A DNA stretch of 64,000 bases. It comes from Halorussus salinisoli. GTDB taxonomy: Archaea; Halobacteriota; Halobacteria; Halobacteriales; Haladaptataceae. The DNA lies in assembly GCA_005239435.1 (NCBI GenBank), contig SZNP01000001.1:310001-374000 (forward strand), in the 5' to 3' direction. The notes under the pieces were generated by a model. It searched no databases. It worked only from the letters and a program-made list of their open reading frames with translations, and had not been told where the DNA came from. Shown piece after piece: positions 1 through 64,000 of this stretch. Each line of letters begins with the position of its first letter. The first letter of the stretch is position 1. A program made the position numbers and the translations under genes.

Positions 1-455
1 AGAAGAAGGCCGGTCTCACGCCGGTCAAGCCCGTCGCCAAGTTCACCAACGAGGCAATCGACGTCGCCCACGAGAGTTTCGGTCTCGCCACCGACGACGT
101 GGTGTACCTCCGAGATGCCTCGGGTGCCGGGCGCTCGACCGCCGAGCGACTCGCGGGGGTAGACCCGAAGGTCGTCCTCGTCGGCGACGGCGGCCTCTCG
201 GACGCCGCCGACCGGGTTCTCTTCGAGAACGGGATTCCGGTCGGTCCCGCCGACGACGTGACGATTCAGGAGGTGGACGAACTGGCCGTGACCCGCGAGA
301 GTGAGATCGAGTCGGTCATCGAGGACTGGGAGTCCCGGGCGGAGGAGCGCCGGAAGGAGCAGAAGGCCGAGCAACTCGATAGGCTCATCAGCGAACACCG
401 GGCCGACCGGAAGTACGACGCGGGGTCGTCTGAGGCCAGCGGGCAGAGTCCCTGA
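1..455 (+). CDS. DUF460 family RNase H-fold nuclease-like protein, C-terminal part
   Basis: The reading frame is open from the window edge (first full codon at position 3), so the 5' end is missing; the visible 150 residues end at the TGA at 453-455. The segment looks like the C-terminus of the haloarchaeal DUF460 family, predicted RNase H-fold nucleases with a central coiled coil. The visible part has a short alpha/beta region (GVDPKVVLVGDGG) followed by a charged helix rich in Glu, Arg and Lys near the end. The catalytic part lies outside the window. It runs in the same direction as tyrS, which has its own promoter 113 bp further on. Family recognition is from memory of the C-terminal sequence and the function is only predicted. 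Confidence 0.75.
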   Translation, partial: KKAGLTPVKPVAKFTNEAIDVAHESFGLATDDVVYLRDASGAGRSTAERLAGVDPKVVLVGDGGLSDAADRVLFENGIPVGPADDVTIQEVDELAVTRESEIESVIEDWESRAEERRKEQKAEQLDRLISEHRADRKYDAGSSEASGQSP

Positions 456-535
456 CTAAATTCCCCTCCTCGAACTCCGGACAAACAGGACGAGAACTGC
501 CGACGCGGGCCCGAAACGTTGGCACGGTCCCGGAA

Positions 536-543
536 CGCTAAAG
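536..543 (+). promoter_or_regulatory. TATA box of tyrS
   Basis: CGCTAAAG is centred about 28 bp before the tyrS ATG, the spacing of a leaderless haloarchaeal promoter. No leader peptide or hairpin is visible between it and the start codon. Confidence 0.6.
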
Positions 544-567
544 CCCCGCGCGGGACACGTCTCGCGT

Positions 568-1548
568 ATGGACGCCTACGAGTTGATTTCGCGGAACGTC
601 GAGGAGGCGGTGACGGAGGAGGAGGTCGAAGAACTCGCGGAGAGTCCCGAAGGCAAGCGAGTGTACGTCGGCTACGAGCCGTCGGGAGTCCTCCACATCG
701 GTCACATGCTCACCGCCAACAAGCTCATCGACCTACAGGAGGCGGGCATGGAGGTCGTCATCCTGCTGGCCGACGTTCACGCCTACCTCAACGGCAAGGG
801 CACCTTCGAGGAGATCGAGGAGACCGCCGAGAGGATGCGCAAGCAGTTCCTCGCCTACGGACTGGACGAGGAGCAGACCGAGTTCGTCTACGGGTCGGAG
901 TTCCAGTTGGACGACGACTACGCGCTGGACCTCCACAAACTGGAACTCGACACGACGCTGAATCGGGCACAGCGCGCGATGGCCGAGATTCAGGGCGACG
1001 AGACCGCGAAGGTCAGCCACGTCGTCTACCCGCTGATGCAGGCGCTCGACATCGAGTATCTCGACCTCGACCTGGCGGTCGGCGGGATGGACCAGCGCAA
1101 GGTCCACATGCTGATGCGCGAGGAGTTGCCCGAAATCGGCTACGACGCCCGGCCGGTCCTCCACACGCCCATCCTGGCCGACCTCGGCACGGGCGAGGGC
1201 AAGATGTCCAGCAGTTCGGGCGTCACCATCTCGATGGAGGACTCCACCGAGGACATCGAAGAGAAGGTCAACTCGGCGTTCTGTCCACCGTCCCGCGACC
1301 CCGAGGACGACCTCGAAAACCCGGTGCTGGAAATCTTCCAGTACCACGTCTTCCCGCGGTTCGAGACGGTCGTGGTCGAGCGACCCGACGAGTACGGCGG
1401 CAATCTGGAGTACGAAGCGTACGAGGCGCTGGCCGACGACCTGGAAAGCGGCGAACTCCACCCCGCCGACGCCAAGGGCGCGCTGGCGAGGTACCTCGAC
1501 GAACTGGTCGCGCCGGGCCGGGAGAAGTTGCGGGAGTTGGAGCAGTAA
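568..1548 (+). CDS. tyrS: Tyrosyl-tRNA synthetase
   Basis: Charges tRNA-Tyr with tyrosine using ATP, in the cytoplasm. It is a class I synthetase of the short archaeal/eukaryotic type. The 326 residues carry the HIGH signature at 43-46 and KMSSS at 212-216. The tyrosine-pocket segments GYEPSG (35-40), YPLMQALD (154-161) and GGMDQRKVH (172-180) separate it from TrpRS. The ATG at 568 fits the leaderless promoter at 536-543. It stands alone, with a hairpin terminator immediately downstream. Confidence 0.97.
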   Translation: MDAYELISRNVEEAVTEEEVEELAESPEGKRVYVGYEPSGVLHIGHMLTANKLIDLQEAGMEVVILLADVHAYLNGKGTFEEIEETAERMRKQFLAYGLDEEQTEFVYGSEFQLDDDYALDLHKLELDTTLNRAQRAMAEIQGDETAKVSHVVYPLMQALDIEYLDLDLAVGGMDQRKVHMLMREELPEIGYDARPVLHTPILADLGTGEGKMSSSSGVTISMEDSTEDIEEKVNSAFCPPSRDPEDDLENPVLEIFQYHVFPRFETVVVERPDEYGGNLEYEAYEALADDLESGELHPADAKGALARYLDELVAPGREKLRELEQ

Positions 1549-1569
1549 CGGTCTAACCGTTTCTTTCGA

Positions 1570-1629
1570 CTACTGGAGTATCCTTTTACGCGATACTCGT
1601 CCTTGCCAGTAGGGGAGTAGTTCGTTTTT
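1570..1629 (+). terminator. Hairpin plus T-run downstream of tyrS
   Basis: CTACTGG (1570-1576) pairs with CCAGTAG (1606-1612), and inside it GAGTATC (1576-1582) pairs with GATACTC (1592-1598). Five T residues follow at 1625-1629. The position 22 bp after the tyrS stop and before a convergent gene suits a terminator. Archaeal termination depends mainly on the T-run, so the hairpin may instead act in 3'-end stability. Confidence 0.5.
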
Positions 1630-1712
1630 CACCAACTGGTAGCAATCGCCCCGCGAACGTTTTGCCAGCGAGAGGATTCGCCGAAGGCGAACTTACGAGC
1701 GCAGCAGACGGT

Positions 1713-1922
1713 TCACTCGAAACCGCCACCGCCGCCCATCATCCCGCCGAGACCGAAACTCGCCATGAGGCCCGAGACGAGACCCCACGCCGTCAGGACG
1801 AATCCGAGGACGACGAGACCGATTCCGGCCGCGATGATCAGGTCCACGTACGCGATGACTCCGATGCCGCCGAGCAGGAGCAACACCCCGACGATGCCTT
1901 TCGCTCCGAGTTTGTCCAACAT
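1713..1922 (-). CDS. Small two-helix membrane protein (DUF7470-like)
   Basis: A 69-residue protein starting at the ATG at 1920-1922. It has two hydrophobic helices, about residues 8-26 and 28-52, and a Gly/Met-rich tail (GGMMGGGGG). The sequence resembles small haloarchaeal membrane proteins of unknown function (I think DUF7470). It is transcribed convergently to tyrS and divergently from aIF1A. Longer upstream extensions of this frame run into the aIF1A promoter and are not credible. No function can be assigned. Confidence 0.75.
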
Positions 1923-1988
1923 ACGACGGGGTGAGTTCGGACGTAACTTAAACACCCTTGCTCCGGGGTCGAGACAGGAGTACGACAG

Positions 1989-1998
1989 TATATTTAAA
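1989..1998 (+). promoter_or_regulatory. TATA box of the aIF1A gene
   Basis: TATATTTAAA is a near-consensus haloarchaeal TATA element, its core about 28 bp before the ATG at 2023. This predicts a leaderless mRNA and supports that start codon. Confidence 0.75.
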
Positions 1999-2022
1999 CC
2001 TCCCCGTCTCCAAACCGAAAAT

Positions 2023-2313
2023 ATGAGTGACAACGACGGCGGACGGCGGAAGAACCTCCGCATGCCCGACGACGGCGAGGTGTTCGCCACCGTCACTAAC
2101 ATGCTCGGCGCGAATCGCGTGAAAGTACGATGTGCCGACGGAAAAGAGCGAACGGCCCGGATTCCGGGCAAGATGCAAAAGCGCATCTGGATTCGCGAGG
2201 ACGACGTGGTACTGGTCGAACCGTGGGACTGGCAGGACGAGAAGGCCGACATCAAGTGGCGCTACGACAAGCAGGAAGCCGACCAGCTTCGGGACGAAGG
2301 TCACATCCAATAA
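2023..2313 (+). CDS. eif1A: Translation initiation factor aIF1A
   Basis: aIF1A is an OB-fold protein of the small ribosomal subunit that works with aIF1 and aIF2 in start-site selection. The 96 residues match the family length, with the central OB-fold core ([40 protein letters not shown]). The ATG at 2023 was chosen over upstream in-frame codons because it fits the leaderless TATA box and the family N-terminus ([15 protein letters not shown]). Downstream lie a nitroreductase and then rio1, another small-subunit factor. Confidence 0.95.
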
Positions 2314-2664
2314 GACGAGCCTTTCCAGCGGTCGGAAATTCGCCTCCGGCGAACTTCCTCCTTTGCAAAAGCTCGACCAAAAACACGGCGTCACCCCCCG
2401 TCGGCGACGAAGCGGCTTCGCCGCTTCGCTCCTCCGTCGAGGGTTCCTTGGTACGCTCGCGGTAGAATTGCTGGTAGTTGACCACCGACTGGTACGGTCG
2501 CCCGGTCGATTCTGTGCAGTTTCCGACAGAAGTAATTGGAATTTCGAGGGGGTGTAGTAACGCCGATGTCTGGTGGTTACACCTGCGTCAGGACACCAGA
2601 CCCCAATAGGCAAGAACGCGGGATTGCGTCTGGTGCTTAAGTGGGAATCACCTACTCGTCGCTG
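2314..2664. promoter_or_regulatory. Nitroreductase promoter with three copies of GTCTGGTG; otherwise noncoding
   Basis: No gene is visible in this 350-bp stretch. GTCTGGTG occurs at 2568-2575 and 2628-2635 and, inverted (CACCAGAC), at 2594-2601. The last copy touches the TATA-like GCTTAAG (2635-2641), 27 bp before the ATG at 2665. The first two copies form an 8-bp inverted repeat with an 18-bp spacer. This looks like a repeated operator for a regulator that cannot be named from the sequence. Around 2400-2440 there is a short GC-rich palindrome (GAAGCGGCTTCGCCGCTTC). Confidence 0.45.
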
Positions 2665-3333
2665 ATGGCTATCGGACGCTCAGAGACCGACGAGACGGAC
2701 GTAGCGCACGGCGAGGAGATTCCGGAAGCGATTAGAGCGATTCGGACCCGGCGGTCGGGACACAACTTCGACCCCGACGCCGAACTGGACGACGAGACGC
2801 TGGAGGGGTTGATTCGGGACGCCGCACTCGCGCCCTCGTCGTACAACCTTCAACCGTGGGAGTTCGTCGCCGTGCAGGACGACGACCGACTCGACGAGGT
2901 GGTCGAACTGGCCTACGGACAGGAACACGTCAAGGAGGCCGGGACGGCCATCTTCGTCGTCGGCCACACCGAACCCGAGACCGCCGACCGCGTCTTCGAG
3001 GAGTGGGTCGAAGCGGGCCGCTTCGACGCGGAGACCGGTGAGCAGGTCAAAGAGCAGACGGTCGCCGGCTACCAGAGCGAGCAGGCCGGACGCGACTACG
3101 CCATCCGTAACGCGAGTCTCGCCGCCGAGAACCTGCTTCTCTCCGCGCACGCCCGCGGCCTCACCGCCACGCCCATGAGCGGGTTCGACTTCGAGGGCGT
3201 CGCCGAGTTCCTCGGCCTTCCCGACGACAAGATTCCGGTGGTCCTCGTCGCAGTAGGGCCGAGCGGCGGCGACGAACCCGAACGACTTCCCCGGCGCGAC
3301 GTGGACGAGGTTCTCCACCGGGAGCACTACTGA
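2665..3333 (+). CDS. Nitroreductase family FMN oxidoreductase
   Basis: Members reduce nitro compounds, quinones or related substrates with NAD(P)H and FMN; the substrate here is unknown. The N-terminal flavin-binding segment is typical: RRSGHNF near residue 27, then APSSYNLQPWEF near 55-66. A later Gly/Ala-rich segment is followed by a conserved GLPDDKIPVVLVAVG near 180-195. I chose the ATG at 2665 (222 aa) rather than the in-frame GTG at 2641 because the TATA-like GCTTAAG sits 27 bp before it and would overlap the GTG. Repeated GTCTGGTG motifs upstream suggest control by a dedicated regulator. Confidence 0.88.
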   Translation: MAIGRSETDETDVAHGEEIPEAIRAIRTRRSGHNFDPDAELDDETLEGLIRDAALAPSSYNLQPWEFVAVQDDDRLDEVVELAYGQEHVKEAGTAIFVVGHTEPETADRVFEEWVEAGRFDAETGEQVKEQTVAGYQSEQAGRDYAIRNASLAAENLLLSAHARGLTATPMSGFDFEGVAEFLGLPDDKIPVVLVAVGPSGGDEPERLPRRDVDEVLHREHY

Positions 3334-3395
3334 GACCCCCGCCTCGGCTCCCGAAAACCCACCCTTTTACCGCTGGAACCGCTAGGTTCGGGTAG

Positions 3396-4259
3396 ATGAC
3401 CGAGGAGTACAGCCTGCTCGAACCCGACAACGTGGAGGGCGTCGGCGACGAGTGGGAGGAGATAGACGTATCCGACACCGAGGCCGACAAGGTCCAGCGC
3501 CAGCGCGACCGAGAGTTCAACAAATTTCGGGAGCGACTGAAGAACACCGAGCAGTTCAAAGTCGAGCAGTCGGTGTTCGACGACGCGACGCTGGCGGCGC
3601 TCTACAAACTGGTCCAGGACGGCTATGTCCGGGCGTTCGGCGGTCCCATCTCCTCGGGGAAGGAAGCGAACGTCTACTCCGCACTCGGTGACGAAGAACA
3701 CGGCGAGGTAGCGGTCAAGGTCTACCGCATCAACGCCTCGGACTTCCGGGACATGCGCGAGTATCTCGTCGGCGACCCCCGATTTGAGGAACTGTCGGGC
3801 GACAAGAAACGGGTCGTCCTCGCGTGGACGCGCAAGGAGTCGGCCAATCTCAAGCGCGCCCAGAAAGCCGGGGTGCGCGTGCCCGAACCCATCGCCGTCC
3901 AGCGCAACGTCCTCGTGATGGAGTTTCTGGGAACCGACGGCGAACGCGCACCCACGCTGGACGACGCTCACCTCGAAAACCCCGAGACCGCCTTCGAGGT
4001 GGTCCGGGAGTACATGCGCAGGCTCTACGACGCGGGACTGGTCCACGGCGACCTGAGCGAGTACAACATCATCGTCCACGACGGCGAACTCTGTATCATC
4101 GACCTCGGACAGGCCGTGACCACCCACCATCCCAACAGCGGCGAGTTCCTGACGCGGGACTGCGCGAACATCGCTTCGTTCTTCCGGCGACAGGGGATGG
4201 ACGTTCGCGGCGACGAGTTAGAGGAGTGGATTCGGGAGAACGCCGACCCCAGCAAGTGA
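3396..4259 (+). CDS. rio1: RIO1-type serine/threonine protein kinase/ATPase
   Basis: Rio1 acts in late maturation of the small ribosomal subunit. The 287 residues contain an acidic N-terminus (1-50), the RIO nucleotide loop GGPISSGKEANVY (82-94), the ATP-binding Lys at 108 (VAVK), the catalytic Asp at 219 in HGDLSEYN and the metal-binding Asp at 236 in IDLGQ. All catalytic residues are intact. A TATA-like CCTTTTAC (3363-3370) lies 29 bp upstream. Its neighbours aIF1A and the KH protein at 5880 also belong to small-subunit biogenesis, the usual archaeal grouping, here interrupted by trpS. Confidence 0.96.
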   Translation: MTEEYSLLEPDNVEGVGDEWEEIDVSDTEADKVQRQRDREFNKFRERLKNTEQFKVEQSVFDDATLAALYKLVQDGYVRAFGGPISSGKEANVYSALGDEEHGEVAVKVYRINASDFRDMREYLVGDPRFEELSGDKKRVVLAWTRKESANLKRAQKAGVRVPEPIAVQRNVLVMEFLGTDGERAPTLDDAHLENPETAFEVVREYMRRLYDAGLVHGDLSEYNIIVHDGELCIIDLGQAVTTHHPNSGEFLTRDCANIASFFRRQGMDVRGDELEEWIRENADPSK

Positions 4260-4271
4260 CGACCGCGCGAT

Positions 4272-4306
4272 CCGAGGCGCGAACGAGCGAAACGTTCAAG
4301 CCTCGG
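4272..4306 (+). promoter_or_regulatory. Promoter of the trpS leader transcript, flanked by an inverted repeat
   Basis: CGAAAC (4288-4293) followed by GTTCAA (4294-4299) resembles a BRE plus TATA element. It lies 29 bp before the ATG of a 19-codon leader frame at 4326, predicting a leaderless start near 4321-4324. CCGAGGC (4272-4278) and GCCTCGG (4300-4306) form a perfect 7-bp inverted repeat around it, a possible operator. The TATA match is weak. Confidence 0.45.
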
Positions 4307-4325
4307 AACCGACTATCCTGACTCG

Positions 4326-4385
4326 ATGAGGTCCGCTCTCCGCACTTGGCGCTGGCAGACGCCCGGAGAGCGGACAGTGTCGTGA
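4326..4385 (+). CDS. Predicted Trp-containing leader peptide of trpS
   Basis: A complete short frame, ATG at 4326 to TGA at 4383-4385, encodes MRSALRTWRWQTPGERTVS. Trp codons fall at 4347-4349 and 4353-4355, two of 19 codons for the rarest amino acid. The frame sits directly in front of trpS (97 bp to its ATG) and at leaderless distance from a promoter-like element. The Trp codons lie in the loop of a perfect 12-bp stem. A stalled ribosome on these codons would open the stem. This is the arrangement of a classical attenuator leader. Neither expression nor conservation can be judged from one sequence. Confidence 0.6.
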   Translation: MRSALRTWRWQTPGERTVS

Positions 4386-4414
4386 CCGACGGCGCACCGG
4401 CCTCACCGGGCGTC
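4331..4414 (+). promoter_or_regulatory. Candidate attenuator with two mutually exclusive RNA pairings before trpS
   Basis: GTCCGCTCTCCG (4331-4342) pairs perfectly with CGGAGAGCGGAC (4364-4375), 12 bp. Inside it GGCG (4348-4351) can pair with CGCC (4360-4363). The segment GACGCCCGG (4358-4366) can instead pair over 9 bp with CCGGGCGTC (4406-4414), and the two structures exclude each other. A weaker CCTC/GAGG hairpin (4401-4404 with 4416-4419) uses the downstream arm region, and TCACTCG/CGAGTGA (4429-4435 with 4456-4462) forms another stem before trpS. Only a short T-rich run (CTTTCT, 4436-4441) is present, so control could be by termination or by access to the trpS start. Confidence 0.55.
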
Positions 4415-4482
4415 CGAGGTGGCGTCGCTCACTCGCTTTCTGGTGAACCGACCTCCGAGTGACAGCCGAAACCACGACATAG

Positions 4483-5655
4483 ATGCCTGAAAACGCAACT
4501 TCCGACGACTTCACCGTCACACCCTACGCGGTCGAGGGCGAGGTAGACTACCGCGAACTCCTCGACCGATTCGGCGCGGACGAACTGACGGACGACCAAA
4601 TCGCTCGCTTCCCCGGCCAGCATCCGATGGTCCGGCGGCGGGTGTTCTACGCCGGACGAGACGTGGACCGATTCCTCGAATCGGCGAACAGCGGCCGGAC
4701 CGTCTCGCTCGTGACCGGACGCGGGCCTTCGGGTCCGATGCACCTCGGGCACGTCTTGCCGTTCTACTTCGCCAAGCATCTGCAGGAGCAGACCGGCGCG
4801 CACGTCTACGTTCCGCTCTCGGACGACGAGAAGTACTTCACGAAGGACCTCTCGCTGGCGGAAATCGGCGAGTACACCCGAGAGAACCTCCGAGACCTCC
4901 TCGCGGTCGGGTTCGACCCCGAGCGAACCCGAATCGTAATCGATACCGCCGACGCCGACGTGGTGTATCCCCTCGCGGTCCAGTTCGCCAAACACGTCAC
5001 TCAGTCCACGATGGAGGCGACGTACGGGCGGCCGGACAACGTGGGCCTGTCGTTCTATCCGGCGGTCCAGATCGCCCACCTGCTCCTGCCCCAACTCGTC
5101 CACGGGCGACACGCGAGCATGGTCCCCATCGCGGTGGACCAAGACCCACACGTCCGCCTCGCGCGCGACGTGGCCGCGAAGGAAGCCTTCGACGTGGACA
5201 AGCCCGCGGCCCTGTTGAGCAAGTTCCTCCCGACGCTCGACGGCCCGGGGAAGATGAGCAGTTCGGGCGACGCGCCGGGTATCTATCTGACGGACGACCG
5301 TGAGACGGTCGAGGAGAAGATTCAGACTCACGCCTACTCCGGCGGGAAATCGAGTCTCGACGCTCACCGGAAGCACGGCGGCGACCCCGAGGTGGACGTG
5401 GCCTACCAACTGCTCGCGTTCTACTTCGAGGACGACGACGCGACCCTCGAACGACTCGCCGACGAGTACCGGTCGGGCGACCTGCTCAGCGGCGAACTCA
5501 AGGCCGCCGCCGCCGACAAAGTCGCGGACTTCCTCGAAGCACATCGGGAGCGCCGCGAACGCATCGGAGACCTCGAAGCCGAGTTCGAACCGTATCGGCT
5601 TACCGAAGACGAACGGGCGCGGGCGCGACCGGAGGGCGTCGGCCTCTTCGACTGA
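4483..5655 (+). CDS. trpS: Tryptophanyl-tRNA synthetase
   Basis: Charges tRNA-Trp with tryptophan. It is a class Ic synthetase of 390 residues, close to the length of archaeal/eukaryotic-type TrpRS. HLGH is at 87-90 within GPSGPMHLGH, KMSSS at 257-261, and the TrpRS-typical AVDQDPHVRLARD around 217-229. The ATG at 4483 is the first good start after the leader region. The absence of a clear TATA box just upstream and the presence of the leader frame suggest transcription from about 4322 with a 5' leader of about 160 nt, unusual where leaderless mRNAs dominate. It may be regulated by tryptophan supply through the leader. Confidence 0.95.
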   Translation: MPENATSDDFTVTPYAVEGEVDYRELLDRFGADELTDDQIARFPGQHPMVRRRVFYAGRDVDRFLESANSGRTVSLVTGRGPSGPMHLGHVLPFYFAKHLQEQTGAHVYVPLSDDEKYFTKDLSLAEIGEYTRENLRDLLAVGFDPERTRIVIDTADADVVYPLAVQFAKHVTQSTMEATYGRPDNVGLSFYPAVQIAHLLLPQLVHGRHASMVPIAVDQDPHVRLARDVAAKEAFDVDKPAALLSKFLPTLDGPGKMSSSGDAPGIYLTDDRETVEEKIQTHAYSGGKSSLDAHRKHGGDPEVDVAYQLLAFYFEDDDATLERLADEYRSGDLLSGELKAAAADKVADFLEAHRERRERIGDLEAEFEPYRLTEDERARARPEGVGLFD

Positions 5656-5848
5656 CCGCGAGGTCTCGCGTAGGCCGACCAGCCGCCAGTTTTGCGCAGG
5701 CCGAACGAACCGCCTCCTCGGCGGTCTGAAAGGGCGAGCGCGCGAGGGCTTTCGAGGGAGTCGCTACCGGTCTCGTCAGTCACTCTGGAATCGATTCGAA
5801 TTCTCCGAGTTCGACCCCGACGAGTAGCCGTTCGCACGCGGACGAAGG

Positions 5849-5857
5849 CTTAAAACA
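5849..5857 (+). promoter_or_regulatory. TATA box of the KH-domain gene
   Basis: GCTTAAAAC lies 27 bp before the ATG at 5880, predicting a leaderless mRNA. A second AT run (TATATATT, about 5869-5876) is too close to the start to be the TATA box. The rest of the 224-bp gap after trpS shows no gene. Confidence 0.65.
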
Positions 5858-5879
5858 CCCCGAGCGAGTATATATTCCC

Positions 5880-6428
5880 ATGCAACACGTGAAGATTCCG
5901 CAGGACCGAATCGGTGTTCTCATCGGCGAAGGAGGTGAGACGATGCGCGAAATCGAGAGTCGCGCGGAGGTGCGACTCGACATCGACTCCGAGAACGGCA
6001 AGGTTGAAGTCGAGAAGACCGGCGACCCGATTTTGGGTCTCAAGGGGCCGGAAATCGTGAAGGCCATCGGTCGCGGCTTCGCGCCCGACGAGGCACTCAC
6101 GCTTCTGGACGACGACATGATGATGTTCGACGTCATCGACATCGACGCCGCCGCCCGGAACAAGAACGACCTCGAACGACAGAAGGGGCGACTCATCGGC
6201 GAGAACGGTCGGACCCGCGAACTCATGGAGGAGTTGACCGGCGCGGCCGTCGTCATCTACGGCACCACGCTCGGCGTCATCGGCACCCCCAAGCAGGTGG
6301 ACGTGGTTCGGAGCGCCGCCGAGATGATTCTCGACGGTGCGCCCCACGGGTCGGTGTACTCGTTCCTCGAACGCAAGCGCAACGAGATGAAGCGTCAGGG
6401 GATGGAGTTCCACCAGTTCCCCGGCTAG
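5880..6428 (+). CDS. KH-domain RNA-binding protein (archaeal Krr1/Dim2-type)
   Basis: A 182-residue protein with two KH-type modules, as in the Dim2p/Krr1 family that binds the 3' end of small-subunit rRNA during its maturation and contacts aIF2alpha. The first GxxG-type loop is in IGVLIGEGGETM (11-22) and the second in KGRLIGENGRTRELME (about 101-116). The C-terminus (SVYSFLERKRNEMKRQ) is typical. It is transcribed alone from a leaderless promoter. Rio1 is its functional partner 1.6 kb upstream. Confidence 0.93.
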   Translation: MQHVKIPQDRIGVLIGEGGETMREIESRAEVRLDIDSENGKVEVEKTGDPILGLKGPEIVKAIGRGFAPDEALTLLDDDMMMFDVIDIDAAARNKNDLERQKGRLIGENGRTRELMEELTGAAVVIYGTTLGVIGTPKQVDVVRSAAEMILDGAPHGSVYSFLERKRNEMKRQGMEFHQFPG

Positions 6429-6653
6429 ACGTGTTTTCTTTCGCAAATTGATTCAGTCGAGTCACTGATTTCGTAGTTTCTTCGTTTCCGAAAGCCCCCT
6501 TTCAGTCCCGCCCTGTCGGTCGTGTCACCGGGCGTTTCTAGTGGATTCCGTCACCGCCGCGGTTCTGGTGGAAGGCATACCGAGCGGTCCCATAGAAAGC
6601 GCCGTCGGGCGCGAGAACCCCCGCGAGCGGCCCGCTCCGGTGTCCCTTATAAA

Positions 6654-6734
6654 GATACTGTGTGAAGGGTTCCCATATCTCCTTTCCAGTTCTGTTCGGC
6701 TGGTTCTCTCGTTCTTTAGGGAAAGGTTTATATA
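6654..6734 (+). promoter_or_regulatory. Thermosome promoter region
   Basis: Within a 333-bp noncoding stretch (6429-6761), TTTATATA (6727-6734) is a strong TATA box about 31 bp before the thsA ATG. A second AT box (CTTATAAAG, about 6654-6662) lies 100 bp upstream and could be a second promoter. TTTCTA/TAGAAA (about 6535 and 6593) form a weak inverted repeat. Archaeal group II chaperonin genes are usually heat-inducible, but no specific heat-shock box can be proven here. Confidence 0.6.
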
Positions 6735-6761
6735 GAATGCCAATCAATCTATCAGGTACAC

Positions 6762-8462
<1,701 letters not shown>

Positions 8463-8782
8463 GCCAGGCCACCGCCTGCTTCCACCGTCCGTTCGACCCG
8501 TTCGGCCGACCATCCGTTCGAACGGCGTGCTGTCGTCTGACACCACGTCTGGAATTCCGTCGTCGTTCTCACTTCTCTCTCGACTCCATCTCCCTCTGCT
8601 CTCACTTCGTTCGACCACTCGTTTCGTGACTCTTCGTCGCGCTCGACGACGCGAAGTGACGAGCGTCGGACCACGAGAGAAACGTTTTACATGCTCTAAA
8701 CGGTAGAATTATTTCTCTAAACCGGAAATACGGTTCCGACGCCTCCGAAGCGCCGACAGGTCACCGGACTCGGAACCGCGCT

Positions 8783-9436
8783 TCACAGGTCGCTCAGGAG
8801 CGTGTTCGAGACGAGTTTCGAGATCCCCCGGCGGAGTCGCTCGGACGCCGACTGGCCGCTGATGTCGAGTTCCGCGCCCAGTTCCTCCAGCGCCACGTCG
8901 CGGGGAACCTCGAAGTACCCCACCCGCTCGGCGGTGGTCAGCGCCTGTCGCTGCTCGGAACTCAGACCGAACTCGTCTTCGAGTTCCGAATCGCCTGGCG
9001 TGTAGAGTCGGTGGAGGCGGAAGTCCACGCCCTTGTCGGCACAGAGGCGGCGCATCTCCACGACCGAGTCCCGGTCGGGAAATCGGACCCGGCGTTGCCA
9101 CCCGTCGACCGACCCCGTGGCGGCCATCGGCGACGCGCCGATGGTCTGGTAGAGAGGATAGATAGCACAGACGTTCTCGGTGTCGAGTCGCGTGCGGTAG
9201 AGTTTCCGCTCGCCCAGTTCCTCGATGACGGTGCTCTCGCGGACCGACTCGTCGCGTTTGAGTCCCGCCTCCAACTGCTCGAATCCGCCGCCGAACGCCC
9301 AGAAGACAAGCACGGGCGCGTCGAGCTCGGTCGCCATCTGCTGTTCGAGTTCGACGGTCATGTCCGGGGCCGCACCGAGGGCAGACGTCAGCACGAGGTC
9401 CGGGGACCGAAGGGAGAACTCGGCGATGAGACTCAT
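8783..9436 (-). CDS. Bat-type helix-turn-helix transcriptional regulator (HTH_10)
   Basis: A 217-residue regulator of the haloarchaeal bacterio-opsin-activator class. The N-terminal about 150 residues form a sensor-like alpha/beta domain. The C-terminal part has the HTH_10 signature: LSSEQRQALTTAERVGYFEVPRD, then VALEELGAELDISGQSASERLRRG. The order, a helix pair ending in GYFEVPR and then the recognition helix, is diagnostic. No ligand is identifiable. It lies between thsA and lrp and may be transcribed alone. The 320 bp between thsA and this gene hold nothing recognisable beyond AT-rich runs near 8690-8725. Confidence 0.88.
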   Translation of the reverse strand: MSLIAEFSLRSPDLVLTSALGAAPDMTVELEQQMATELDAPVLVFWAFGGGFEQLEAGLKRDESVRESTVIEELGERKLYRTRLDTENVCAIYPLYQTIGASPMAATGSVDGWQRRVRFPDRDSVVEMRRLCADKGVDFRLHRLYTPGDSELEDEFGLSSEQRQALTTAERVGYFEVPRDVALEELGAELDISGQSASERLRRGISKLVSNTLLSDL

Positions 9437-9520
9437 TACGGACCAACTACGCTCGATTGCTTGAAAGCCTATCGATACTGAATCAAATTTGCCGCGCCTC
9501 GAGACAGCGCCCGACCCGTC

Positions 9521-9982
9521 TCACTCCGCTTCGATGTCGAGTTCGAACTGCTCGTGTTCGCTGGCCGCGTTCAGGACGACGCTGGTGTTGCTCTCCTTGA
9601 TGTCGGGGTCGTTGAGCAGCGTCTTGATGCCCTGATTCATCCCGTCGGTGTCGGCGAACTTGCCGACCGCGATGATGTCGTAGTCGCCCGTGACCTCGTA
9701 GACGCTTATCATCTGGTCGTGGCTCCGGAGACTCTCCGTCACGTCCGGGAGCGCGTTGCCTTCGACTTTGAGTTGGATAATCGCAGTCACGTCGTATCCG
9801 AGCGCGTCGTAGTCCACCTTGGGCGTGTAGCCGTCGATGATGCCCTGGTCTTCGAGGTCCTTGAGGTGGTTCGAGACGGTGGTGACCGACACGTCGAGGT
9901 CCTCCGCGAGACTCCGGAGACTCGCCCGGCCGTCGCCTAACAGCGCATTCACCAACTTCGCGTCGAGATTTTCGTACGTCAT
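9521..9982 (-). CDS. lrp: Lrp/AsnC family transcriptional regulator next to glnA
   Basis: A 153-residue Lrp-type regulator with an N-terminal winged HTH ([20 protein letters not shown], then [20 protein letters not shown]) and a C-terminal RAM/AsnC ligand domain ([28 protein letters not shown]). I chose the ATG at 9980-9982 rather than 12 bp upstream because TTCTAAAG on the minus strand (10006-10013) sits 27 bp before it. The gene is divergent from glnA across 125 bp, a conserved haloarchaeal pair, so it likely controls glutamine synthetase and itself. Confidence 0.9.
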
Positions 9983-10005
9983 TACGTTCACCAACGGAAG
10001 CCACC

Positions 10006-10094
10006 CTTTAGAATTTTACGAATATCCAATTCTAGCCCGGAAAGGCAGAATTGAGCCAATCGGTAAGGTTTTACTACTACACGTAGTGGTGTAG
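10006..10094. promoter_or_regulatory. Divergent lrp/glnA promoter with an inverted repeat near the glnA start
   Basis: CTTTAGAA (10006-10013) is the minus-strand TATA box for lrp. GGTTTTAC (10067-10074) is the likely TATA box for glnA, 37 bp before the ATG at 10108. CTACAC (10077-10082) and GTGTAG (10089-10094) form a perfect 6-bp inverted repeat spaced by 6 bp, between the glnA TATA box and its predicted transcription start. This is a candidate binding site for the neighbouring Lrp-type regulator. Confidence 0.55.
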
Positions 10095-10107
10095 ATTGCC
10101 AACAAAA

Positions 10108-11478
10108 ATGACGGATGGACAAATTGCAGCCAGCAAGGAGTCGGAGTTGACGGAAGCCGAGAAGGACGTACTCGACCGCATCGAAACGGAGAACGTGGAC
10201 TTCGTTCGCCTCCAGTTTACGGACATCACGGGAACGGTCAAGAACGTCAGCGTGCCGGCCTCGCAGGTCGAGAAGGCCTTCGAGGAAGGCATCTGGTTCG
10301 ACGGCTCTTCCATCGAGGGGTTCGTCCGGATTCAGGAGAGCGACATGCGCCTCGAACCGGACCCCGAGACGTTCGCGGTCCTGCCGTGGCGCTCGGACGG
10401 TGACACGGCCAGCGCTCGCCTCATCTGCGACGTCGTGAACACCGACGGAACGCCCTTCGAGGGCGGTCCCCGCCAGGTTCTCAAGAGCGTCCTCGAAGAA
10501 GCCGAGGAGATGGGCTACTCGGTCAGCATCGGTCCGGAACCCGAGTTCTTCCTGTTCGAGAAGGACGAAAACGGAAACGCGACGACCACGCCGCACGACT
10601 CGGGCGGCTACTTCGACCTCGCTCCGAAGGACCTCGCCTCCGACGTGCGCCGGGAGATCATCTTCACGCTGGAGCAGATGGGCTTCGAAATCGAAGCCAG
10701 TCACCACGAAGTCGCCGACGGCCAGCACGAGATCAACTTCAAGTACGACGACGCGCTCTCGGCCGCCGACAACATCTCGACGTTCCGCGCCGTGGTCCGT
10801 GCGGTCGCCGAGAAGAACGACCTCCACGCGACCTTCATGCCCAAGCCCATCAGCGACATCAACGGGTCGGGCATGCACAGTCACATCAGCCTCTTCGACG
10901 ACGACGGGAACGCCTTCGCCGACGAGGACGACGAGTTCAACCTGAGCGAGGTCGCCTACAAGTTCATGGGCGGCGTCCTGAACCACGCCCAGGCGTTCAC
11001 CGCAGTCACGAATCCGACGGTCAACTCCTACAAGCGCCTCGTCCCCGGCTACGAGGCTCCCGTCTACGTCGCGTGGAGCGACGTGAACCGCACCGCGCTC
11101 ATCCGCGTCCCGGACGCCGCCGGTGCGAGTTCCCGGTTCGAAATCCGGAGTCCCGACCCGTCCTCGAACCCCTACCTCGCCCTCGCCGTCGTCATCAAGG
11201 CCGGACTCGAAGGCATCGAGAACGACGCCGACCCGGGCGACCCGGTCCGCGAGGACATCTACGAGTTCGACGACGCCAAACTCGACGAGTACGGTATCAC
11301 CACGCTCCCCGGTAGCCTCGACAGCGCGCTCGACGAGCTAGAAGAGGACGAGGTCGTCCGGGAGGCGCTCGGCGACCACGTGACGGAGAAGTTCCTCCAA
11401 GCCAAGCGCGCCGACTACGCCGACTACAAGACCCACGTCTCCGCGTGGGAGAAAGAGAAGTACCTCGAGAAGTTCTGA
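10108..11478 (+). CDS. glnA: Glutamine synthetase, type I
   Basis: Makes glutamine from glutamate, ammonia and ATP, the main ammonia-assimilation step. It has 456 residues from the ATG at 10108 (an in-frame TTG at 10096 is less likely). Visible signatures are the beta-grasp domain with [10 protein letters not shown] near 70-79, the metal-binding [11 protein letters not shown] near 142-152, [16 protein letters not shown] near 248-263 and the ATP/glutamate segment NRTALIRVP near 328-336. No Tyr adenylylation consensus stands out, as expected for this archaeal subtype. It is transcribed alone and divergently from lrp. Confidence 0.96.
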
Positions 11479-11493
11479 ATCGGAAGTCGCAGT

Positions 11494-12321
11494 TTAGCTC
11501 GGCGACGCCGACCGTCCTTTTTTCGCGCGTTCGACGACGAGCGGTAGCAACAGGATGCCGACGGGCACGACCAGATTCAGGACGAACACCGCCGGAAGCG
11601 GGAGGACGAGTCGGTTCCCCGCGTAACCGACCACTCCGAGCGCGGCCAGCCCCGCGACTGCGGCCGGGATGTGAACCGACCCGCCGAGGTCGGCGTCCAG
11701 CATCGCCCACGTCGTCCCCGCGCCGACGACACCTGCGACCATGGCGACCGAGTCGTGAGTGATACCGTTCGTGGCGACCGCCACGAGGGTCAGTCCGGCC
11801 GCGACGACGAAGCCACGGGACGGGTTCCACTCGGTCACGTACAGGAGCACCGCGAGGTAGGTGAGTGCGACGGCGATGCCGATTACCACGTCCACGACGT
11901 AGTGGACGCCGATGACGATTCGGGAAGTCGCCACGACCGCCACCACGGCTCCGGCGCCAATCGCGCGCCACCGGTGAGAGCCTCGTTCGAGAATGAGTGC
12001 GAGCAGTCCCCACAGGGTCGTCGCTCCGATGGCGTGGCCGCTGGGGAAACCGTAGCCGCTGGCGTGGCCAGCGTACAGTTCGGTCGGCGGGCGGGGGAGT
12101 GCGAACAGTCCCTTGAGCGCGAGCGTCAGTGCCAGCGCGCCGAGGATTGCCGACAGCGCGAACGCGCCGCGTCTCCGGTTGCCGAACCAGTAGAGGAACG
12201 CGACCGTGGCGAACAGAAACCACGCGTCTCCTAACTGGGTAAGGACGGCGAACAGCTCCCGTACCCACGGGGAGAGCAGTCGTTCGAGTGTCTCGGTGAC
12301 ACCGAGTCCTCGTCCGGGCAT
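11494..12321 (-). CDS. PAP2-family membrane phosphatase
   Basis: A 275-residue polytopic protein with the phosphatidic-acid phosphatase type 2 triad: KGLFALPRP (motif 1, near 82-90), YGFPSGHA (motif 2) and SRIVIGVHYVVDV (motif 3). The catalytic Lys, Arg and two His are present. Several helices follow the catalytic core. Members remove phosphate from lipid or isoprenoid phosphates at the outer membrane face; the substrate here is unknown. It is convergent with glnA (15 bp between stops) and 33 bp downstream of the YihY gene, possibly co-transcribed. Confidence 0.88.
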   Translation of the reverse strand: MPGRGLGVTETLERLLSPWVRELFAVLTQLGDAWFLFATVAFLYWFGNRRRGAFALSAILGALALTLALKGLFALPRPPTELYAGHASGYGFPSGHAIGATTLWGLLALILERGSHRWRAIGAGAVVAVVATSRIVIGVHYVVDVVIGIAVALTYLAVLLYVTEWNPSRGFVVAAGLTLVAVATNGITHDSVAMVAGVVGAGTTWAMLDADLGGSVHIPAAVAGLAALGVVGYAGNRLVLPLPAVFVLNLVVPVGILLLPLVVERAKKGRSASPS

Positions 12322-12354
12322 CGACTGAACGTAGACGGGCGAGAGGGTTATACG

Positions 12355-13602
12355 CTACGACCGGAAGTTCCCGATGCGGTCGCTGATTCGACCGGGGAGG
12401 CTCAGCACGCCGATGCCGAACCCGAACACCACCATCAGGGTGTAGAGCCCGAGCGTCGAGAGCCAGACGACGGCCATGGCGAAGATGGCCCACGCGCCGC
12501 GGAGCCAGAAGAACGCGCCGAGGGTCATCGCAGTCCCGTACAGCAACACGAGGTACGGGCCCCAGCCGCGGGCGTGGCCTCGGCGCATTCGCTTGCGGAC
12601 GTACTGCTTCAGCTCGGACTCGACTTCCGGTTTCTCGACCGTACGCGTTTCGATGTCCTCTTCGAACGATTCCACGTCTGCTCGCAACTCCCGCAACTCG
12701 TCGCGGAGTTCCACGATGTCGGGAGCGGATTCGTCGTCGGTCATGTATCGGGAGAGTAGTTCCTGCTTGCGTTCGATGCGCGGTTCTTCGGGTTCGCTGG
12801 TTCGCTCGGCGTAACTGCCGCGGTTGGCGAGGACGACGTTCACCACTCCGCCGAGCAACACCAGAATACTGGCGAAGTACAGCCACGTCACCAGCAACAG
12901 GGCAGTCCCCAGAAACTGGGACGGGCCGGTCGAAGAGACCCCGGCGTAGATGCGGAACACCACCTGTAGCACGGTCCAACCGACCGTGACCAGTACGGCT
13001 CCGGGAAGCGCCTCCCGTACCGACACGTCCGCGTCGGGGAAGACGACGTACAGCGGGAGGAACACCGGGACGAGTGCTACCAGTTGAATTATCGTGGTGA
13101 TGACGCCGACGAACGGGAACTGGGGAAACAACGTAGTCGCCGCGCCCGTCAGCACGACGACGACGACGCCTGCTCCGATAGCGGCCAGCACGAGAAGTGC
13201 GTCCTTGATTTGGTCGGCGATGCCGGTCTTGGCGTCGGTCGCGTAGATGGCCGAGAACGCCTCGTCGAAGCCTCGGAACACCTTGATCGCGCTCCACGCC
13301 AACACCACGAGACCGATTACCGTCGTCCCGCCGCGTCCCGTGGGGTCCGTGATGAACTCCCGTAGCTCCTCCTGCCCCGTTGCAGTCAGCAGACCCGAGG
13401 CCCGATTGACGACCTGCGTCGCAAACTCGTTGCCGGCCACGAACGAGACGACGACGAAGGCCAGCAGTAGCAGGGGGATGAGCGAGACGAACGCGTAGTA
13501 AGCCGTACTCGCCGCGAGGAAGGTAATCTCCTGCTCTCGGGCTTCCTCGAACACCGAGCGACCGACGTTCACAACGTTTCCGAGACTGGGCACGCGACTC
13601 AT
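12355..13602 (-). CDS. YihY/BrkB-family membrane protein
   Basis: A 415-residue polytopic protein of the YihY family (once misnamed RNase BN; function unknown). Family marks are ITFLAASTAYYAFVSLIPLLL near the N-terminus, KVFRGFDEAFSAIY and LYVVFPDADVSVREALPG. A charged cytoplasmic segment (about 270-345) rich in Glu and Arg, partly coiled-coil-like, is followed by two more C-terminal helices. The ATG at 13600-13602 was preferred to the in-frame TTG at 13620 because AATATTT on the minus strand sits about 25 bp upstream. A paralogue lies at 43404. Confidence 0.85.
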   Translation of the reverse strand: MSRVPSLGNVVNVGRSVFEEAREQEITFLAASTAYYAFVSLIPLLLLAFVVVSFVAGNEFATQVVNRASGLLTATGQEELREFITDPTGRGGTTVIGLVVLAWSAIKVFRGFDEAFSAIYATDAKTGIADQIKDALLVLAAIGAGVVVVVLTGAATTLFPQFPFVGVITTIIQLVALVPVFLPLYVVFPDADVSVREALPGAVLVTVGWTVLQVVFRIYAGVSSTGPSQFLGTALLLVTWLYFASILVLLGGVVNVVLANRGSYAERTSEPEEPRIERKQELLSRYMTDDESAPDIVELRDELRELRADVESFEEDIETRTVEKPEVESELKQYVRKRMRRGHARGWGPYLVLLYGTAMTLGAFFWLRGAWAIFAMAVVWLSTLGLYTLMVVFGFGIGVLSLPGRISDRIGNFRS

Positions 13603-13665
13603 TTCGCCAACGAGATACAAATATTCATTGGCAATACCCCGGGTATCTGGTTCCGAGGCCCGTAG

Positions 13666-14775
13666 TTACGAGTCTCGTGTCGCCTCACGTATTTGTTCGA
13701 CGGTCGCCGGGGTTTTGAACGTGGTTCCGCCGAAGTGAGTGCGCGACGCTTCGAACCCCGCGTCTCGGAGCTGGCCGAGGAACTCGTCCATGGCCGGGGC
13801 CGTCCGCGTCCACTCCTTGCAGAGGCGGTGCTGGTCGTAGTTGGTCGGTTCGTGGAGTTCGGCTTCGAGGGTGTCGAGCAGGCGCTCGGCCTTACTCGCA
13901 GTGCCCATCGACTCGTCCAGTTCCTCGCGGACCGCCGCCACGAAGTCGGCGTCGTGGGCCGCCCCGAGCCACAGCGGTCCGGCGGTCAGCGTTCGTTCGC
14001 TCCCGCACTCGGGGCACGAGTCGAGCGGGTCGGCGACGAGACCGTACTCGTGTTCGCGGTAGAGGCAGTCCTCGCAGTGGTAGACGTGCCCCAACTCGTC
14101 GATAGCCGCGTTGGCGTCGCTGGCGCTGTGGTCGAGTTCGAGGTAGGTCCGGACGTAGTGGTTGGTAGCGTGGGTCAGGACGGGCGTCACGCCCGCGTCG
14201 TAGCGCGCCGCGGTCCGGGCCATCGCCGACAGCAGGATTCGGACGCCCATCTCGGCGTGATAGTCGGTGTTCCGCGGGACCGCGCTGTACTTCCGGACGC
14301 CGCTGTGGAAGTGCGCGCCGCAGAGCGGCGCGGTGTCGGTCGCCGTGACGCAGACGAGGTCGCGGGTGTTGGCGAACGCGGCGTCCGCGAAGGGGATGGG
14401 CGACCCGAAGGGGTCGATGTCCACCACGTCGAAGACCTCCTCGTGCATGAGCGCGTTCGCGTCGCGCTGGACGACCTCGGCGTCCAGGTCGTTGCGGTCG
14501 AGGTTCTCGCGGCAGAGTTCGACCGCCTCCTCGTCGATGTCCGCGAGGGTCGCGTTCCAGCCCTCGGCCGCGGCGCGGACGCCCCGGACGCCGCTGGCGG
14601 CCATCGCGTCGAGGTAGTACTCCGCTCGCGGCTCTCGGTCCCGGTAGGCCCGGAGCGTCGCCACGGTCAGGTCGCGGTTGAGTTCCTGTACCGGGTTGAA
14701 GAACACCTCGTCGCCGATACCCTCGTCGGCCTGTTCGGGGACCTCGACCTCGACCCCGCCTTCGCGGACGTGCAT
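13666..14775 (-). CDS. trm1: tRNA (guanine26-N2)-dimethyltransferase Trm1
   Basis: Methylates G26 of tRNAs using S-adenosylmethionine. The 369 residues show the SAM-binding fold ([19 protein letters not shown], near 52-70), the catalytic VDIDPFGSP, and a Cys-based zinc segment ([11 protein letters not shown], then CPECGSERT) in the C-terminal domain, typical of archaeal Trm1. [11 protein letters not shown] near the N-terminus is also a family mark. It is divergent from the SWIM-type gene across a long noncoding region. Confidence 0.95.
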
Positions 14776-15000
14776 ACCGCTACTCGTCGCTCCCCATCGA
14801 AAAGCGAACCGATAGCTCTCCGCGCCCAGTCGCTGGTCGTGCTTGGCTCAGCCGTTTCCGGGTAGTCGGACTGGCGGTCCTCGGCCCGGCGTCCGAGCGA
14901 CCACGCGGAACGTCCAGTCAGGGTTCGTCCCGTGCCCGTATTTGAACCCTCGGAGGAAATCACGGCTTCGTGCCGAGCGCGCGCCGAGTGGCACGCTGGA

Positions 15001-15217
15001 AACAATTTTATTTCTAATATATTTATATATAGTGCTAAGAGAACTGTCTTCGTTTCTGTCGAAACGGAATACAATGCCGAAATCACAGAGGTCTCGGCGC
15101 CGAACGCGCGACACCGGAACCTGTTTACGGCCGCCGTCCAAACCCCTCTGGCGTGTTCCCGGCCGACGCCACCGAACGCGACCGCTCGGAGTGTTCCCGC
15201 TACCGGAGGCGATACGC
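15001..15217 (+). promoter_or_regulatory. Strong AT-rich promoter and long leader before the SWIM-type gene
   Basis: In the 442-bp gap after trm1 (14776-15217) an AT-rich block at 15001-15035 carries ATTTATATATAG (15021-15032), a strong TATA box. A transcript would start near 15050, leaving a leader of about 170 nt before the GTG at 15218, and GGAGG (15205-15209) sits 8 nt before that GTG. A continuous in-frame reading from ATG 15074 would add 48 Arg-rich residues, unlike the acidic proteins around it. No gene is visible at 14776-15000. Confidence 0.5.
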
Positions 15218-15565
15218 GTGAATCGGGTCGAACAGTGGCAGGCCGACCTCGATGCGGCGGGCCAACTCACCCCCGAAGTCACGAATCGAATCCTGTCGGT
15301 TCACGACGACAGGGGCGCGCAGGCGATCGAAGCCGTCTCCGAGGGGCGAGTCAAAGAGTACCGGGATTTCACCGTCGTCGTGGGCCACGACGACGAGTAC
15401 GTCGTGGAGGGGCACGGCTGTGGCTGTCGAGATAGCGAGTACAACCTCGACCCCGAGGACCCGACCGACCTCTGTTGGCACGTCATCGCAGTCGCTATCG
15501 CGCGCCGGGTGGACGAGGTTGACGACCACGACATGTGGTACTCCGACGTGCGAGACTTCTTGTAA
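15218..15565 (+). CDS. Small SWIM-type zinc-finger protein
   Basis: A 115-residue acidic protein. GCGCRDSEYNLDPEDPTDLCWH near residues 68-89 gives the CxC...CxH pattern of a SWIM zinc finger, a motif used for DNA or protein binding. The preceding region (VKEYRDFTVVVGHDDEYVVEGHG) matches the beta hairpin usual before SWIM motifs. The GTG at 15218 is preceded by a Shine-Dalgarno-like GGAGG, unusual among the leaderless genes here. An alternative start at ATG 15074 would give 163 residues but an atypical basic N-terminus. Function unknown. Confidence 0.75.
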   Translation: MNRVEQWQADLDAAGQLTPEVTNRILSVHDDRGAQAIEAVSEGRVKEYRDFTVVVGHDDEYVVEGHGCGCRDSEYNLDPEDPTDLCWHVIAVAIARRVDEVDDHDMWYSDVRDFL

Positions 15566-15784
15566 CGCTCGCCAGAAGGGAAACCGGGTGAAATCGGGGG
15601 CGGCGTACTCGCTCGTGGTGCTATCGGCAGTTGCGGCGGCGGGTCAAGAAATGTCGTCGGATACGAGTGCCGGGGTTACTGTGGGAAAATGCATACGGCG
15701 ACGACGGGCGGGTTGGTGGAGGCCCCATACGGTCGTTCCGTCGAGGGCAACTTCGAACTCGGGAGTACCGAATTGAACCGTGAG

Positions 15785-16450
15785 TCACTCGGTGCAGACG
15801 TCCACGAAGTTTCGCAAGATTTGGAGGCCGGTTTCGCCGCTCTTCTCCGGGTGGAACTGCGTGCCGAACACGTTGCCGGCGTCGTTAGCGACGATGGCGG
15901 GGAACTCCTTCTCGTAGTCGGTCGTGGCTACGATCGCGTCCTCGTCGTCGGGCACCGCGTAGTAGGAGTGGACGAAATAGGCGTAGTCGCCGTCGATACC
16001 TTCCACGAGTGGGTGGTCGCGCTTCACGTCGAGTTCGTTCCAGCCCATGTGTGGCACTTTCTGGCCCTCGGCGAATCGGACGTTGGTACCCGGAATCAGG
16101 TCGAGTCCGCGCACGTCTCCCTCGCCTGCGCGCTCGGCCTCCTCGCTGGTGGTGAGCAACATCTGCATCCCGAGACAGATGCCGAAGACGGGCGTTCCGC
16201 TCTCGGCGACGTCGAGAAGTACCTCGCGGTACGGTCCGGCGTTTTCGACGCCTTCGCGGAACGCGCCCACGCCCGGGAGGACGACGCCCTCGGCCGACCG
16301 AAGCGCCTCGGGGTCGTCGCTGACTTCGACGCTCGCGCCCGCCCGTTCGAGTCCGCGCGTGACGCTCCGGAGGTTGCCGAGTCCGTAATCGACCACGACG
16401 ACGGATGCCGTCTCCTCCTCCGCCCTGGTGCGCGTACGTTGAGTACTCAT
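15785..16450 (-). CDS. hisH: Imidazole glycerol phosphate synthase, glutaminase subunit HisH
   Basis: Supplies ammonia from glutamine to HisF for imidazole glycerol phosphate synthesis in histidine biosynthesis. The 221 residues show the class I amidotransferase core: VVVVDYGLGNLRSV (17-30), nucleophile Cys at 92 in FGICLGMQ, and His 200/Glu 202 in GTQFHPEKSGE. The first 15 residues (MSTQRTRTRAEEETA) precede the usual family start and may be a haloarchaeal extension. No other his gene is in the window. The 219-bp gap between the SWIM gene and its stop holds nothing recognisable. Confidence 0.95.
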   Translation of the reverse strand: MSTQRTRTRAEEETASVVVVDYGLGNLRSVTRGLERAGASVEVSDDPEALRSAEGVVLPGVGAFREGVENAGPYREVLLDVAESGTPVFGICLGMQMLLTTSEEAERAGEGDVRGLDLIPGTNVRFAEGQKVPHMGWNELDVKRDHPLVEGIDGDYAYFVHSYYAVPDDEDAIVATTDYEKEFPAIVANDAGNVFGTQFHPEKSGETGLQILRNFVDVCTE

Positions 16451-16502
16451 GCTTTACTATGGGACACTCGTGGGCAAGTCCCTTTCCCTTGGGGCAACTC
16501 CA

Positions 16503-16574
16503 GTGTATTATAATTATCCTATATTTCATTAATATAAAGAACTATTTGAATACCTAATATAATAAAATATAGAT
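16503..16574. promoter_or_regulatory. AT-rich promoter of the secreted nuclease gene
   Basis: Some 70 bp of very AT-rich sequence separate hisH from the nuclease gene. ATATAAAG (16541-16548) is at the right distance (about 30 bp) from the ATG at 16575. The composition differs sharply from the GC-rich surroundings. Confidence 0.5.
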
Positions 16575-17888
16575 ATGAAACGACGAAGCTTTCTCGGACT
16601 GCTGACGACGGCCGCGGCGGGCGGTCTCTCGGCGTCCCAGACGGTGGCAGCGGCAGACACGCAACTCGAACCCGGTACGTGGTACGACGCCACCATTACC
16701 GACGTTACGGACGGTGACACCGTCGACGTGACCCTCGACAGCGACGGTACGGAGTACGAAATCCGTGTTCTCGGCATCGACACGCCTGAAACTCGACGTA
16801 ACAGTCGCTACGAGAACGTCGACGAGTGGGAAGGCATCGAAGACGACAAACACCTCACGAACTGGGGCGAGAACGCCAAAGAGTACGCCCAGAACGAACT
16901 TCCGGACGGAACCTCGGTCGAAATCGCGGTCGACTCCGAAGAAGAGGAAGAGGACGCCTACGGTCGACTCCTCGCGTATATCAAGTACGACGAGAGCGGC
17001 GACGGCTCGATGGACACCCTCTACAACCGCGACGTCATCGAGCAGGGTTACGCCCGCGTCTACGGTTCCAGCCTCACCAAACACGACGACTTCTGGAACG
17101 CCGAAGACGACGCCCGAGCCAACGGCGCCGGCGTCTGGGGTCCGAGCGACCCCCAGAACACCTCCGAGACGGGCGACGACCCGGTAGACGAGGTGTTCTT
17201 CCCGAACGTCTCCAGCGTCCGAACCGACACGGGCGGTCTCGCCGACTCGCGCGCCCCAGTCTACGCGCCGACGGACGCGAGCCAGAGCCTCGACGGTGGC
17301 TACGACTACAGCGGTGACATCCCGCTGGTCGGCGTGGACGAGGCCGTGAACACCGCGATGGTCGGCGGCCTGTTCGTCAACGAGGAGTACGACGCGTCGG
17401 GTCAGCACTTCGTCTTCCTGACGAACCTCATCGACTTCCTCTCGGGCAAGTCCGGACAGGTCCTCATCGACGGCGGCCACCACCAGTTCAACAACACCTA
17501 CGCGTTGTCGAACGAGGACGCCGTCGACTACCAGCGCTACCTCGAAGGACAGGGCATCGCCTTCGAGCAGGTCAACACCTTCGACGGCGCGGGCGACAAC
17601 GCACTCTCGACCGCGCGAGCCATCGTCGTCACCAGCCCCTACGAGGCCCTCACCACTTCCGAGACGGACGCGCTGAACACCTTCGTGAGCAACGGCGGCG
17701 CGGTAGTCCTGATGGGGAGCGCCAAGTCGTCGGCCAGCGCTCGGACGAACCTCGACGACGTGGCGGCCGCGCTGGGGTCGGACCTCCGACTCAACGACGA
17801 CCAAGTCTTCGACGGGTCGGGCAACAGCAACTTCCAGACCTCGAATCTAGACACGACGAACTTCTCGCTCTGGAGTTCGTTCACCTGA
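16575..17888 (+). CDS. Secreted SNase-like nuclease with C-terminal GATase-like (DUF4350-type) domain
   Basis: The 437 residues start with a Tat-type signal (MKRRSFLGLLTTAAAGG), so it is likely exported folded. Residues about 35-200 are a staphylococcal-nuclease domain: VTDGDTVDV, IRVLGIDTPETR with the active Arg, a Glu-rich insert, and YNRDVIEQGYARVY. Residues about 210-437 resemble a DUF4350/glutamine-amidotransferase-like fold: APVYAPTDASQ, GQVLIDGGHHQFNN, AIVVTSPYEAL, FVSNGGAVVLMG. The second domain may bind sugar or another ligand. Likely extracellular DNA/RNA degradation for nutrient supply, possibly phosphate, since a phn-type transporter follows. Confidence 0.82.
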   Translation: MKRRSFLGLLTTAAAGGLSASQTVAAADTQLEPGTWYDATITDVTDGDTVDVTLDSDGTEYEIRVLGIDTPETRRNSRYENVDEWEGIEDDKHLTNWGENAKEYAQNELPDGTSVEIAVDSEEEEEDAYGRLLAYIKYDESGDGSMDTLYNRDVIEQGYARVYGSSLTKHDDFWNAEDDARANGAGVWGPSDPQNTSETGDDPVDEVFFPNVSSVRTDTGGLADSRAPVYAPTDASQSLDGGYDYSGDIPLVGVDEAVNTAMVGGLFVNEEYDASGQHFVFLTNLIDFLSGKSGQVLIDGGHHQFNNTYALSNEDAVDYQRYLEGQGIAFEQVNTFDGAGDNALSTARAIVVTSPYEALTTSETDALNTFVSNGGAVVLMGSAKSSASARTNLDDVAAALGSDLRLNDDQVFDGSGNSNFQTSNLDTTNFSLWSSFT

Positions 17889-18147
17889 TTGGCGGCCGGC
17901 CGTTCCACGTTCCGTTCGCCAGAGGTGACGGAATCCCCTACGCGACGGTCTTCGACACTTCGTTCTCTCCGTTTGTCAGTACAGCAGACGAGATTCGACC
18001 CGTGTCTTCCGATTCTGAACTGATCTCGACCAGCCGTGTTCTGTGTCTTCCGACGAGCGTCTTTCCTCGGGAACGATTTGCACGTTACGAGGGGACTTCG
18101 GGTTTGTACGGGCCGAACGAACGTACGGTTCATAGGAAAAATAGGAA

Positions 18148-18155
18148 GACTTAAC
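18148..18155 (+). promoter_or_regulatory. TATA box of the phnDCE operon
   Basis: GACTTAAC lies about 37 bp before the phnD ATG. The other 260 bp between the nuclease gene and this point show no gene and no clear phosphate box. Confidence 0.5.
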
Positions 18156-18188
18156 CGGCGTGTGTCTGAGGGGTAATACGATTCGGTC

Positions 18189-19223
18189 ATGGCAAACCGA
18201 CGAAAATTCCTCAAGACTACTGGTGTAATCGGGACGGTTGGACTCGCAGGCTGTATGGGTGGTGACGGTTCGGACGACGAGACCACCACGACCGCCTCGG
18301 ACACGTCCTCCGGGACGGGCGATGGTGACGCGACCACCGAAGAGGCCGAGACGACGACGGAAGAACAGCTGAACTTCCAGAACGGTGAACTGAACTTCAA
18401 CACTTCGCCCGCCGTCGCACAGGAGAAGCTCGAAGCCCAGTATCAGCCGATCCAGGAGTACCTCAACAGTGAGTTCGACGTCCCCGCAAAACTCCAGTTG
18501 GCGAACAACTACAGCGCCGTCATTCAGGCGCTGGGTGCTGGTACGTCCGACGTCGCCGAAACCGGCCCGTTCTCGGCCGCGTTGGGCGTCAAGGCAGAGA
18601 AGGCCGAAATCGTGCTTCAGCGGAAGGGTTACGGTACGTGGGAGTACAAGAGCCTCGTCATCGCGTCCAACGACGTGGACGTGTCGAACCTCGACGAGAT
18701 GAAGACGTACATCGAGAACAACGACGACGTTACCGTCGCGTTCGCCGACCGACTCTCGGCGAGTGGCTGCCTGTTCCCGCTGTACGACCTGAAGCAGGCC
18801 GGAATCGAAATCGGCAACCTGCCCGAGTCCGGCGGAAGCGAGGCCTCGTTCAACCCCAACTTCTCCAGCCACACCGCGGCCTACGAGACGCTCAAGAACG
18901 GCCAGGCTGATTTCGCTGGTGTCGGCGGGTTCGTCCCCGGTCTTCAGGACGACTTCGAGGACAACGCCACCATCATCAAGGAGCACGACGGCCTGCCCCG
19001 CGCGCCCATCGTGGTCAGTCCCGAGCTGTCGGACGCCGAGAAGTCGGCCATCGTCGATGCCTTCACGAGTGCGCCTCAGAAGATCTACCACGGCAAAGAC
19101 GGCGAAGAGGGTACCGACGACGACCTCTGGTTCAACGGCGTCCGCGAAATCAGTGTCGAGGAGTACCAGCCGGTTATCGACGCGGCCAACGAGCTGGGTC
19201 TCGGCGCAGACTACTTCAAGTAA
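18189..19223 (+). CDS. phnD: Phosphate/phosphonate ABC transporter substrate-binding lipoprotein
   Basis: Binding protein of a PhnCDE-type importer for phosphonate or phosphate-like anions. The 344 residues begin with a Tat-like RR signal and a lipobox (GTVGLAGC, Cys about 21), then a Thr/Ser/Asp-rich linker (about 25-60). The PhnD fold follows: LNFNTSPAVAQEKLEAQYQP, then GTSDVAETGPFSAALG and FADRLSASGCLFPLYDL. It is anchored on the outside of the membrane by lipid. It is first in an operon with phnC and phnE. No C-P lyase genes are in the window, so phosphate, phosphite or an ester could also be the substrate. Confidence 0.88.
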   Translation: MANRRKFLKTTGVIGTVGLAGCMGGDGSDDETTTTASDTSSGTGDGDATTEEAETTTEEQLNFQNGELNFNTSPAVAQEKLEAQYQPIQEYLNSEFDVPAKLQLANNYSAVIQALGAGTSDVAETGPFSAALGVKAEKAEIVLQRKGYGTWEYKSLVIASNDVDVSNLDEMKTYIENNDDVTVAFADRLSASGCLFPLYDLKQAGIEIGNLPESGGSEASFNPNFSSHTAAYETLKNGQADFAGVGGFVPGLQDDFEDNATIIKEHDGLPRAPIVVSPELSDAEKSAIVDAFTSAPQKIYHGKDGEEGTDDDLWFNGVREISVEEYQPVIDAANELGLGADYFK

Positions 19224-19271
19224 CGCCCTAAAATAAGCAGATAAATAAACAGTAACATTCGTTTTTAACTG

Positions 19272-20054
19272 ATGCCAGCAGTCTCACTCGATAACGTTAC
19301 CAAAATATACGGGGGAGATACGGTCGCCTTGCGGGACGTTAGCTTCGAGATTCCCGAAGGTGAGTTTGTGGTTCTCCTCGGCCCGTCTGGAGCGGGAAAA
19401 TCGACCATGCTCCGCGTCCTCAACGGGTTGACCCAACCGACAGAGGGAGAGGTCATCATCGACCAAGAGCCAGTCCACGACGAGCGGAGCGAGGTCGGGA
19501 TGGTCTTCCAGATGCACTACCTCATCGAGAGCATGAGCGCGTTCCGGAACGCGCTCACCGGCGCACTCTCTCGGTCGAACTTCGCCCAGAGCGCACTCAC
19601 CATGTACCCCGAAGAGGACAAGCGCGCGGCGTTGGACGCGCTCGACACGGTCGGTCTCCTCGACGAGGCCGGACAGCGTGCGGGGTCGATGAGTGGCGGC
19701 CAGAAACAGCGCGTCGGCATCGCCCGAGCGCTCGTCCAGCAACCCGACCTGTTGCTGGCCGACGAACCGGTGTCGAGTCTCGACCCGAAGGCCGCCAAGG
19801 ACGTGATGCGCTACATGAAGGAGGCCGCCAAGGAGCGCAACCTGACGACCATCGCCAGCCTCCATCAGGTCAACATCGCCCGCGAGTTCGGCGACCGGTT
19901 CCTCGGCGTTCGGGACGGCGAACTCATCTTCGACGGCGACCGCGAGGACCTCACGATGGACGTAGTCGACCAGATATACTACGGCGAAGACGGCAAAGAG
20001 CAAGCGGAGGATCTCGCCACCACGGCACCCGACCGAGGTGAGGACGATGAGTAG
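19272..20054 (+). CDS. phnC: Phosphonate-type ABC transporter ATP-binding protein
   Basis: A 260-residue ABC ATPase that drives the PhnDE importer. Walker A is GPSGAGKST near 37-45, the signature SGGQKQRVGIARAL near 140, and Walker B LLLADEPVSSLD with its Glu. The motif after the Q-loop (MVFQMHYLIESMSAFRNAL) is typical of PhnC. It starts 48 bp after phnD, with a possible extra TATA-like box (GTTTTTAA, about 19261), and its end overlaps phnE by 8 bp, indicating translational coupling. Confidence 0.93.
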   Translation: MPAVSLDNVTKIYGGDTVALRDVSFEIPEGEFVVLLGPSGAGKSTMLRVLNGLTQPTEGEVIIDQEPVHDERSEVGMVFQMHYLIESMSAFRNALTGALSRSNFAQSALTMYPEEDKRAALDALDTVGLLDEAGQRAGSMSGGQKQRVGIARALVQQPDLLLADEPVSSLDPKAAKDVMRYMKEAAKERNLTTIASLHQVNIAREFGDRFLGVRDGELIFDGDREDLTMDVVDQIYYGEDGKEQAEDLATTAPDRGEDDE

Positions 20055-21045
20055 TTCCCGCATCGACGAGACGCTACGGACGCTGGAGCGTCGGCGGCGA
20101 ATCCGGCAGTTGTTCGGCGTCGGCATTCTGGCCGTCGTTCTCGTGGTTACGTACTTCGGGCTGAACTTCATCGGCTTCGACCCGAAGGAACTCTGGGCGC
20201 AGGTCCCGCAGGAAATCGAGTTCGTCAAGGGCTTCGTGCCGCCGAACTTCGTGGACTTCACCGTCTACACATCGCAGAACGAGATTACGGGCCTGAAGGC
20301 GATTCCGGCTAGCTTCCGGAACTTCGGCCAGCCAATCGTCGAAAGTCTGACGACCGATAGCTCGTCGCTCGTGCGCCTCAGCATGGTGACGATCATCCTC
20401 GGGTTCACCGGGACGGTCATCGGCTTCCCGCTCGCGCTGTTCTTCGGCGTCCTCGGCTCCGAGCAGGTCACGCCGTTCCCGTTCAACTTCATCTTCCGGG
20501 GCATCATGAGCGGTATCCGCGCCATCCCGGCGCTGGTCTGGATTCTCATCTACGTGCCGCTGGCGGGCATCAACGAGGTCAGCGCGGTGCTAGCCATCGC
20601 CACCGACACCATCGGGAACCTCGGTCGCCTGTTCACCGACGAGTTGGAGGAGATCGAGGACGGTCCCATCGAGGCCATCCAATCGACGGGGGCTTCGCGC
20701 CCGCAGGTCATCGGCTTCGGAATGTTGAGTCAGGTCTCGACGTCCTACGTCGCGTGGACGCTCTACATCCTCGAAATCAACACCCGCATCGCCATCAGCC
20801 TCGGCGTCGTCGGCGCGGGTGGCGTCGGGCGGTACATCCGCCTGCGACAGGACCTGTTCAAGTACCAGAAGGCCGCAGCGGGCATCATCATGGTGTTCGT
20901 CATCGTCATCTCGGTGGAACTGCTCTCCTCGCGCATCCGCGCGCGACTCCGCCCGGACGAACACGAGAGTAAGTCCATCGTCGACGCCATCAAGGACCTC
21001 GCGGACGGCAGTAAGTGGCTCGGCACTGGGTCGAACAAGCCCTAA
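20047..21045 (+). CDS. phnE: Phosphonate-type ABC transporter permease
   Basis: Membrane channel subunit of 332 residues. It has one N-terminal helix (about 22-42) and a second block of helices from about 105, with the permease EAA loop near DGPIEAIQSTGASRPQVIGFG and GVVGAGGVGRYIR, which fit PhnE. The ATG at 20047 (ATGAGTAG) overlaps the phnC stop. It is the last gene of the operon, followed by 464 bp without a gene. Confidence 0.9.
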   Translation: MSSSRIDETLRTLERRRRIRQLFGVGILAVVLVVTYFGLNFIGFDPKELWAQVPQEIEFVKGFVPPNFVDFTVYTSQNEITGLKAIPASFRNFGQPIVESLTTDSSSLVRLSMVTIILGFTGTVIGFPLALFFGVLGSEQVTPFPFNFIFRGIMSGIRAIPALVWILIYVPLAGINEVSAVLAIATDTIGNLGRLFTDELEEIEDGPIEAIQSTGASRPQVIGFGMLSQVSTSYVAWTLYILEINTRIAISLGVVGAGGVGRYIRLRQDLFKYQKAAAGIIMVFVIVISVELLSSRIRARLRPDEHESKSIVDAIKDLADGSKWLGTGSNKP

Positions 21046-21086
21046 TCAGTCGACCTCTTTCGGCTCGCGTCATTTCCGGCAATGAG

Positions 21087-21121
21087 TATAAATATCTTGG
21101 AAATACATCGTTAGGTCTAAC
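21087..21121 (+). promoter_or_regulatory. Orphan TATA box with GTTAG-GT-CTAAC inverted repeat
   Basis: TATAAATA (about 21087-21094) is a strong TATA element with no gene start for more than 400 bp downstream. GTTAGGTCTAAC (21110-21121) is a 5-bp inverted repeat at the position where transcription would start. It could drive a noncoding RNA or a long leader for the gene at 21510. The only nearby frame (ATG 21132) has 6 codons. Confidence 0.4.
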
Positions 21122-21339
21122 AGTTATATTGATGTCTTATGGTGTGGTATAGGGACGTGACTCGGCGACGACAGCACGACCCTCGCTACTTCGTGAGCAA
21201 GTCGTGCCCGTACAGCACCGCGACTACGTCGTGACCACGCCACGACCGCGCCGCACTACAACTGCACCGCGAGTGCGCTGCGAACCGCGACTGCACCGCA
21301 ACGGCAACGAATCGGCTAGCTACTGCTCGGGCCAATGAA

Positions 21340-21393
21340 CACCGCTTCCGCACAGCACCGCCACTGCACGGCACCGCTTCCGCACAGCACCGC
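21340..21393. repeat. Two perfect 22-bp direct repeats in a biased noncoding stretch
   Basis: The same 22-bp sequence, beginning CACCGCTTCCGCAC, lies at 21340-21361 and 21372-21393. The whole stretch from about 21160 to 21440 is full of short GCAC/CACCGC runs and reads as low-complexity rather than coding on either strand. It may be a decayed or slippage-grown region. Confidence 0.6.
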
Positions 21394-21509
21394 GCCCCCG
21401 TACCTCCCCGCACTGCGAGCGCCGACAGGCGCGAGCAGTGCGCGTCCCGTGGTAAATTACAGTTCCCACCGACCCAAACGCTGAAGAGCGCTGAGCGTCC
21501 CGTGCCGAT

Positions 21510-23669
21510 ATGGTCCCCCCAGAGACGAGTCGGCGAGCGTTCCTCCTCGGCGCGAGCGGACTCGGCACAACCGATCAGTCCACAGTCGGCGCAACCGGCC
21601 AGTCCGCGGTCGGCGTTCCGGGTATCGACACCGACCACGGGATTCGGTGGACGTTCGATACCAGAGAAGAAGCGACGGTGTACCCCGCGGTCCGGACGCG
21701 AGGAGTCGTCGTCACCCTCGTCCGGACGGAACCCGACGAGGAGATGCTGTACGAGGTCTACGCCTTCGACGCGGAGACAGGCGAGACGCGCTGGCGTCGG
21801 GAGTTGGACGGTCACTCGACGTTCCCGCGGGCGGTAGACGGGACGGCGTACGTCCCCGACGGCGACCGACTGCTCGCGCTCGACGCGACCGACGGGAGCG
21901 AACGCTGGCGACTCCGGGGGGAGAGCATCGACTTTCGGTCTCTCGCAATCGGCGACCGGACCGTCTTCGCCGTGGACGATGCGCGAGTGACCGCCGTCGA
22001 CGCTACGAACGGCGACGAACGCTGGACGACCGAGGTGGGGAGCGACGGCCGACTCAGAGGCCCGACGCTCGACGGCGAGCGGGTCTACCTCGGCGGCCAC
22101 CGCGGTTTCTACGCGCTGGACCGCGAGACCGGGCGCGAGCAGTGGAACGCCGAGACGCAACCCGGCGAGCGAGCGTGGGCCGCCGGAGTTCGAAACGGTC
22201 TGCTGGTCGGGTGGTCCGAGCAGGCCGTCTACGGACTCCGAGTCGCCGACGGAACGCGACGCTGGCGCACGTCCCACGACGACACCCGCCCGTTCCCCAC
22301 GATGGGCACCGTCGGCGACGACACCGCCTACGTGTGGGGCCAGTCGCTGGCCGCAATCGACCTCCGAACCGGCGAGAAGCGATGGACGTTCCAGACCGAC
22401 ACCGTCAGAGGTAACAGTCCCGAACTCCACGGCGGGAGCGTCTACTTCCCCACCGACGAGGAGTTCGTCGCGCTCGACGCCGACTCCGGCCGCGAACGGT
22501 GGCGCACCGACGACAGGAGCCAACTCGGTTACTGGGGGAACGTCGTCGACGGACTGGTCTATGTCGTCGGCGAAACCGGGGCCGCCGCCATCGACGCCGG
22601 GTCGGGACGCCGACGCTGGACCCTCGACTTCGAGAACGACCGAGGACTCTGGGCCGACGCCGCGGGGGACCTCGCGCTCGTCGGCACCCGGGGAGGGACG
22701 CTGTACGCCGTGGACCGTCCCTCGGCGCTCGCCACCGCACCGGCCGCCACGGCCGAGCAGTTCGCCACCTCGCCGCCGGGTCTCGGACTGTTCGGACTGC
22801 TCGGCGCGGGCCTGCTCGGGGTCGGCTACCGCCAAGCGAAGCGCGGAATCCGCGAGAGCGACCCCGACGTCGAACTCGGCCGCCTCGACCGACTCGGCCG
22901 TGGCCCCGTCACCGAGACGTACCGCAAGCGCGTCCGGACCCCGGACGGACCGAAACTGGTCGCCGAGACGCGCCTGCTCGACGGCGCAGACGCCGAGACC
23001 CGGCGAGCGTTCGCCGAGGCGGTCGAACGGTGGGCCGACCTCGACTCCGACGCCGTCCTGCCGATTCGGGACTACGACGTCGGCCCGGACGGAGGCCCCG
23101 ACACCGACTCGACCCCGTGGTTCGAGACGCCCTACGTCGCTGGCGGGTCGCTGGCCGACTCCTGGCCGATTGGCGACCGCGAGCGCGTCGAAGTCGCCTC
23201 CGGCGTCGCCCGGACGGTCCACGCCGCCCACCGCGAGGGCGTCGCTCACGGCCGACTCGTACCCCGACACGTCTTCGTCGGCGTCCCGAGTGAGACCCCA
23301 CGCGCCCGAATCACGGCCGATAGCGTGCTGGTCGGCGGGTGGTTCCTCGCCGACGCGCTTGCGGGGGTCCGGGACGCGGACGACCCGTACGCTCCCCCGG
23401 AGCGCGATTCCGGCGGTTCTGGTGATTCCGGAGATTCCGGTGTTTTCGGCGTCAGCGACGACGTCTACCGCGTCGGTGCGTTGGCGTACCACTTGCTCGC
23501 TGGCGCGGTTCCGAGTCCGGACCCGACTCCGGCGAGTTCCCGGAACCGCGTACTCTCCGAGGAACTGGACGACGTGCTGACGCGAGCGCTCGCGGCCGAC
23601 CCGGGCGACCGCTACGACTCGGCGCTCGCGTTCGACGACGAGTTCCGGTGGGCCGCGTTGGACCGCTAG
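21510..23669 (+). CDS. PQQ-like beta-propeller, membrane helix and pseudokinase domain protein
   Basis: The 719 residues open with a Tat-like signal (TSRRAFLLGASGLG). Residues about 40-405 are a PQQ-type beta-propeller with repeated W-containing blades such as DAETGETRWRREL, DATDGSERWRL, DATNGDERWTTEV and DLRTGEKRWTF. A membrane helix (about 423-440) is followed by a basic stop segment. Residues about 455-719 have a protein-kinase outline: nucleotide-loop region RLGRGPVTETY, APPE (628-631) and SDDVYRVGALAYHLLAG. But VAIK reads VAET (484-487), HRDLKPxN reads HGRLVPRH (580-587) and DFG reads VGG (608-610). It is therefore a predicted pseudokinase inside the cell with the propeller outside. Confidence 0.8.
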   Translation: MVPPETSRRAFLLGASGLGTTDQSTVGATGQSAVGVPGIDTDHGIRWTFDTREEATVYPAVRTRGVVVTLVRTEPDEEMLYEVYAFDAETGETRWRRELDGHSTFPRAVDGTAYVPDGDRLLALDATDGSERWRLRGESIDFRSLAIGDRTVFAVDDARVTAVDATNGDERWTTEVGSDGRLRGPTLDGERVYLGGHRGFYALDRETGREQWNAETQPGERAWAAGVRNGLLVGWSEQAVYGLRVADGTRRWRTSHDDTRPFPTMGTVGDDTAYVWGQSLAAIDLRTGEKRWTFQTDTVRGNSPELHGGSVYFPTDEEFVALDADSGRERWRTDDRSQLGYWGNVVDGLVYVVGETGAAAIDAGSGRRRWTLDFENDRGLWADAAGDLALVGTRGGTLYAVDRPSALATAPAATAEQFATSPPGLGLFGLLGAGLLGVGYRQAKRGIRESDPDVELGRLDRLGRGPVTETYRKRVRTPDGPKLVAETRLLDGADAETRRAFAEAVERWADLDSDAVLPIRDYDVGPDGGPDTDSTPWFETPYVAGGSLADSWPIGDRERVEVASGVARTVHAAHREGVAHGRLVPRHVFVGVPSETPRARITADSVLVGGWFLADALAGVRDADDPYAPPERDSGGSGDSGDSGVFGVSDDVYRVGALAYHLLAGAVPSPDPTPASSRNRVLSEELDDVLTRALAADPGDRYDSALAFDDEFRWAALDR

Positions 23670-23905
23670 CGACCCCTGACGGCCACGTAGCAGGCCGCGA
23701 CGACGAGGCATCCGACGCCCGAGAAGAAGGTGGTCGCGCCCCACGCGAGCGGTGCGAGCGACGCGCCGTGCGAGCGCGGGGAACTGCGTCGCCTGCGCGC
23801 ATCGAGATATATCAGCGACGCCAACACCAGTGGCACGAGGATGGCCGCGGCGGCGACGGCGAGCGATTCGGACTCCGGGACGAGCGTGGGAATCGGCAGG
23901 GCCAT
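23666..23905 (-). CDS. Small two-helix membrane protein
   Basis: A 79-residue protein with two hydrophobic helices (about 14-33 and 52-74) separated by an Arg-rich loop (YLDARRRRSSPRSHG). Its stop overlaps the end of the propeller-pseudokinase gene by 4 bp on the opposite strand. No family is recognised. A role with the neighbour is only suggested by position. Confidence 0.6.
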   Translation of the reverse strand: MALPIPTLVPESESLAVAAAAILVPLVLASLIYLDARRRRSSPRSHGASLAPLAWGATTFFSGVGCLVVAACYVAVRGR

Positions 23906-23999
23906 GAACCCGTTCTTCCGACGCCCGTTCCATTGTTATGTTCTCGTTACTGTCAGGTTGAAAACAGAAATGCCGAGGCGTGAGACGAACCGAGGCCGC

Positions 24000-24590
24000 T
24001 CAGAAGTCGCCGAGTTGCGATTGCCCGCCGGAGTCGTCGCCCGCCATCGCGGCGGCCTTGTCGAGCGCGGCGTCGAGGGCCTCTTCCTGACTGTTGTCGT
24101 AGAGGGTCGCCGCGGGGTGGACGCAGATGAGCAGGTCGCGGACCTCGCCGCCGAGGTCGACCTGCTCGACGCTCGCGGCTTCGGTCGTGACCGCCACGTC
24201 GCGGTCCAGCAGGTGTTCGCTCGGGACCTTGCCGAGGGTGACGACGACTTCGGGGTCGACCTGCTCGATTTCGGATTCGAGGTAGGGCCAGCAGTTCTCC
24301 AACTCCTCGACGGTCGGGTCGCGGTTCTCGGTCGGGCGACACCGCACGCAGTTGGAGATGCGCACGTCCCCGCGGGCCAGTCCCCTGTCTCGCAACTTGT
24401 CGTCCAGAATCGTTCCGCTCCGACCGACGAAGGGTTCGCCCTGCTGGTCTTCCTGCTCGCCCGGTCCCTCGCCGACGAACATCAGGTCGGCGTCGGCGGG
24501 ACCGGTGCCGTTGACGATCTGGCTCCTGCTGTCTACGAGTGCGGGACAGCGCGTGCATTCGGTGACTTCGAGACCGTCCATTTCTCCCAT
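24000..24590 (-). CDS. Uracil-DNA glycosylase, family 4/5-like
   Basis: Removes uracil from DNA to start base-excision repair. The 196 residues contain Cys residues for a 4Fe-4S cluster (CTRCP near 11-15; NCVRCRP near 80-86), the glycosylase motif VGEGPGEQEDQQGEPFVG with the active Glu, and the C-terminal motif ICVHPAATLY. The ATG at 24588-24590 was preferred to a GTG 12 bp upstream because a minus-strand TATA (CTTAATA, 24613-24619) lies 26 bp before it. It follows the DUF99 and DUF5786 genes in the same direction but may also have this promoter of its own. Confidence 0.88.
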   Translation of the reverse strand: MGEMDGLEVTECTRCPALVDSRSQIVNGTGPADADLMFVGEGPGEQEDQQGEPFVGRSGTILDDKLRDRGLARGDVRISNCVRCRPTENRDPTVEELENCWPYLESEIEQVDPEVVVTLGKVPSEHLLDRDVAVTTEAASVEQVDLGGEVRDLLICVHPAATLYDNSQEEALDAALDKAAAMAGDDSGGQSQLGDF

Positions 24591-24644
24591 ACGTTGGGCC
24601 ACGGGTTGGTGGTATTAAGAATCGGTGGCCTTCGCTCGCGGTCG

Positions 24645-25205
24645 CTACTCGCCGCTCCGCCGGAGTTCGTCGCCTGCCCGTGCCGACAACCTCGCCACCC
24701 GCAACGGCTCGGGCCGACCGCCCTCCGGCGTGAAGGCCCGGACCGCGTCCCGGGCCTCGCTCGCATCCACTCCGACCGACCGGACGAAGACGGTCTGGTC
24801 GTTGACCGAGAGTCGCTCTCTGGGAGGTTGGCGCTCGAAAATCTCTTTCCGGGCCGCCAGTTCCTCGCCTTCGAACTCGGCTTCGAGGGCCTCGACCAGG
24901 CCGGGACTCTCCTCGAACGTGACCGAAATCACGGGCCGCCGCGTCGCGTCCGCCACTCGGTGCAGGTCCACGACGTTGTACCACGCCAGCGCGATGCCCG
25001 CGACGAAGACGTATCTCACGTCTTCGCGGCCCAGGCCGGAAAACAGGTCGATGATAGCTTCGGTGGCGTCCGTTCCGCCGACGGTGCAGGTCTCGTAGGC
25101 GAAGCCGTCGGTGACGCGACTCGCCCGGGTGACGGCACCCGCCAGCGTGCTACGACGTTCCCGATAGGATTCGGCGATACCCAACGCACGGACGCCGGAC
25201 TTCAC
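24645..25205 (-). CDS. DUF99 family protein (endonuclease dU-like)
   Basis: A 186-residue protein of the DUF99/UPF0215 family, related to endonuclease V and named endonuclease dU in domain databases. Family marks are GTDATEAIIDLF (about 44-55), VRYVFVAGIALAWYNVVDL and RRPVISVTFEES. The RNase H-like core suggests cutting near deaminated bases. It lies 54 bp upstream of a uracil-DNA glycosylase, which fits repair of cytosine deamination. It is spaced 3 bp from the DUF5786 gene before it. Confidence 0.85.
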   Translation of the reverse strand: MKSGVRALGIAESYRERRSTLAGAVTRASRVTDGFAYETCTVGGTDATEAIIDLFSGLGREDVRYVFVAGIALAWYNVVDLHRVADATRRPVISVTFEESPGLVEALEAEFEGEELAARKEIFERQPPRERLSVNDQTVFVRSVGVDASEARDAVRAFTPEGGRPEPLRVARLSARAGDELRRSGE

Positions 25206-25208
25206 GGG

Positions 25209-25400
25209 TCAGGTCTCGTTCTGTCCGTCGTCTTTGATGTCCTGGAGACGGTCGATGAGTTCGTCGTTCGAGGCTCCGATCTCGAAATCGACACTGCCTT
25301 CGTGGGAGTTTTCTTCGGTGTCGACGCCGTTGTCGTCGTCGAGGTCGGCGTCGTACTCCTGGTTTTCTTGTTCGGATTCGTCGTAGCTCCCAAATCCCAT
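25209..25400 (-). CDS. Small acidic DUF5786-type protein
   Basis: A 63-residue, very acidic protein (MGFGSYDESEQENQEYDAD...) of a small haloarchaeal family I take to be DUF5786. The C-terminal helix (NDELIDRLQDIKDD) is the most regular part. The ATG at 25398-25400 is about 31 bp from a minus-strand TATA (CTTTAG, near 25428-25433). It starts the unit leading to the endonuclease dU-like and UDG genes. Function unknown. Confidence 0.8.
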   Translation of the reverse strand: MGFGSYDESEQENQEYDADLDDDNGVDTEENSHEGSVDFEIGASNDELIDRLQDIKDDGQNET

Positions 25401-25483
25401 GACTGTTCGAATGTAAGCGCTTCGACCACTAAAGTCTCTTGCTGCCCGTCAGCGTTTTGAGGGGTGCGGCCGAACAGCCCGGC

Positions 25484-26095
25484 ATGCAAGTACACGACGT
25501 CACCGCGGAGGCGGAGACGTTCACCTGTAACGCCTATCTCGTCGAGGGTGACCGGACCGTTCTGGTAGACGCCGGGAGCATGCCCGGCGTCGTGGACGCC
25601 ATCGCCGAACACGTAGAAGACGTAGACGCGGTGGCGTTGACCCACCAGCACGGCGACCACGTGGCCGAGCTCGACGCCGTGCTCGACACCTACGACTCGG
25701 AACTCCTCTGTTACGACGACCACCCCCGACGGACCAGGAAACTCGAAGACGGCGACACGCTCCGAATCGGCGACGAGGAGTTCGAGGCGGTCTACTCGCC
25801 GGGCCACGCCGACGACCACCTCGCGTTCGTCTCCGAGTCGACCATCTTCAGCGGCGACGTGGTCGTGTACAACGACGGCGCGTTCGACGACGGGAGTTTC
25901 GGCCGGACCGACATGGCCGGGCAGTCCCGCGAGCGAGAAATCGAGAGCATTCGGACGATTCTGGAGCGACTGCCGGAGAACGTCGAACACATGTACGCCG
26001 GGCACGGCGACGAGTTCCACGGGAACGTGCGCGAGGTCGTGGAGCGTTCCCTGGAGCGGGCCGAACGTCGGGAACCGAAGTATCCCGACGAGTAG
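25484..26095 (+). CDS. MBL-fold metallohydrolase (glyoxalase II-like)
   Basis: A 203-residue metallo-beta-lactamase-fold hydrolase. The metal site LTHQHGDHVAE (near 55-65) has the HxHxDH motif, with later ligands in YSPGHADDH, IFSGDVV and MYAGHGDEFHG. That spacing resembles glyoxalase II and other thioester hydrolases. The ATG at 25484 fits a TATA-like TTTTGA about 28 bp upstream and is preferred to codons up to 45 bp earlier. It is divergent from the DUF5786 gene and 64 bp upstream of mazG. Confidence 0.87.
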   Translation: MQVHDVTAEAETFTCNAYLVEGDRTVLVDAGSMPGVVDAIAEHVEDVDAVALTHQHGDHVAELDAVLDTYDSELLCYDDHPRRTRKLEDGDTLRIGDEEFEAVYSPGHADDHLAFVSESTIFSGDVVVYNDGAFDDGSFGRTDMAGQSREREIESIRTILERLPENVEHMYAGHGDEFHGNVREVVERSLERAERREPKYPDE

Positions 26096-26159
26096 GCGTC
26101 GGCCGACGAGGAATCGACAATCGTTTTATCCTTCGGCATCCCGTTCCGAATCCAGACAG

Positions 26160-26465
26160 ATGAAAGCCCAACGGAAAGTCGCGGCGTTCTTCGCGGAACA
26201 CGACGTGGAAGGCGAACCGGCCTATCAGATTCTGGACCTCGCGTCGGAGGTCGGCGAAATCGCCAAAGACGCCGCTAACTCCACCGACTACGGGGCTGCG
26301 CCCGAGGAGTTGGACGTGAAGACCGACGAACTCGGCGACGCGCTGTTCTCCCTGCTCGCGGTCGCCGAATCGCTGGACGTAGACGCCGACGAGGCGCTGG
26401 ACGAGGCGCTGGCGAAGTACGAGAAGCGAATCGAGGAGACCGGCGACCCGAGTTCGGGCAGGTAG
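26160..26465 (+). CDS. mazG: MazG-type nucleotide pyrophosphohydrolase
   Basis: A 101-residue all-alpha NTP pyrophosphohydrolase that hydrolyses (d)NTPs to NMP and pyrophosphate, cleaning the pool of odd nucleotides. The metal-binding EVGEIAKDA (about 30-38) and DELGDALFSLLAVAE (about 56-70) give the ExxE...ExxD pattern. The family is short (about 100 aa), so it is complete. A TATA-like ATCGTTTTATCC (about 26120-26131) sits upstream. Confidence 0.9.
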   Translation: MKAQRKVAAFFAEHDVEGEPAYQILDLASEVGEIAKDAANSTDYGAAPEELDVKTDELGDALFSLLAVAESLDVDADEALDEALAKYEKRIEETGDPSSGR

Positions 26466-26634
26466 CGACGCTACCTCCTTCCACTTCGTCTTTCCTGTAG
26501 TTCACCGCCGCGTTCTCCGGGACACTCCGAGAAGACGCGCTCGTCAGCAGTTCGGTCTCTGGATTCGAGCGAGGAGAGAAGTAACTAACTCCGACGACTA
26601 CCCGGTAGTGAGACCGACGGCGGCCCGAGCGACC

Positions 26635-26784
26635 TCAGGCGTTGCGCGGTTCCTTGCTCTTCGGTCGGAGGTTGCCGTAGCCGCACTTTCGGCAGTTGTC
26701 GGCGCCGTTGGGGTTGCGAGCGTTACACCGCATGCAAATCGTCTTGTCGAGGATTCGCGCTTCCGCTTTCTCGAAGCTAGCCAT
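26635..26784 (-). CDS. rpl40e: Ribosomal protein L40e
   Basis: A 49-residue zinc ribosomal protein of the large subunit. It starts at the ATG at 26782-26784 ([11 protein letters not shown]) and ends at TGA 26635-26637. Four Cys in a CxxC...CxxC pattern (CMRC at 17-20, CRKC at 31-34) bind zinc, and the basic tail ([13 protein letters not shown]) contacts rRNA. The length matches archaeal L40e. A minus-strand TATA box (TTTAAG, about 26807-26815) lies 27 bp before the start, making it leaderless. Confidence 0.95.
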
Positions 26785-26806
26785 ACCGACGCGTTGGCCG
26801 TCATCG

Positions 26807-26816
26807 CATTTAAGTC
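26807..26816 (-). promoter_or_regulatory. TATA box of rpl40e
   Basis: The minus strand reads GACTTAAATG, centred about 27 bp before the L40e start, typical of a strong leaderless haloarchaeal promoter. Confidence 0.7.
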
Positions 26817-26857
26817 TTGCAGAGTAGCGCGGGCGACGGTCGGCCGACCCGTCGCCG

Positions 26858-26881
26858 TCGCGGAACGACGGCGTTCCGCGA
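26858..26881. terminator. Perfect 10-bp hairpin in the gap after rpl40e
   Basis: TCGCGGAACG (26858-26867), loop ACGG, CGTTCCGCGA (26872-26881). It lies in a 368-bp stretch (26785-27152) with no gene apart from the L40e promoter. No T-run follows on either strand, so a terminator role is not shown; it may be an RNA or DNA structural element. Confidence 0.4.
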
Positions 26882-27152
26882 GAGCACGACCTCCCGTCGC
26901 TGTGGCCGTATTATCGATGCTTTGAGAAATAATTGCACTCGTTAGACACGACTACGCAGTTCCGTACGTCCTGACGACTTCCCTCCTCGACCGCGTGAAA
27001 ACCTCACCAGTGAAAGCCTCATCCGCGAAAACCTCACCTTCGAACGACGACGCGACAGAGACGCCCGCAGCCGGTGGGTTTCTTCGTATAGACTGCGTGA
27101 CCTCTCGGAAACCATCGAAAAGCTATACCACCGTCTCCGGCGTGGTTCGGCC

Positions 27153-27719
27153 ATGGCCGACGTCTCACACGGCGCGGCCGAACTCGCACTCGTCCTCCTC
27201 GCAGTGAGCGTAGTCGTCGCCGCTCCCGCTGAGACGACCACCGCTACCGACGCACTTACCGCCACTACCGACGTAACTGCCGGAACGATACTCGACGATT
27301 CCTCGACGGTCACGACACTCGACCGGGCGGAAGACCCGGCCGACGAGACCACGAGGCAGTCCGGGCCCGTCAACGTGACTCGGAAGTCGGGCGTCGAGAT
27401 CGAGTTCGCCTGCGACATCGTTCGGGTGTCGGTCCCGGAGGACACGGAGTACTCGCTGGTCGTCCACTACTTCGTCGCCGAGACCGGCGACTACGACCGA
27501 GGTCTGGTCGGCCCGGTCGAGGGAACGGTCGAGGAACCGTTCGACGCGGAAATCGTGTTCTTCGAGGTCAACGTCCTCGTCGGCGGGTCGGTCGTCGCGT
27601 CGGGATTCATCCCCGACGCGTGCCCGAACACGCCCGGGTTCGCGCTCGCCGGTTCCGACTCGCTCCCGACCACCGACTCGTCCTGCACCTCCGACTCGTC
27701 GCTTCCCGGCGACAAATGA
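27153..27719 (+). CDS. Secreted protein of unknown function
   Basis: A 188-residue protein with an N-terminal hydrophobic signal (LALVLLAVSVVVAAPAE) followed by a Thr-rich region. Residues about 70-155 look like a beta-sandwich (VEIEFACDIVRVSVPEDTEYSLV, EIVFFEVNVLVGGSVVASGF), and the Ser/Asp/Thr tail is acidic. Two Cys (about 90 and 154) could pair, with another in the tail. A TATA-like GCTATACC lies about 30 bp upstream. It is followed 28 bp later by a beta-helix gene and is probably co-transcribed with it. No named family is recognised. Confidence 0.7.
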   Translation: MADVSHGAAELALVLLAVSVVVAAPAETTTATDALTATTDVTAGTILDDSSTVTTLDRAEDPADETTRQSGPVNVTRKSGVEIEFACDIVRVSVPEDTEYSLVVHYFVAETGDYDRGLVGPVEGTVEEPFDAEIVFFEVNVLVGGSVVASGFIPDACPNTPGFALAGSDSLPTTDSSCTSDSSLPGDK

Positions 27720-27747
27720 TAACTTCCCGTCCGGTGACTTCTGCGCC

Positions 27748-29070
27748 ATGCCAGACGGAACCGCCGCCGCGCTCGTCGCGCTGGTGGCCGTCCTCGGGGT
27801 CGTCGGCCCCGCGGGTACCGCCGCGGGCATCTCGGCAGACCCCGGTCCAGCGCACGCCGACCGACCCGACCAGACGGACCGAGACGCGACCGAGATTTCC
27901 GGTTGCACCACCGTCACGGAACCCGGCGTGTACGTCCTCGCGGGCGACGTGACGAACGGGTCTCCGAGTCGCCCCCGGACCGGTCTCGGGGCCTGCATCG
28001 CAATCCGGGCCGACGACGTGACGCTCCGGGGTAACAGCCACACCGTCGCGGCAGGCGACGGCGGACAACCTGGCGTCGTCGGCGTGCTGGTCGGCGGGCG
28101 CGAGCGCACCTCGAACGTCACTGTCAGGGGCCTCACGACGACGGGATGGGGCGCTGGCGTCGCCGTCATCGGAGCGGCCGACTCCACGTTCCGGAACGTC
28201 TCGGCCGTGAACAACCTCGGCGACGGATTCTTCGCGGAGCGCGCGCCCGGCGTCGAAATCCGCGGCGGGACGGTCCGAGGGAGCAACACCGGCGTCTTCG
28301 TCCGCAATGCTCCCGGCGCTCGCCTTGCGGGCCTGACCGTCGAGGAGAACGTCGCGGGCGTCTCGGTTCGGAACTCGGACGGCGCGACGGTCGAACGCGT
28401 CGTTGCCGGCCGAAACCGAGCCTACGGCGTCGGTCTCTTCAGGTCGGCGAACGCGACGGTCGCGGACTCGACGATTGCCGGGAACGGCTTCGCTGGCGTG
28501 GCGCTGTCGCGCGCCGACGACAACCTCCTGCGAAACCTCACGTTAGCACCGAGATCGTCGTCCGGCGAGGGCGACGCCGTGGGTGTCTACCTGAACGACT
28601 CCACCGGCGTCGCCCTCGTCGGCGTCTCGGTGGCCGACTCGCCGGGGTGGTCGATGTACGCGACCGGCGGTTCGACCGCCGCGGGCGAGCGCGTCAGACT
28701 CGGCGAGACGTGCCTCTCCTTCGAGAATCGCGACGTGGCGCTCGACTCGGCGACCGACGCGCCACCGCTTCCGACCGAGCGACAGGTCGTCGCGGGTCCG
28801 ATTCTCGCCGTTCCGACCGCGGCCGACGCGCGACTGTCGCTGTCGGTCGGCTACGACGACGCCGCGGTCGAGCGCGCGAGCACGACCGAGGACACCCTCT
28901 CGCTCTGGCGATTCGACGGCGGCGAGGGCTGGCGGCGAGTCGAGTCGGTCGCGGACGCCGAGCGAAACCGCGCGTCGGCGACGTTCGGCAATCTGAGCCG
29001 AAACGGGACGGTCGTCGCGCTCGTGGGTGAGGGACTCGCGGAGGCCGAAAACGAGACTGACGCGGAGTAA
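27748..29070 (+). CDS. Secreted right-handed beta-helix (NosD-like) protein
   Basis: The 440 residues start with a signal peptide (AALVALVAVLGVVGPAGTAAG) and continue as parallel beta-helix repeats of about 22 residues (VTVRGLTTTGWGAGVAVIGA, FRNVSAVNNLGDGFFAERA, ARLAGLTVEENVAGVSVRNS and so on) of the NosD/carbohydrate-binding type. Many N-x-S/T sites could be glycosylated, as on haloarchaeal surface proteins. The C-terminal part (about 340-440) is a different beta domain. Acts outside the cell, perhaps on polysaccharide. The stop abuts the tsr3 stop on the other strand. Confidence 0.82.
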   Translation: MPDGTAAALVALVAVLGVVGPAGTAAGISADPGPAHADRPDQTDRDATEISGCTTVTEPGVYVLAGDVTNGSPSRPRTGLGACIAIRADDVTLRGNSHTVAAGDGGQPGVVGVLVGGRERTSNVTVRGLTTTGWGAGVAVIGAADSTFRNVSAVNNLGDGFFAERAPGVEIRGGTVRGSNTGVFVRNAPGARLAGLTVEENVAGVSVRNSDGATVERVVAGRNRAYGVGLFRSANATVADSTIAGNGFAGVALSRADDNLLRNLTLAPRSSSGEGDAVGVYLNDSTGVALVGVSVADSPGWSMYATGGSTAAGERVRLGETCLSFENRDVALDSATDAPPLPTERQVVAGPILAVPTAADARLSLSVGYDDAAVERASTTEDTLSLWRFDGGEGWRRVESVADAERNRASATFGNLSRNGTVVALVGEGLAEAENETDAE

Positions 29071-29583
29071 TCAGTTCGCCTGCTCTTCTCCGGCGTCGAG
29101 GTACTCCTGCTGGATTTCGACCACTTCGGTCGAGTCCTCGCAGTCGGCGTATCGCCGGAGGGGTTCGGCATTGAGTTCGAGGAAGGTCTCGCCCCACGTA
29201 AATTTCGAGAGTATCTGCTCGGCCTGCTCGCGGTCGCCCAGAATCACGAGCGCGGCGGCAAACGCCTCGACCGTATTCAGACGGAAGGGCTTGCCGTAGT
29301 TGACGGGGTTGGCCGCCACGAGGAACGGGAGTGCGCGGTGGACGCCCGGCATCTCGAAGAGGGCCTGTCCGGCGGTCTCCCACGAGCAGTCGAGCGCGAC
29401 CAGCGTGTCGGTCTCGGCGCGGTCGGCCGGGGAGAGCGCCTGCTCGGCGTGGGGGTTCAGCACGATGCCGTAGGGGGTCGCTCCGGCGCTCCGGTGGAGT
29501 TCGGCGAGGTCGAACCGCGCCAGTTTCCGGGCCGTACACTTGTCGGGGTCGTCGTCGCCCTCGTAGCGGACGTGGAGATTCAC
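29071..29583 (-). CDS. tsr3: rRNA aminocarboxypropyltransferase Tsr3
   Basis: Transfers the aminocarboxypropyl group of SAM to a hypermodified uridine in helix 31 of the small-subunit rRNA (DUF367 family). Marks are [18 protein letters not shown] near the N-terminus, [12 protein letters not shown] in the middle and [16 protein letters not shown] start at the GTG at 29581-29583 (170 aa, VNLHVRYEG), the usual family start, since a minus-strand TATA-like ACTTTTCA lies upstream at about 29621. The ATG at 29631 would add 16 residues. Archaea often lack the m1 and carboxypropyl steps seen in yeast but keep Tsr3. Confidence 0.88.
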
Positions 29584-29658
29584 TTCTCTGGCGGGAGGTT
29601 GGTGGCAGGCGGTGAAAAGTGACTCGTTCACGGTGGCTGTCGTGGGTCGCGGAAACGG

Positions 29659-30945
29659 TCAGAGCGCGACCAGCAAGTCGGTCACGTACATGATTCCGAG
29701 ACCGCCGAGGAACGCGAGGAGATTGGTCGCGCTCGCCACGCGACCGCCCGCGCTCCGGACCATCCGGACGATTTCCCAGTCGACCTGCGCGATGGCACCC
29801 ACGCCGACCGCGAGGAAGAGCGCGCCGACCGTCGGCGAGTACGCGAGGCTACCGATCCACCCGCCGAGGATGACCGGCGCACCGGCCAGCAGGCCGAGCG
29901 CCACGAAGTGGTACCATCCCGGTCGCTCGCCACTGGCGACCGGCGCGACGACCGCTGGACCCTCGGTCACGTTGTGGAGCATGAATCCGACGACCAGGAA
30001 CGTCCCGAGCGAGACGCGGCCGAGCGCGAACGAACTCCCGATGGCGAGTCCCTCAGCGAGGTTGTGGAGGCCGATTCCGAGCGCGACGAGGTAGGCGACC
30101 CACAGACCGCGGTTGGCCCACGCGACACCCGCGTCGGACCGCCTCTCCCGCCACGCGCTCATCGACTGGACGAGCAGGAACGTGCCAGCGGCCCCGAGGA
30201 CCACGAGTGCGGTCCCCTCGAACGCGCTGGGGACCTCCTCGGCGAGTTCGAGTGCCTCGAACCCGGCGTCCACCGCGAGGAACGCCAGAATCCCGGCGGC
30301 GAACACGAGGACTGCGTGGAGCCAGCGGTCGCTCATCGATTGGATGTAGGGGAACCACGCCATCCCGAGCGCGACGGGGACGACGCCGACGAACAGGCCG
30401 ATAATCGCCAGCGTCCAGAGCAGGTCGAGGCTGAATCCGGGCGTCTGACTCGGTGCGACGATCGTGTGATGGAACGTCGCGCCGTCGGAGAGAACGAGTG
30501 CCGCTTCGAGGTCCCAACCGGGGTTCCAGTGGTAGGGGACGACGACGCGGGCGGTCTCCATCGGGGCGAGCGTCCGGTCGCCGCCCGCCCCCTCGACGCG
30601 GAAGTTCCAGTAGGCCTCGCCCACGAGCACCTGCGAGATAGTCACGGACTCGGGACCGTTGTTCGTCACGTGGAGCACCATCGTCTCGTCGTTCGGGAGC
30701 GTCGTGTGCGTGACCGCGACGTCCGGGAGCGGTTGGCCGCTCTGGACCCCCGCCAACGGTGACGTGAACACGAACAGGCCGAGAACGAGCGCGAGAAGTG
30801 CGAGCGGCAGGAGCGCGCTCACCCACCGCGGAAGCCCGAAGGGCCGGGGCCGCTCCCGGTCGGTCGCGACGCCGCCGTCGGTCGTTGCCTCCGGTCGGTT
30901 CGAGTCGCCGGTCGTCGTCTCGGAGCGGAGAGAGTCGTCCCTCAT
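29659..30945 (-). CDS. ZIP-family metal transporter with N-terminal extracytoplasmic domain
   Basis: The 428 residues have one helix near 42-62, an exported beta-sandwich of about 120 residues (LPDVAVTHTTLPNDETMVLHV to GATFHHTIVAPSQ), then the ZIP permease with seven or more helices. The metal site is in LGIGLHNLAEGLAIG and VGFMLHNVTEGPAV, the HNxxEG motif on consecutive helices. The N-terminal domain resembles cupredoxin/Ig-like accessory domains. It directly abuts the multicopper oxidase gene (no spacer), so the two probably work together in iron or copper handling. Confidence 0.85.
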   Translation of the reverse strand: MRDDSLRSETTTGDSNRPEATTDGGVATDRERPRPFGLPRWVSALLPLALLALVLGLFVFTSPLAGVQSGQPLPDVAVTHTTLPNDETMVLHVTNNGPESVTISQVLVGEAYWNFRVEGAGGDRTLAPMETARVVVPYHWNPGWDLEAALVLSDGATFHHTIVAPSQTPGFSLDLLWTLAIIGLFVGVVPVALGMAWFPYIQSMSDRWLHAVLVFAAGILAFLAVDAGFEALELAEEVPSAFEGTALVVLGAAGTFLLVQSMSAWRERRSDAGVAWANRGLWVAYLVALGIGLHNLAEGLAIGSSFALGRVSLGTFLVVGFMLHNVTEGPAVVAPVASGERPGWYHFVALGLLAGAPVILGGWIGSLAYSPTVGALFLAVGVGAIAQVDWEIVRMVRSAGGRVASATNLLAFLGGLGIMYVTDLLVAL

Positions 30946-32193
30946 TCAGACCACCTCGAAGAAACTCATCCAGCCGAGTTCGGCGAACTCCGACTGGTGG
31001 GCGTGGAACATGTACAGCCCCGGTTGGTGGTCGGAGTAGTCGAGTTCGACGATGCCGCGCTGAGCCTGACACTGCATGACGGTATCGATAGTATCGTGCG
31101 TCGGCGTCAGGGCCGTCCCGTGGTCGTAGTAGTCGAAGAACTGCGAGTGGGTGTGCAACGAGTTGACGGGGTCGAACTCGGTCGTGTTGACGAGATAGAC
31201 CCGCTGGCGTTCGTTCTTGTCTATTTGGATGGGACGCTTGGTCTCGCCCGGTTGCCAGTTGCCCTCGCCGTCGGTCTGGCCGACGCCGTAGGCGAAGGCG
31301 CGGGTGTTCGCCGCGTACACCTCGTTGTCGCCGTCGAAGTTGGTGTCGAACGAGTTCATCACGACGACCATCTCGTCGACCGCGTCGTTCTCGGAGTATT
31401 CGTGGTTCCGACTCTTTGCCTCCTCCACGAGTCGCGTGCGGAACTCGTCGGTAATCGGTCCCCGATAGTCGGTGTACTCGCGGGGGTTCTTCCGGACGCG
31501 CTCGGGGTCGGGGTCCACGACGATAGTGCCGTAGAGGCCCCGATGGAGGTGTTCCTTCAGCGGAAGCGAGTGGCAGTGATAGAAGTGGACGCCGGCGGGT
31601 TGGGCGATCCACTCGTACGTGAACGACTCGCCCGTGTCGAGCACGCCCGGTCCGTTCTGGGGAGTTCCGTCCATCCGCGGGTTCAGGTTCTTGAGGTGGG
31701 GATGGATGGTGTGGGCGTGGCGGCCGAGATTCCGAAACTCGATCCGTATCAGGTCGCCCTCGACCGCCCGAATCGTCGGTCCCGGCACCTGCCCGTTGTA
31801 GCCCCACGCCGAGAACTCGACGCCCGGCGCGATGGATATCCTCGTGTCGACGGCGGTGAACTCGAACTCGCGGACGGTCCGGCCGTCCTCCTCGGAGACT
31901 CGCTGTGGGACGGCGTCCTGTCCGCTCCGCCCCGTGTTGAACGTCCGCAGGAACTCGTGCGGGTCGAAGTCCGTGTCGCGATACTCGTCGACGGCACCGA
32001 AGTTGCCGTGTTCGCGATCGTCGTCCTGATGTTCTTCGTCGGCAGTACCGACGCCGGCCAGCGCCCCGGCCCCCGCGACGCCGAGACCGCCGAGGACCGT
32101 CCGACGCGAGACGGGCGCGTCTACGCCCGTTATCGACTCTCTCAGTCGCGTTTCGAGCACCTCGGTCAGCGACCCGGCCTCGTCGTAGTTCAT
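30946..32193 (-). CDS. Exported multicopper oxidase
   Basis: A 415-residue, two-domain (laccase/nitrite-reductase-like) multicopper oxidase. A Tat signal (SRRTVLGGLGVAGAG) lies about 30 residues in. The copper ligands are in HTIHPHLKN, HFYHCHSLPLKEHLHRG, NSLHTHSQFF and GLYMFHAHQSEFAE, with Cys for type 1 copper in the second. The ATG at 32191-32193 has an AGGTG-like ribosome site 7 bp upstream; a GTG at 32202 would add three residues. The downstream ZIP gene suggests oxidation of Fe(II) or Cu(I) coupled to uptake or detoxification. Confidence 0.9.
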   Translation of the reverse strand: MNYDEAGSLTEVLETRLRESITGVDAPVSRRTVLGGLGVAGAGALAGVGTADEEHQDDDREHGNFGAVDEYRDTDFDPHEFLRTFNTGRSGQDAVPQRVSEEDGRTVREFEFTAVDTRISIAPGVEFSAWGYNGQVPGPTIRAVEGDLIRIEFRNLGRHAHTIHPHLKNLNPRMDGTPQNGPGVLDTGESFTYEWIAQPAGVHFYHCHSLPLKEHLHRGLYGTIVVDPDPERVRKNPREYTDYRGPITDEFRTRLVEEAKSRNHEYSENDAVDEMVVVMNSFDTNFDGDNEVYAANTRAFAYGVGQTDGEGNWQPGETKRPIQIDKNERQRVYLVNTTEFDPVNSLHTHSQFFDYYDHGTALTPTHDTIDTVMQCQAQRGIVELDYSDHQPGLYMFHAHQSEFAELGWMSFFEVV

Positions 32194-32610
32194 CGAGGGC
32201 ACCTGCGGTCACCCCTGTCGAGTCCGCGACGTCCTTCGCTCACACTGCCCACCATGCGTTTCGTCGACATGGCTATCGCTAGTCTTTGCGGTGCCAAACA
32301 GAATAAATCTTGCTACCACATCTATTTTTTAGACGTCTCTAATTAAGACCGCGCCGACCGACAGTAAGTTGCCGGGCCGAAACGGAGCGTCATCTCCCCG
32401 TCCCGCACGACGGAAGCGCTCGCTCGAAAACAGAGACGTGTCCGGACCAAGACCGGAGGCCGGTTCGTCGTCGACACCGACGTCCCCGGACCGACGACGG
32501 TCCGCGCGTGGTTCGTGAGTCCCTCGAAAGCGGACCCCGGTCGACTCACGGGAATTCCCGCTGTATTCGGACCCTATCGCGTCACTCAGCGGCGGGAATA
32601 CCGGTTGCTC

Positions 32611-32668
32611 ACTGGTATCGCGGTGTTACTCGTGCCGCTTCGCGTCACTCGTAGGCCGCGATACCAGT
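32611..32668 (-). terminator. 13-bp inverted repeat at the 3' end of the acyl-CoA dehydrogenase gene
   Basis: ACTGGTATCGCGG (32611-32623) and CCGCGATACCAGT (32656-32668) are perfect complements 32 bp apart. One arm lies in the last codons of the gene and the other past its stop, so the minus-strand mRNA can fold at its end. The region 32203-32640 otherwise holds no gene with a usable start, although an AT-rich patch at 32315-32345 could carry promoters. Confidence 0.45.
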
Positions 32669-33808
32669 GAGGTCCTCGCCCAGAATCAGGGTGTGAATGT
32701 CGTGGGTGCCCTCGTAGGTGTAGACGGTCTCCATGTTGGCCATGTGGCGCATCGGCGGGTAGTCGGTCGTGATACCGTTCCCACCGAGCATCTCGCGGGC
32801 GACCCGCGACTGGTCGCGGGCCATCCGGACGTTGTTGCGCTTGGCCATCGAGACGTGCTGAGGTCGCAGGTCGCCGCGCTCCTTCAGGTCGGCGAGTCGG
32901 TGCGCCAGCAGTTGGCTCGTCGTGATCTGGGTCGCCATCTCGGCGAGCTTCTGCTGTTGAATCTGGAACCGACCGATGGGACCGCCGAACTGGTCGCGCT
33001 CGGTGGCATACTCGCGGGCCGTCTCGAAGCTGTCGCGGGCCGCGCCCACCGCTCCCCACGCGATGCCGTACCGGGCCTGCGTGAGACACGAGAGCGGGCC
33101 TTTCATCCCCTCGACGCCGGGGAGGACCGCGTCCTCCGGGACGTACACGTCGTTCAGTCCGATTTCGCCCGTGACCGAGGCTCGCATCGAGAGCTTCTCA
33201 TCTATCTTGTTGGTCGTCACGCCATCGGTGTCGGTCTCCACCAGGAAGCCCCGGACCGGGTCGTCCTCCGCCGAGCGGTCCCGCGCCCAGACGACCGCCA
33301 CGTCGGAAATGGGGGAGTTGGTAATCCACGTCTTCGAGCCGTTGAGGACGTACTCGCCCGCGTCCTTCTCGGCGTACGTCTCCATCCCCGAGGGGTTCGA
33401 GCCGTGCTCGGGTTCCGTCAGGCCGAAACAGCCCACGAGTTCGCCCGTGCCGAGACCCGGAAGCCAGCGTTCCTTCTGCTCCTCGGAACCGTAGGCGTAG
33501 ATGGGGTACATCACGAGCGCGCCCTGCACGCTCGCCATCGAGCGAATGCCGGAGTCGCCCGCCTCCAACTCCTGCATCAGGAGTCCGTAGGCCTTCTCGC
33601 TCACGTTCGGCAGCCCGTACCCCTCCAGGTTCGGCGCGTAGAAGCCGAGTTCGCCCATCTCGGGGACGAGTTCGGTCGGGAAGGTGCCCTCCTCGAAGTG
33701 GTCGGCGATGTCGGGCTTGACCTGCTCCTCGACGAACCGGCGGGCGGTGTCGCGAATCATCCGCTCCTCCTCGCCGAGGTCGTCCTCCAGTGAGACGTAA
33801 TCGAGCAT
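32645..33808 (-). CDS. Acyl-CoA dehydrogenase (glutaryl-CoA dehydrogenase-like)
   Basis: FAD enzyme of 387 residues that oxidises an acyl-CoA. Marks are GCFGLTEPEHGSNPSGM (near 128-144), NGSKTWITNSPISDVAVVWA, RYGIAWGAVGAARDSFE and the C-terminal YTYEGTHDIHTLILG with the catalytic Glu. The GCDH-like TEPEHGSNP and YEGTHDIH motifs suggest a glutaryl-CoA-type dehydrogenase, though substrate range is not proven. The start is the ATG at 33806-33808 (MLDYVSLEDDL); 11 more upstream residues are open but do not fit the family. Confidence 0.9.
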   Translation of the reverse strand: MLDYVSLEDDLGEEERMIRDTARRFVEEQVKPDIADHFEEGTFPTELVPEMGELGFYAPNLEGYGLPNVSEKAYGLLMQELEAGDSGIRSMASVQGALVMYPIYAYGSEEQKERWLPGLGTGELVGCFGLTEPEHGSNPSGMETYAEKDAGEYVLNGSKTWITNSPISDVAVVWARDRSAEDDPVRGFLVETDTDGVTTNKIDEKLSMRASVTGEIGLNDVYVPEDAVLPGVEGMKGPLSCLTQARYGIAWGAVGAARDSFETAREYATERDQFGGPIGRFQIQQQKLAEMATQITTSQLLAHRLADLKERGDLRPQHVSMAKRNNVRMARDQSRVAREMLGGNGITTDYPPMRHMANMETVYTYEGTHDIHTLILGEDLTGIAAYE

Positions 33809-33901
33809 GACGGGAGTTGTGGGCGGAACCGTGAAAAACACTCCTACTCGCTCGCAAGTGTTTCCGAGTCGTCCAGCGTCCGGGTAGACGCCGGCCGGCC
33901 G

Positions 33902-34318
33902 TCACACGTCGACGTTCTCGTCTCTACTGGCCGCGATGTCGAGATACGCGTCGGCCTGTTCGGCGTAGGGGCCGCGCTCGACCAGCGAATCATCCTCGTC
34001 GTAATCGACGAGGCCCATCATCGACAGTTTCGGCAACTGGGAGTGGCGAAGCGAGGTGAACACGCGGCTGCAGTGCTCCTCGGACACGAGGTCGATGGGC
34101 TTGTTGGTCTCCCACGACGCGACGGTGTCCACCAGCTCGCGGAGGTCGAGAGGACCTTCTGCTTCCCGCAGGGCGACGAGGACGTACCGACTGCGCTTCG
34201 AGGACAGCGCGTCGAAGACGTTGTCCTGCGACAGCGGGGGAACGTCGAAGTCGGGTTCCCGCGGGGACGGAGCCGGTGACGCCGAACGTCCGTTACTGTG
34301 GGCTGTGTCGTCTTTCAT
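33902..34318 (-). CDS. DUF7344-type winged-helix protein
   Basis: A 138-residue protein with a disordered N-terminus (about 1-40) followed by a winged-helix fold of the haloarchaeal DUF7344 type: NVFDALSSKRSRYVLVALREAEGPLDLRELV, then LRHSQLPKLSMMGLVDYDEDD. Probably a DNA-binding regulator with unknown targets. The ATG at 34316-34318 is preferred because a minus-strand TATA box (TATTTAAAG, about 34374-34382) lies upstream; it leaves a leader of about 30 nt, and the open frame further upstream crosses the promoter. Confidence 0.8.
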   Translation of the reverse strand: MKDDTAHSNGRSASPAPSPREPDFDVPPLSQDNVFDALSSKRSRYVLVALREAEGPLDLRELVDTVASWETNKPIDLVSEEHCSRVFTSLRHSQLPKLSMMGLVDYDEDDSLVERGPYAEQADAYLDIAASRDENVDV

Positions 34319-34681
34319 TTCCCTATGATAGTCACCGAACGGGGGTGGCTTTGGTGGTTCACTAGTAATGGTCTTTAAATAGTGAATGCTACCAAACCGT
34401 CGGAGTGCGTAGACGTACCTCCGTGAGATGTCCAAGCGAGACGGTAGGTAGGGCTTTCGGTTCCGGCTATCGACGGACACGTGCGAGGCGCTACGTGAGA
34501 GACCACGGAAGTGCTATCGGTGGTCGTCGGAGCGCTCGCGGTAGTCGCGTTCGAATTCGCCAGTACCTCCTCGTCGCCCCGACCAGCAGCTAGTCCTACC
34601 AGACGAACAAATACGAAAACTAAAGAAACATATGTATTTCTCTGGAGTTTGTAGAAATGGGCGAGGAACGTAAGAACATTT

Positions 34682-34718
34682 CCGAAACGATTCTACTCTA
34701 CGCCGAAACGATTCTACT
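34682..34718. repeat. Two 16-bp direct repeats at the amidotransferase stop
   Basis: CCGAAACGATTCTACT lies at 34682-34697 and 34703-34718, the second overlapping the gene's stop codon. The stretch 34319-34716 holds the DUF7344 promoter and no recognisable gene. Confidence 0.55.
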
Positions 34719-35433
34719 ACGCTGAGACGGCCTCGTTTCCGCCCGAAGCGTCCGCGTCGCGCACCTCGCGGACGTACTCGCAGAAGTTCTCGAAGACCAG
34801 TTTGGCCTCGCAGGCCGCCCGGTAGTTCTCGTCGTTGATGCCCGCCAGCACCTCCGCCATGCGGTCGTCCGGCAAGTCCTTGCCCTTCGTGACCGACTCG
34901 GCGGTCTCGGCGTCGTACTCGGGGTGGAACTGGACCCCGAACACTCGGTCCTTCCTGAAGGCGTGGTTCGAGTAGTCGTTGGCCGCGATCTCCTCGGCAC
35001 CCGGCGGGAGTTCGGCCACCGCGTCGGAGTGGGTCGTGAAGACGGTGAACCGCTGGTCGATGCCGTCGAACAGCAGCGAATCGCCCGTGTGTTCGACTTC
35101 ACGGTAGCCGATTTCGTACTCGCCCATGTCGCTGACCTCGCCGCCCAACACGTCGGCCAGCAGTTGGTGGCCCCAACAGACGCCGAGGCAGGGCAGTCCC
35201 GCGTCGATGGCGTCTCCGACCCAGGCTTTCGTGGGCGCAATCCACTCTTCGTCCCAGTAGACGGACGACCGAGACCCGGAGACCACGACTCCGTCGAAGT
35301 CGAGGGTCTCGGGCAGTTCGCCGCCCGTCGCGTCGAACTCCACGAGGTCGGCGTCCAACTCCCGCCGGAAGTTCCGCCGGGTGTCGGTGCCGTCGTGGGC
35401 GGCGTTGACGAACGCGATTCGCAGTCGACTCAT
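34717..35433 (-). CDS. Class I glutamine amidotransferase-like protein
   Basis: A 238-residue GATase1-fold protein (GuaA/YfeJ-like). The nucleophile Cys is in CLGVCWGHQLLADVLGG (near 80-96), with the His/Glu pair in VFGVQFHPEYD (near 165-175). It could hydrolyse glutamine or a gamma-glutamyl compound; standalone members are poorly characterised. The ATG at 35431-35433 is preferred to a TTG 12 bp upstream; a minus-strand TATA-like CTTTTGAC lies about 27 bp before it. No synthase partner is adjacent. Confidence 0.87.
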   Translation of the reverse strand: MSRLRIAFVNAAHDGTDTRRNFRRELDADLVEFDATGGELPETLDFDGVVVSGSRSSVYWDEEWIAPTKAWVGDAIDAGLPCLGVCWGHQLLADVLGGEVSDMGEYEIGYREVEHTGDSLLFDGIDQRFTVFTTHSDAVAELPPGAEEIAANDYSNHAFRKDRVFGVQFHPEYDAETAESVTKGKDLPDDRMAEVLAGINDENYRAACEAKLVFENFCEYVREVRDADASGGNEAVSA

Positions 35434-35658
35434 TATCGGACACAAAACACTCCCGGGTCAAAAGAGGTTCTGCTATGGGGAGTTCTGCCGGTATCCGTGA
35501 CCGACGGTGATTTCGGACGACATCTGAGGACGAGCGCATCCTGATCGTCGGCGGCACCGAGCGCACCGCGACGACGGTGACGCGGAGCTCGACGTGTCCG
35601 AACCCCGGCGCCAGAACCATGCACAACCTCTTGGCGCTGTACCGACAAGATAGGGACG

Positions 35659-36702
35659 ATGACCGAAGCCGAGACGCTTTACAACCTCCTCACCGAGAGC
35701 GAGGAACTCACCATCGTCTGTCACAACAACCCCGACCCGGACTGTCTGGCGAGCGCGCTCGCGCTCGGTCGAATCGCCACCCACGCGGGCATCGACGAGC
35801 GTCGCATCCTCTACAGCGGAGACATCTCCCACCAGCAGAGTCGAGCGTTCGTCAACCTGCTCGAACTGGACCTCAAGCAGTTCGACGCCGAGACGGTCCG
35901 CGACCGGGCGGAGGACTCCCTCGTCGCGTTCGTGGACCACTCGATACCGGGCGTGAACAACGAGGTCCCCGAGGACGTGCCGATAGACGTCGTTATCGAT
36001 CACCACACCGCCGAGGGAATCGAGGCCCGATTCGTGGACCACCGCGAGGGCGTCGGCGCGACGGCGACCATCCTCACCGAGTACGTCCGGGACCTCGGCG
36101 TCGAACCCGACGAGATACTGGCGACGGGACTGCTGTTCGCCATCCGGCGCGAGACGCTCGGGTTCCTCCGCGGCGTGACCCGCGACGAGTACGGGGCCGC
36201 CCAGACCCTCCACGACCACGCCGACCTGGACATGCTCCGACGGCTTTCGACTCCGGCGGTCAGCGGCGCGACCGTGGACGCCATCGCGGACGCGGTGGAC
36301 AACAGAACCGTCCGCGGGTCGGTACTCATCTCTCACGTCGGCCGGACGAGCGAACGCGACTCGCTCCCCCAAGCGGCCGACTACCTCGCCACGCTGGAGG
36401 GCGTCGAGACGGCCATCGTCTTCGGTATCGTGGACGACGAGATAGAAATCAGTGCGCGCTCGACCGACTCCCGGGTCCACATCGGCAACGTCCTCGACGA
36501 CATCTTCGAGGACGTGGGGAGCGCTGGCGGCCACCGAGAGATGGCCGGTGGCCAGATTCCGCTCGGCGTCTTCGCCGACTTGGCCAGGTCCGAGACCGGA
36601 CCCGAGTTCGTCGACATCGTGGCGCGAGTGGTCACGAACCGCCTCGTCACCGGACTCAAACTCGGCGACGAGGCGTCCGAATCCGGAACCGACGCGGCGT
36701 AA
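35659..36702 (+). CDS. DHH/DHHA1 family phosphoesterase (NrnA-like)
   Basis: A 347-residue DHH-superfamily phosphoesterase. Metal-binding motifs are in VCHNNPDPDCLASALAL (near 20-36), VAFVDHS, VVIDHHTAEG (DHH box near 115) and the C-terminal DHHA1 motif GGHREMAGGQIP. Such enzymes cleave small oligoribonucleotides, pAp or cyclic dinucleotides; which applies here cannot be read from sequence. The ATG at 35659 follows a 225-bp region without a clear TATA box. It is transcribed away from the amidotransferase. Confidence 0.88.
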   Translation: MTEAETLYNLLTESEELTIVCHNNPDPDCLASALALGRIATHAGIDERRILYSGDISHQQSRAFVNLLELDLKQFDAETVRDRAEDSLVAFVDHSIPGVNNEVPEDVPIDVVIDHHTAEGIEARFVDHREGVGATATILTEYVRDLGVEPDEILATGLLFAIRRETLGFLRGVTRDEYGAAQTLHDHADLDMLRRLSTPAVSGATVDAIADAVDNRTVRGSVLISHVGRTSERDSLPQAADYLATLEGVETAIVFGIVDDEIEISARSTDSRVHIGNVLDDIFEDVGSAGGHREMAGGQIPLGVFADLARSETGPEFVDIVARVVTNRLVTGLKLGDEASESGTDAA

Positions 36703-36769
36703 TCTCGGACGACACCCCGGCGAGGAAAACCGGCGAGTCGAACCGCCGACCCTCACTTCTCGCCGACCC

Positions 36770-38335
36770 TCACTCCTCGTCGAATCGCTCCTCGCCCGAG
36801 AGGTCGCGCCGAAGCGCCGCCCGGTCGAGTTCGCCCGTGGAACGACGGGGAAGCGACTCCACCCGATTTAGCTCCCGAACCGCCACGTCTTCGGGGAGTT
36901 CTTCGCCGAGGGTCCGGCGGAGCTCGCCCGGTTCGGCGTCTCCGACGAACGCCGCCAACACGCCCTCTTCGGCGGGAACCACCCCGGCGGCAGTCACGCC
37001 CTCTCGGGTCTCCAGCGTGCGCTCGACCTCCCGGGGGTGGACGCGGGCCGACGCGGAGTCGAGGGTCTCCCCGGCGCGTCCGAGGAGGTAGTAGTCGCCG
37101 TCTTCGCGGGAGGCGAGATCGCCCGTCGGCACCCACTCCGGGAACGTCTCGCCGCCGTCTCCGTCGGTCGCCAGATACCCCCGCGCCGTCACCGGCCCGC
37201 GGAACTGGAGTTCGCCGACCTCGCCGTCGGAGACCGGAGTCCCGCCCTCGTCGGCGAGTCGAACGTCGCAGTCGGGGAAGGGCCGACCCACGCAGTCGGG
37301 GTCGGAGTCGAAAGTGGAGTCAGAGTCGGAAGCGGGGTCGAAGTCGGCCGAATCGCTCGACCGGCCGGGGAACGCGACGAGGTTGTTCGGTCCGGTCTCG
37401 ACCCGGCCGTAGGTCCGGACCACGGGAGCGCGCCGGGCCAGTTCCTCGCGTGCGTCCGCGGGGAGCGGAGACCGCGTGCCGACCCACTCGACGCTCCCGA
37501 AGTCGGTCGCCTCGAACGCCTCGCTCTCGACGAGTTCGCGGTACTCGGTCGGACCTGCGAACAGCGCGGTCGGACTCTCCTCGTCGACGACCCCGAGGGC
37601 GTCCTCGGGGGCGAACGCCCGGAGCAGGACGACCCGCCCGCCGACGTAGAGGAGCGGCAGAGTGAGTCGGTGGAGGCCGTCGGTGTCCGAGAACGGCAGG
37701 ACGGCGGGCGCGCAGTCGTCCCGGCCGAGACCCCACGCCGCGACCGCGGTGACGCAGTTCCACTCGACCGCCCGCGCCGAGAGGTCCACCACGCGCGGGG
37801 CCGTCGTCGGGTCCTCGTTCAGCGACTCGCCGGGCCGGTTCGCGCCCTCATCCTCTCCGACGGCGGGCCGGTCGGCCTCGGCTTTCGTGTGGAGGTAGAC
37901 CAGCGAGTCCTCGGGGTCGCGGTCGGCGCGCTCGTAGTCCTCGCCGTCCCCGCGGCCGAACTCCTCGAAGGTGTGAGTCAGGTCGCTCGGCAGTTCCCGA
38001 ACGAGGTCGCGCTGTGCCGCCTCGTGGAGGACCACCGCGGGGTCGATGGTCTCCAGCGGTCGCTCGACGGTCGCGGGCGTGAGTCGATGCGAGACCGGAG
38101 CGAAAATCGCGCCGAGTCGCCGGACCGCGAACAGGAGCGCCAGCGTCTCGACTCGGTTGCGCGAGACGACCGCCACCGGGTCGCCCGGTCCGACGCCGAG
38201 CGCCGAGAGCCTGCGCGCCATCGCGTCGGCCTCGGATTCGAGGTCGGCGTAACCGACCCGCCGGTCGGCGCTCGCGTCCACTATCGCGGTTCGGTTCCCC
38301 CAGAGTGCGGCCCGGCGTTCGAGCGAGAGCGTCAT
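36770..38335 (-). CDS. Adenylate-forming (AMP-ligase) homologue lacking key catalytic residues
   Basis: A 521-residue protein of the ANL family (acyl-CoA synthetases, MenE). The overall fold is visible: VGYADLESEADAMARRL, YGRVETG (A5-like), WVPTGDLASREDGDYYLLGR (A7/A8) and a C-terminal domain. The ATP P-loop, normally YTSGTTGxPKG, reads LVYLHTKAEADR (145-156), and the A10 lysine is Glu 502 in RRSTGELDR. Both positions are essential in active members. It also has an acidic Asp/Ser insert (about 325-345). It is probably inactive as a ligase or has a changed function. It follows the alpha/beta-hydrolase gene by 63 bp. Confidence 0.78.
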   Translation of the reverse strand: MTLSLERRAALWGNRTAIVDASADRRVGYADLESEADAMARRLSALGVGPGDPVAVVSRNRVETLALLFAVRRLGAIFAPVSHRLTPATVERPLETIDPAVVLHEAAQRDLVRELPSDLTHTFEEFGRGDGEDYERADRDPEDSLVYLHTKAEADRPAVGEDEGANRPGESLNEDPTTAPRVVDLSARAVEWNCVTAVAAWGLGRDDCAPAVLPFSDTDGLHRLTLPLLYVGGRVVLLRAFAPEDALGVVDEESPTALFAGPTEYRELVESEAFEATDFGSVEWVGTRSPLPADAREELARRAPVVRTYGRVETGPNNLVAFPGRSSDSADFDPASDSDSTFDSDPDCVGRPFPDCDVRLADEGGTPVSDGEVGELQFRGPVTARGYLATDGDGGETFPEWVPTGDLASREDGDYYLLGRAGETLDSASARVHPREVERTLETREGVTAAGVVPAEEGVLAAFVGDAEPGELRRTLGEELPEDVAVRELNRVESLPRRSTGELDRAALRRDLSGEERFDEE

Positions 38336-38398
38336 GAAGTGAGGTTCGACATCCCCGAACGTAGGCGTTGTTGCGGACTCGGGCCGGTAGCCGCAGGC

Positions 38399-39202
38399 TC
38401 ACTCCTCGGCGTGGTCCGTCAAGAACCCGACCAGCGCGTCGTTGACCGCCTTCGAGCGCTCCACGAAGAAGAGGTGCTCGCCGGGGAACTCTCGGAACTC
38501 GCCCTTCGGAAGTCCGTCGGCGAGCAGGCGACCGTTCTCGGCCGAGACCACCCGGTCGTCCGCGCCGTGGAGGACGAGCGCGGGGACCGTACTCTCGTAG
38601 AGGCGGTCGCTCACGTCGAAGTCGGCCATCGCCTCGAAGTGGGCGCGCTGGACTTCCCGGTCGGCGTCCTCGTCGCGTCGCCACGAGACGATTCGCTCGA
38701 CCAGTTCCTCGGTCTCCAGCAGTTCCTCGCCGGAGACCGGTTCGAGCGACTCCCGGAGGGCGTCGGGGTCGTCGGGACTCGCTTCGAGTCGCTCCAGAAC
38801 GTCGTCGGGAGTCGGCGTCGCTCGCGGACCGCCCGGCGAGGTGCCGAGGAGGGTCAGCGTCCGGGCGCGCGAGAAGTCGAGCGCGTACCGGAGCGCGACC
38901 ATCCCGCCCATGCCCGCGCCGACGAGGTGGGCCTTGCGCGCGCCGTGGTCGGCGAGGACCGCTTCGAGGTCGGCCGCCATCGCCTCGATGCCGTAGGAGT
39001 CGGTTTCGTCGGAGTCGCCGGTCCCGCGCGTGCTCGGTATCACGACCTCGAAGGGACCCGCCAACGCGGGGAACTGCCAACTCCACTGCCACGCGCCGTA
39101 GCCTGCATCGGCCAGCAGAACGACGGGCACGTCGCTCTCGACCGCGCCGTCGCCGCCGACCTCGTAGTGAATAGAGACGCCGTCGTTGTCCGCGTAGGGC
39201 AT
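38399..39202 (-). CDS. Alpha/beta-hydrolase fold protein with Gly at the nucleophile position
   Basis: A 267-residue alpha/beta-hydrolase of the MenH/haloperoxidase shape. The acid (HGADDRVV, near 213) and His 242 (GEHLFFVE) are present, but the nucleophile elbow GxSxG reads GAGMG (95-99), with Gly at 97 (GGC in place of a Ser codon such as AGC). It lacks a usual serine nucleophile. The start is the ATG at 39200-39202 (MPYADNDGVSIHYE); a longer reading crosses the promoter of the gene at 39309. It precedes an ANL homologue that also lacks catalytic residues. Confidence 0.8.
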   Translation of the reverse strand: MPYADNDGVSIHYEVGGDGAVESDVPVVLLADAGYGAWQWSWQFPALAGPFEVVIPSTRGTGDSDETDSYGIEAMAADLEAVLADHGARKAHLVGAGMGGMVALRYALDFSRARTLTLLGTSPGGPRATPTPDDVLERLEASPDDPDALRESLEPVSGEELLETEELVERIVSWRRDEDADREVQRAHFEAMADFDVSDRLYESTVPALVLHGADDRVVSAENGRLLADGLPKGEFREFPGEHLFFVERSKAVNDALVGFLTDHAEE

Positions 39203-39308
39203 GATCGGGGGTTCGGGGCCGCGGCGTTTCATCGTTTCCTTCGGGCGGCGAGGGACGGTCGTGACGTGAATACATTTTTGAACCGAGCGGAAGTATCGGG
39301 AGTCAGAC

Positions 39309-39581
39309 GTGTCAGATAACTCTTCGGTCGGCGCGTCGGCCTCGCGCTCGGCCGTGCGGCGACTCGCTCCGGCGACCATCGAAGGACCGCTCTCCGACCT
39401 GCTGGGCCTCTTCTCGGTGACGCGACTCGGAGGCGTGGCCGTCGCGGGCGTGGTCGCCTACTTCCTGTTCGTGATTCCCGACGAACTCGCCGTCGTCCTG
39501 ACCGCGGCGATGGTCGGCGCTGTACTCACCGGACTCCTCCCGCTCGCTATCGTCTTCGCCGTCGTGCGAAGCCCCGTCTGA
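39309..39581 (+). CDS. Small two-helix membrane protein
   Basis: A 90-residue protein starting at GTG 39309, with a soluble N-terminus of about 40 residues and two helices (about 41-56 and 60-87). A TATA-like ACATTTTTGA (about 39271-39280) lies about 32 bp upstream, making it nearly leaderless. It is divergent from the alpha/beta-hydrolase gene. No family or function is recognised. Confidence 0.68.
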   Translation: MSDNSSVGASASRSAVRRLAPATIEGPLSDLLGLFSVTRLGGVAVAGVVAYFLFVIPDELAVVLTAAMVGAVLTGLLPLAIVFAVVRSPV

Positions 39582-39682
39582 GCCGTCGTCGGTTCAGTTC
39601 TGAGGCGGTAGGTGGTCGTCCGACGCGGCGCGCGGCCGGGGACTGCGCCAGAACTTTGTCGGCCCTACGTCAACCCGCGGGC

Positions 39683-40846
39683 ATGAAGGCCATCAAGGAC
39701 AGCGTCCACGACCACATCCCCATCTGCGACCTCGCTTCGGACCTGCTCGACACGCCCGAACTCCAGCGCCTCCGCCACATCAAACAACTCAGCACGGTTC
39801 GACTCGTCTACCCTTCCGCGAACCACACCCGATTCGAGCACAGCCTCGGCGTCTACTACCTCGCCCGCGAGGCGCTCTCCCTGCTCGGCGTCGACGGCGA
39901 CCGCTCGAAGGCGGTTCGGGCGGCCGCCTTGCTCCACGACGTGGGTCACGGACCCTACGGCCACCAGACCGAGGGCATCATCGAGCGCCGACTCGGCAAG
40001 CACCACGACGAGGTGAGCGACCTGCTCGCGTCCGGGCGACTCGCCGAGGTGCTGGAGTCGCACGGTCTCGACCCAGTAACCGTCGCCGATCTCGTGGCGG
40101 GCGACGGGAAGTTGGGCCAACTCGTCGCCGGGGAACTCGACGTGGACCGGATGGACTACCTCGTGCGGGATGCCCACCACACCGGCGTCCCCTACGGCAC
40201 CATCGACCACTCGCGTCTGCTGGCCGCCCTCCAGTTCCGAGACGACCACCTCGTCCTCTCGGAAGGCAACGTCCAGACCGCCGAGGGGACCCTCGTCGCT
40301 CGCGCGCTGATGAACGCCACGGTCTACCGCCACCACGTCTCGCGCATCGCGGGCGCGATGCTCGAACGCGCGGGCGAGCGCCTGCTCGACGCCACCGACC
40401 TCGACGCGACCCAGTTCGCCCGGATGACCGACGGCCGACTCCTCGCGGCGCTCCGGGACTGCGAGGAGACCGCCGACGCGGCCCGCCGCCTCGAACACCG
40501 GGACCTCCACAAGCGCGCGGTCTGGGCGAAACTCGACGCGGTGCCCGAGGAAGTCGTCGCGGCCGACCGCGAGACGGTCCGGGGCTTCGAGCGCGAGATC
40601 GCGGCGACGGCCGACGTGTCGCCCGAGGCCGTGCTGGTCGATACCCCCGGCGAACCGAACATGCCCGAGACCTCGACCCGCGTGGTCGTGGACGGCGAGG
40701 TCCGGCGACTCGCCGACGAGTCGCCGCTGGTCGAGGGTCTGCGTGCGGCCGGGCGCGCCCAGTGGCGACTCGGCGTCTACGCGCCCGAGGAAGACGTTCC
40801 CGAGGTCGGCGCGGCGGCCGAGCGAGTCCTCGGAATCGAGGCCTGA
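39683..40846 (+). CDS. HD-domain phosphohydrolase (dNTPase-like)
   Basis: A 387-residue HD-superfamily hydrolase of the SAMHD1/YdhJ type. Metal-binding residues are in NHTRFEHSLGVYYLA (near 44-58), AALLHDVGHGPYGH (HD pair near 79-80) and LDVDRMDYLVRDAHHTG. These proteins usually hydrolyse dNTPs or related phosphates. The start at ATG 39683 fits the family; the 27 in-frame bp upstream are not needed. It is followed on the other strand by dps with 4 bp between stops. Confidence 0.88.
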   Translation: MKAIKDSVHDHIPICDLASDLLDTPELQRLRHIKQLSTVRLVYPSANHTRFEHSLGVYYLAREALSLLGVDGDRSKAVRAAALLHDVGHGPYGHQTEGIIERRLGKHHDEVSDLLASGRLAEVLESHGLDPVTVADLVAGDGKLGQLVAGELDVDRMDYLVRDAHHTGVPYGTIDHSRLLAALQFRDDHLVLSEGNVQTAEGTLVARALMNATVYRHHVSRIAGAMLERAGERLLDATDLDATQFARMTDGRLLAALRDCEETADAARRLEHRDLHKRAVWAKLDAVPEEVVAADRETVRGFEREIAATADVSPEAVLVDTPGEPNMPETSTRVVVDGEVRRLADESPLVEGLRAAGRAQWRLGVYAPEEDVPEVGAAAERVLGIEA

Positions 40847-40850
40847 GCCG

Positions 40851-41585
40851 TCAGTACTGCGGTCTACGGCCGTAGTTCTGCTGTGATCGCGTCCCACCCT
40901 GCGATTGCTGGCGATACTGGGACGGATGGCCTCCCTGCGACGGACCGGGGCCCTGGGACTGCTGGCCCTGCATCGACGCCCCCGGACTGTTCGGAATCGC
41001 GTCGGGGTTCACGGCCTGTAGGTGGGCTTCGAGGAAGTAGAGTTGCTTGTCGGTCTCGCGTGAGAGTTCGGTGTACATGTCGGCGGTGTCCTCGTCGTCG
41101 TGCTCGACCGCGGCCTCGATTTCGGCCCGGAGGTTGTTGGCGTGGATGCCCACGCGCTCGACCAGCGCCGCGACGTACTCCGGCCCGGTGGTCACGTCCG
41201 GCGGAATCTCAGGAATCCGGCTGTTCGCCGCGGCGACTCGGACAGTGCCGGTCGCCTCCCCGCCAAGCGCCGTCGCGCGCTCGGCGATGACGTCGGCGTG
41301 GTCTTCGAACGTCTCGGCTATCTCGTCGAACAGCAGGTGCAACTGGTAGAAGTTCATCCCCTTGACGTTCCAGTGGGCGAACTTGGACTGGGTCATCAGG
41401 TCGGTGGTGTCGGCGAGGCTCTGGTTGAGCATCCCCACCACCGCCTGTCGAGTCTCGTCCGGCAGGCCCACGGCCGTTCGGAACGTCTGTGGCCGTCGCT
41501 GGCCACCCTGCTGGGACTGGCCCTGCCACTGCTGTCCGCTCCGTCCGGACTGTTGGCTTCGCTGTGACTGTCTGTACGTACTCAT
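40851..41585 (-). CDS. dps: Dps-family ferritin-like protein with Gln/Gly/Ser-rich tails
   Basis: Stores iron and protects DNA from oxidants as a 12-mer. The core (about residues 35-190) has the ferroxidase site KFAHWNVKGMNFYQLHLLFDEI and FEDHADVIAERATALGGEATG, then DDEDTADMYTELSRETDKQLYFLEAHL, closer to bacterial Dps than to the classical haloarchaeal DpsA. Both ends are low-complexity: residues 1-34 (SQRSQQSGRSGQQWQGQSQQ) and the last 50 (QGQQSQGPGPSQGGHPSQ), rich in Gln, Gly, Ser and Arg. The 244 aa far exceed the usual 160-180. The start is ATG 41583-41585. Confidence 0.88.
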   Translation of the reverse strand: MSTYRQSQRSQQSGRSGQQWQGQSQQGGQRRPQTFRTAVGLPDETRQAVVGMLNQSLADTTDLMTQSKFAHWNVKGMNFYQLHLLFDEIAETFEDHADVIAERATALGGEATGTVRVAAANSRIPEIPPDVTTGPEYVAALVERVGIHANNLRAEIEAAVEHDDEDTADMYTELSRETDKQLYFLEAHLQAVNPDAIPNSPGASMQGQQSQGPGPSQGGHPSQYRQQSQGGTRSQQNYGRRPQY

Positions 41586-41726
41586 GGTTTCTCCCTCACA
41601 CCGAAGACGACGACTCGGGGTAAGAAGGTTCTGGGGCGCGACCCGAAACGGCCTCGATTCCGAGAGGTCGGCGCGCTGTTTCGGCACATTCGAGACTTCT
41701 GCAGTGACGTTTAACTGTTTTCAGGC

Positions 41727-41757
<31 letters not shown>

Positions 41758-41945
41758 GGAGCGAAGCGACCGAGTAGCGTTGACGAGAACAAAGTTCTCG
41801 TTCGCACATCAGAACGCGGAGCGCTCTGAGGACGCAGTAGGGAGGGGATACAGCGCCGTCATCATCTCACAAACAGCCTACTACGACCGGCCCACAGGCC
41901 CACGCAATCGCAACCCTTCTTTGTGTAATTTGTGTATTATATGTT

Positions 41946-42071
41946 GTGACGTCTCGCAAAAACATCTCTATCCGTGACGACCAAGAGGAGTGGATTCAGG
42001 ACAACCACCTAAATCTCTCCTCGTTCGTCCAAGAGAAACTGGACGAACTCATAGAGGAACGAGAATCATAG
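41946..42071 (+). CDS. RHH-like small protein before tnpB
   Basis: A 41-residue frame from GTG 41946 to TAG 42069-42071 (VTSRKNISIRDDQEEWIQDN...), its stop directly followed by the tnpB ATG. The strand ISIRDDQEEWI plus two helices (LSSFVQEKLDELIEERE) looks like a ribbon-helix-helix DNA-binding fold. Similar small proteins often precede tnpB in haloarchaeal elements of this type, as far as I recall. It could repress the element. The AT-rich patch at 41925-41945 may be its promoter. Confidence 0.65.
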   Translation: MTSRKNISIRDDQEEWIQDNHLNLSSFVQEKLDELIEERES

Positions 42072-43303
42072 ATGCACTACAACTACAAGTATCGGCTCGA
42101 CCCACCAGAAGCCCTCACCGAGACGCTTCTGCATCACGTCGATACTTGCAGACAACTCTACAACCATGTCCTCTACAAACTCAACGAGGCAGACGAGATT
42201 CCAGCACGCTACAAGGTGCAGGGCACGCTCCCCGACCTCAAATCGTGGTGGGACGACCTGAACAACGTTCACTCGAAAGTGGTGCAGATGGTCGTCAAGC
42301 GCGTCTACGACAATCTCTCCACACTCAAATCGCAGAAGGAGAACGGACGTGCTGTGGGAATGCTCAACTGGAAACCTCCTCGGGAGTATCGGTCGCTCAC
42401 CTACAACCAGTCCGGCTTCCAACTTAAGAATACGAGTGGTCGGCCTGTCCTGTGGTTGAGCAAAATCGGTGAGATTCCGATTCGCCTCCACCGAGACATT
42501 CCCGAGGACGCGAGTATCAAACAGGTCACGGTCAAGCAAGAACCAACGGGCGAGTGGTTCGCCACCTTCGGCATCGACGTGGACGAAAATACTCCCGAAA
42601 AACCGAAGAATCCAGAGCAAGTCGTCGGGATTGACGTAGGAATCCTGAAGTACGCCCACGACACCGATGGAACCGCCGTCGAGTCACCAGACTTCTCCGA
42701 CGAACGCGACCGATTAGAACGCGGGCAACGCAAACTCTCACGGAAGGAACACGGCTCGAATAGCTGGGAGAAACAACGCAAGACGGTCGCTCGACGCTAT
42801 GCCGACTTGAAGCGGAAGCGTCGAGACTTCCTTCACAAGTTGTCGAACTACTACGCCCGTGAGTACGAGCTTGTAGCGGTCGAGGACTTGGACGCGAAGG
42901 GACTGGTCGAACTACCGGGTAACTCTCGGAACAGAGCCGGGGCCTCGTGGGGGACGTTCCTTCGAATGCTCGAATACAAATGCGAGCGCGAAGAGCGCAC
43001 TTTGTCGCCGTAGACCCCCGAGGAACGACGAAAGAGTGCGCGTCATGCGGAACGAAGACGGACAAACCGCTGTGGGTGCGTGAGCATTCGTGTCCGTCGT
43101 GTGGGTTCGAGGCGGATAGAGATGCAAATGCGTCGTGGAACATTCTTTCTCGCGGTCTCGAAGATGTAGGAGTGGGACACTCCGAATCAACGCCTGTGGA
43201 GACTGCGCTCCCTACGGACACCGATTCGGTGTCTGCAAAGCGCGTCATGGAAGCAGGAAGCCCCACCCTCAAGGAGCGACCCGCGTCAGCGGTGAGCGAG
43301 TAG
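42072..43303 (+). pseudogene. tnpB: RNA-guided nuclease TnpB, frameshifted
   Basis: The first 300-odd residues are TnpB, with RuvC residues Asp 188 (VGIDVG) and Glu 271 (VAVEDLD), read from ATG 42072 to a premature TAG at 43011-43013. The rest, VAVDPRGTTKECASCGTKTD, the second CPSC zinc half and DRDANASWNIL with the third RuvC Asp, continues in another frame to TAG 43301-43303. Loss of one base near 42996-42998 (GAAGAGCGC|CAC in the intact form) explains the shift. The truncated protein lacks the zinc finger and third catalytic Asp, so it is predicted inactive unless frameshifting occurs. Confidence 0.85.
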
Positions 43304-43310
43304 GGTGGGG
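43261..43310 (+). ncRNA. Right-end hairpin, likely omega-RNA scaffold end
   Basis: CCCCACCCT (43261-43269) and AGGGTGGGG (43302-43310) form a perfect 9-bp stem across the 3' end of tnpB and its stop. In this family, the 3' part of tnpB and the right end give the guide RNA whose target-binding part lies just past the element. Here the guide would begin near 43319 (GAACGGAATATACG). Role inferred from family knowledge. Confidence 0.5.
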
Positions 43311-43403
43311 TAGTTCACGAACGGAATATACGTGTTAGGTGACGAATTAGAGTACCCGAAACGGTCAACGACGTTTTACCCCGTCCAACCGTGAAAAAGT
43401 AGC

Positions 43404-44600
43404 ATGGGGGTTCGGGGGAGCGGCGTCTGGAGCGAGAGCAAGCGGGTCGTCCGCGAGTCGTGGCGGGAGATACACGACGAGAACATCACGTTCATGGCGG
43501 GGAGCATCGCCTACCACGCGTTCGTCTCGATGCTTCCGCTGTTGCTCCTCGCCGTCGTGGCCCTCGCGGCGTTCGACGACGAGGCGCTCACCGCGTCGCT
43601 GGCCGAGACCAGCAGACCGTTTCTGACGCCCTACGCCCGGGAGCTACTGGTCGAATCGATCGACGTGACCGCGACGCGAACGAGTCTGTCGGTAGTCGGC
43701 ATGGTGACGCTCCTGTGGGGGGCCTCGAAAATCTTCCGGGGACTGGACGTGGCGTTCTCCGAGATTTACGACACCCACGTCGACAAGACTCCGCTCGAAC
43801 AGTTCGAGGACGCAATCGTCGTCTTCGTCGCGCTCTCGCTCGCAGTCTTCGCCTTCCTCGTCGCAGGAGCGGTGGCCACGCTGGTTCCGTCCCTCCCGTA
43901 CCCGGCCGTTATCAACCCGCTGTTGCTCGTCGCGGGTTTCGCAATCGCGTTCTTCCCCATCTACTACGTCTTCCCCGACGTGGACGTGACGCCGCGGGAG
44001 GTCCTCCCCGGCGTCGCCGTCGCCGCCGTCGGGTGGACCACGCTGCAGGCGCTGTTTCAGGGATACGTCACGCTCGTCGCGCGCTACGAGGCCGTGTACG
44101 GCACTCTGGGAAGCGCGTTCCTCCTGCTCATCTGGCTCTACTTCAGCAGTCTCATCCTCCTCGTCGGTGGAGTCGTCAACGCGGTCCTCGCGGGACGGAC
44201 CGGCGACGAACACGCGCTGGACGTCTTCGACCGAGAGTCGAGCGAAACCGGCGACGACGGACCCCTCCGCCACCGCCCGAACGCCGCACCGGAGCGCGCT
44301 CGCACCGACGCCGACGGCCGGTTCGGTTCGTCCGATAGGACCGCCCGGGAGTCCGGTAGTCCCGACAGTTCCCATTCGACCGACTGCGCCTCGACCGTCG
44401 AACGCGCGCGCTCCCCCGAGGAACTCGTCCGGGCGTACGAGGAACTCGACGCCGACTACCAGCGACTGCGCGAGGAGGTCCAGCGTCTGAACGCCCAGAA
44501 CGAGCGACTCCGGCGCGCGAACGACGCCCTGAATCGGCGGTTGGCCCGCCGTCGCCGGTCGGTCGTGGCGAAGGCCAAACGCTGGCTGTTCGAAAAGTAG
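43404..44600 (+). CDS. YihY/BrkB-family membrane protein with C-terminal coiled coil
   Basis: The 398 residues share the family core with the protein at 12355: ITFMAGSIAYHAFVSMLPLLL, KIFRGLDVAFSEIYD, YYVFPDVDVTPREVLPG, and about six helices to residue 265. Instead of two more helices it ends with an Asp/Ser/Arg-rich linker and a coiled coil (about 335-385, EELVRAYEELDADYQRLREE...) followed by a basic tail. A TATA-like GTTTTACC lies about 30 bp before the ATG. Function of the family is unknown. Confidence 0.85.
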   Translation: MGVRGSGVWSESKRVVRESWREIHDENITFMAGSIAYHAFVSMLPLLLLAVVALAAFDDEALTASLAETSRPFLTPYARELLVESIDVTATRTSLSVVGMVTLLWGASKIFRGLDVAFSEIYDTHVDKTPLEQFEDAIVVFVALSLAVFAFLVAGAVATLVPSLPYPAVINPLLLVAGFAIAFFPIYYVFPDVDVTPREVLPGVAVAAVGWTTLQALFQGYVTLVARYEAVYGTLGSAFLLLIWLYFSSLILLVGGVVNAVLAGRTGDEHALDVFDRESSETGDDGPLRHRPNAAPERARTDADGRFGSSDRTARESGSPDSSHSTDCASTVERARSPEELVRAYEELDADYQRLREEVQRLNAQNERLRRANDALNRRLARRRRSVVAKAKRWLFEK

Positions 44601-44664
44601 CCCTGGAGAACTGCCGACGGGACTCGGTCGGGCCAGAACCGAGACCGGAACCCGGTCCGAGACG

Positions 44665-44862
44665 TCAATCGGCGTAGAAATCGACGAGCGCGCGTTCGAG
44701 TTCGCGGCCGGGCGCGTCGCGGTCCACGTCGGGTATCGAAGCGGACGCGTCGTGCGTCGGGCGCGGTTCGTCTGCGTCGTCGGGGGGAGACGGTCGGAGT
44801 TGGTCGGCGTCGTCGGACGGCGAGGTACCGGATTCGCGTAACGATGGCTCGTCGGTCGTCAC
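44665..44862 (-). CDS. Small acidic protein of unknown function
   Basis: A 65-residue frame with a GTG start at 44860-44862, Pro/Asp-rich and probably disordered (SPSDDADQLRPSPPDD), with a short C-terminal helix (GRELERALVDFYAD). A TATA-like AAATAG lies about 22-27 bp upstream on the minus strand. Composition and codon use match haloarchaeal coding DNA, but no family is recognised. Confidence 0.45.
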   Translation of the reverse strand: MTTDEPSLRESGTSPSDDADQLRPSPPDDADEPRPTHDASASIPDVDRDAPGRELERALVDFYAD

Positions 44863-44993
44863 TGTTAGACTCCGTCGAAGCTATTTCGACTCCCCCTACT
44901 TGTGCGTGTCGTGGTCGCAGTCACGTGATATGAGTGACCGATACGTGAGGGGGATTCTTGGCCGGACCCGCCGCTCCGTCCGGCCGAGACCTA

Positions 44994-47786
44994 TCAGGCG
45001 TTCAGGACCTGCTTCAGCACGTCCGGGGCCTCCTCCAGCGCGTCGTCCAGTTTCTCGGCGTCCGGGCCGCCGCCCTGTGCGAAGTCCGGCGGACCGCCAC
45101 CGCCACCGCCGACCTTCTGTGCGAGTTCGCCGACGACCTCTCCGGCGTTGACGCCGACGCCCTCGGGGACGGCCACTACGAACGTCGCGCCGTCCGCACC
45201 GCTTCCGATGACCGCGATTTTACCGTCCTCCACGAGCGCGTTTGCGGTCGCCCGGAGTTCGTCCATATCGGCGTCGAGGCGCTGAATCACGGCCACGGTG
45301 TCGCCGACTTCGACCTCCTCGCCACCGGCGCCGCCAGAGGCGCGGGCCTCGGCGAGTTGCTCTTTGAGGTGCTCTATCTGTTTGCCGCGGCCCTTCCACT
45401 CGTCGAAGAACCGCTGGGCGGTCTCTGGCACTTCCTCGGGGGCCACGTCGAGGATCTCGGCGGCCTCGGCGAGCGCGGTTTCGGTGCGCTGGGTCGCCTC
45501 GATGGCGGCGTCGCCCGCGGCGAAGGTGATGCGTTCGACGCCGTCCTGCACGCGCTCGGTGTTCAGGATCTTGATGGTACCCACGTCGCCCGTGCGCCGG
45601 ACGTGAGTGCCACCGCAGGCCTGCACGTCCTCGGCGACATGGATGAGTCGGATGTTCTGGCCCGGCGGGATGCCGCCCTGATACAGGTCGAAGCCGTATT
45701 CCTCCTCGGCCTCGTGGCGGTTGGGCCACTCCTGCTGGACCGAGGTGTTCTCCATCACGAGTTCGTTGGCGACCATCTCGATCTCGTCTCTGGTCTCCCG
45801 GTCGATGCGCTCGTAGTGACGCACGTCGATGCGCGAACTGTCGATTCCCTTCTGGGCACCCGCCTGCCGGACGTGGTCGCCAAGCACCTCGCGGGCGGCG
45901 TGAATCACGATGTGGGTCGCGGTGTGGTGGCGCATCAGGCGACGGCGGCGCTGGCGGTCTATCTTCCCGCGGACGATGTCGCCTTTCCCGACTTTCTCGT
46001 CGGTCCGATGGAGGACGACGCCGTCTTCGACCTGCACGTCGCTGACCTGCACGCTCCTCTCGTCGGTGGTCAGGGTCCCGCGGTCGGCGGGTTGGCCACC
46101 GCCTTCGGGGTAGAACATCGTCTGGTCGAGGACCACGTCGTAGACCGGTTCGGCCTCGTCGCCCTCGCCTTCGCGCTCGAACACGTCGAGGACCACGGCC
46201 TCGAAGTCGGTGCCGTACTGGTCCTCGTAGAACTGGCGCTCGGTCTTGGGCAGGTCGGCGAGGCGGTCGTCCTCGTCTTCCTCCTCCTCGAAGGCCTCCC
46301 CGGAGTCGTGGCGAGAGGCGACGACGCTGTAGAAGTCGTCGGGTACGGCTACCTTCGTGCCGAAGTCCGCGGCGATCTCCTCGACCATGTCCGGCTGGAT
46401 GCCGTGGGAGTCGTAGAGTTCGACCAGTTCCTCGGTCGGAATCGGCTTGCCCTTCTCGGCGTACTCCTTGGCGAGGCGCTCGACCCGGCGACCGCCCTGT
46501 TCGAGCGTCTCGCGGTACTTCTCGACCTCGGTCCGGACGATGTCCCGGACGGTGTCGCGGTTCTCGTACTCCAGGCGCTCGGCCTGCATGTCCACGAGTT
46601 CGTCGAGCGGCGCGTCCACGCCCACGTTGTCACAGAGGCGCTTGGTCCGTCGGAGGACCATCCGGGCGAGGTAGCCCGTACCGACGTTGCTCGGGACGAT
46701 GCCGTCGCCGAGCATGTACGCGAGGGTCCGGCAGTGGTCGGCGATGGCGTAGATGTCTTCGAGGGGTTCGAGCAGGTCTTCGAGGTGGGACTTGGACACG
46801 TCCAACTCGCGGGCGATGTTGTCCCTGGCGGCCTCCATGTCCTCCGCCTCGTCGATGTCCATGTGGCCCGCGAGCTTCGAGGCGCGGTGGACCAGCGTCT
46901 CCTCGTCGTCGGAGTGGTCGATGCCCGCGTTCTGCTTGAGGAACGAAATCATCTCGGGGTAGACCGCCTCGTAGACGGTCGGAGTCCCCTGAGACATCCA
47001 CGTCCAGCGTTCGAGACCGTAGCCGGTGTCCACGATGTAGGTGTCCATCTTGGAGTACCGGTTGCCGTCCTTCATCTCGTACTCGCCGTCGGGGTCCTGC
47101 TCCATCGACATGAAGACCAGCGTGGCGAGTTCCGCGCCCTTGTAGATGACCTCGATGGCGGGTCCGGCGTTGCCGCCGCCGACCCACGGGTCCTCGATGT
47201 AGGTTATCCCGTCGAGGTCGGCCCCCATCGACTCGAAGAACTCGTCGCAGTACCGGACCGTCTCGTCCTTCCAGTAGACCTCTCCGGAGTAGGCGTACTC
47301 GTCGCCGACCTCCTCGCGGGCGTTGAACGCGTGGTGGGCCATCATCTCGAACGCCATCGTGTGACGACCCGTCTTGCCCACGTTGTCGATGTCCTGCATC
47401 CGGATGCAGGGCTGGCTGATGGTCAGGGGGTTGGCGGGCGGCGGCGTCTGGCCCGACGTCACCAGCGGTTGGAAGTCGTAGATGGACGCCTGCGTGAGCA
47501 GTACGTCGTCGCGCCACCGGTTCGCGGCCACGGGATAGGGTTCGATTCGCTCGTGGTCGTTCTCCTCGAAGAACGAAAGGAACGCCTCCCGCATCTCTTC
47601 GAGCGTGTAGGCTTCCGGAAAGCCAGGGTCGTCGATGAACTGGTACGTCTCGCAGGGCGGTTCGCCGCAGGTTTCGCGGTCCTCGTCGCGGGTCCAGAAG
47701 AAGTCACCGCACTCGGTACACTCCTTCCTGACGAACCCCTCCTCCTCGAAATAATCGAGGCGGTACTCCTCTTCGAGCTCACTCAT
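44994..47786 (-). CDS. alaS: Alanyl-tRNA synthetase
   Basis: Class II enzyme of 930 residues that charges tRNA-Ala and edits Ser/Gly. It has the archaeal form: an N-terminal zinc segment ([23 protein letters not shown]), the class II core with [16 protein letters not shown] and [21 protein letters not shown], an editing domain with HHTATHIV and [13 protein letters not shown], and the C-terminal Gly-rich C-Ala region. The start is ATG 47784-47786 ([13 protein letters not shown]), about 30 bp from the minus-strand TATA GTTTTACCC (47811-47820). Longer upstream frames cross this promoter. Confidence 0.96.
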
Positions 47787-47980
47787 TATTATCCGTATTT
47801 CGCCAACGAACGGGTAAAACAGTTCCGCAACGAGTGCTGTGGCCGTCTCGTCACACCCGCATAGCGAACTGTCGGAATCGTAAATACACGTTTTAGAAAT
47901 GTATTTGAGTCTTAGGAAAACACGTACCTTTCCGTCGTCTCGGAAGAGCGTTGGACACTCGTCGGTCACAGTTCGCCGCC

Positions 47981-49708
47981 TCAGTCCAGCGCGTACTCCT
48001 CGAACTTCTCGGCGGCCCACCGAAACCCGACCACTGGACCGACACCACCGACCAGCACCGCCAGGCCACCGCCGACCACCCGGACGGCGACCTGCGGAAC
48101 CCCGAGGAGTTCGCCGACGAGTCCGGCAATCGGTCCGACCAACGCGACCATCGCGCCGACAGCACCACCGAGAAGAACCAGCGAGTAGGCCGCGAACGCG
48201 CCCTTGCTCGGCATCGTGACCTCCCTGCTCCGGAACACCTCGACCGTACCGAACCGCGGAAAGAGGACGCCGATACCCACCGCGAGGACGGTTCCGGCGA
48301 CGACGAGAACGGCGCTTGCGGCAGTCAGCGCGAGCGAGTTGACCGTCGAGAGGGGACTCAGCGCGCCGGCGATTCCGGCCGCCAGCGCCACGACCGGAAC
48401 GCCGACCAGCGCCGACGAGAGGACGTGTCCGACGACGAACTGTCGTCCGTCGATGCCCGAGAGCAGGGTGGTCGGCAGGACCGACCCCTCGTCGCCGAGG
48501 GGGTTCAACGCCGTCGCGCCCGCGGCCCACGTCCCGTAGAGCGCGACCAGCACCGGCAGAGAGGTGGGTACCCCACTCTCGAAGGCAGTCCGGAGCGGCG
48601 CGTAGAGGAAGAACAGGGGGTACGCGACGTAGAGGAGTCGAATCGGCGCGCGCTTCGACCGTCGCCACACTGCCAGCGTCACGGTCCGCGTGGGTCGCGC
48701 GAGCAGTCCCGAGAACGCCGCCGAGAGTACGCGCTCGCCGAACCCCGGGCGCGCTTCGGGAGCGTTCGTCACGTCGGACGCGGACGCGCCCGCAGTTCCG
48801 TCCGCATCGCTCGCGCGCGACGTGGGCGACGCGCGATAGTCGTTTCCGGTACTCTCCGCCTTCTCGTCGCGCCCGTCTCGTGCGCGGTCGGTGTACCACA
48901 GCGTCGTGGCCGACCGAATCCCGACCCCCGCGAGCGCGGGGACCAGAACCGCGGCGAGCGCGGCCGCGCCCAGCGCGTAGGTCGGAACCGCCGCGATTCC
49001 CGGCAGGCCGAGCAGGGCGGCGTCGCCGAACCACGCCAGCGGCGTGTCGCGGAGCGCGCGCTGGAGGCCGGTGACCACCTCGTCGAACGCCTGCGACGTG
49101 ACCGCGAGGAAGTAGAGACCGAACGCCGCGACCAGCAACGCGGTCTTGTGGCGGGCCAACCACGGCGACTTGAGCGTGACCCACTTGACGCCGATGCCGA
49201 CCGGGAATCCGACGGACACCGCGACGGCGAGCACGAGCGCAGCCGTCGCGGGAATCGCGACCAGCGGTGCGACCACGCCCGCGCCCACCGCGAGCGCCGC
49301 GGCAACCGTCAGCACCGGAATCGACGCGACGAGCGCCATCCGGACGTACTCGGCGAGCAGGAGACCGAGCGCGGCGTCTCGCGCGGGGACGGTCGTCAGG
49401 ACTCCGTCCGGAGATTCGAGTTCGCCCTTCTTCCCCGCCGACCGGGCCGCTGCCAACACCGCGAGACCGACCCACCCGACCGCACTCCCGCCGCGAACGA
49501 GGTCGAGGACCGAGACGGGGACCTCGGGGAGCGCCCGGCCGAGTTGGTAGGCAACGAAGCCACCGCCGACGGTCGGCAGGGCGACCCAGAACAGGAGCGC
49601 GATTCCGAACGCGGCGGCGCGCGTGTTGCTGGACCGAATCGCCCGGACGCTCCGGCGGACCTCGACGCGGGCGATTCGGGTCGCGTGCGAGAGGTCCGGG
49701 GCCTTCAT
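47981..49708 (-). CDS. ABC exporter permease
   Basis: A 575-residue polytopic permease with about 12 hydrophobic helices and an Asp/Ser-rich cytoplasmic loop in the middle (about 290-335, rich in charged residues). It begins at ATG 49706-49708, overlapping the last codons of the ATPase gene by 4 bp (ATGA), so the two are translated together. It resembles haloarchaeal ABC-2-like exporters; the cargo is unknown. Pairing with an NatA-type ATPase suggests drug, ion or lipid export. Confidence 0.8.
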
Positions 49709-50472
49709 CGCGCGAACTCCGAGGAGCGTTCGGCCTGCTCGCTCGTCACTTCGAGGAACACCTCTTCGAGGGTGGACTCCTCGCCCGACTCGGCCCGGTG
49801 GGTCAGCGACTCGGGCGACCCCTCGGCCACGAGCCGGCCCTCGTGGAGGACTCCGACGCGGTCGGCCAACTCCTCGACCACGGGCAGGACGTGGGTCGAG
49901 AGGAAGACGGTCATTCCTTCCTCGCGGAGTTCGGAGACGAGGTTCCGGACGGTCCGGGCCGCCCGCGGGTCCAGTCCCGAGGTCGGTTCGTCCAGAAACA
50001 GCACGTCGGGGTCGTGGACGAGCGCCTGAATCAGCGCGGTCTTCTGCTTCATCCCCTTCGAGTAGGTCGAGATGCGGTCGTCGGCGTCGTCGGCGAGGTC
50101 GAAGCGAGCGAGCAACTCGCGGATGCGCTCGCTGGCCCGACTCTCGGGCAGGTCGCGGAGTCCGGCGACGTACTCCAACTGCTCGCGGCCGGTGAGTTCG
50201 TCGTGAATCGGTGGCTCTTCGGGCAGGTACCCGAGGTGGTCGACCACGGCGTCGCGGTCGGTGACGGGTTCGCCCGCGACCCACGCCTCCCCGGAGGTGG
50301 GCCGGGTCAGGGTCGTCAGCATCTGCATCGTCGTGGTCTTGCCCGCGCCGTTCGGCCCCAGGAAGCCGAACACCTCGCCGCGCTCGACCTCGAAGGTGAG
50401 GTCCCGAACCGCGGCGTCGTCGCCGTACCGCTTGGTCAGCGACTCGGTTCGGATGGGAGCGTTCGGCGTCAT
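49705..50472 (-). CDS. ABC transporter ATP-binding protein
   Basis: A 255-residue ATPase of the NatA/CcmA type. Walker A is [10 protein letters not shown] near 37-46, the signature [16 protein letters not shown] near 133, Walker [15 protein letters not shown] near 154, and the switch His in FLSTHVLP. It powers the permease encoded next to it. The start is ATG 50470-50472; the upstream in-frame part is Arg/Ser-rich and not typical. No regulator is adjacent. Confidence 0.92.
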
Positions 50473-50586
50473 TGTCGAGCGACGAGAGGGCTGGCGGTCG
50501 TCGGAGCGAGAGGGCCGTGGCTCATGGCACACAGTTGGCCGACCAGTGACAAAAGTCTGGTTCGTGGCGACGCCAGCGAAAATCGT

Positions 50587-50769
50587 TCAGTCGTCCGCAG
50601 GGGACGCGGTGTCCTCCGGTGGCGACGAGACGGTGTCCGACCGCGAACTGAGCGGTTCGGACCCGCAACTGACGCAGGCGAAACTGCCGTCGACCGTCTT
50701 GACCACGGGCGCGTTACACTCGATGCACTTCAACCGCGCGTCCCGTGCCTGTCGTGGATACCGTCCCAT
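50587..50769 (-). CDS. Small zinc-ribbon protein
   Basis: A 60-residue protein with a basic N-terminus (MGRYPRQARDARLK) and a CxxC...CxxC zinc ribbon (CIECNAPVVKTVDGSFACVSC), followed by a disordered acidic tail. Such ribbons bind nucleic acid or proteins; no specific family is recognised. It lies between the ABC exporter and rfcS. Confidence 0.72.
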   Translation of the reverse strand: MGRYPRQARDARLKCIECNAPVVKTVDGSFACVSCGSEPLSSRSDTVSSPPEDTASPADD

Positions 50770-50922
50770 GATGTACTCACGTCGGAATACGGTGGTCCGG
50801 AGTATAAGCGGGGCGGCCGTTCCTAACGGTTTTTCCGGTACAACGTGGCCTTTCTCGGTGGAAACGGTTTTCTCGACCGAAACCGCCGACGAAACGAGCG
50901 ATTGCCGCCGAACAGTCCGAGA

Positions 50923-51954
50923 CTAACTGTCTTCGAGCGACAGTGACGCCAGCAGTGCCTCTAACTGGACGCGCTCGTTCGCGCCCTCGGTGATGCGGTA
51001 ATCGACTTCGCCCACGCGGTCCATCAGGCGCACTGTTGCCTCGTCGTCCAGGTCGAACTCCCAGACCGACCGGTGGAGTTGGTCGATGATGTCGCCGCCC
51101 GCCATCCCCTTGTTCGTGAGCAGGTCGTCCAGAATCGAGCGCGCCTTGCTGAAGTCGCCCTCGATGGCGTGGGTGACCATCTCGGCTATCTCCTCGGGGC
51201 GGGCCGTGCTGGTGATGGTGAACACGGCCTCCTCGTCCACGACCTCGCCCATCACGGCCGCGGCCTGGAGGGCGTTGATGGCCTTGCGCATGTCGCCGTC
51301 TGCGGCGTAGACGAGCGCGTCCACGCCGTCTTCGGTCGTCTCGATGCCCTCCTCGGCCGCGATTTTGCGCGTCTGTTCGGCGATGGCCTCGTCGTCGATG
51401 GGACCGAACCGGAAGGTCGCGCACCGCGACTGGATGGGGTCGATGATCTTGCTGGAGTAGTTACACGAGAGGATGAACCGAGTGTTTGACGAGAACTGCT
51501 CCATCGTTCGGCGGAGCGCCGACTGGGCGTCCGACGTGAGGGAGTCGGCCTCGTCAAGGAAGATGATGCGGTAGTTGTACCCGCCGAACGACGACCGCGC
51601 GAAACTCTTGATGCGGTCCCGAACCACGTCGATACCGCGCTGGTCGGAGGCGTTGAGTTCGAGGAAGTTCTGCTCCCAGTCGTCACCGTAGAGCTGCTTG
51701 GCGATGGCGACCGCACTGGTCGTCTTCCCCACTCCTGCCGGTCCCGAAAACAGCAGATTCGGCAGGTCGTCCCGCTCTACGTATCGCTTTAGCCGGGCCG
51801 TGATGTCGTCGTGGCCCGCCACCTCGTCCAGGGTCTCGGGTCGGTACTTTTCGATCCAGATCTCGTCCCGCCCGGCGTCGGCCACCTCGGACCCGGCCGC
51901 CTCGTCGGGTTCGCTCTCGGCCTCGTCGCCGGCCTCGCTCTCGACCTCACTCAT
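50923..51954 (-). CDS. rfcS: Replication factor C small subunit
   Basis: Clamp-loader ATPase subunit that opens the PCNA ring at primer ends. The 343 residues start with an acidic stretch of about 30, then [17 protein letters not shown], Walker [14 protein letters not shown], Walker [12 protein letters not shown], sensor 1 [16 protein letters not shown] and the SRC motif. There is no intein, although haloarchaeal rfc genes sometimes carry one. ATG 51952-51954 lies 28 bp from the minus-strand TATA GTTTAAG (51979-51986). Confidence 0.95.
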
Positions 51955-51978
51955 GTGAGACACGAGGTGCTTGCCGGT

Positions 51979-51986
51979 CTTAAACT
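51979..51986 (-). promoter_or_regulatory. TATA box of rfcS
   Basis: The minus strand reads GTTTAAGA, 28 bp before the rfcS ATG, which supports that start over the longer open frame. Confidence 0.65.
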
Positions 51987-52038
51987 CCCCGAGGTTCTCG
52001 CACGACGAACGAGGGACTGTTCGACCACCGACGCCCGA

Positions 52039-52110
52039 CCGCAGGCCGACCGTGGGCCGATTACGAGGGACCGCAGGCCGATGACGAGGGTCCGCAGGTC
52101 GACCGTGGCC
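52039..52110. repeat. Three imperfect direct repeats between rfcS and the bactofilin gene
   Basis: CCGCAGGCCGA occurs at 52039-52049 and 52071-52081, and CCGCAGGTCGACCGTGG at 52092-52108, with TACGAGGG/GACGAGGG between them. They form two and a half imperfect tandem units in noncoding DNA. Confidence 0.5.
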
Positions 52111-52199
52111 GACAGGATACCGACCGTAAGAGGACCTTAACCCCGGAGTCGGGTCGTAGCCGCGCAATTACTTTCTGCCGGGGTAGCGACAGGTTCGAC

Positions 52200-53255
52200 A
52201 TGGACAAGCGACTCGTCCTCGCGATCGCGGTGGTTCTCCTCGTCGCGGCGGTGCCCGCGCCCGTCGCGGCCGACGAGACTCGGACCGGCGGGACCGTCGT
52301 CGTCGAGGAAGGAGAGACGGTCGACGACGACCTGTCGGCGTTCGGCGGTACGGTCGTCGTCCGCGGGACGGTGAACGGCGACCTCGACGCCTTCGGGGGC
52401 AACGTGTTCGTAGACGGTCGAGTGAACGGCGACCTCGATGCCGTCGCGGGCAACGTCCGCATCAACGGAACCGTGACCGGCGACGTCAGTGCGGTCGGCG
52501 GTAACGTCCTCCTCGCGCAGGGCGCTCGGGTCGGCGGCCAGCTGGAGGCCGGAGCAGGGAACGTCGTCGTGAACGGCGAAGTCGGCGAAGACGCGCGGGT
52601 CGGCGCGGAGACCATCGGCCTCGGGTCGAGCGCAGTCGTCGGCGGCGACTTCGTGTACGACGGGAATCTCGACCGAGCCGAGGGTGCCCGAATCGACGGC
52701 GAGGTGCGCCGAGAGTCGGACCTCGGCGTGAACGTCGGCTTCGACGGACGGCTGTTCCCCGACTGGGTCGGCTGGGTGTACGGCTTCCTCGTGAACCTCG
52801 TCCTCGGGGCAATCGTCCTGCTGGTCTTCCCGCGGTTCTCGGCGAACGCCGCCGGGCGAGCGACCGAGAGTCCCCTGCGTTCATCCGGCGTCGGTCTCCT
52901 GCTGTTCGTCGGGATTCCGGTACTGGCGGTCCTGCTGTTCGTCTCGCTCGTCGGGATTCCGTTGGGCCTGCTCGTCGTTCTGCTCTACCCGCTGTTGCTG
53001 TGGCTCGGGTACGTCTTCGGCGCGTTTGCGCTCGGAACGTGGGCGCTCGGTCTCGCCGACTCCGACAGCCGATGGCTGGCGCTGTTGGTCGGTCTGTTCG
53101 TTGTCTCGGTGGTCGGTCTCGTCCCGATAGTCGGCGGTCTCGTCCAGTTCCTCGTCCTCCTGCTCGGACTGGGCGCGTTCGCGCTCGGCGTGTGGCATCG
53201 CTACTGGGGACGCCGGGAGCGGCGGGCGTCCGATTCCACGGTAGAGACGACGTGA
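52200..53255 (+). CDS. Bactofilin-like (polymer-forming) membrane protein
   Basis: The 351 residues open with a signal or anchor helix (LVLAIAVVLLVAAVPAPVAA). Residues about 30-170 are regular beta-helix repeats (FGGTVVVRGTVNGDLDAFGG, NVFVDGRVNGDLDAVAG, NVRINGTVTGDVSAVGG) as in the bactofilin/polymer-forming domain. Four to five helices follow (about 190-340). Unlike soluble bactofilins, the filament-like domain here would be outside the membrane. A role in surface structure or stress is possible but not shown. Confidence 0.82.
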   Translation: MDKRLVLAIAVVLLVAAVPAPVAADETRTGGTVVVEEGETVDDDLSAFGGTVVVRGTVNGDLDAFGGNVFVDGRVNGDLDAVAGNVRINGTVTGDVSAVGGNVLLAQGARVGGQLEAGAGNVVVNGEVGEDARVGAETIGLGSSAVVGGDFVYDGNLDRAEGARIDGEVRRESDLGVNVGFDGRLFPDWVGWVYGFLVNLVLGAIVLLVFPRFSANAAGRATESPLRSSGVGLLLFVGIPVLAVLLFVSLVGIPLGLLVVLLYPLLLWLGYVFGAFALGTWALGLADSDSRWLALLVGLFVVSVVGLVPIVGGLVQFLVLLLGLGAFALGVWHRYWGRRERRASDSTVETT

Positions 53256-53367
53256 GGCCCGGAAAACTACCCGGATCGGTTTAGGCGAACTCGGGAAAAG
53301 TCGAAGACACGCTATCTCGCGAATCCGAGACCGCAGACCTTTCACCTCGGGCCAATAACCACGACGC

Positions 53368-54276
53368 ATGGACGAGCGGGCCGCACTATCGCTTCTCGCA
53401 GATCGACTCCCGCACGCGGGCGACGACGCGGCGGTAGTGGACGGACAGGTCCTCACGACCGACATGCTCCACGAGACGACCGATTTCCCCGCGGGAACCA
53501 CGCGGTACACCGCTGGCTGGCGGTCGGTCGGCGCGTCGCTGTCGGACGTGGCCGCGATGGGTGCAGAGGCGACCGCCGCCGTCGCGATCTACGCCGCGCC
53601 GGAGTTCGACGGCGAGGACCTCGAAGCGTTCGTCGCGGGCGCGAGCGACGTCTGCGAGGCGGTCGGCGCGGAGTACGTCGGCGGCGACCTGGACGAGAGC
53701 CGGGAGTTCACCGCGGCGACGACCGCGCTCGGGCGGACAGACGACCCCGTTCGCAGGTCGGGCGCGCGACCGGGCGAGCGGGTCTGCGTGACGGGTACCC
53801 TCGGCCGCACGGGCGCAGCGCTCCGACTGTTCGAGCGTAGCGACGGCGACCGCGGCACGGACGAGCGAGACGACGGAGAGCGCGCCAACGACCTCTTCCG
53901 GTTCGAGCCGCGAGTCGCGGCGGGCAGGGCGATCGCGCCGCACGCCACTGCGATGATGGACTCCAGCGACGGACTGGCGCGGTCGCTCCACCAGCTCGCG
54001 GAGGCGAGCGACTGCGGATTCGCCGTCGAATGGGACGCGCTTCCGGTGGACGAGGCGGTCCGCGAGGTGGCCGACAGCGAGGGCGAGGTCCGGGAACTGT
54101 CCGTCTTCTTCGGTGAGGACTTCGAGTTGGTGTTCACGGTGCCCGAGTGCGACCTCGCGGCGGTCCGCGACGCGTCGCCGACGCCGATTTCGGTCGTCGG
54201 CGACGTGACAGAGACGGGCGTCGAGATGGACGGCGAGGAGCTAGCGGACCGCGGATACACGCACGGCGAAGAGTAG
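53368..54276 (+). CDS. thiL: Thiamine-monophosphate kinase
   Basis: Makes thiamine diphosphate from thiamine monophosphate and ATP, the last step of the pathway. The 302 residues show GDDAAVVDGQVLTTDMLHE (metal-binding Asp), GWRSVGASLSDVAAMGA, YVGGDLDESREF, GARPGERVCVTGTLGRTGAA and MMDSSDGLARSL. Length and motifs match ThiL. It is convergent with the M50 protease gene, 45 bp between stops. Confidence 0.94.
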   Translation: MDERAALSLLADRLPHAGDDAAVVDGQVLTTDMLHETTDFPAGTTRYTAGWRSVGASLSDVAAMGAEATAAVAIYAAPEFDGEDLEAFVAGASDVCEAVGAEYVGGDLDESREFTAATTALGRTDDPVRRSGARPGERVCVTGTLGRTGAALRLFERSDGDRGTDERDDGERANDLFRFEPRVAAGRAIAPHATAMMDSSDGLARSLHQLAEASDCGFAVEWDALPVDEAVREVADSEGEVRELSVFFGEDFELVFTVPECDLAAVRDASPTPISVVGDVTETGVEMDGEELADRGYTHGEE

Positions 54277-54321
54277 TTCTTTCTCGAAGCCGGTCCAGAT
54301 AGTGCCGATTGTCTACAGCGA

Positions 54322-55470
54322 TTACATTGCAATCCGCGGGTTCACGGCGCTTCCAGCTTCCCGACGAATCCGTATCGCAGACGATAGCTCGGTCGCGGTG
54401 AGCATACCGACGATGCGGCCGTTCTCCTGGACGAGCAGGGCGTTCGCACGGGCGCGGTTCATCGTCCCGATGGCCTCGAACAGCGGGTCGTCGGCCGAGA
54501 CGCGCGGCAGGTCGGTGGCCGCGATGTCACCCACCGTCGCACCGTCCCGTCCGCGAGCCCTCTTGGTGTCGTCGAGCGAGACGACCCCGGAGACCGGTCC
54601 GGTGCCGTCGGTCACGAGGTAGGTCGTCCGTCGCTCCTCCATCATCCGGTTCAGGAAGTCGGGGACGGGCGTGTCGGCCGACACCGACTCGACGTCCGTC
54701 GTCATCACGTCTCTCACGGTGACACCGTCGAGCAGCGAATCGAGCGCGACGAGCCGCGACTCGCTGTTGGCGGCGCCGTACACGAACAACGCGAGCAGCA
54801 GTAGCAGCGGACTGAACGAGAGGATGCCGAGGACGGCGAACCCGAGCGCGAACCCGGAGCCGATTCGGGCCGCGGTTCGCGTCGCGGACGCGTAGGGCCG
54901 CGACCGGGCCAACAGCGCCCGGAGGATGCGACCCCCGTCCATCGGGAACGCCGGGAGGAGATTGAACACGGTGAGCGTGACGTTGGCCACGACGAGCCAC
55001 CCGAGAACGAACGCGGCCACCGGGAGCGAGGACGGGACAGCCAAGACGGCGACGTAGGCGACGGCGGCGACGCCGACGCTCGCTATCGGTCCGGCGATGG
55101 CGATCCAGAACTCCTTGTGCCACTCCCGCGGAATCGCCTTGAAGCTGGCCAGCCCGCCGAGGATCCAGAGGGTGATCGATTCGGTCTCGACACCGTACCG
55201 GCGGGCCGCCCAGGCGTGACCGAGTTCGTGCACCGTGACGCTGGCGAACAGTCCGACAGCCGCGAGGACGCCGATGAGCCACGGCGTGTTTCCGCTCCGG
55301 AGCACCGACACCTGCAGGGTGTCGGCCGCGAATCCGTTGATGATGCCCGCGTACAGCGTTATCTGGTCGCCGCTCCCGATGAGCCACGCCAGCACGGGAA
55401 GAAAGACCAGCAGCGAGACGTTGACGCGGATGGGGATGTCCCATACCGTCGCAACTCTGTAGTTCCACAT
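54322..55470 (-). CDS. Site-2 protease (M50) with two CBS domains
   Basis: A 382-residue intramembrane metalloprotease. The zinc motif is HELGH (81-85) and the third ligand is in NLLPAFPMDGGRIL. Residues about 240-375 hold two CBS domains (VRDVMTTDVESVSADTP; IAATDLPRVSADDPLFEA) that probably sense adenine nucleotides. Such proteases cut membrane-bound regulators. The start is ATG 55468-55470 (MWNYRVATVWDIP). A second M50 gene lies 151 bp upstream in the same direction. Confidence 0.92.
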   Translation of the reverse strand: MWNYRVATVWDIPIRVNVSLLVFLPVLAWLIGSGDQITLYAGIINGFAADTLQVSVLRSGNTPWLIGVLAAVGLFASVTVHELGHAWAARRYGVETESITLWILGGLASFKAIPREWHKEFWIAIAGPIASVGVAAVAYVAVLAVPSSLPVAAFVLGWLVVANVTLTVFNLLPAFPMDGGRILRALLARSRPYASATRTAARIGSGFALGFAVLGILSFSPLLLLLALFVYGAANSESRLVALDSLLDGVTVRDVMTTDVESVSADTPVPDFLNRMMEERRTTYLVTDGTGPVSGVVSLDDTKRARGRDGATVGDIAATDLPRVSADDPLFEAIGTMNRARANALLVQENGRIVGMLTATELSSAIRIRREAGSAVNPRIAM

Positions 55471-55621
55471 AGGTTCTCCTTCACAGTAAGCAGAATTGTA
55501 TCTATCGGGTGAAACGTACGGCCGTCGAGCAGGTGACGACTTCGCATCGGAGAGCCGGCCGAAGCGGAGCGGCTACGGCGGCGGTTACAGGGTCGCGACG
55601 GGAGCGACTAGCGGCGCGGCG

Positions 55622-56737
55622 TCACGTGATTATCTCGATTGGAACCGGCGTGAAGCACAGCACGCCCAGCACGAAGGTCAGAATCCCGATCGCCTTCCGT
55701 TTCACGTCCAGTCCCTCGTCGTCGATGGGGTTCGCCGGGCCGACGTAGGCGACGTACGTCGCCAGTAAGCCCCAGAACACCCACAGCACCGAGGCGTTGC
55801 TCACGTTCTCGACGTAGAAGACGTAGGCCGCGAGTCCGAACAGCGCGACGGGAACCAACGCGGCGACGCGCTCCTGTTCTTTGCCCAGAATCGCCCGGAC
55901 GATGTGGCCGCCGTCGAGTTGGCCCACCGGGATGAGATTGAGGAAGGTGATGAACATCCCGACCCAGCCGCCGATGACGACCGGGTTGACGGCCTGCCCC
56001 GGGCCGTAGCTCGTCGGTTCGTCGAGAACCCACGCGATGAGTTCCAGAAGCGGCGGATAGCCGAACTCTATCTGGATCGTGTCCGGGTTGTTCATCAGGC
56101 TCGTCGGGACCGGTTCGGGCGGGAGCGAGAGCCCGATCGCCGTCACCGCGATGGTCGCCGCGAGTCCGGCGAGCGGTCCGGCGACGCCGATGTCGAACAG
56201 CGCCTTCCGGTCGGGCATCTGGCCTTTCATCCGGATGACCGCGCCCATCGTCCCGATGAGCGACGGCATCGGAATGAAGTACGGCAAGGTGGCGTCGACG
56301 CCGTGGTACCGGGTCATCACGTAGTGACCCAGTTCGTGAGTGAGTAGCACACCGAGGACCGCGGCGGTGAACGGCCACGCGTCGAGAACCGCCAGCGGGT
56401 TCTCCACGGCGTCGATGTGGTACCACGCGGTGCCAGCGTACAGCGTCGAAACCACCGTCAGGAGGAAGAGGACGACGTTCGTCCACGGAACTCCGTCGAT
56501 GCCGGTGTCGGCGGGTTCGGCCACGAGGACGTACTCGCCGGTCTCGGTGGTCAGTTGGACTTCGTACCCGTGTTCGCGGAACAGAGGCCACGCGGCGTCG
56601 ATAAGTCGCTCGCGGGGCACCAGCGGCTCGCCGTAGTACATTAGCCGGTCGCCGTCGCGGCGGGCCTCGTAGACGCGAAATACGGAACTCAAACGCTCCA
56701 GCGATGGACCGTCGGCGGGCGGGTCGGTCGAACCCAT
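55622..56737 (-). CDS. Site-2 protease (M50), group with N-terminal soluble domain
   Basis: A 371-residue intramembrane protease with an N-terminal soluble region (about 1-80, VYEARRDGDRLMYYGEPL) and about seven helices. HELGH is at 134-138 and the third zinc ligand in FLNLIPVGQLDGGHIVRA. It has no CBS domain, so it belongs to a different M50 group from its neighbour. The minus-strand TATA GTTTATCA (about 56766) lies 28 bp before the ATG at 56735-56737, making it leaderless. Substrate unknown. Confidence 0.92.
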   Translation of the reverse strand: MGSTDPPADGPSLERLSSVFRVYEARRDGDRLMYYGEPLVPRERLIDAAWPLFREHGYEVQLTTETGEYVLVAEPADTGIDGVPWTNVVLFLLTVVSTLYAGTAWYHIDAVENPLAVLDAWPFTAAVLGVLLTHELGHYVMTRYHGVDATLPYFIPMPSLIGTMGAVIRMKGQMPDRKALFDIGVAGPLAGLAATIAVTAIGLSLPPEPVPTSLMNNPDTIQIEFGYPPLLELIAWVLDEPTSYGPGQAVNPVVIGGWVGMFITFLNLIPVGQLDGGHIVRAILGKEQERVAALVPVALFGLAAYVFYVENVSNASVLWVFWGLLATYVAYVGPANPIDDEGLDVKRKAIGILTFVLGVLCFTPVPIEIIT

Positions 56738-57031
56738 TCACCTTCGGTTACGGCGTGAATGTTGATAAACCCCCGGACGGAGCGGTGGAAATCTACTCCG
56801 AGCCGGCGTTCGACCGAGAACGCCCGCCGGAGAGTTCGGTCCGCAGACACGCAATGACGCAACGCTGGCAAGAAACGTATTTCTGCGTTTCTTTGGGAAA
56901 TTAATATCGTTCTATTAGACTTGTATCTATTTCTCTGACCGGCGCAAAGGTTGAATGGTTCGGGAGCGTACCCCGTGCTACGAGTATGGGGAAGTGTAAC
57001 AGTACGGTGCGGTGGGAACGGAGGGGAAAGT

Positions 57032-57649
57032 GTGGACGAGTGTAACCACTGCGGAGCGACGTTCGACGACGAAACGGCGTACGTCGAACACCTTCGGGAC
57101 GAACACGCCGACGAACTCGGTCGGATAGAACGGCGTCGGGTGGACGAACTGGAGTCCGACGACGGCGGACCCGACGCCGCGATGTACGGTGCCGCGCTGG
57201 GCGTGCTCGCGCTCGGCGGCCTGCTGGCGTATCTGATACTCTTCTCGGGCGGCGCTCCCGGGTCCAACGGTCCGGGTGGAGCGGCCGGGGCAGACGGTCC
57301 CTCCGCGGTGGGGTCGGTCCACTATCACGGGACGATAGACGCCACCGTCGGCGGGCAGCAACTCAACTTCAGTCGCCAACGGTTCCAGTTGCAGGCCGAC
57401 GCCTTCCACTTCGAGAACGGCGACGGCGAACAGTGGCACGTCCACGCCGAAGAGGTCACGCTCGCCTACGCGATGCAGACGCTCGGCATCGACGTGACGA
57501 ACGAGACCGTCACCTACGACGGGACGACCTACGGCGACGACCCCAACGAGACGGTCGTCGTGAACGTGAACGGCGAACCGGTGACTCCCTCGGAGTACGT
57601 CCTACAGAAGGGCGACCACGTTCGTATCGTGGCGAACTCCTCCGACTAA
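57032..57649 (+). CDS. C2H2 zinc finger, membrane helix and exported domain protein
   Basis: A 205-residue protein. Residues 1-25 are a C2H2 finger (CNHCGATFDDETAYVEHLRDEH), followed by a charged linker, one helix (about 50-70, ALGVLALGGLLAYLILF), a Gly/Pro linker and an external beta domain (about 95-205) with His-rich strands (VHYHGTIDA, EQWHVHAEEV). The GTG at 57032 is preceded by GGAGG at 57020-57024, a Shine-Dalgarno spacing of 7 bp; earlier in-frame codons lack any support. The finger would face the cytoplasm. The 294 bp before it hold AT-rich patches near 56895-56935 that may be its promoter. Confidence 0.7.
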   Translation: MDECNHCGATFDDETAYVEHLRDEHADELGRIERRRVDELESDDGGPDAAMYGAALGVLALGGLLAYLILFSGGAPGSNGPGGAAGADGPSAVGSVHYHGTIDATVGGQQLNFSRQRFQLQADAFHFENGDGEQWHVHAEEVTLAYAMQTLGIDVTNETVTYDGTTYGDDPNETVVVNVNGEPVTPSEYVLQKGDHVRIVANSSD

Positions 57650-57679
57650 CTGCCGATTCGTGTCGATCGCGGACCGGCG

Positions 57680-58477
57680 TCAGTCCAGCGGGTCCGGCGA
57701 CGGCGGAACCCGACGCTTGTGTTCGCTCCGCTCGTACATCTCCCTGACGCGTCGGACCTGTTCTTCGGTTATCTCCTCGACTTCGCGGGCGGTCGCCGTG
57801 ACCGACAGCGGACCGTCGACGTGGAGCGCGAGGATGGCGTCCAGAGTGTCGTAGTCGATGCCCATCTCCCCCTCGTCGGTCTGGCCCGCCCAGAGTCCGG
57901 CGGTCGGTGTCTTCTCGACCAGTTCCTCCGGAACGCCGACGTGGGCCGCCAACTGACGGACCTGCTGTTTGTAGAGGTTCCCGATGGGGTGGCAATCCAC
58001 CGCGCCGTCTCCGTACTTGGTGAAGTAGCCCACCTGCGCCTCGCTCCGGTTGCCCGTGCCGAGTACCAGCGACCCCTCGTGGTTGGCGACGAGGTAGTTC
58101 AGGACTGCCCGCGTGCGCGCCCTGGCGTTGCCGACCGCCGTGTGGTCGTCTTCGACTTCCGGGACGGCGTCGAGGAACCGGTCCACGATGGGGTTTATCT
58201 CCAGCACGTCGTAGGGAACCCCCAGTTCCTGTGCGACCCACTCGGCGTCGCTCATGTTGTCCTCGTCGCTCACTTCTCCCGGCATGACGAGGCCGTGGAG
58301 GTTCTCCTCGCCGAGCGCCTCGACGGCGAGGTAGGCGGTCAGCGTGCTGTCGATGCCCCCGGAGAGTCCGAGGACCGCCTGCTCGCTACCGGCTTCCGCG
58401 GCGGTGTCGCGGATGAACTGGACTATGTGTTCTCGGTGAACTTCGAGTTCCTCCTCGGAGAATCGCAAGTCGATCAT
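57680..58477 (-). CDS. nadE: NAD+ synthetase
   Basis: Amidates nicotinate adenine dinucleotide to NAD+. The 265 residues show the PP-loop SGGIDST (39-45), YDVLEINPIVDRFLDAVPE, LGTGNRSEAQVGYFTKYGDGA and LYKQQVRQLAAHVGVPEELVEKTPTAGLWAGQTDE. There is no glutaminase domain, so it uses ammonia or an unlinked partner. A minus-strand TATA (TTTTTTAT, about 58503-58510) lies about 28 bp before the ATG. Confidence 0.95.
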   Translation of the reverse strand: MIDLRFSEEELEVHREHIVQFIRDTAAEAGSEQAVLGLSGGIDSTLTAYLAVEALGEENLHGLVMPGEVSDEDNMSDAEWVAQELGVPYDVLEINPIVDRFLDAVPEVEDDHTAVGNARARTRAVLNYLVANHEGSLVLGTGNRSEAQVGYFTKYGDGAVDCHPIGNLYKQQVRQLAAHVGVPEELVEKTPTAGLWAGQTDEGEMGIDYDTLDAILALHVDGPLSVTATAREVEEITEEQVRRVREMYERSEHKRRVPPSPDPLD

Positions 58478-58688
58478 GGCCGAGGGTAAGGTCGGCGACG
58501 ATAAAAAATGGGTGGCAGGCCGAAATTTCTGGACGATTGGGCGAATCTACGCCGGTCGAAGGGTTGGGCTGAAGCGCTACGTTGAAGTGCTGGGGACGTG
58601 AATCGAGAGACGGAGACCGAACCGAGCGCCGATGGTGAGCGAGTCCGCAGGATTTGCGAGCGTCGGGGCACGAGTGAGCGAACGCAGT

Positions 58689-58759
58689 GCGCCGGTGGTC
58701 TAGTGGTAGGACATGAGCTTCCCAAGCTCATAGCCCGGGTTCAATTCCCGGTCGGCGCA
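58689..58759 (+). tRNA. tRNA-Gly, anticodon CCC
   Basis: A 71-nt cloverleaf. The acceptor GCGCCGG (58689-58695) pairs with TCGGCGC (58752-58758) with one G-T pair. The anticodon arm is TGAGC-TTCCCAA-GCTCA, with CCC as anticodon. The T arm is CCGGG-TTCAATT-CCCGG. The discriminator base is A and CCA is not encoded. No intron. It reads GGG codons. Confidence 0.95.
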
Positions 58760-58796
58760 TTTTCCGTCTACAATCACCGTCGAGTGACTTCACTGC

Positions 58797-59429
58797 TCAA
58801 ATCGCTACGAATCCGACGTACACCTCACCCGATTCCGAAACGTGAACCGAGAGCGCGTGGTCGGGGTCTCTCACCTCGACCTCCCACTGCTCGGTCGCGG
58901 TCACGTCGCCCACCTGGACCGTCGCCTCGTACGCGCCGGCGTGCGGGAAGGAGAACTCGAACTCCCGCGACTCGTTCGAGGAGAGTCGAACCGCCTCGGC
59001 GAACGCCACGGCCGAGTCGTTCGTGGCGATGACGCGGACCGTGACGTTCCGTGCAGTCCGACCAGTGTTCGACACCCGGACTTCGTAACCCACGTCTCGG
59101 TTGTACGTTGCGACGGTCTCCTGCGTCGTCGCGTTTCCGTCGGTCGTCGCGTTTCCGTCGGTCGTCGCGTTTCCGGTCGCTCGCTGTACCGTCTCGTTTC
59201 CGGCGACCGTTGCGTCGCTCCCCGTCCCAGTCTGGGTCGTCCCGGCGGTTCGATTCGCTCCGCTCTCGGCGGTCGTCTCGTTCGACGGCGGCGCGGCTAT
59301 CACTCGTTCCGAATCCCCGGTCGAGTCGGTCGTGCGGTCGGTCTCCTCTCCCCCGGCAAGCGGTCCGCTACATCCGGCGAGAACGACGACGAAAGCCAAC
59401 AGCGCCACGGCCCCTATCCGCTTCGACAT
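58797..59429 (-). CDS. Lipoprotein with Thr/Asn-rich linker and CARDB-like domain
   Basis: A 210-residue exported lipoprotein: signal plus lipobox LAGC (Cys about 20), then a Thr/Ser/Asn-rich linker of about 85 residues with tandem GNATTD units coded by an 18-bp repeat near 59125-59180. A C-terminal beta-sandwich follows (about 108-205; VGYEVRVSNTGRTARNVTVRVIA, REFEFSFPHAGAYEATVQVG), similar to CARDB/Ig-like modules. Many N-x-T sites suggest glycosylation. Function unknown. Confidence 0.72.
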   Translation of the reverse strand: MSKRIGAVALLAFVVVLAGCSGPLAGGEETDRTTDSTGDSERVIAAPPSNETTAESGANRTAGTTQTGTGSDATVAGNETVQRATGNATTDGNATTDGNATTQETVATYNRDVGYEVRVSNTGRTARNVTVRVIATNDSAVAFAEAVRLSSNESREFEFSFPHAGAYEATVQVGDVTATEQWEVEVRDPDHALSVHVSESGEVYVGFVAI

Positions 59430-59490
59430 CTACCGTCCGTAGGGGAAGTCCTGGCAAGTGCCTTGTGGAGCGTGACGGTCGAAGAACGGG

Positions 59491-60198
59491 TCACTCGAAA
59501 CCGTTCTCGACCAGTTCCAGCACCTCGGCGGTCTCCGATTCGCCGAACTTCATCGGCCGTCGCCACCACGGTCCCTTCCCGGAGTCGCTCGACAGGTCGG
59601 TCACGACGCGGTTGGCCTCCGACCCCTTCTCGGCAGAACTCAGCGGGACCGCCGTCTCGTAGAGACCCGACTCCGCTCGGTCGCCAGCGAGCAGGACCGC
59701 CGCGTCGAACTCCTCGCGCTTGACGTGGGCGTTGTTCCGGAAGGTCGCGCGCTCGTCCTCGGGGAGGTCCACGTACTCGTCGCCCGCCACGGGGTCGCGC
59801 GCGAGGCGGAACTGCCCGACGAGATACGCGCCCCAGTCGGGCGCGATCCACTCCCGTTCGGGGTCGCCGCGGGTCGTGAGCGTCGCGTAGAAGAGGGCGT
59901 AGTCCCCCTCGCGCAGGTCGAGTAGCGGCCGGGCCTTCACGCCGTAGGGGTCGCCGTAGGTGTAACGCTCGCACTCGGGGTACTCGGCGAACTCCGGGTC
60001 GAGGTGGACCGGCGCGTCGGCGCTTCCGGCGGGTAGTTCGGTTTCGAGACGCAGGTCGGCGTAGGTCGGAACCGACCCGACGGTCGGCGCGTCTTCGGGA
60101 ATCGGGACGAACTCGAAGGACCCGTCCGGGTAGACAGGACCGCGGACGCCGGGCGCGTTCGTGTTAGCTCCGACGTTGATGGCGACGGCGCGGGGCAT
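59491..60198 (-). CDS. Nmad3-type putative nucleotide-modification protein
   Basis: A 235-residue protein starting at ATG 60196-60198 (MPRAVAINVGANTNAPGVRG). The pattern INVGANTN...PVYPDGSFEFVPIPE near the N-terminus, then CERYTYGDPYGVKARPLLDLREGDYALFYATL and WIAPDWGAYLVGQFRL, resembles the Nmad3 domain (nucleotide modification associated domain 3), which I recognise from memory. No DNA-modification partner is nearby, so a housekeeping or orphan role is likely. Confidence 0.6.
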   Translation of the reverse strand: MPRAVAINVGANTNAPGVRGPVYPDGSFEFVPIPEDAPTVGSVPTYADLRLETELPAGSADAPVHLDPEFAEYPECERYTYGDPYGVKARPLLDLREGDYALFYATLTTRGDPEREWIAPDWGAYLVGQFRLARDPVAGDEYVDLPEDERATFRNNAHVKREEFDAAVLLAGDRAESGLYETAVPLSSAEKGSEANRVVTDLSSDSGKGPWWRRPMKFGESETAEVLELVENGFE

Positions 60199-60248
60199 AC
60201 CTGACGCTCCGGGTCCGAGAGAGAAAGGAGTACCGTCACGCTCCGGCG

Positions 60249-60521
60249 CTACCGCGCCGACATCGGACTCACGCAGTTTCGGCAGTAGGTGTAACCGGTG
60301 TCGTTCTCCGCGCCGCATCGCGGACAGACCACGACCGACGGGTCGTCGCTTCGCTGTCGGTCGTCGAACTCCCGCATCTCCTCGATGGGGGCCGGTTCCC
60401 GGTTCGGCGGCGTCGACCGGAACAGCGGCGCGTCCTCGTCGCTTCGCAGGTATCGGTAGATGAGCAACTGGAGCAGGGAGAAGAGGAGCACGTACAGCAC
60501 GATCCAACCCCAAACGCCCAT
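60249..60521 (-). CDS. Membrane-anchored zinc-ribbon protein
   Basis: A 90-residue protein with one N-terminal helix (about 3-24), an Asp/Glu/Pro-rich linker and a C-terminal CxxC...CxxC ribbon (CPRCGAENDTGYTYCRNC). The same shape occurs in small haloarchaeal proteins (I think DUF7577). It lies just upstream of the Nmad3-type gene in the same direction, 50 bp away. Function unknown. Confidence 0.75.
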   Translation of the reverse strand: MGVWGWIVLYVLLFSLLQLLIYRYLRSDEDAPLFRSTPPNREPAPIEEMREFDDRQRSDDPSVVVCPRCGAENDTGYTYCRNCVSPMSAR

Positions 60522-60728
60522 ATCGTGTCATATGGTGTCATGGTACTTTGCTCTTCTGACGCCGTCCAAACCGAGCGAGGGGGGACGAACGACGCCGGCC
60601 CGCTCCGGTTCGGGGCGGCCGAACTGAAATTATCTCCCGTAGGAGGTGACGCCGACGCGAACGACGACTTTCGAGGTCGGCGAACGCAGACCGCCAACCC
60701 TTAGCCACACTAGCCGACAGAGGGGAGC

Positions 60729-61997
60729 ATGGAGCGACGACGACGGATGCGGTATCTCGGGTGGTTCGTACTTCTGCTGGCGCTGGTCTTCGGCGTACAG
60801 GGGTTGGCCGCGAATCAGGGCGTCTCGGCCACCTCGAACGCCGAGGGACCCTACGAGGGCCACACTCTCGTCAGCGTCCAGAGCTACGGGTTGGACGGGA
60901 AACTCCTCGAACTGAACGAGGACGGCGAGGTCGTCTGGGAGTTCGACCCGCCGAACTCGCGGGTGTTCGACGCCGAGCAGTTGGACAACGGCAACTTCCT
61001 GGTGGCAGTGACGACCGAACTTTCGCCCCAGGAGTGTCCCGACGACCAGTTGACGGTCGCCTCCGAGCAGTGTATCGAGGCCCAAGTCGTCGAACTCGAC
61101 TACGAGACCAAGGAGGTCGTCTGGAACTACACGTGGTACGACGAGTACATCACCCACCACGAGGTTCACGACGTGGACCGCCTCGAAAACGGCAACACCG
61201 CAATCGTGGACATGGGCAACGACCGGGCGTTCGTCGTGAACGAGTCGGGCGAGATTACGTGGGAGTGGCACGCCGAGAACCACCTCGCGCAGGGTACCGA
61301 GTTCCACGAGGAGTACGGCGGCCCCGCCGACCCGGGCGGCGAAGCCGACTGGACCCACATGAACGACATCGATAAGTTGGAGAACGGGAACTTCCAACTG
61401 TCGGTCCGGAACTTCGACGTGGTAATCGAGGTCGACCCCGAGACCAAAGACGTCGTGAACGTCGTCGGTGAACCCGGAAACACCGAGATTCTCGACCACC
61501 AGCACAACCCCTACGAACTCCGGAACGGGACTGTTCTGGTCGCCGACAGCGGGAACGACCGCGTGGTCGAACTGAACGCGACGACCGACGAAGTGGTCTG
61601 GCAGTACGGCGGCCGAGGCCTGCTCCACTGGCCGCGGGACGCCGACCGACTGCCGAACGGCAACACGCTCATCGTGGACACCTTCAACAACCGCGTAGTG
61701 GAGATAGACGAGGACGGTGAGATCGTCTGGTCGTACTCGGGCGTCCAGATGCCCTACGCCGCCGACCGCCTCTCGGTGCCCGAGGAGGACCACGAGACGG
61801 TCCCCGGAACGGAACTCCGGAGTCGCTACGCCGACACCGACTCGGTACAGGGCACGCTCGAACAGGCCGAAGCCTACGCCGCGTTCGTCTTCCCGTCGTG
61901 GGTCGAACTGCCCGAACTCCTGACGCTCGCGGGGATGGTTCTCGGGACGGTCTGGTTACTGCTGGAAGGGTCGGTCGCGGTCGTTCGTGGCGACTGA
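60729..61997 (+). CDS. Arylsulfotransferase-like beta-propeller protein
   Basis: A 422-residue protein with an N-terminal helix (about 8-27) and a C-terminal helix (about 395-417). Between them are propeller repeats of the ASST type (LELNEDGEVVWEFDPP, VVELDYETKEVVWNYTW, VVIEVDPETKDVVNVVG, VVEIDEDGEIVWSY) with NDI/HDVD loops (HHEVHDVDRLENGNTAIVD, HMNDIDKLENGNF). Whether it transfers sulfate is unknown; the propeller would lie outside the membrane. Confidence 0.8.
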   Translation: MERRRRMRYLGWFVLLLALVFGVQGLAANQGVSATSNAEGPYEGHTLVSVQSYGLDGKLLELNEDGEVVWEFDPPNSRVFDAEQLDNGNFLVAVTTELSPQECPDDQLTVASEQCIEAQVVELDYETKEVVWNYTWYDEYITHHEVHDVDRLENGNTAIVDMGNDRAFVVNESGEITWEWHAENHLAQGTEFHEEYGGPADPGGEADWTHMNDIDKLENGNFQLSVRNFDVVIEVDPETKDVVNVVGEPGNTEILDHQHNPYELRNGTVLVADSGNDRVVELNATTDEVVWQYGGRGLLHWPRDADRLPNGNTLIVDTFNNRVVEIDEDGEIVWSYSGVQMPYAADRLSVPEEDHETVPGTELRSRYADTDSVQGTLEQAEAYAAFVFPSWVELPELLTLAGMVLGTVWLLLEGSVAVVRGD

Positions 61998-62052
61998 TTC
62001 GTGGCGAGTGACTCCCAGCGAGTAACTCCCGACCACCGGAACGAGATTCTCG

Positions 62053-63144
62053 TCAGACGGGCTGGATTCGAAGCACTCGGTCGTCCTGCGGCGCGGGCGT
62101 CCCTCTCCCGTCTCGGTTGCTCGTCGTGACGTAGAGGTGGTCGTTCGGCCCGGTGAAGACGGTCCGGAGTCGGCCGTATCTCCCGTCGAGCAGGCGCTGT
62201 TGGTCGGTGACTTCGTTCCGGTCGTTTATCCGGACCCGGTGGAGGTGGGTCCCGGCGAGCGTTCCGAAGAAGAGGTCGCCACCCCAGTCGTCGACCGGAC
62301 CGTGATAGAACGCGGCGCTTCCGGGCGCGATAGTGGGCGTGTAGGCCGCGATGGGGTCGGTGAACTCGTCGCCCTCGGTCGGTCCCATCGCTTCGGGCCA
62401 CCCGTAGTCGTTGCCGGCCCGGAGGACGTTGAGTTCGTCGTCGGTCGAGGGGCCGTGTTCGGTGCTGAAGAGGGTTCCGTCCCGCCACGCCAACCCCTGC
62501 GGGTTTCGGTGGCCGTAGGTGAACACGGCGTTTCCGAAGGGGTTGTCGGGGTGCGGGTCGCCGTCCGGGGTCAGTCTGAGAACCTTCCCGGCGAGCGAGT
62601 CGCGGTTACGTGCGCGACTCCCCTCGCTCGCGTCGCCGGTCGTGACGTAGAGCGCGCCCTCGGGGCCGAACGCGACGCGGCCGCCGTCGTGGACGGACGA
62701 GGCCGCAATGCCGTCTATGACGACCGTTTCGCGGGCGAAGCCCTCGGAAATGCGGTGGCGAACGACCCGGTTGGCGAGTCCGCTCTCGCCCTCGTAGGTC
62801 TGATAGGTGTACGCGAGGTCGGGGTCGTCGGGGTGAATGGCGAGTCCGAGCAGGCCGCCCTCGCCGCGGGCCGCCACGATGTCGGTGAGGTCGGCGACCT
62901 CCTCCTTGCGACCGTTCTCGTGAGTGACGCGCTGGACCCGGCCCGGCCGCTCGGTGAGGTAGAGGTCGCCGTTTGGCGCGAACGCCGCGCCCCACGGCAC
63001 CTCCAGTTCCATCGTCACCGTCTCGGTGCGAAACGGGGGTTGGTCGGTGGTCGTGGTCGGTTCATCTCCGGCGGTCCGCAGACATCCGGAGACTCCGACC
63101 GCTCCCACCGCCGTCAGCGACCGCAGGTACGCGCGCCGCTCCAT
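62053..63144 (-). CDS. PQQ-dependent sugar dehydrogenase-like lipoprotein
   Basis: A 363-residue protein with a Tat-like signal and lipobox (YLRSLTAVGAVGVSGC, Cys 21), then a six-bladed propeller of the glucose/sorbosone (aldose sugar) dehydrogenase family: VPWGAAFAPNGDLYLTERPG, GGLLGLAIHPDDPDLAYTYQT, HDGGRVAFGPEGALYVTTGD, YGHRNPQGLAWRDG and EHGPSTDDELNVL. It probably oxidises a sugar outside the membrane with PQQ. Haloarchaea rarely make PQQ, so cofactor supply is unclear. Convergent with the ASST-like gene. Confidence 0.87.
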   Translation of the reverse strand: MERRAYLRSLTAVGAVGVSGCLRTAGDEPTTTTDQPPFRTETVTMELEVPWGAAFAPNGDLYLTERPGRVQRVTHENGRKEEVADLTDIVAARGEGGLLGLAIHPDDPDLAYTYQTYEGESGLANRVVRHRISEGFARETVVIDGIAASSVHDGGRVAFGPEGALYVTTGDASEGSRARNRDSLAGKVLRLTPDGDPHPDNPFGNAVFTYGHRNPQGLAWRDGTLFSTEHGPSTDDELNVLRAGNDYGWPEAMGPTEGDEFTDPIAAYTPTIAPGSAAFYHGPVDDWGGDLFFGTLAGTHLHRVRINDRNEVTDQQRLLDGRYGRLRTVFTGPNDHLYVTTSNRDGRGTPAPQDDRVLRIQPV

Positions 63145-63294
63145 GCGTGCAGCAACGGGAGGGTAGGAGAAAAATAGCGCGGTTCTCCCGACGAATGGCT
63201 GCGAGCGGAAACTACACCGAAAAGGGGAACCGTCCGAGTGGGGACCAGACGGACGGCGTACGCAGTGATTCGGCTACGTGCGGGGACAGCGAAC

Positions 63295-63546
63295 TTACGC
63301 GGAGCAGACGCGCCACGTCGTGGCGCTCGTGTACGACCACTTCTCGATTTCGAGGTCGGTGGCCGAATCCTTGAGTTTCACCATCAGTGCGCCGATCTCC
63401 TTGGCCGAGAGACCCACTTCGTCCGCGATGAACTTGCTCTTGAAGTACATCTCGCCGTCGTCGGCTTTGCTCCGGAGGAACTGCTTGAGGCGCTGTTCCT
63501 TGGACTGCGGTTCAGGGGCATCGGAGGGCTGGGTAGTTGCGCTCAT
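63295..63546 (-). CDS. DUF7123-type small protein with winged-helix features
   Basis: An 83-residue protein (MSATTQPSDAPEPQSKEQR...) with a disordered start and a wHTH-like core (YFKSKFIADEVGLSAKEIGALMVKLKD) ending in EKWSYTSATTWRV. It is a haloarchaeal family (I think DUF7123). The start is ATG 63544-63546; the upstream 4 codons are less likely. A minus-strand TATA (TTTATATC, about 63576-63584) lies about 34 bp upstream. Confidence 0.8.
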   Translation of the reverse strand: MSATTQPSDAPEPQSKEQRLKQFLRSKADDGEMYFKSKFIADEVGLSAKEIGALMVKLKDSATDLEIEKWSYTSATTWRVCSA

Positions 63547-63575
63547 CGTCGTTTCCACGTAGGAGACGGGGGATG

Positions 63576-63584
63576 ATATAAAGG
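63576..63584 (-). promoter_or_regulatory. TATA box of the DUF7123-type gene; remainder of gap noncoding
   Basis: The minus strand reads TTTATATCA about 34 bp before the start. Upstream, 63590-63958 holds no gene: T-runs at 63657-63675, and GGTTGGAAACGTCG twice (63736-63749 and 63868-63881). A Gly/Val-rich plus-strand frame at about 63715-64000 has no start codon. Confidence 0.55.
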
Positions 63585-63958
63585 GCAGACGGTTACGGTC
63601 GTTTTCCGCGGATTTGAGTAACGGAAGCTACACGAACCGGGAAAATGGGCTGAAATCCTCTTTTTACGACTTTTTCTACGGTCTTTACACCGTTCAAAAC
63701 CGGACCTAAGCCTTTGTTTCGAATATCTCGTATCGGGTTGGAAACGTCGTACGAACGACTGACAACGGGTGGAAAAGCGGGAAAATAGGTGCGGTCGGTG
63801 GCGTTGTCGGCGGCGCCGTCGGAGCCGTCGAGATAGTCGGCAACGCGGCTAAAACGTTCGTTGGGACGGTTGGAAACGTCGGAATCGAGAGATTCACCCT
63901 TCAGCGCCGAGGAATTCGGCCAGTCACGGAAAGTCGGGGAGTTGGAGCGGCCGAAGGG

Positions 63959-64000
63959 CTACGACCGCTCGTGGACCCAGAACTGCTCGTCGGTCGTGAC
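63959..64000 (-). CDS. Possible C-terminal end of a gene running off the window
   Basis: The minus strand reads in frame from the window edge to TAG at 63959-63961, giving VTTDEQFWVHERS. Composition fits a haloarchaeal C-terminus, but 13 residues are too few to name a family or be certain it is coding. Confidence 0.35.
   Translation of the reverse strand, partial: VTTDEQFWVHERS

Follow-up and report, generated by a model that had tools for sequence, protein, structure and literature searches.

A tryptophan-codon leader with two mutually exclusive RNA folds, probably a ribosome-mediated attenuator, upstream of trpS in haloarchaea

The leader, its promoter and the downstream gene

In a stretch of 64,000 nucleotides from the haloarchaeon Halorussus salinisoli (contig SZNP01000001.1; hereafter the window), a gene for a short tryptophanyl-tRNA synthetase (trpS) is preceded by a small reading frame with two Trp codons. 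The trpS product scores 555.7 bits against NF008927 (cut-off 478), matches PF00579 and has its closest relatives, at 76-87% identity, encoded at five named Halorussus loci. Another TrpS-like match in the same genome is of the long kind (G000:C5). A sequence-only reading of this DNA had pointed to the short frame with its two Trp codons, to a perfect 12-bp stem carrying both codons in its loop and to the 97 nt between the leader stop codon and the trpS ATG (4483), all of which were found again on re-reading the window. The features, all on the + strand, are as follows.

4288-4299: promoter-like element, with a BRE CGAAA (4288-4292) and a TATA-like box TTCAA (4295-4299), from the sequence, the AT profile of 116 leaders and the haloarchaeal motifs in PMC4983044
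4326-4385: leader frame MRSALRTWRWQTPGERTVS, ATG at 4326 and TGA at 4383-4385, kept at 64 of 67 loci
4331-4342: 5' arm of stem 1, from covariation and the pairing in the window
4347-4355: TGG CGC TGG, with Trp codons at 4347-4349 and 4353-4355, read from the sequence
4364-4375: 3' arm of stem 1, whose part 4366-4372 can instead form helix a with the pyrimidine tract, from the alignments and the helix a scores
4376-4382: 5' strand of helix b of the long hairpin, AGTGTCG, from alignment and folding
4397-4409: inner hairpin CCGG..CCGG, weak and clade-specific, in a region that holds the leader stop codon in many relatives
4423-4429: 3' strand of helix b, CGTCGCT, with one mismatch in the window (6 of 7 pairs)
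4434-4441: pyrimidine tract CGCTTTCT, of which 4434-4440 pairs with 4366-4372; putative termination signal when unpaired
4483-5655: short trpS

Counted from the start codon of 116 leaders, AT content peaks at -34, at -30 to -26 and at -12 to -10. These peaks fit the BRE, TATA and -10 elements, with motifs CGAAA and TTWT, given for haloarchaeal promoters in PMC4983044; the box upstream of the leader, already regarded as promoter-like in the sequence-only reading, fits a haloarchaeal promoter. No sigma-70 promoter was found in 4260-4520, and trpS itself showed no comparable AT peak upstream, in an alignment of just 10 starts. A leaderless transcript is expected to have its BRE/TATA about 27-34 nt 5' of the start codon, and the profile of the 116 leaders agrees with this. 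The same source puts leaderless transcripts at 72% of the protein-coding transcripts of Hfx. volcanii (PMC4983044). Judged from this spacing, the leader message is probably leaderless.

Conservation and distribution of the leader

The comparison across relatives that the sequence-only reading had proposed as a check showed the frame and its Trp codons to be kept at 64 of the 67 loci with a short TrpS (61 placed by script, three added later); the element is absent at L025, L036 and L049. Before alignment A1, L001-L005 (contigs shared with other loci), L073 (broken gene) and L074 and L075 (other TrpS types) were dropped. Where a short trpS lacks the element, other upstream sequences recur, TACATTATTATGCG at L049, L190 and L192 and GGTCAGTAGAAC at L025 and L036, which perhaps stand for another mode of control. 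Two short trpS genes are themselves damaged, one split between two frames (L072, G041:C9:85551-86710) and one carrying a stop (G040:C39:65262-66144).

Leader peptides are very diverse between families, for example MQSALRGWRWRVRGADSLVAAA, MTSALEWSWRWQTPSRADSVVVAGDVA and MATSQAICWRWRAFREVDSIAV, and nearly constant within Halorussus; throughout, the Trp codons stay in or at the loop of stem 1. A leader attenuator should have several cognate codons in a short upstream frame, and 91 of 99 distinct leader peptides of Trp genes have at least two, the other 8 having one. These 99 derive from the 64 leaders and 55 further loci after removal of L153 (25.9 bits, taken as a false match), L154 (degenerate) and L123, L130, L137 and L150 (where the script placed no anchor); outside them stand 17 loci of a later search and the plasmid loci, and of these L207 and four of the plasmid leaders carry a single Trp codon. 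Of the TGG triplets located 5' of the 3' arm of stem 1 in these 99, 210 are in frame and 9 are not. With frame ignored in the choice of the start codon nearest to the 5' arm, the Trp codons were read without a prior stop in 98 of 99 leaders (104 unique leaders, 5 of them unscorable). Such codons should also be placed so that a stalled ribosome hides one arm of the first hairpin but not the other. In 81 of 99 the distance from the start of the last Trp codon to a GGACAGT box is 17-20 nt, the distances occurring in all three phases, and the masked folding described below agrees with this placement. The script anchored L011, L032, L035 and L098 2 nt off, which slightly blurs the counts of frame and distance and the helix a scores.

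Most leader frames run through the 3' arm of stem 1 and stop after it. At eight loci (L024, L044, L112, L113, L134, L136, L143 and L147) the frame ends before this arm and still retains one to three Trp codons, so that the codons, and not the end of the peptide, are what is kept. At L096 (G239, element at 1501-1647) a TGA stands at the Trp-codon site of relatives and the leader is cut to MTTALEWQ.

Among 392 Halobacteriales genomes, a covariance model of the element (R1) matched 178 (E <= 0.001), which represent 55 of 95 genera; among 196 genomes of the phylum, the 12 positives all belonged to this same order. Short TrpS was present in 68 of 195 genomes of the order, some copies being broken or partial, and in these 195 element and gene occurred together in 64, the gene only in 4, the element only in 18 and neither in 109 (Fisher p about 1e-29, genomes being counted without regard to kinship). 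A model of the 3' half only (R2) found 40 of 40 R1-positive genomes at 47 places, apparently all R1 sites too, and under stricter filters none of 160 R1-negative genomes (of 214 such genomes). A close short TrpS is also encoded on nine named haloarchaeal plasmid records (H1-H9), seven of which carry the element; the carriers include Haloferax mediterranei ATCC 33500 pHME505 (MVSTSHANCWRWHAFREVDSIAV) and Hfx. larsenii, and just one Trp codon is present in four of these seven leaders. On pHME505 the leader start computes to record position 426544. The element is absent from the other two records, both of Halobaculum.

The further loci number 72 (the 55 and the 17; L151 repeats L024), and 59 could be assigned by similarity of the downstream gene: short TrpS in 37, long TrpS in 19, serS in two and trpD in one. 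As the identity between long and short TrpS is about 31%, the element serves two TrpS families. The other 13 comprise L115 and L118 (trpS-like by eye, frame uncalled), a broken serS (L139), five GNAT genes, L132, L146, L145 and the weak L153 and L154. Comparison across relatives thus bears out the target named in the sequence-only reading, the enzyme that charges the same tRNA. The trpD gene (TIGR01245, 396.1 bits) follows an element on the minus strand (L114, G015, 3521-3672) whose leader MLSAFRSWSWRWYRSGKRTVS has three Trp codons; it is the only trpD seen with the element. The element-linked serS (TIGR00414, 422.1 bits) follows a leader, MESTSRSRSQSSFWEVDS, with Ser codons through the loop, and is a second copy, the other SerS in both genomes being 41-42% identical.

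At L140, L149 and L139 (G171, G190) the scaffold carries Ser codons and belongs to accessory serS genes; the second of two such leaders in G190 is followed by a serS remnant with two stop codons. Behind the scaffold in five genomes lie genes for GNAT acetyltransferases (L144, L148, L197, L208 and L210), with leaders that have no common codon theme; here the scaffold may be a sensor of ribosome stalling in general. A gene with a methyltransferase domain, in two copies (L132 and L146, G186), and an ABC transporter gene (L145, G279) were also seen behind it, again with no clear theme in the leader codons.

Stem 1, the long hairpin and the effect of a masked arm

Stem 1 covaries. In A1, 58 leaders have GC and 6 have AU at one of its pairs, a second pair is CG in 53 leaders and UA in 5, and at L011 a CG pair becomes GC; the outermost two pairs are not formed in 20 and 23 of 64. 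Two of five covariation measures in A1 gave no clear gain over shuffles (six double-changed pairs, 39/500; pair types, 338/500). In alignment A2, made from other loci and aligned with the model, hence biased towards the model structure, 97 cells were changed on both sides compared to 27.7 in shuffles.

With the 5' arm of stem 1 withheld, RNAalifold found a long hairpin in each of four clades, as grouped by us. Its helix b (AGTNTCG with CGNNGCT) together with two inner pairs is paired in 89.5% of cells in alignment A3, against 31.7-52.2% when slid, and the variable pair of helix b is GC in 23, AU in 15, GU in 3, CG in 2, UG in 1 and unpaired in 14. At the base of the hairpin, helix a joins the 3' arm of stem 1 to the pyrimidine tract in two registers, used by 30 and 34 of 64 leaders. 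Over 92 distinct sets of arm and tract its matched score was 17.96, with at least 6 bp in 83; permuted tracts gave 16.89 (maximum 17.41 of 200) and shuffled tracts 13.44 (maximum 14.24 of 200), so that none of 200 reached the matched score in either control. One position of the arm is either C or U: of the 18 arms with U, 5 have A as partner, and of the 69 arms with C, none has. At L011 a change in the arm is matched within stem 1, and the tract has no matching change. Because helix a and stem 1 share one arm they are mutually exclusive, and both hairpins are conserved, with strong support for stem 1 and helix b and moderate support for helix a.

The conserved alternative to stem 1 is thus 4366-4372 with 4434-4440, extended by 4376-4382 with 4423-4429. 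The sequence-only reading had proposed for this part a 9-bp pairing of 4358-4366 with 4406-4414, which exists in the window but is not the conserved partner: at least 7 bp form in 12 of 64 leaders, among them 9 of 12 Halorussus-type ones, and it was rejected as a conserved second stem because it is largely confined to Halorussus. The inner hairpin (72.3% paired in A1) was likewise rejected as a covarying helix, its support being weak and clade-specific. A helix farther downstream that would complete a 1:2 / 2:3 / 3:4 scheme (A1 columns 172-177 with 207-212) was paired in 71.1% of cells, compared to 69.8% after shuffling (30/500). A free search for complementarity scored 16.04 against 14.63 with permuted partners (sd 0.26, 107 sequences), at scattered positions. 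A box about 18 nt 3' of the GCTC box (window 4423-4475, and relatives) can pair with CGNNGC at some loci, for example CGATGC with GCATCG, and is weak in A1.

A stalled ribosome was imitated by a mask over the leader that reached 12 nt beyond the point where the last Trp codon starts, with folding at 42 C and standard, not high-salt, parameters. By this computation helix a exceeded 0.5 in 83 of 102 masked leaders, compared to 22 of 102 unmasked ones, and averaged 0.09 with the ribosome at the stop codon; stem 1 exceeded 0.5 in 72 of 102 unmasked leaders and stayed below 0.5 in 30. Shuffling of the tracts left 27% of 445 masked folds above 0.5, so that part of the masking effect reflects base composition. 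As regards placement, comparison supports the sequence-only reading in its claim that stalling at the Trp codons would block stem 1, the 5' arm being what the ribosome would cover. Of its interpretation the Trp-codon leader, the masking geometry and the cognate target stand and the second stem does not; nor is the element confined to trpS, since trpD and serS also follow it.

Proposed control of trpS, rival readings and known systems

This leader, with in-frame Trp codons and two exclusive, covarying folds, is likely to be a ribosome-mediated attenuator predicted to raise trpS when charged tRNA-Trp is scarce, and we infer the following course of events. Transcription would begin at the leader ATG, and the first ribosome would translate the leader as a leaderless message. 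With ample charged tRNA-Trp this ribosome would reach the stop codon, which lies within the downstream hairpin, stem 1 would hold its own 3' arm, the pyrimidine tract would be left single-stranded and transcription would end before trpS, the exposed tract serving as a candidate U-rich site for the archaeal terminator FttA. With charged tRNA-Trp scarce, the ribosome would stall at the Trp codons, where it covers the 5' arm of stem 1; the 3' arm, now free, would join with the tract in the base of the long hairpin, hiding the tract, and RNA polymerase would continue into trpS. The exposed tract is taken as the OFF signal because its exposure accompanies free translation and trpS should rise with uncharged tRNA-Trp. 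FttA sites are described as optimally U-rich 30-36 nt before the RNA end (PMC11616081), a spacing that predicts RNA ends near 4467-4475, before the trpS ATG. The tract is short, with T at four of its columns in 48, 59, 33 and 34 of 64 leaders.

The same Trp-codon sensor might have another output, namely translation of trpS (through re-initiation or access to its start) or cleavage and stability of the leader-trpS RNA, the tract being a site for a nuclease or another protein. An intrinsic terminator, a GC hairpin followed by a U run, was not found in 4260-4520, and FttA is itself described as a ribonuclease preferring U-rich RNA (PMC11616081), so that cleavage without termination would be possible; however, the switching helices lie more than 40 nt before the trpS ATG and in the window exclude it, and no sequence like a Shine-Dalgarno was seen there by eye, which makes such an output rather improbable. 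Very unlikely is an inverted logic in which the long hairpin, GC-rich and ending in a U-containing tract, is the terminator and a stalled ribosome lowers trpS. The synthetase would then fall when tRNA-Trp is uncharged, unlike the case predicted in PMC1262725 for attenuation of trpS and leuS in bacteria, and with the stop codon inside the hairpin free translation would melt it, as the computed 0.09 for helix a indicates. We give hardly any credence to an aptamer for tryptophan or uncharged tRNA, of riboswitch or T-box-like kind, with the frame incidental: its targets would be synthetases, as for many bacterial T-boxes (PMC1262725), but no Rfam family covers the element at gathering score, the frame bias is strong and the codons in the loop change with the amino acid that the target gene serves. 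Just as implausible is a functional micropeptide with RNA folds as by-products of its codons, which the near-constant Halorussus peptide would suit but which conflicts with the eight leaders that keep Trp codons without the C-terminal part, the wide differences of peptides between families, the Ser in place of Trp before serS and the covarying pairings.

Attenuation by a leader peptide is a textbook bacterial mechanism, for which the trpL-type leaders of bacterial trp operons are the general model. The proposed attenuator shares with these a short leader, repeated Trp codons and a ribosome position read by mutually exclusive hairpins; it differs in its predicted leaderless message, in the lack of a detected GC hairpin with U run or of an Rfam match, and in a stop codon that in most leaders lies beyond the 3' arm of stem 1. 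As no intrinsic terminator was found, we liken it to trpL-type attenuators in its working and do not class it as a member. The auxiliary, indolmycin-resistant TrpS of Streptomyces is under attenuation. The closest resemblance is to the attenuators predicted before Streptomyces trpS and leuS in PMC1262725, which also gives cases of trp attenuators in Actinobacteria: both have a leader with cognate codons before a synthetase gene that is often an additional copy, whereas the Streptomyces ones are bacterial, with classical terminators and poly-U tracts, and the sequence of the element is unrelated as far as Rfam shows. To termination by Rho in bacteria and FttA in archaea (PMC11616081) the likeness is that the position of the ribosome would decide on exposure of a U-rich termination site, the part of FttA in the archaeal element being that of a candidate. 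Bacterial T-box leaders likewise make synthetase genes respond to tRNA charging; the archaeal element differs in that it is predicted to sense through translation of a frame, and an Rfam search of it, T-box included, gave no family at gathering score and just two sub-threshold matches of microRNA type.

Bacterial erm and cat leaders sense drug-stalled ribosomes. A joint reading, which we offer tentatively and hold to be possible at somewhat less than an even chance, is that the haloarchaeal leaders are the founding archaeal class of ribosome-stalling attenuators, in which one scaffold is used and the loop codons set what is sensed: Trp before the two TrpS families and trpD, Ser before accessory serS, and, with mixed loops before GNAT, methyltransferase and ABC genes, drug-stalled ribosomes. 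FttA would then act as the archaeal Rho, and the class would have an independent archaeal origin, its sensor being the first ribosome to translate a leaderless message.

In the open-licence literature, judged mainly from listings, no archaeal leader-peptide attenuator was found; as stated in PMC8241225, the fluoride riboswitch was as of 2021 the only experimentally determined natural riboswitch of archaea. If our reading is true, the element would, as far as we know, be the first leader-peptide attenuator known in archaea, and if confirmed it would allow transcription-translation coupling in archaea, and the idea that FttA monitors this coupling, to be tested physiologically.
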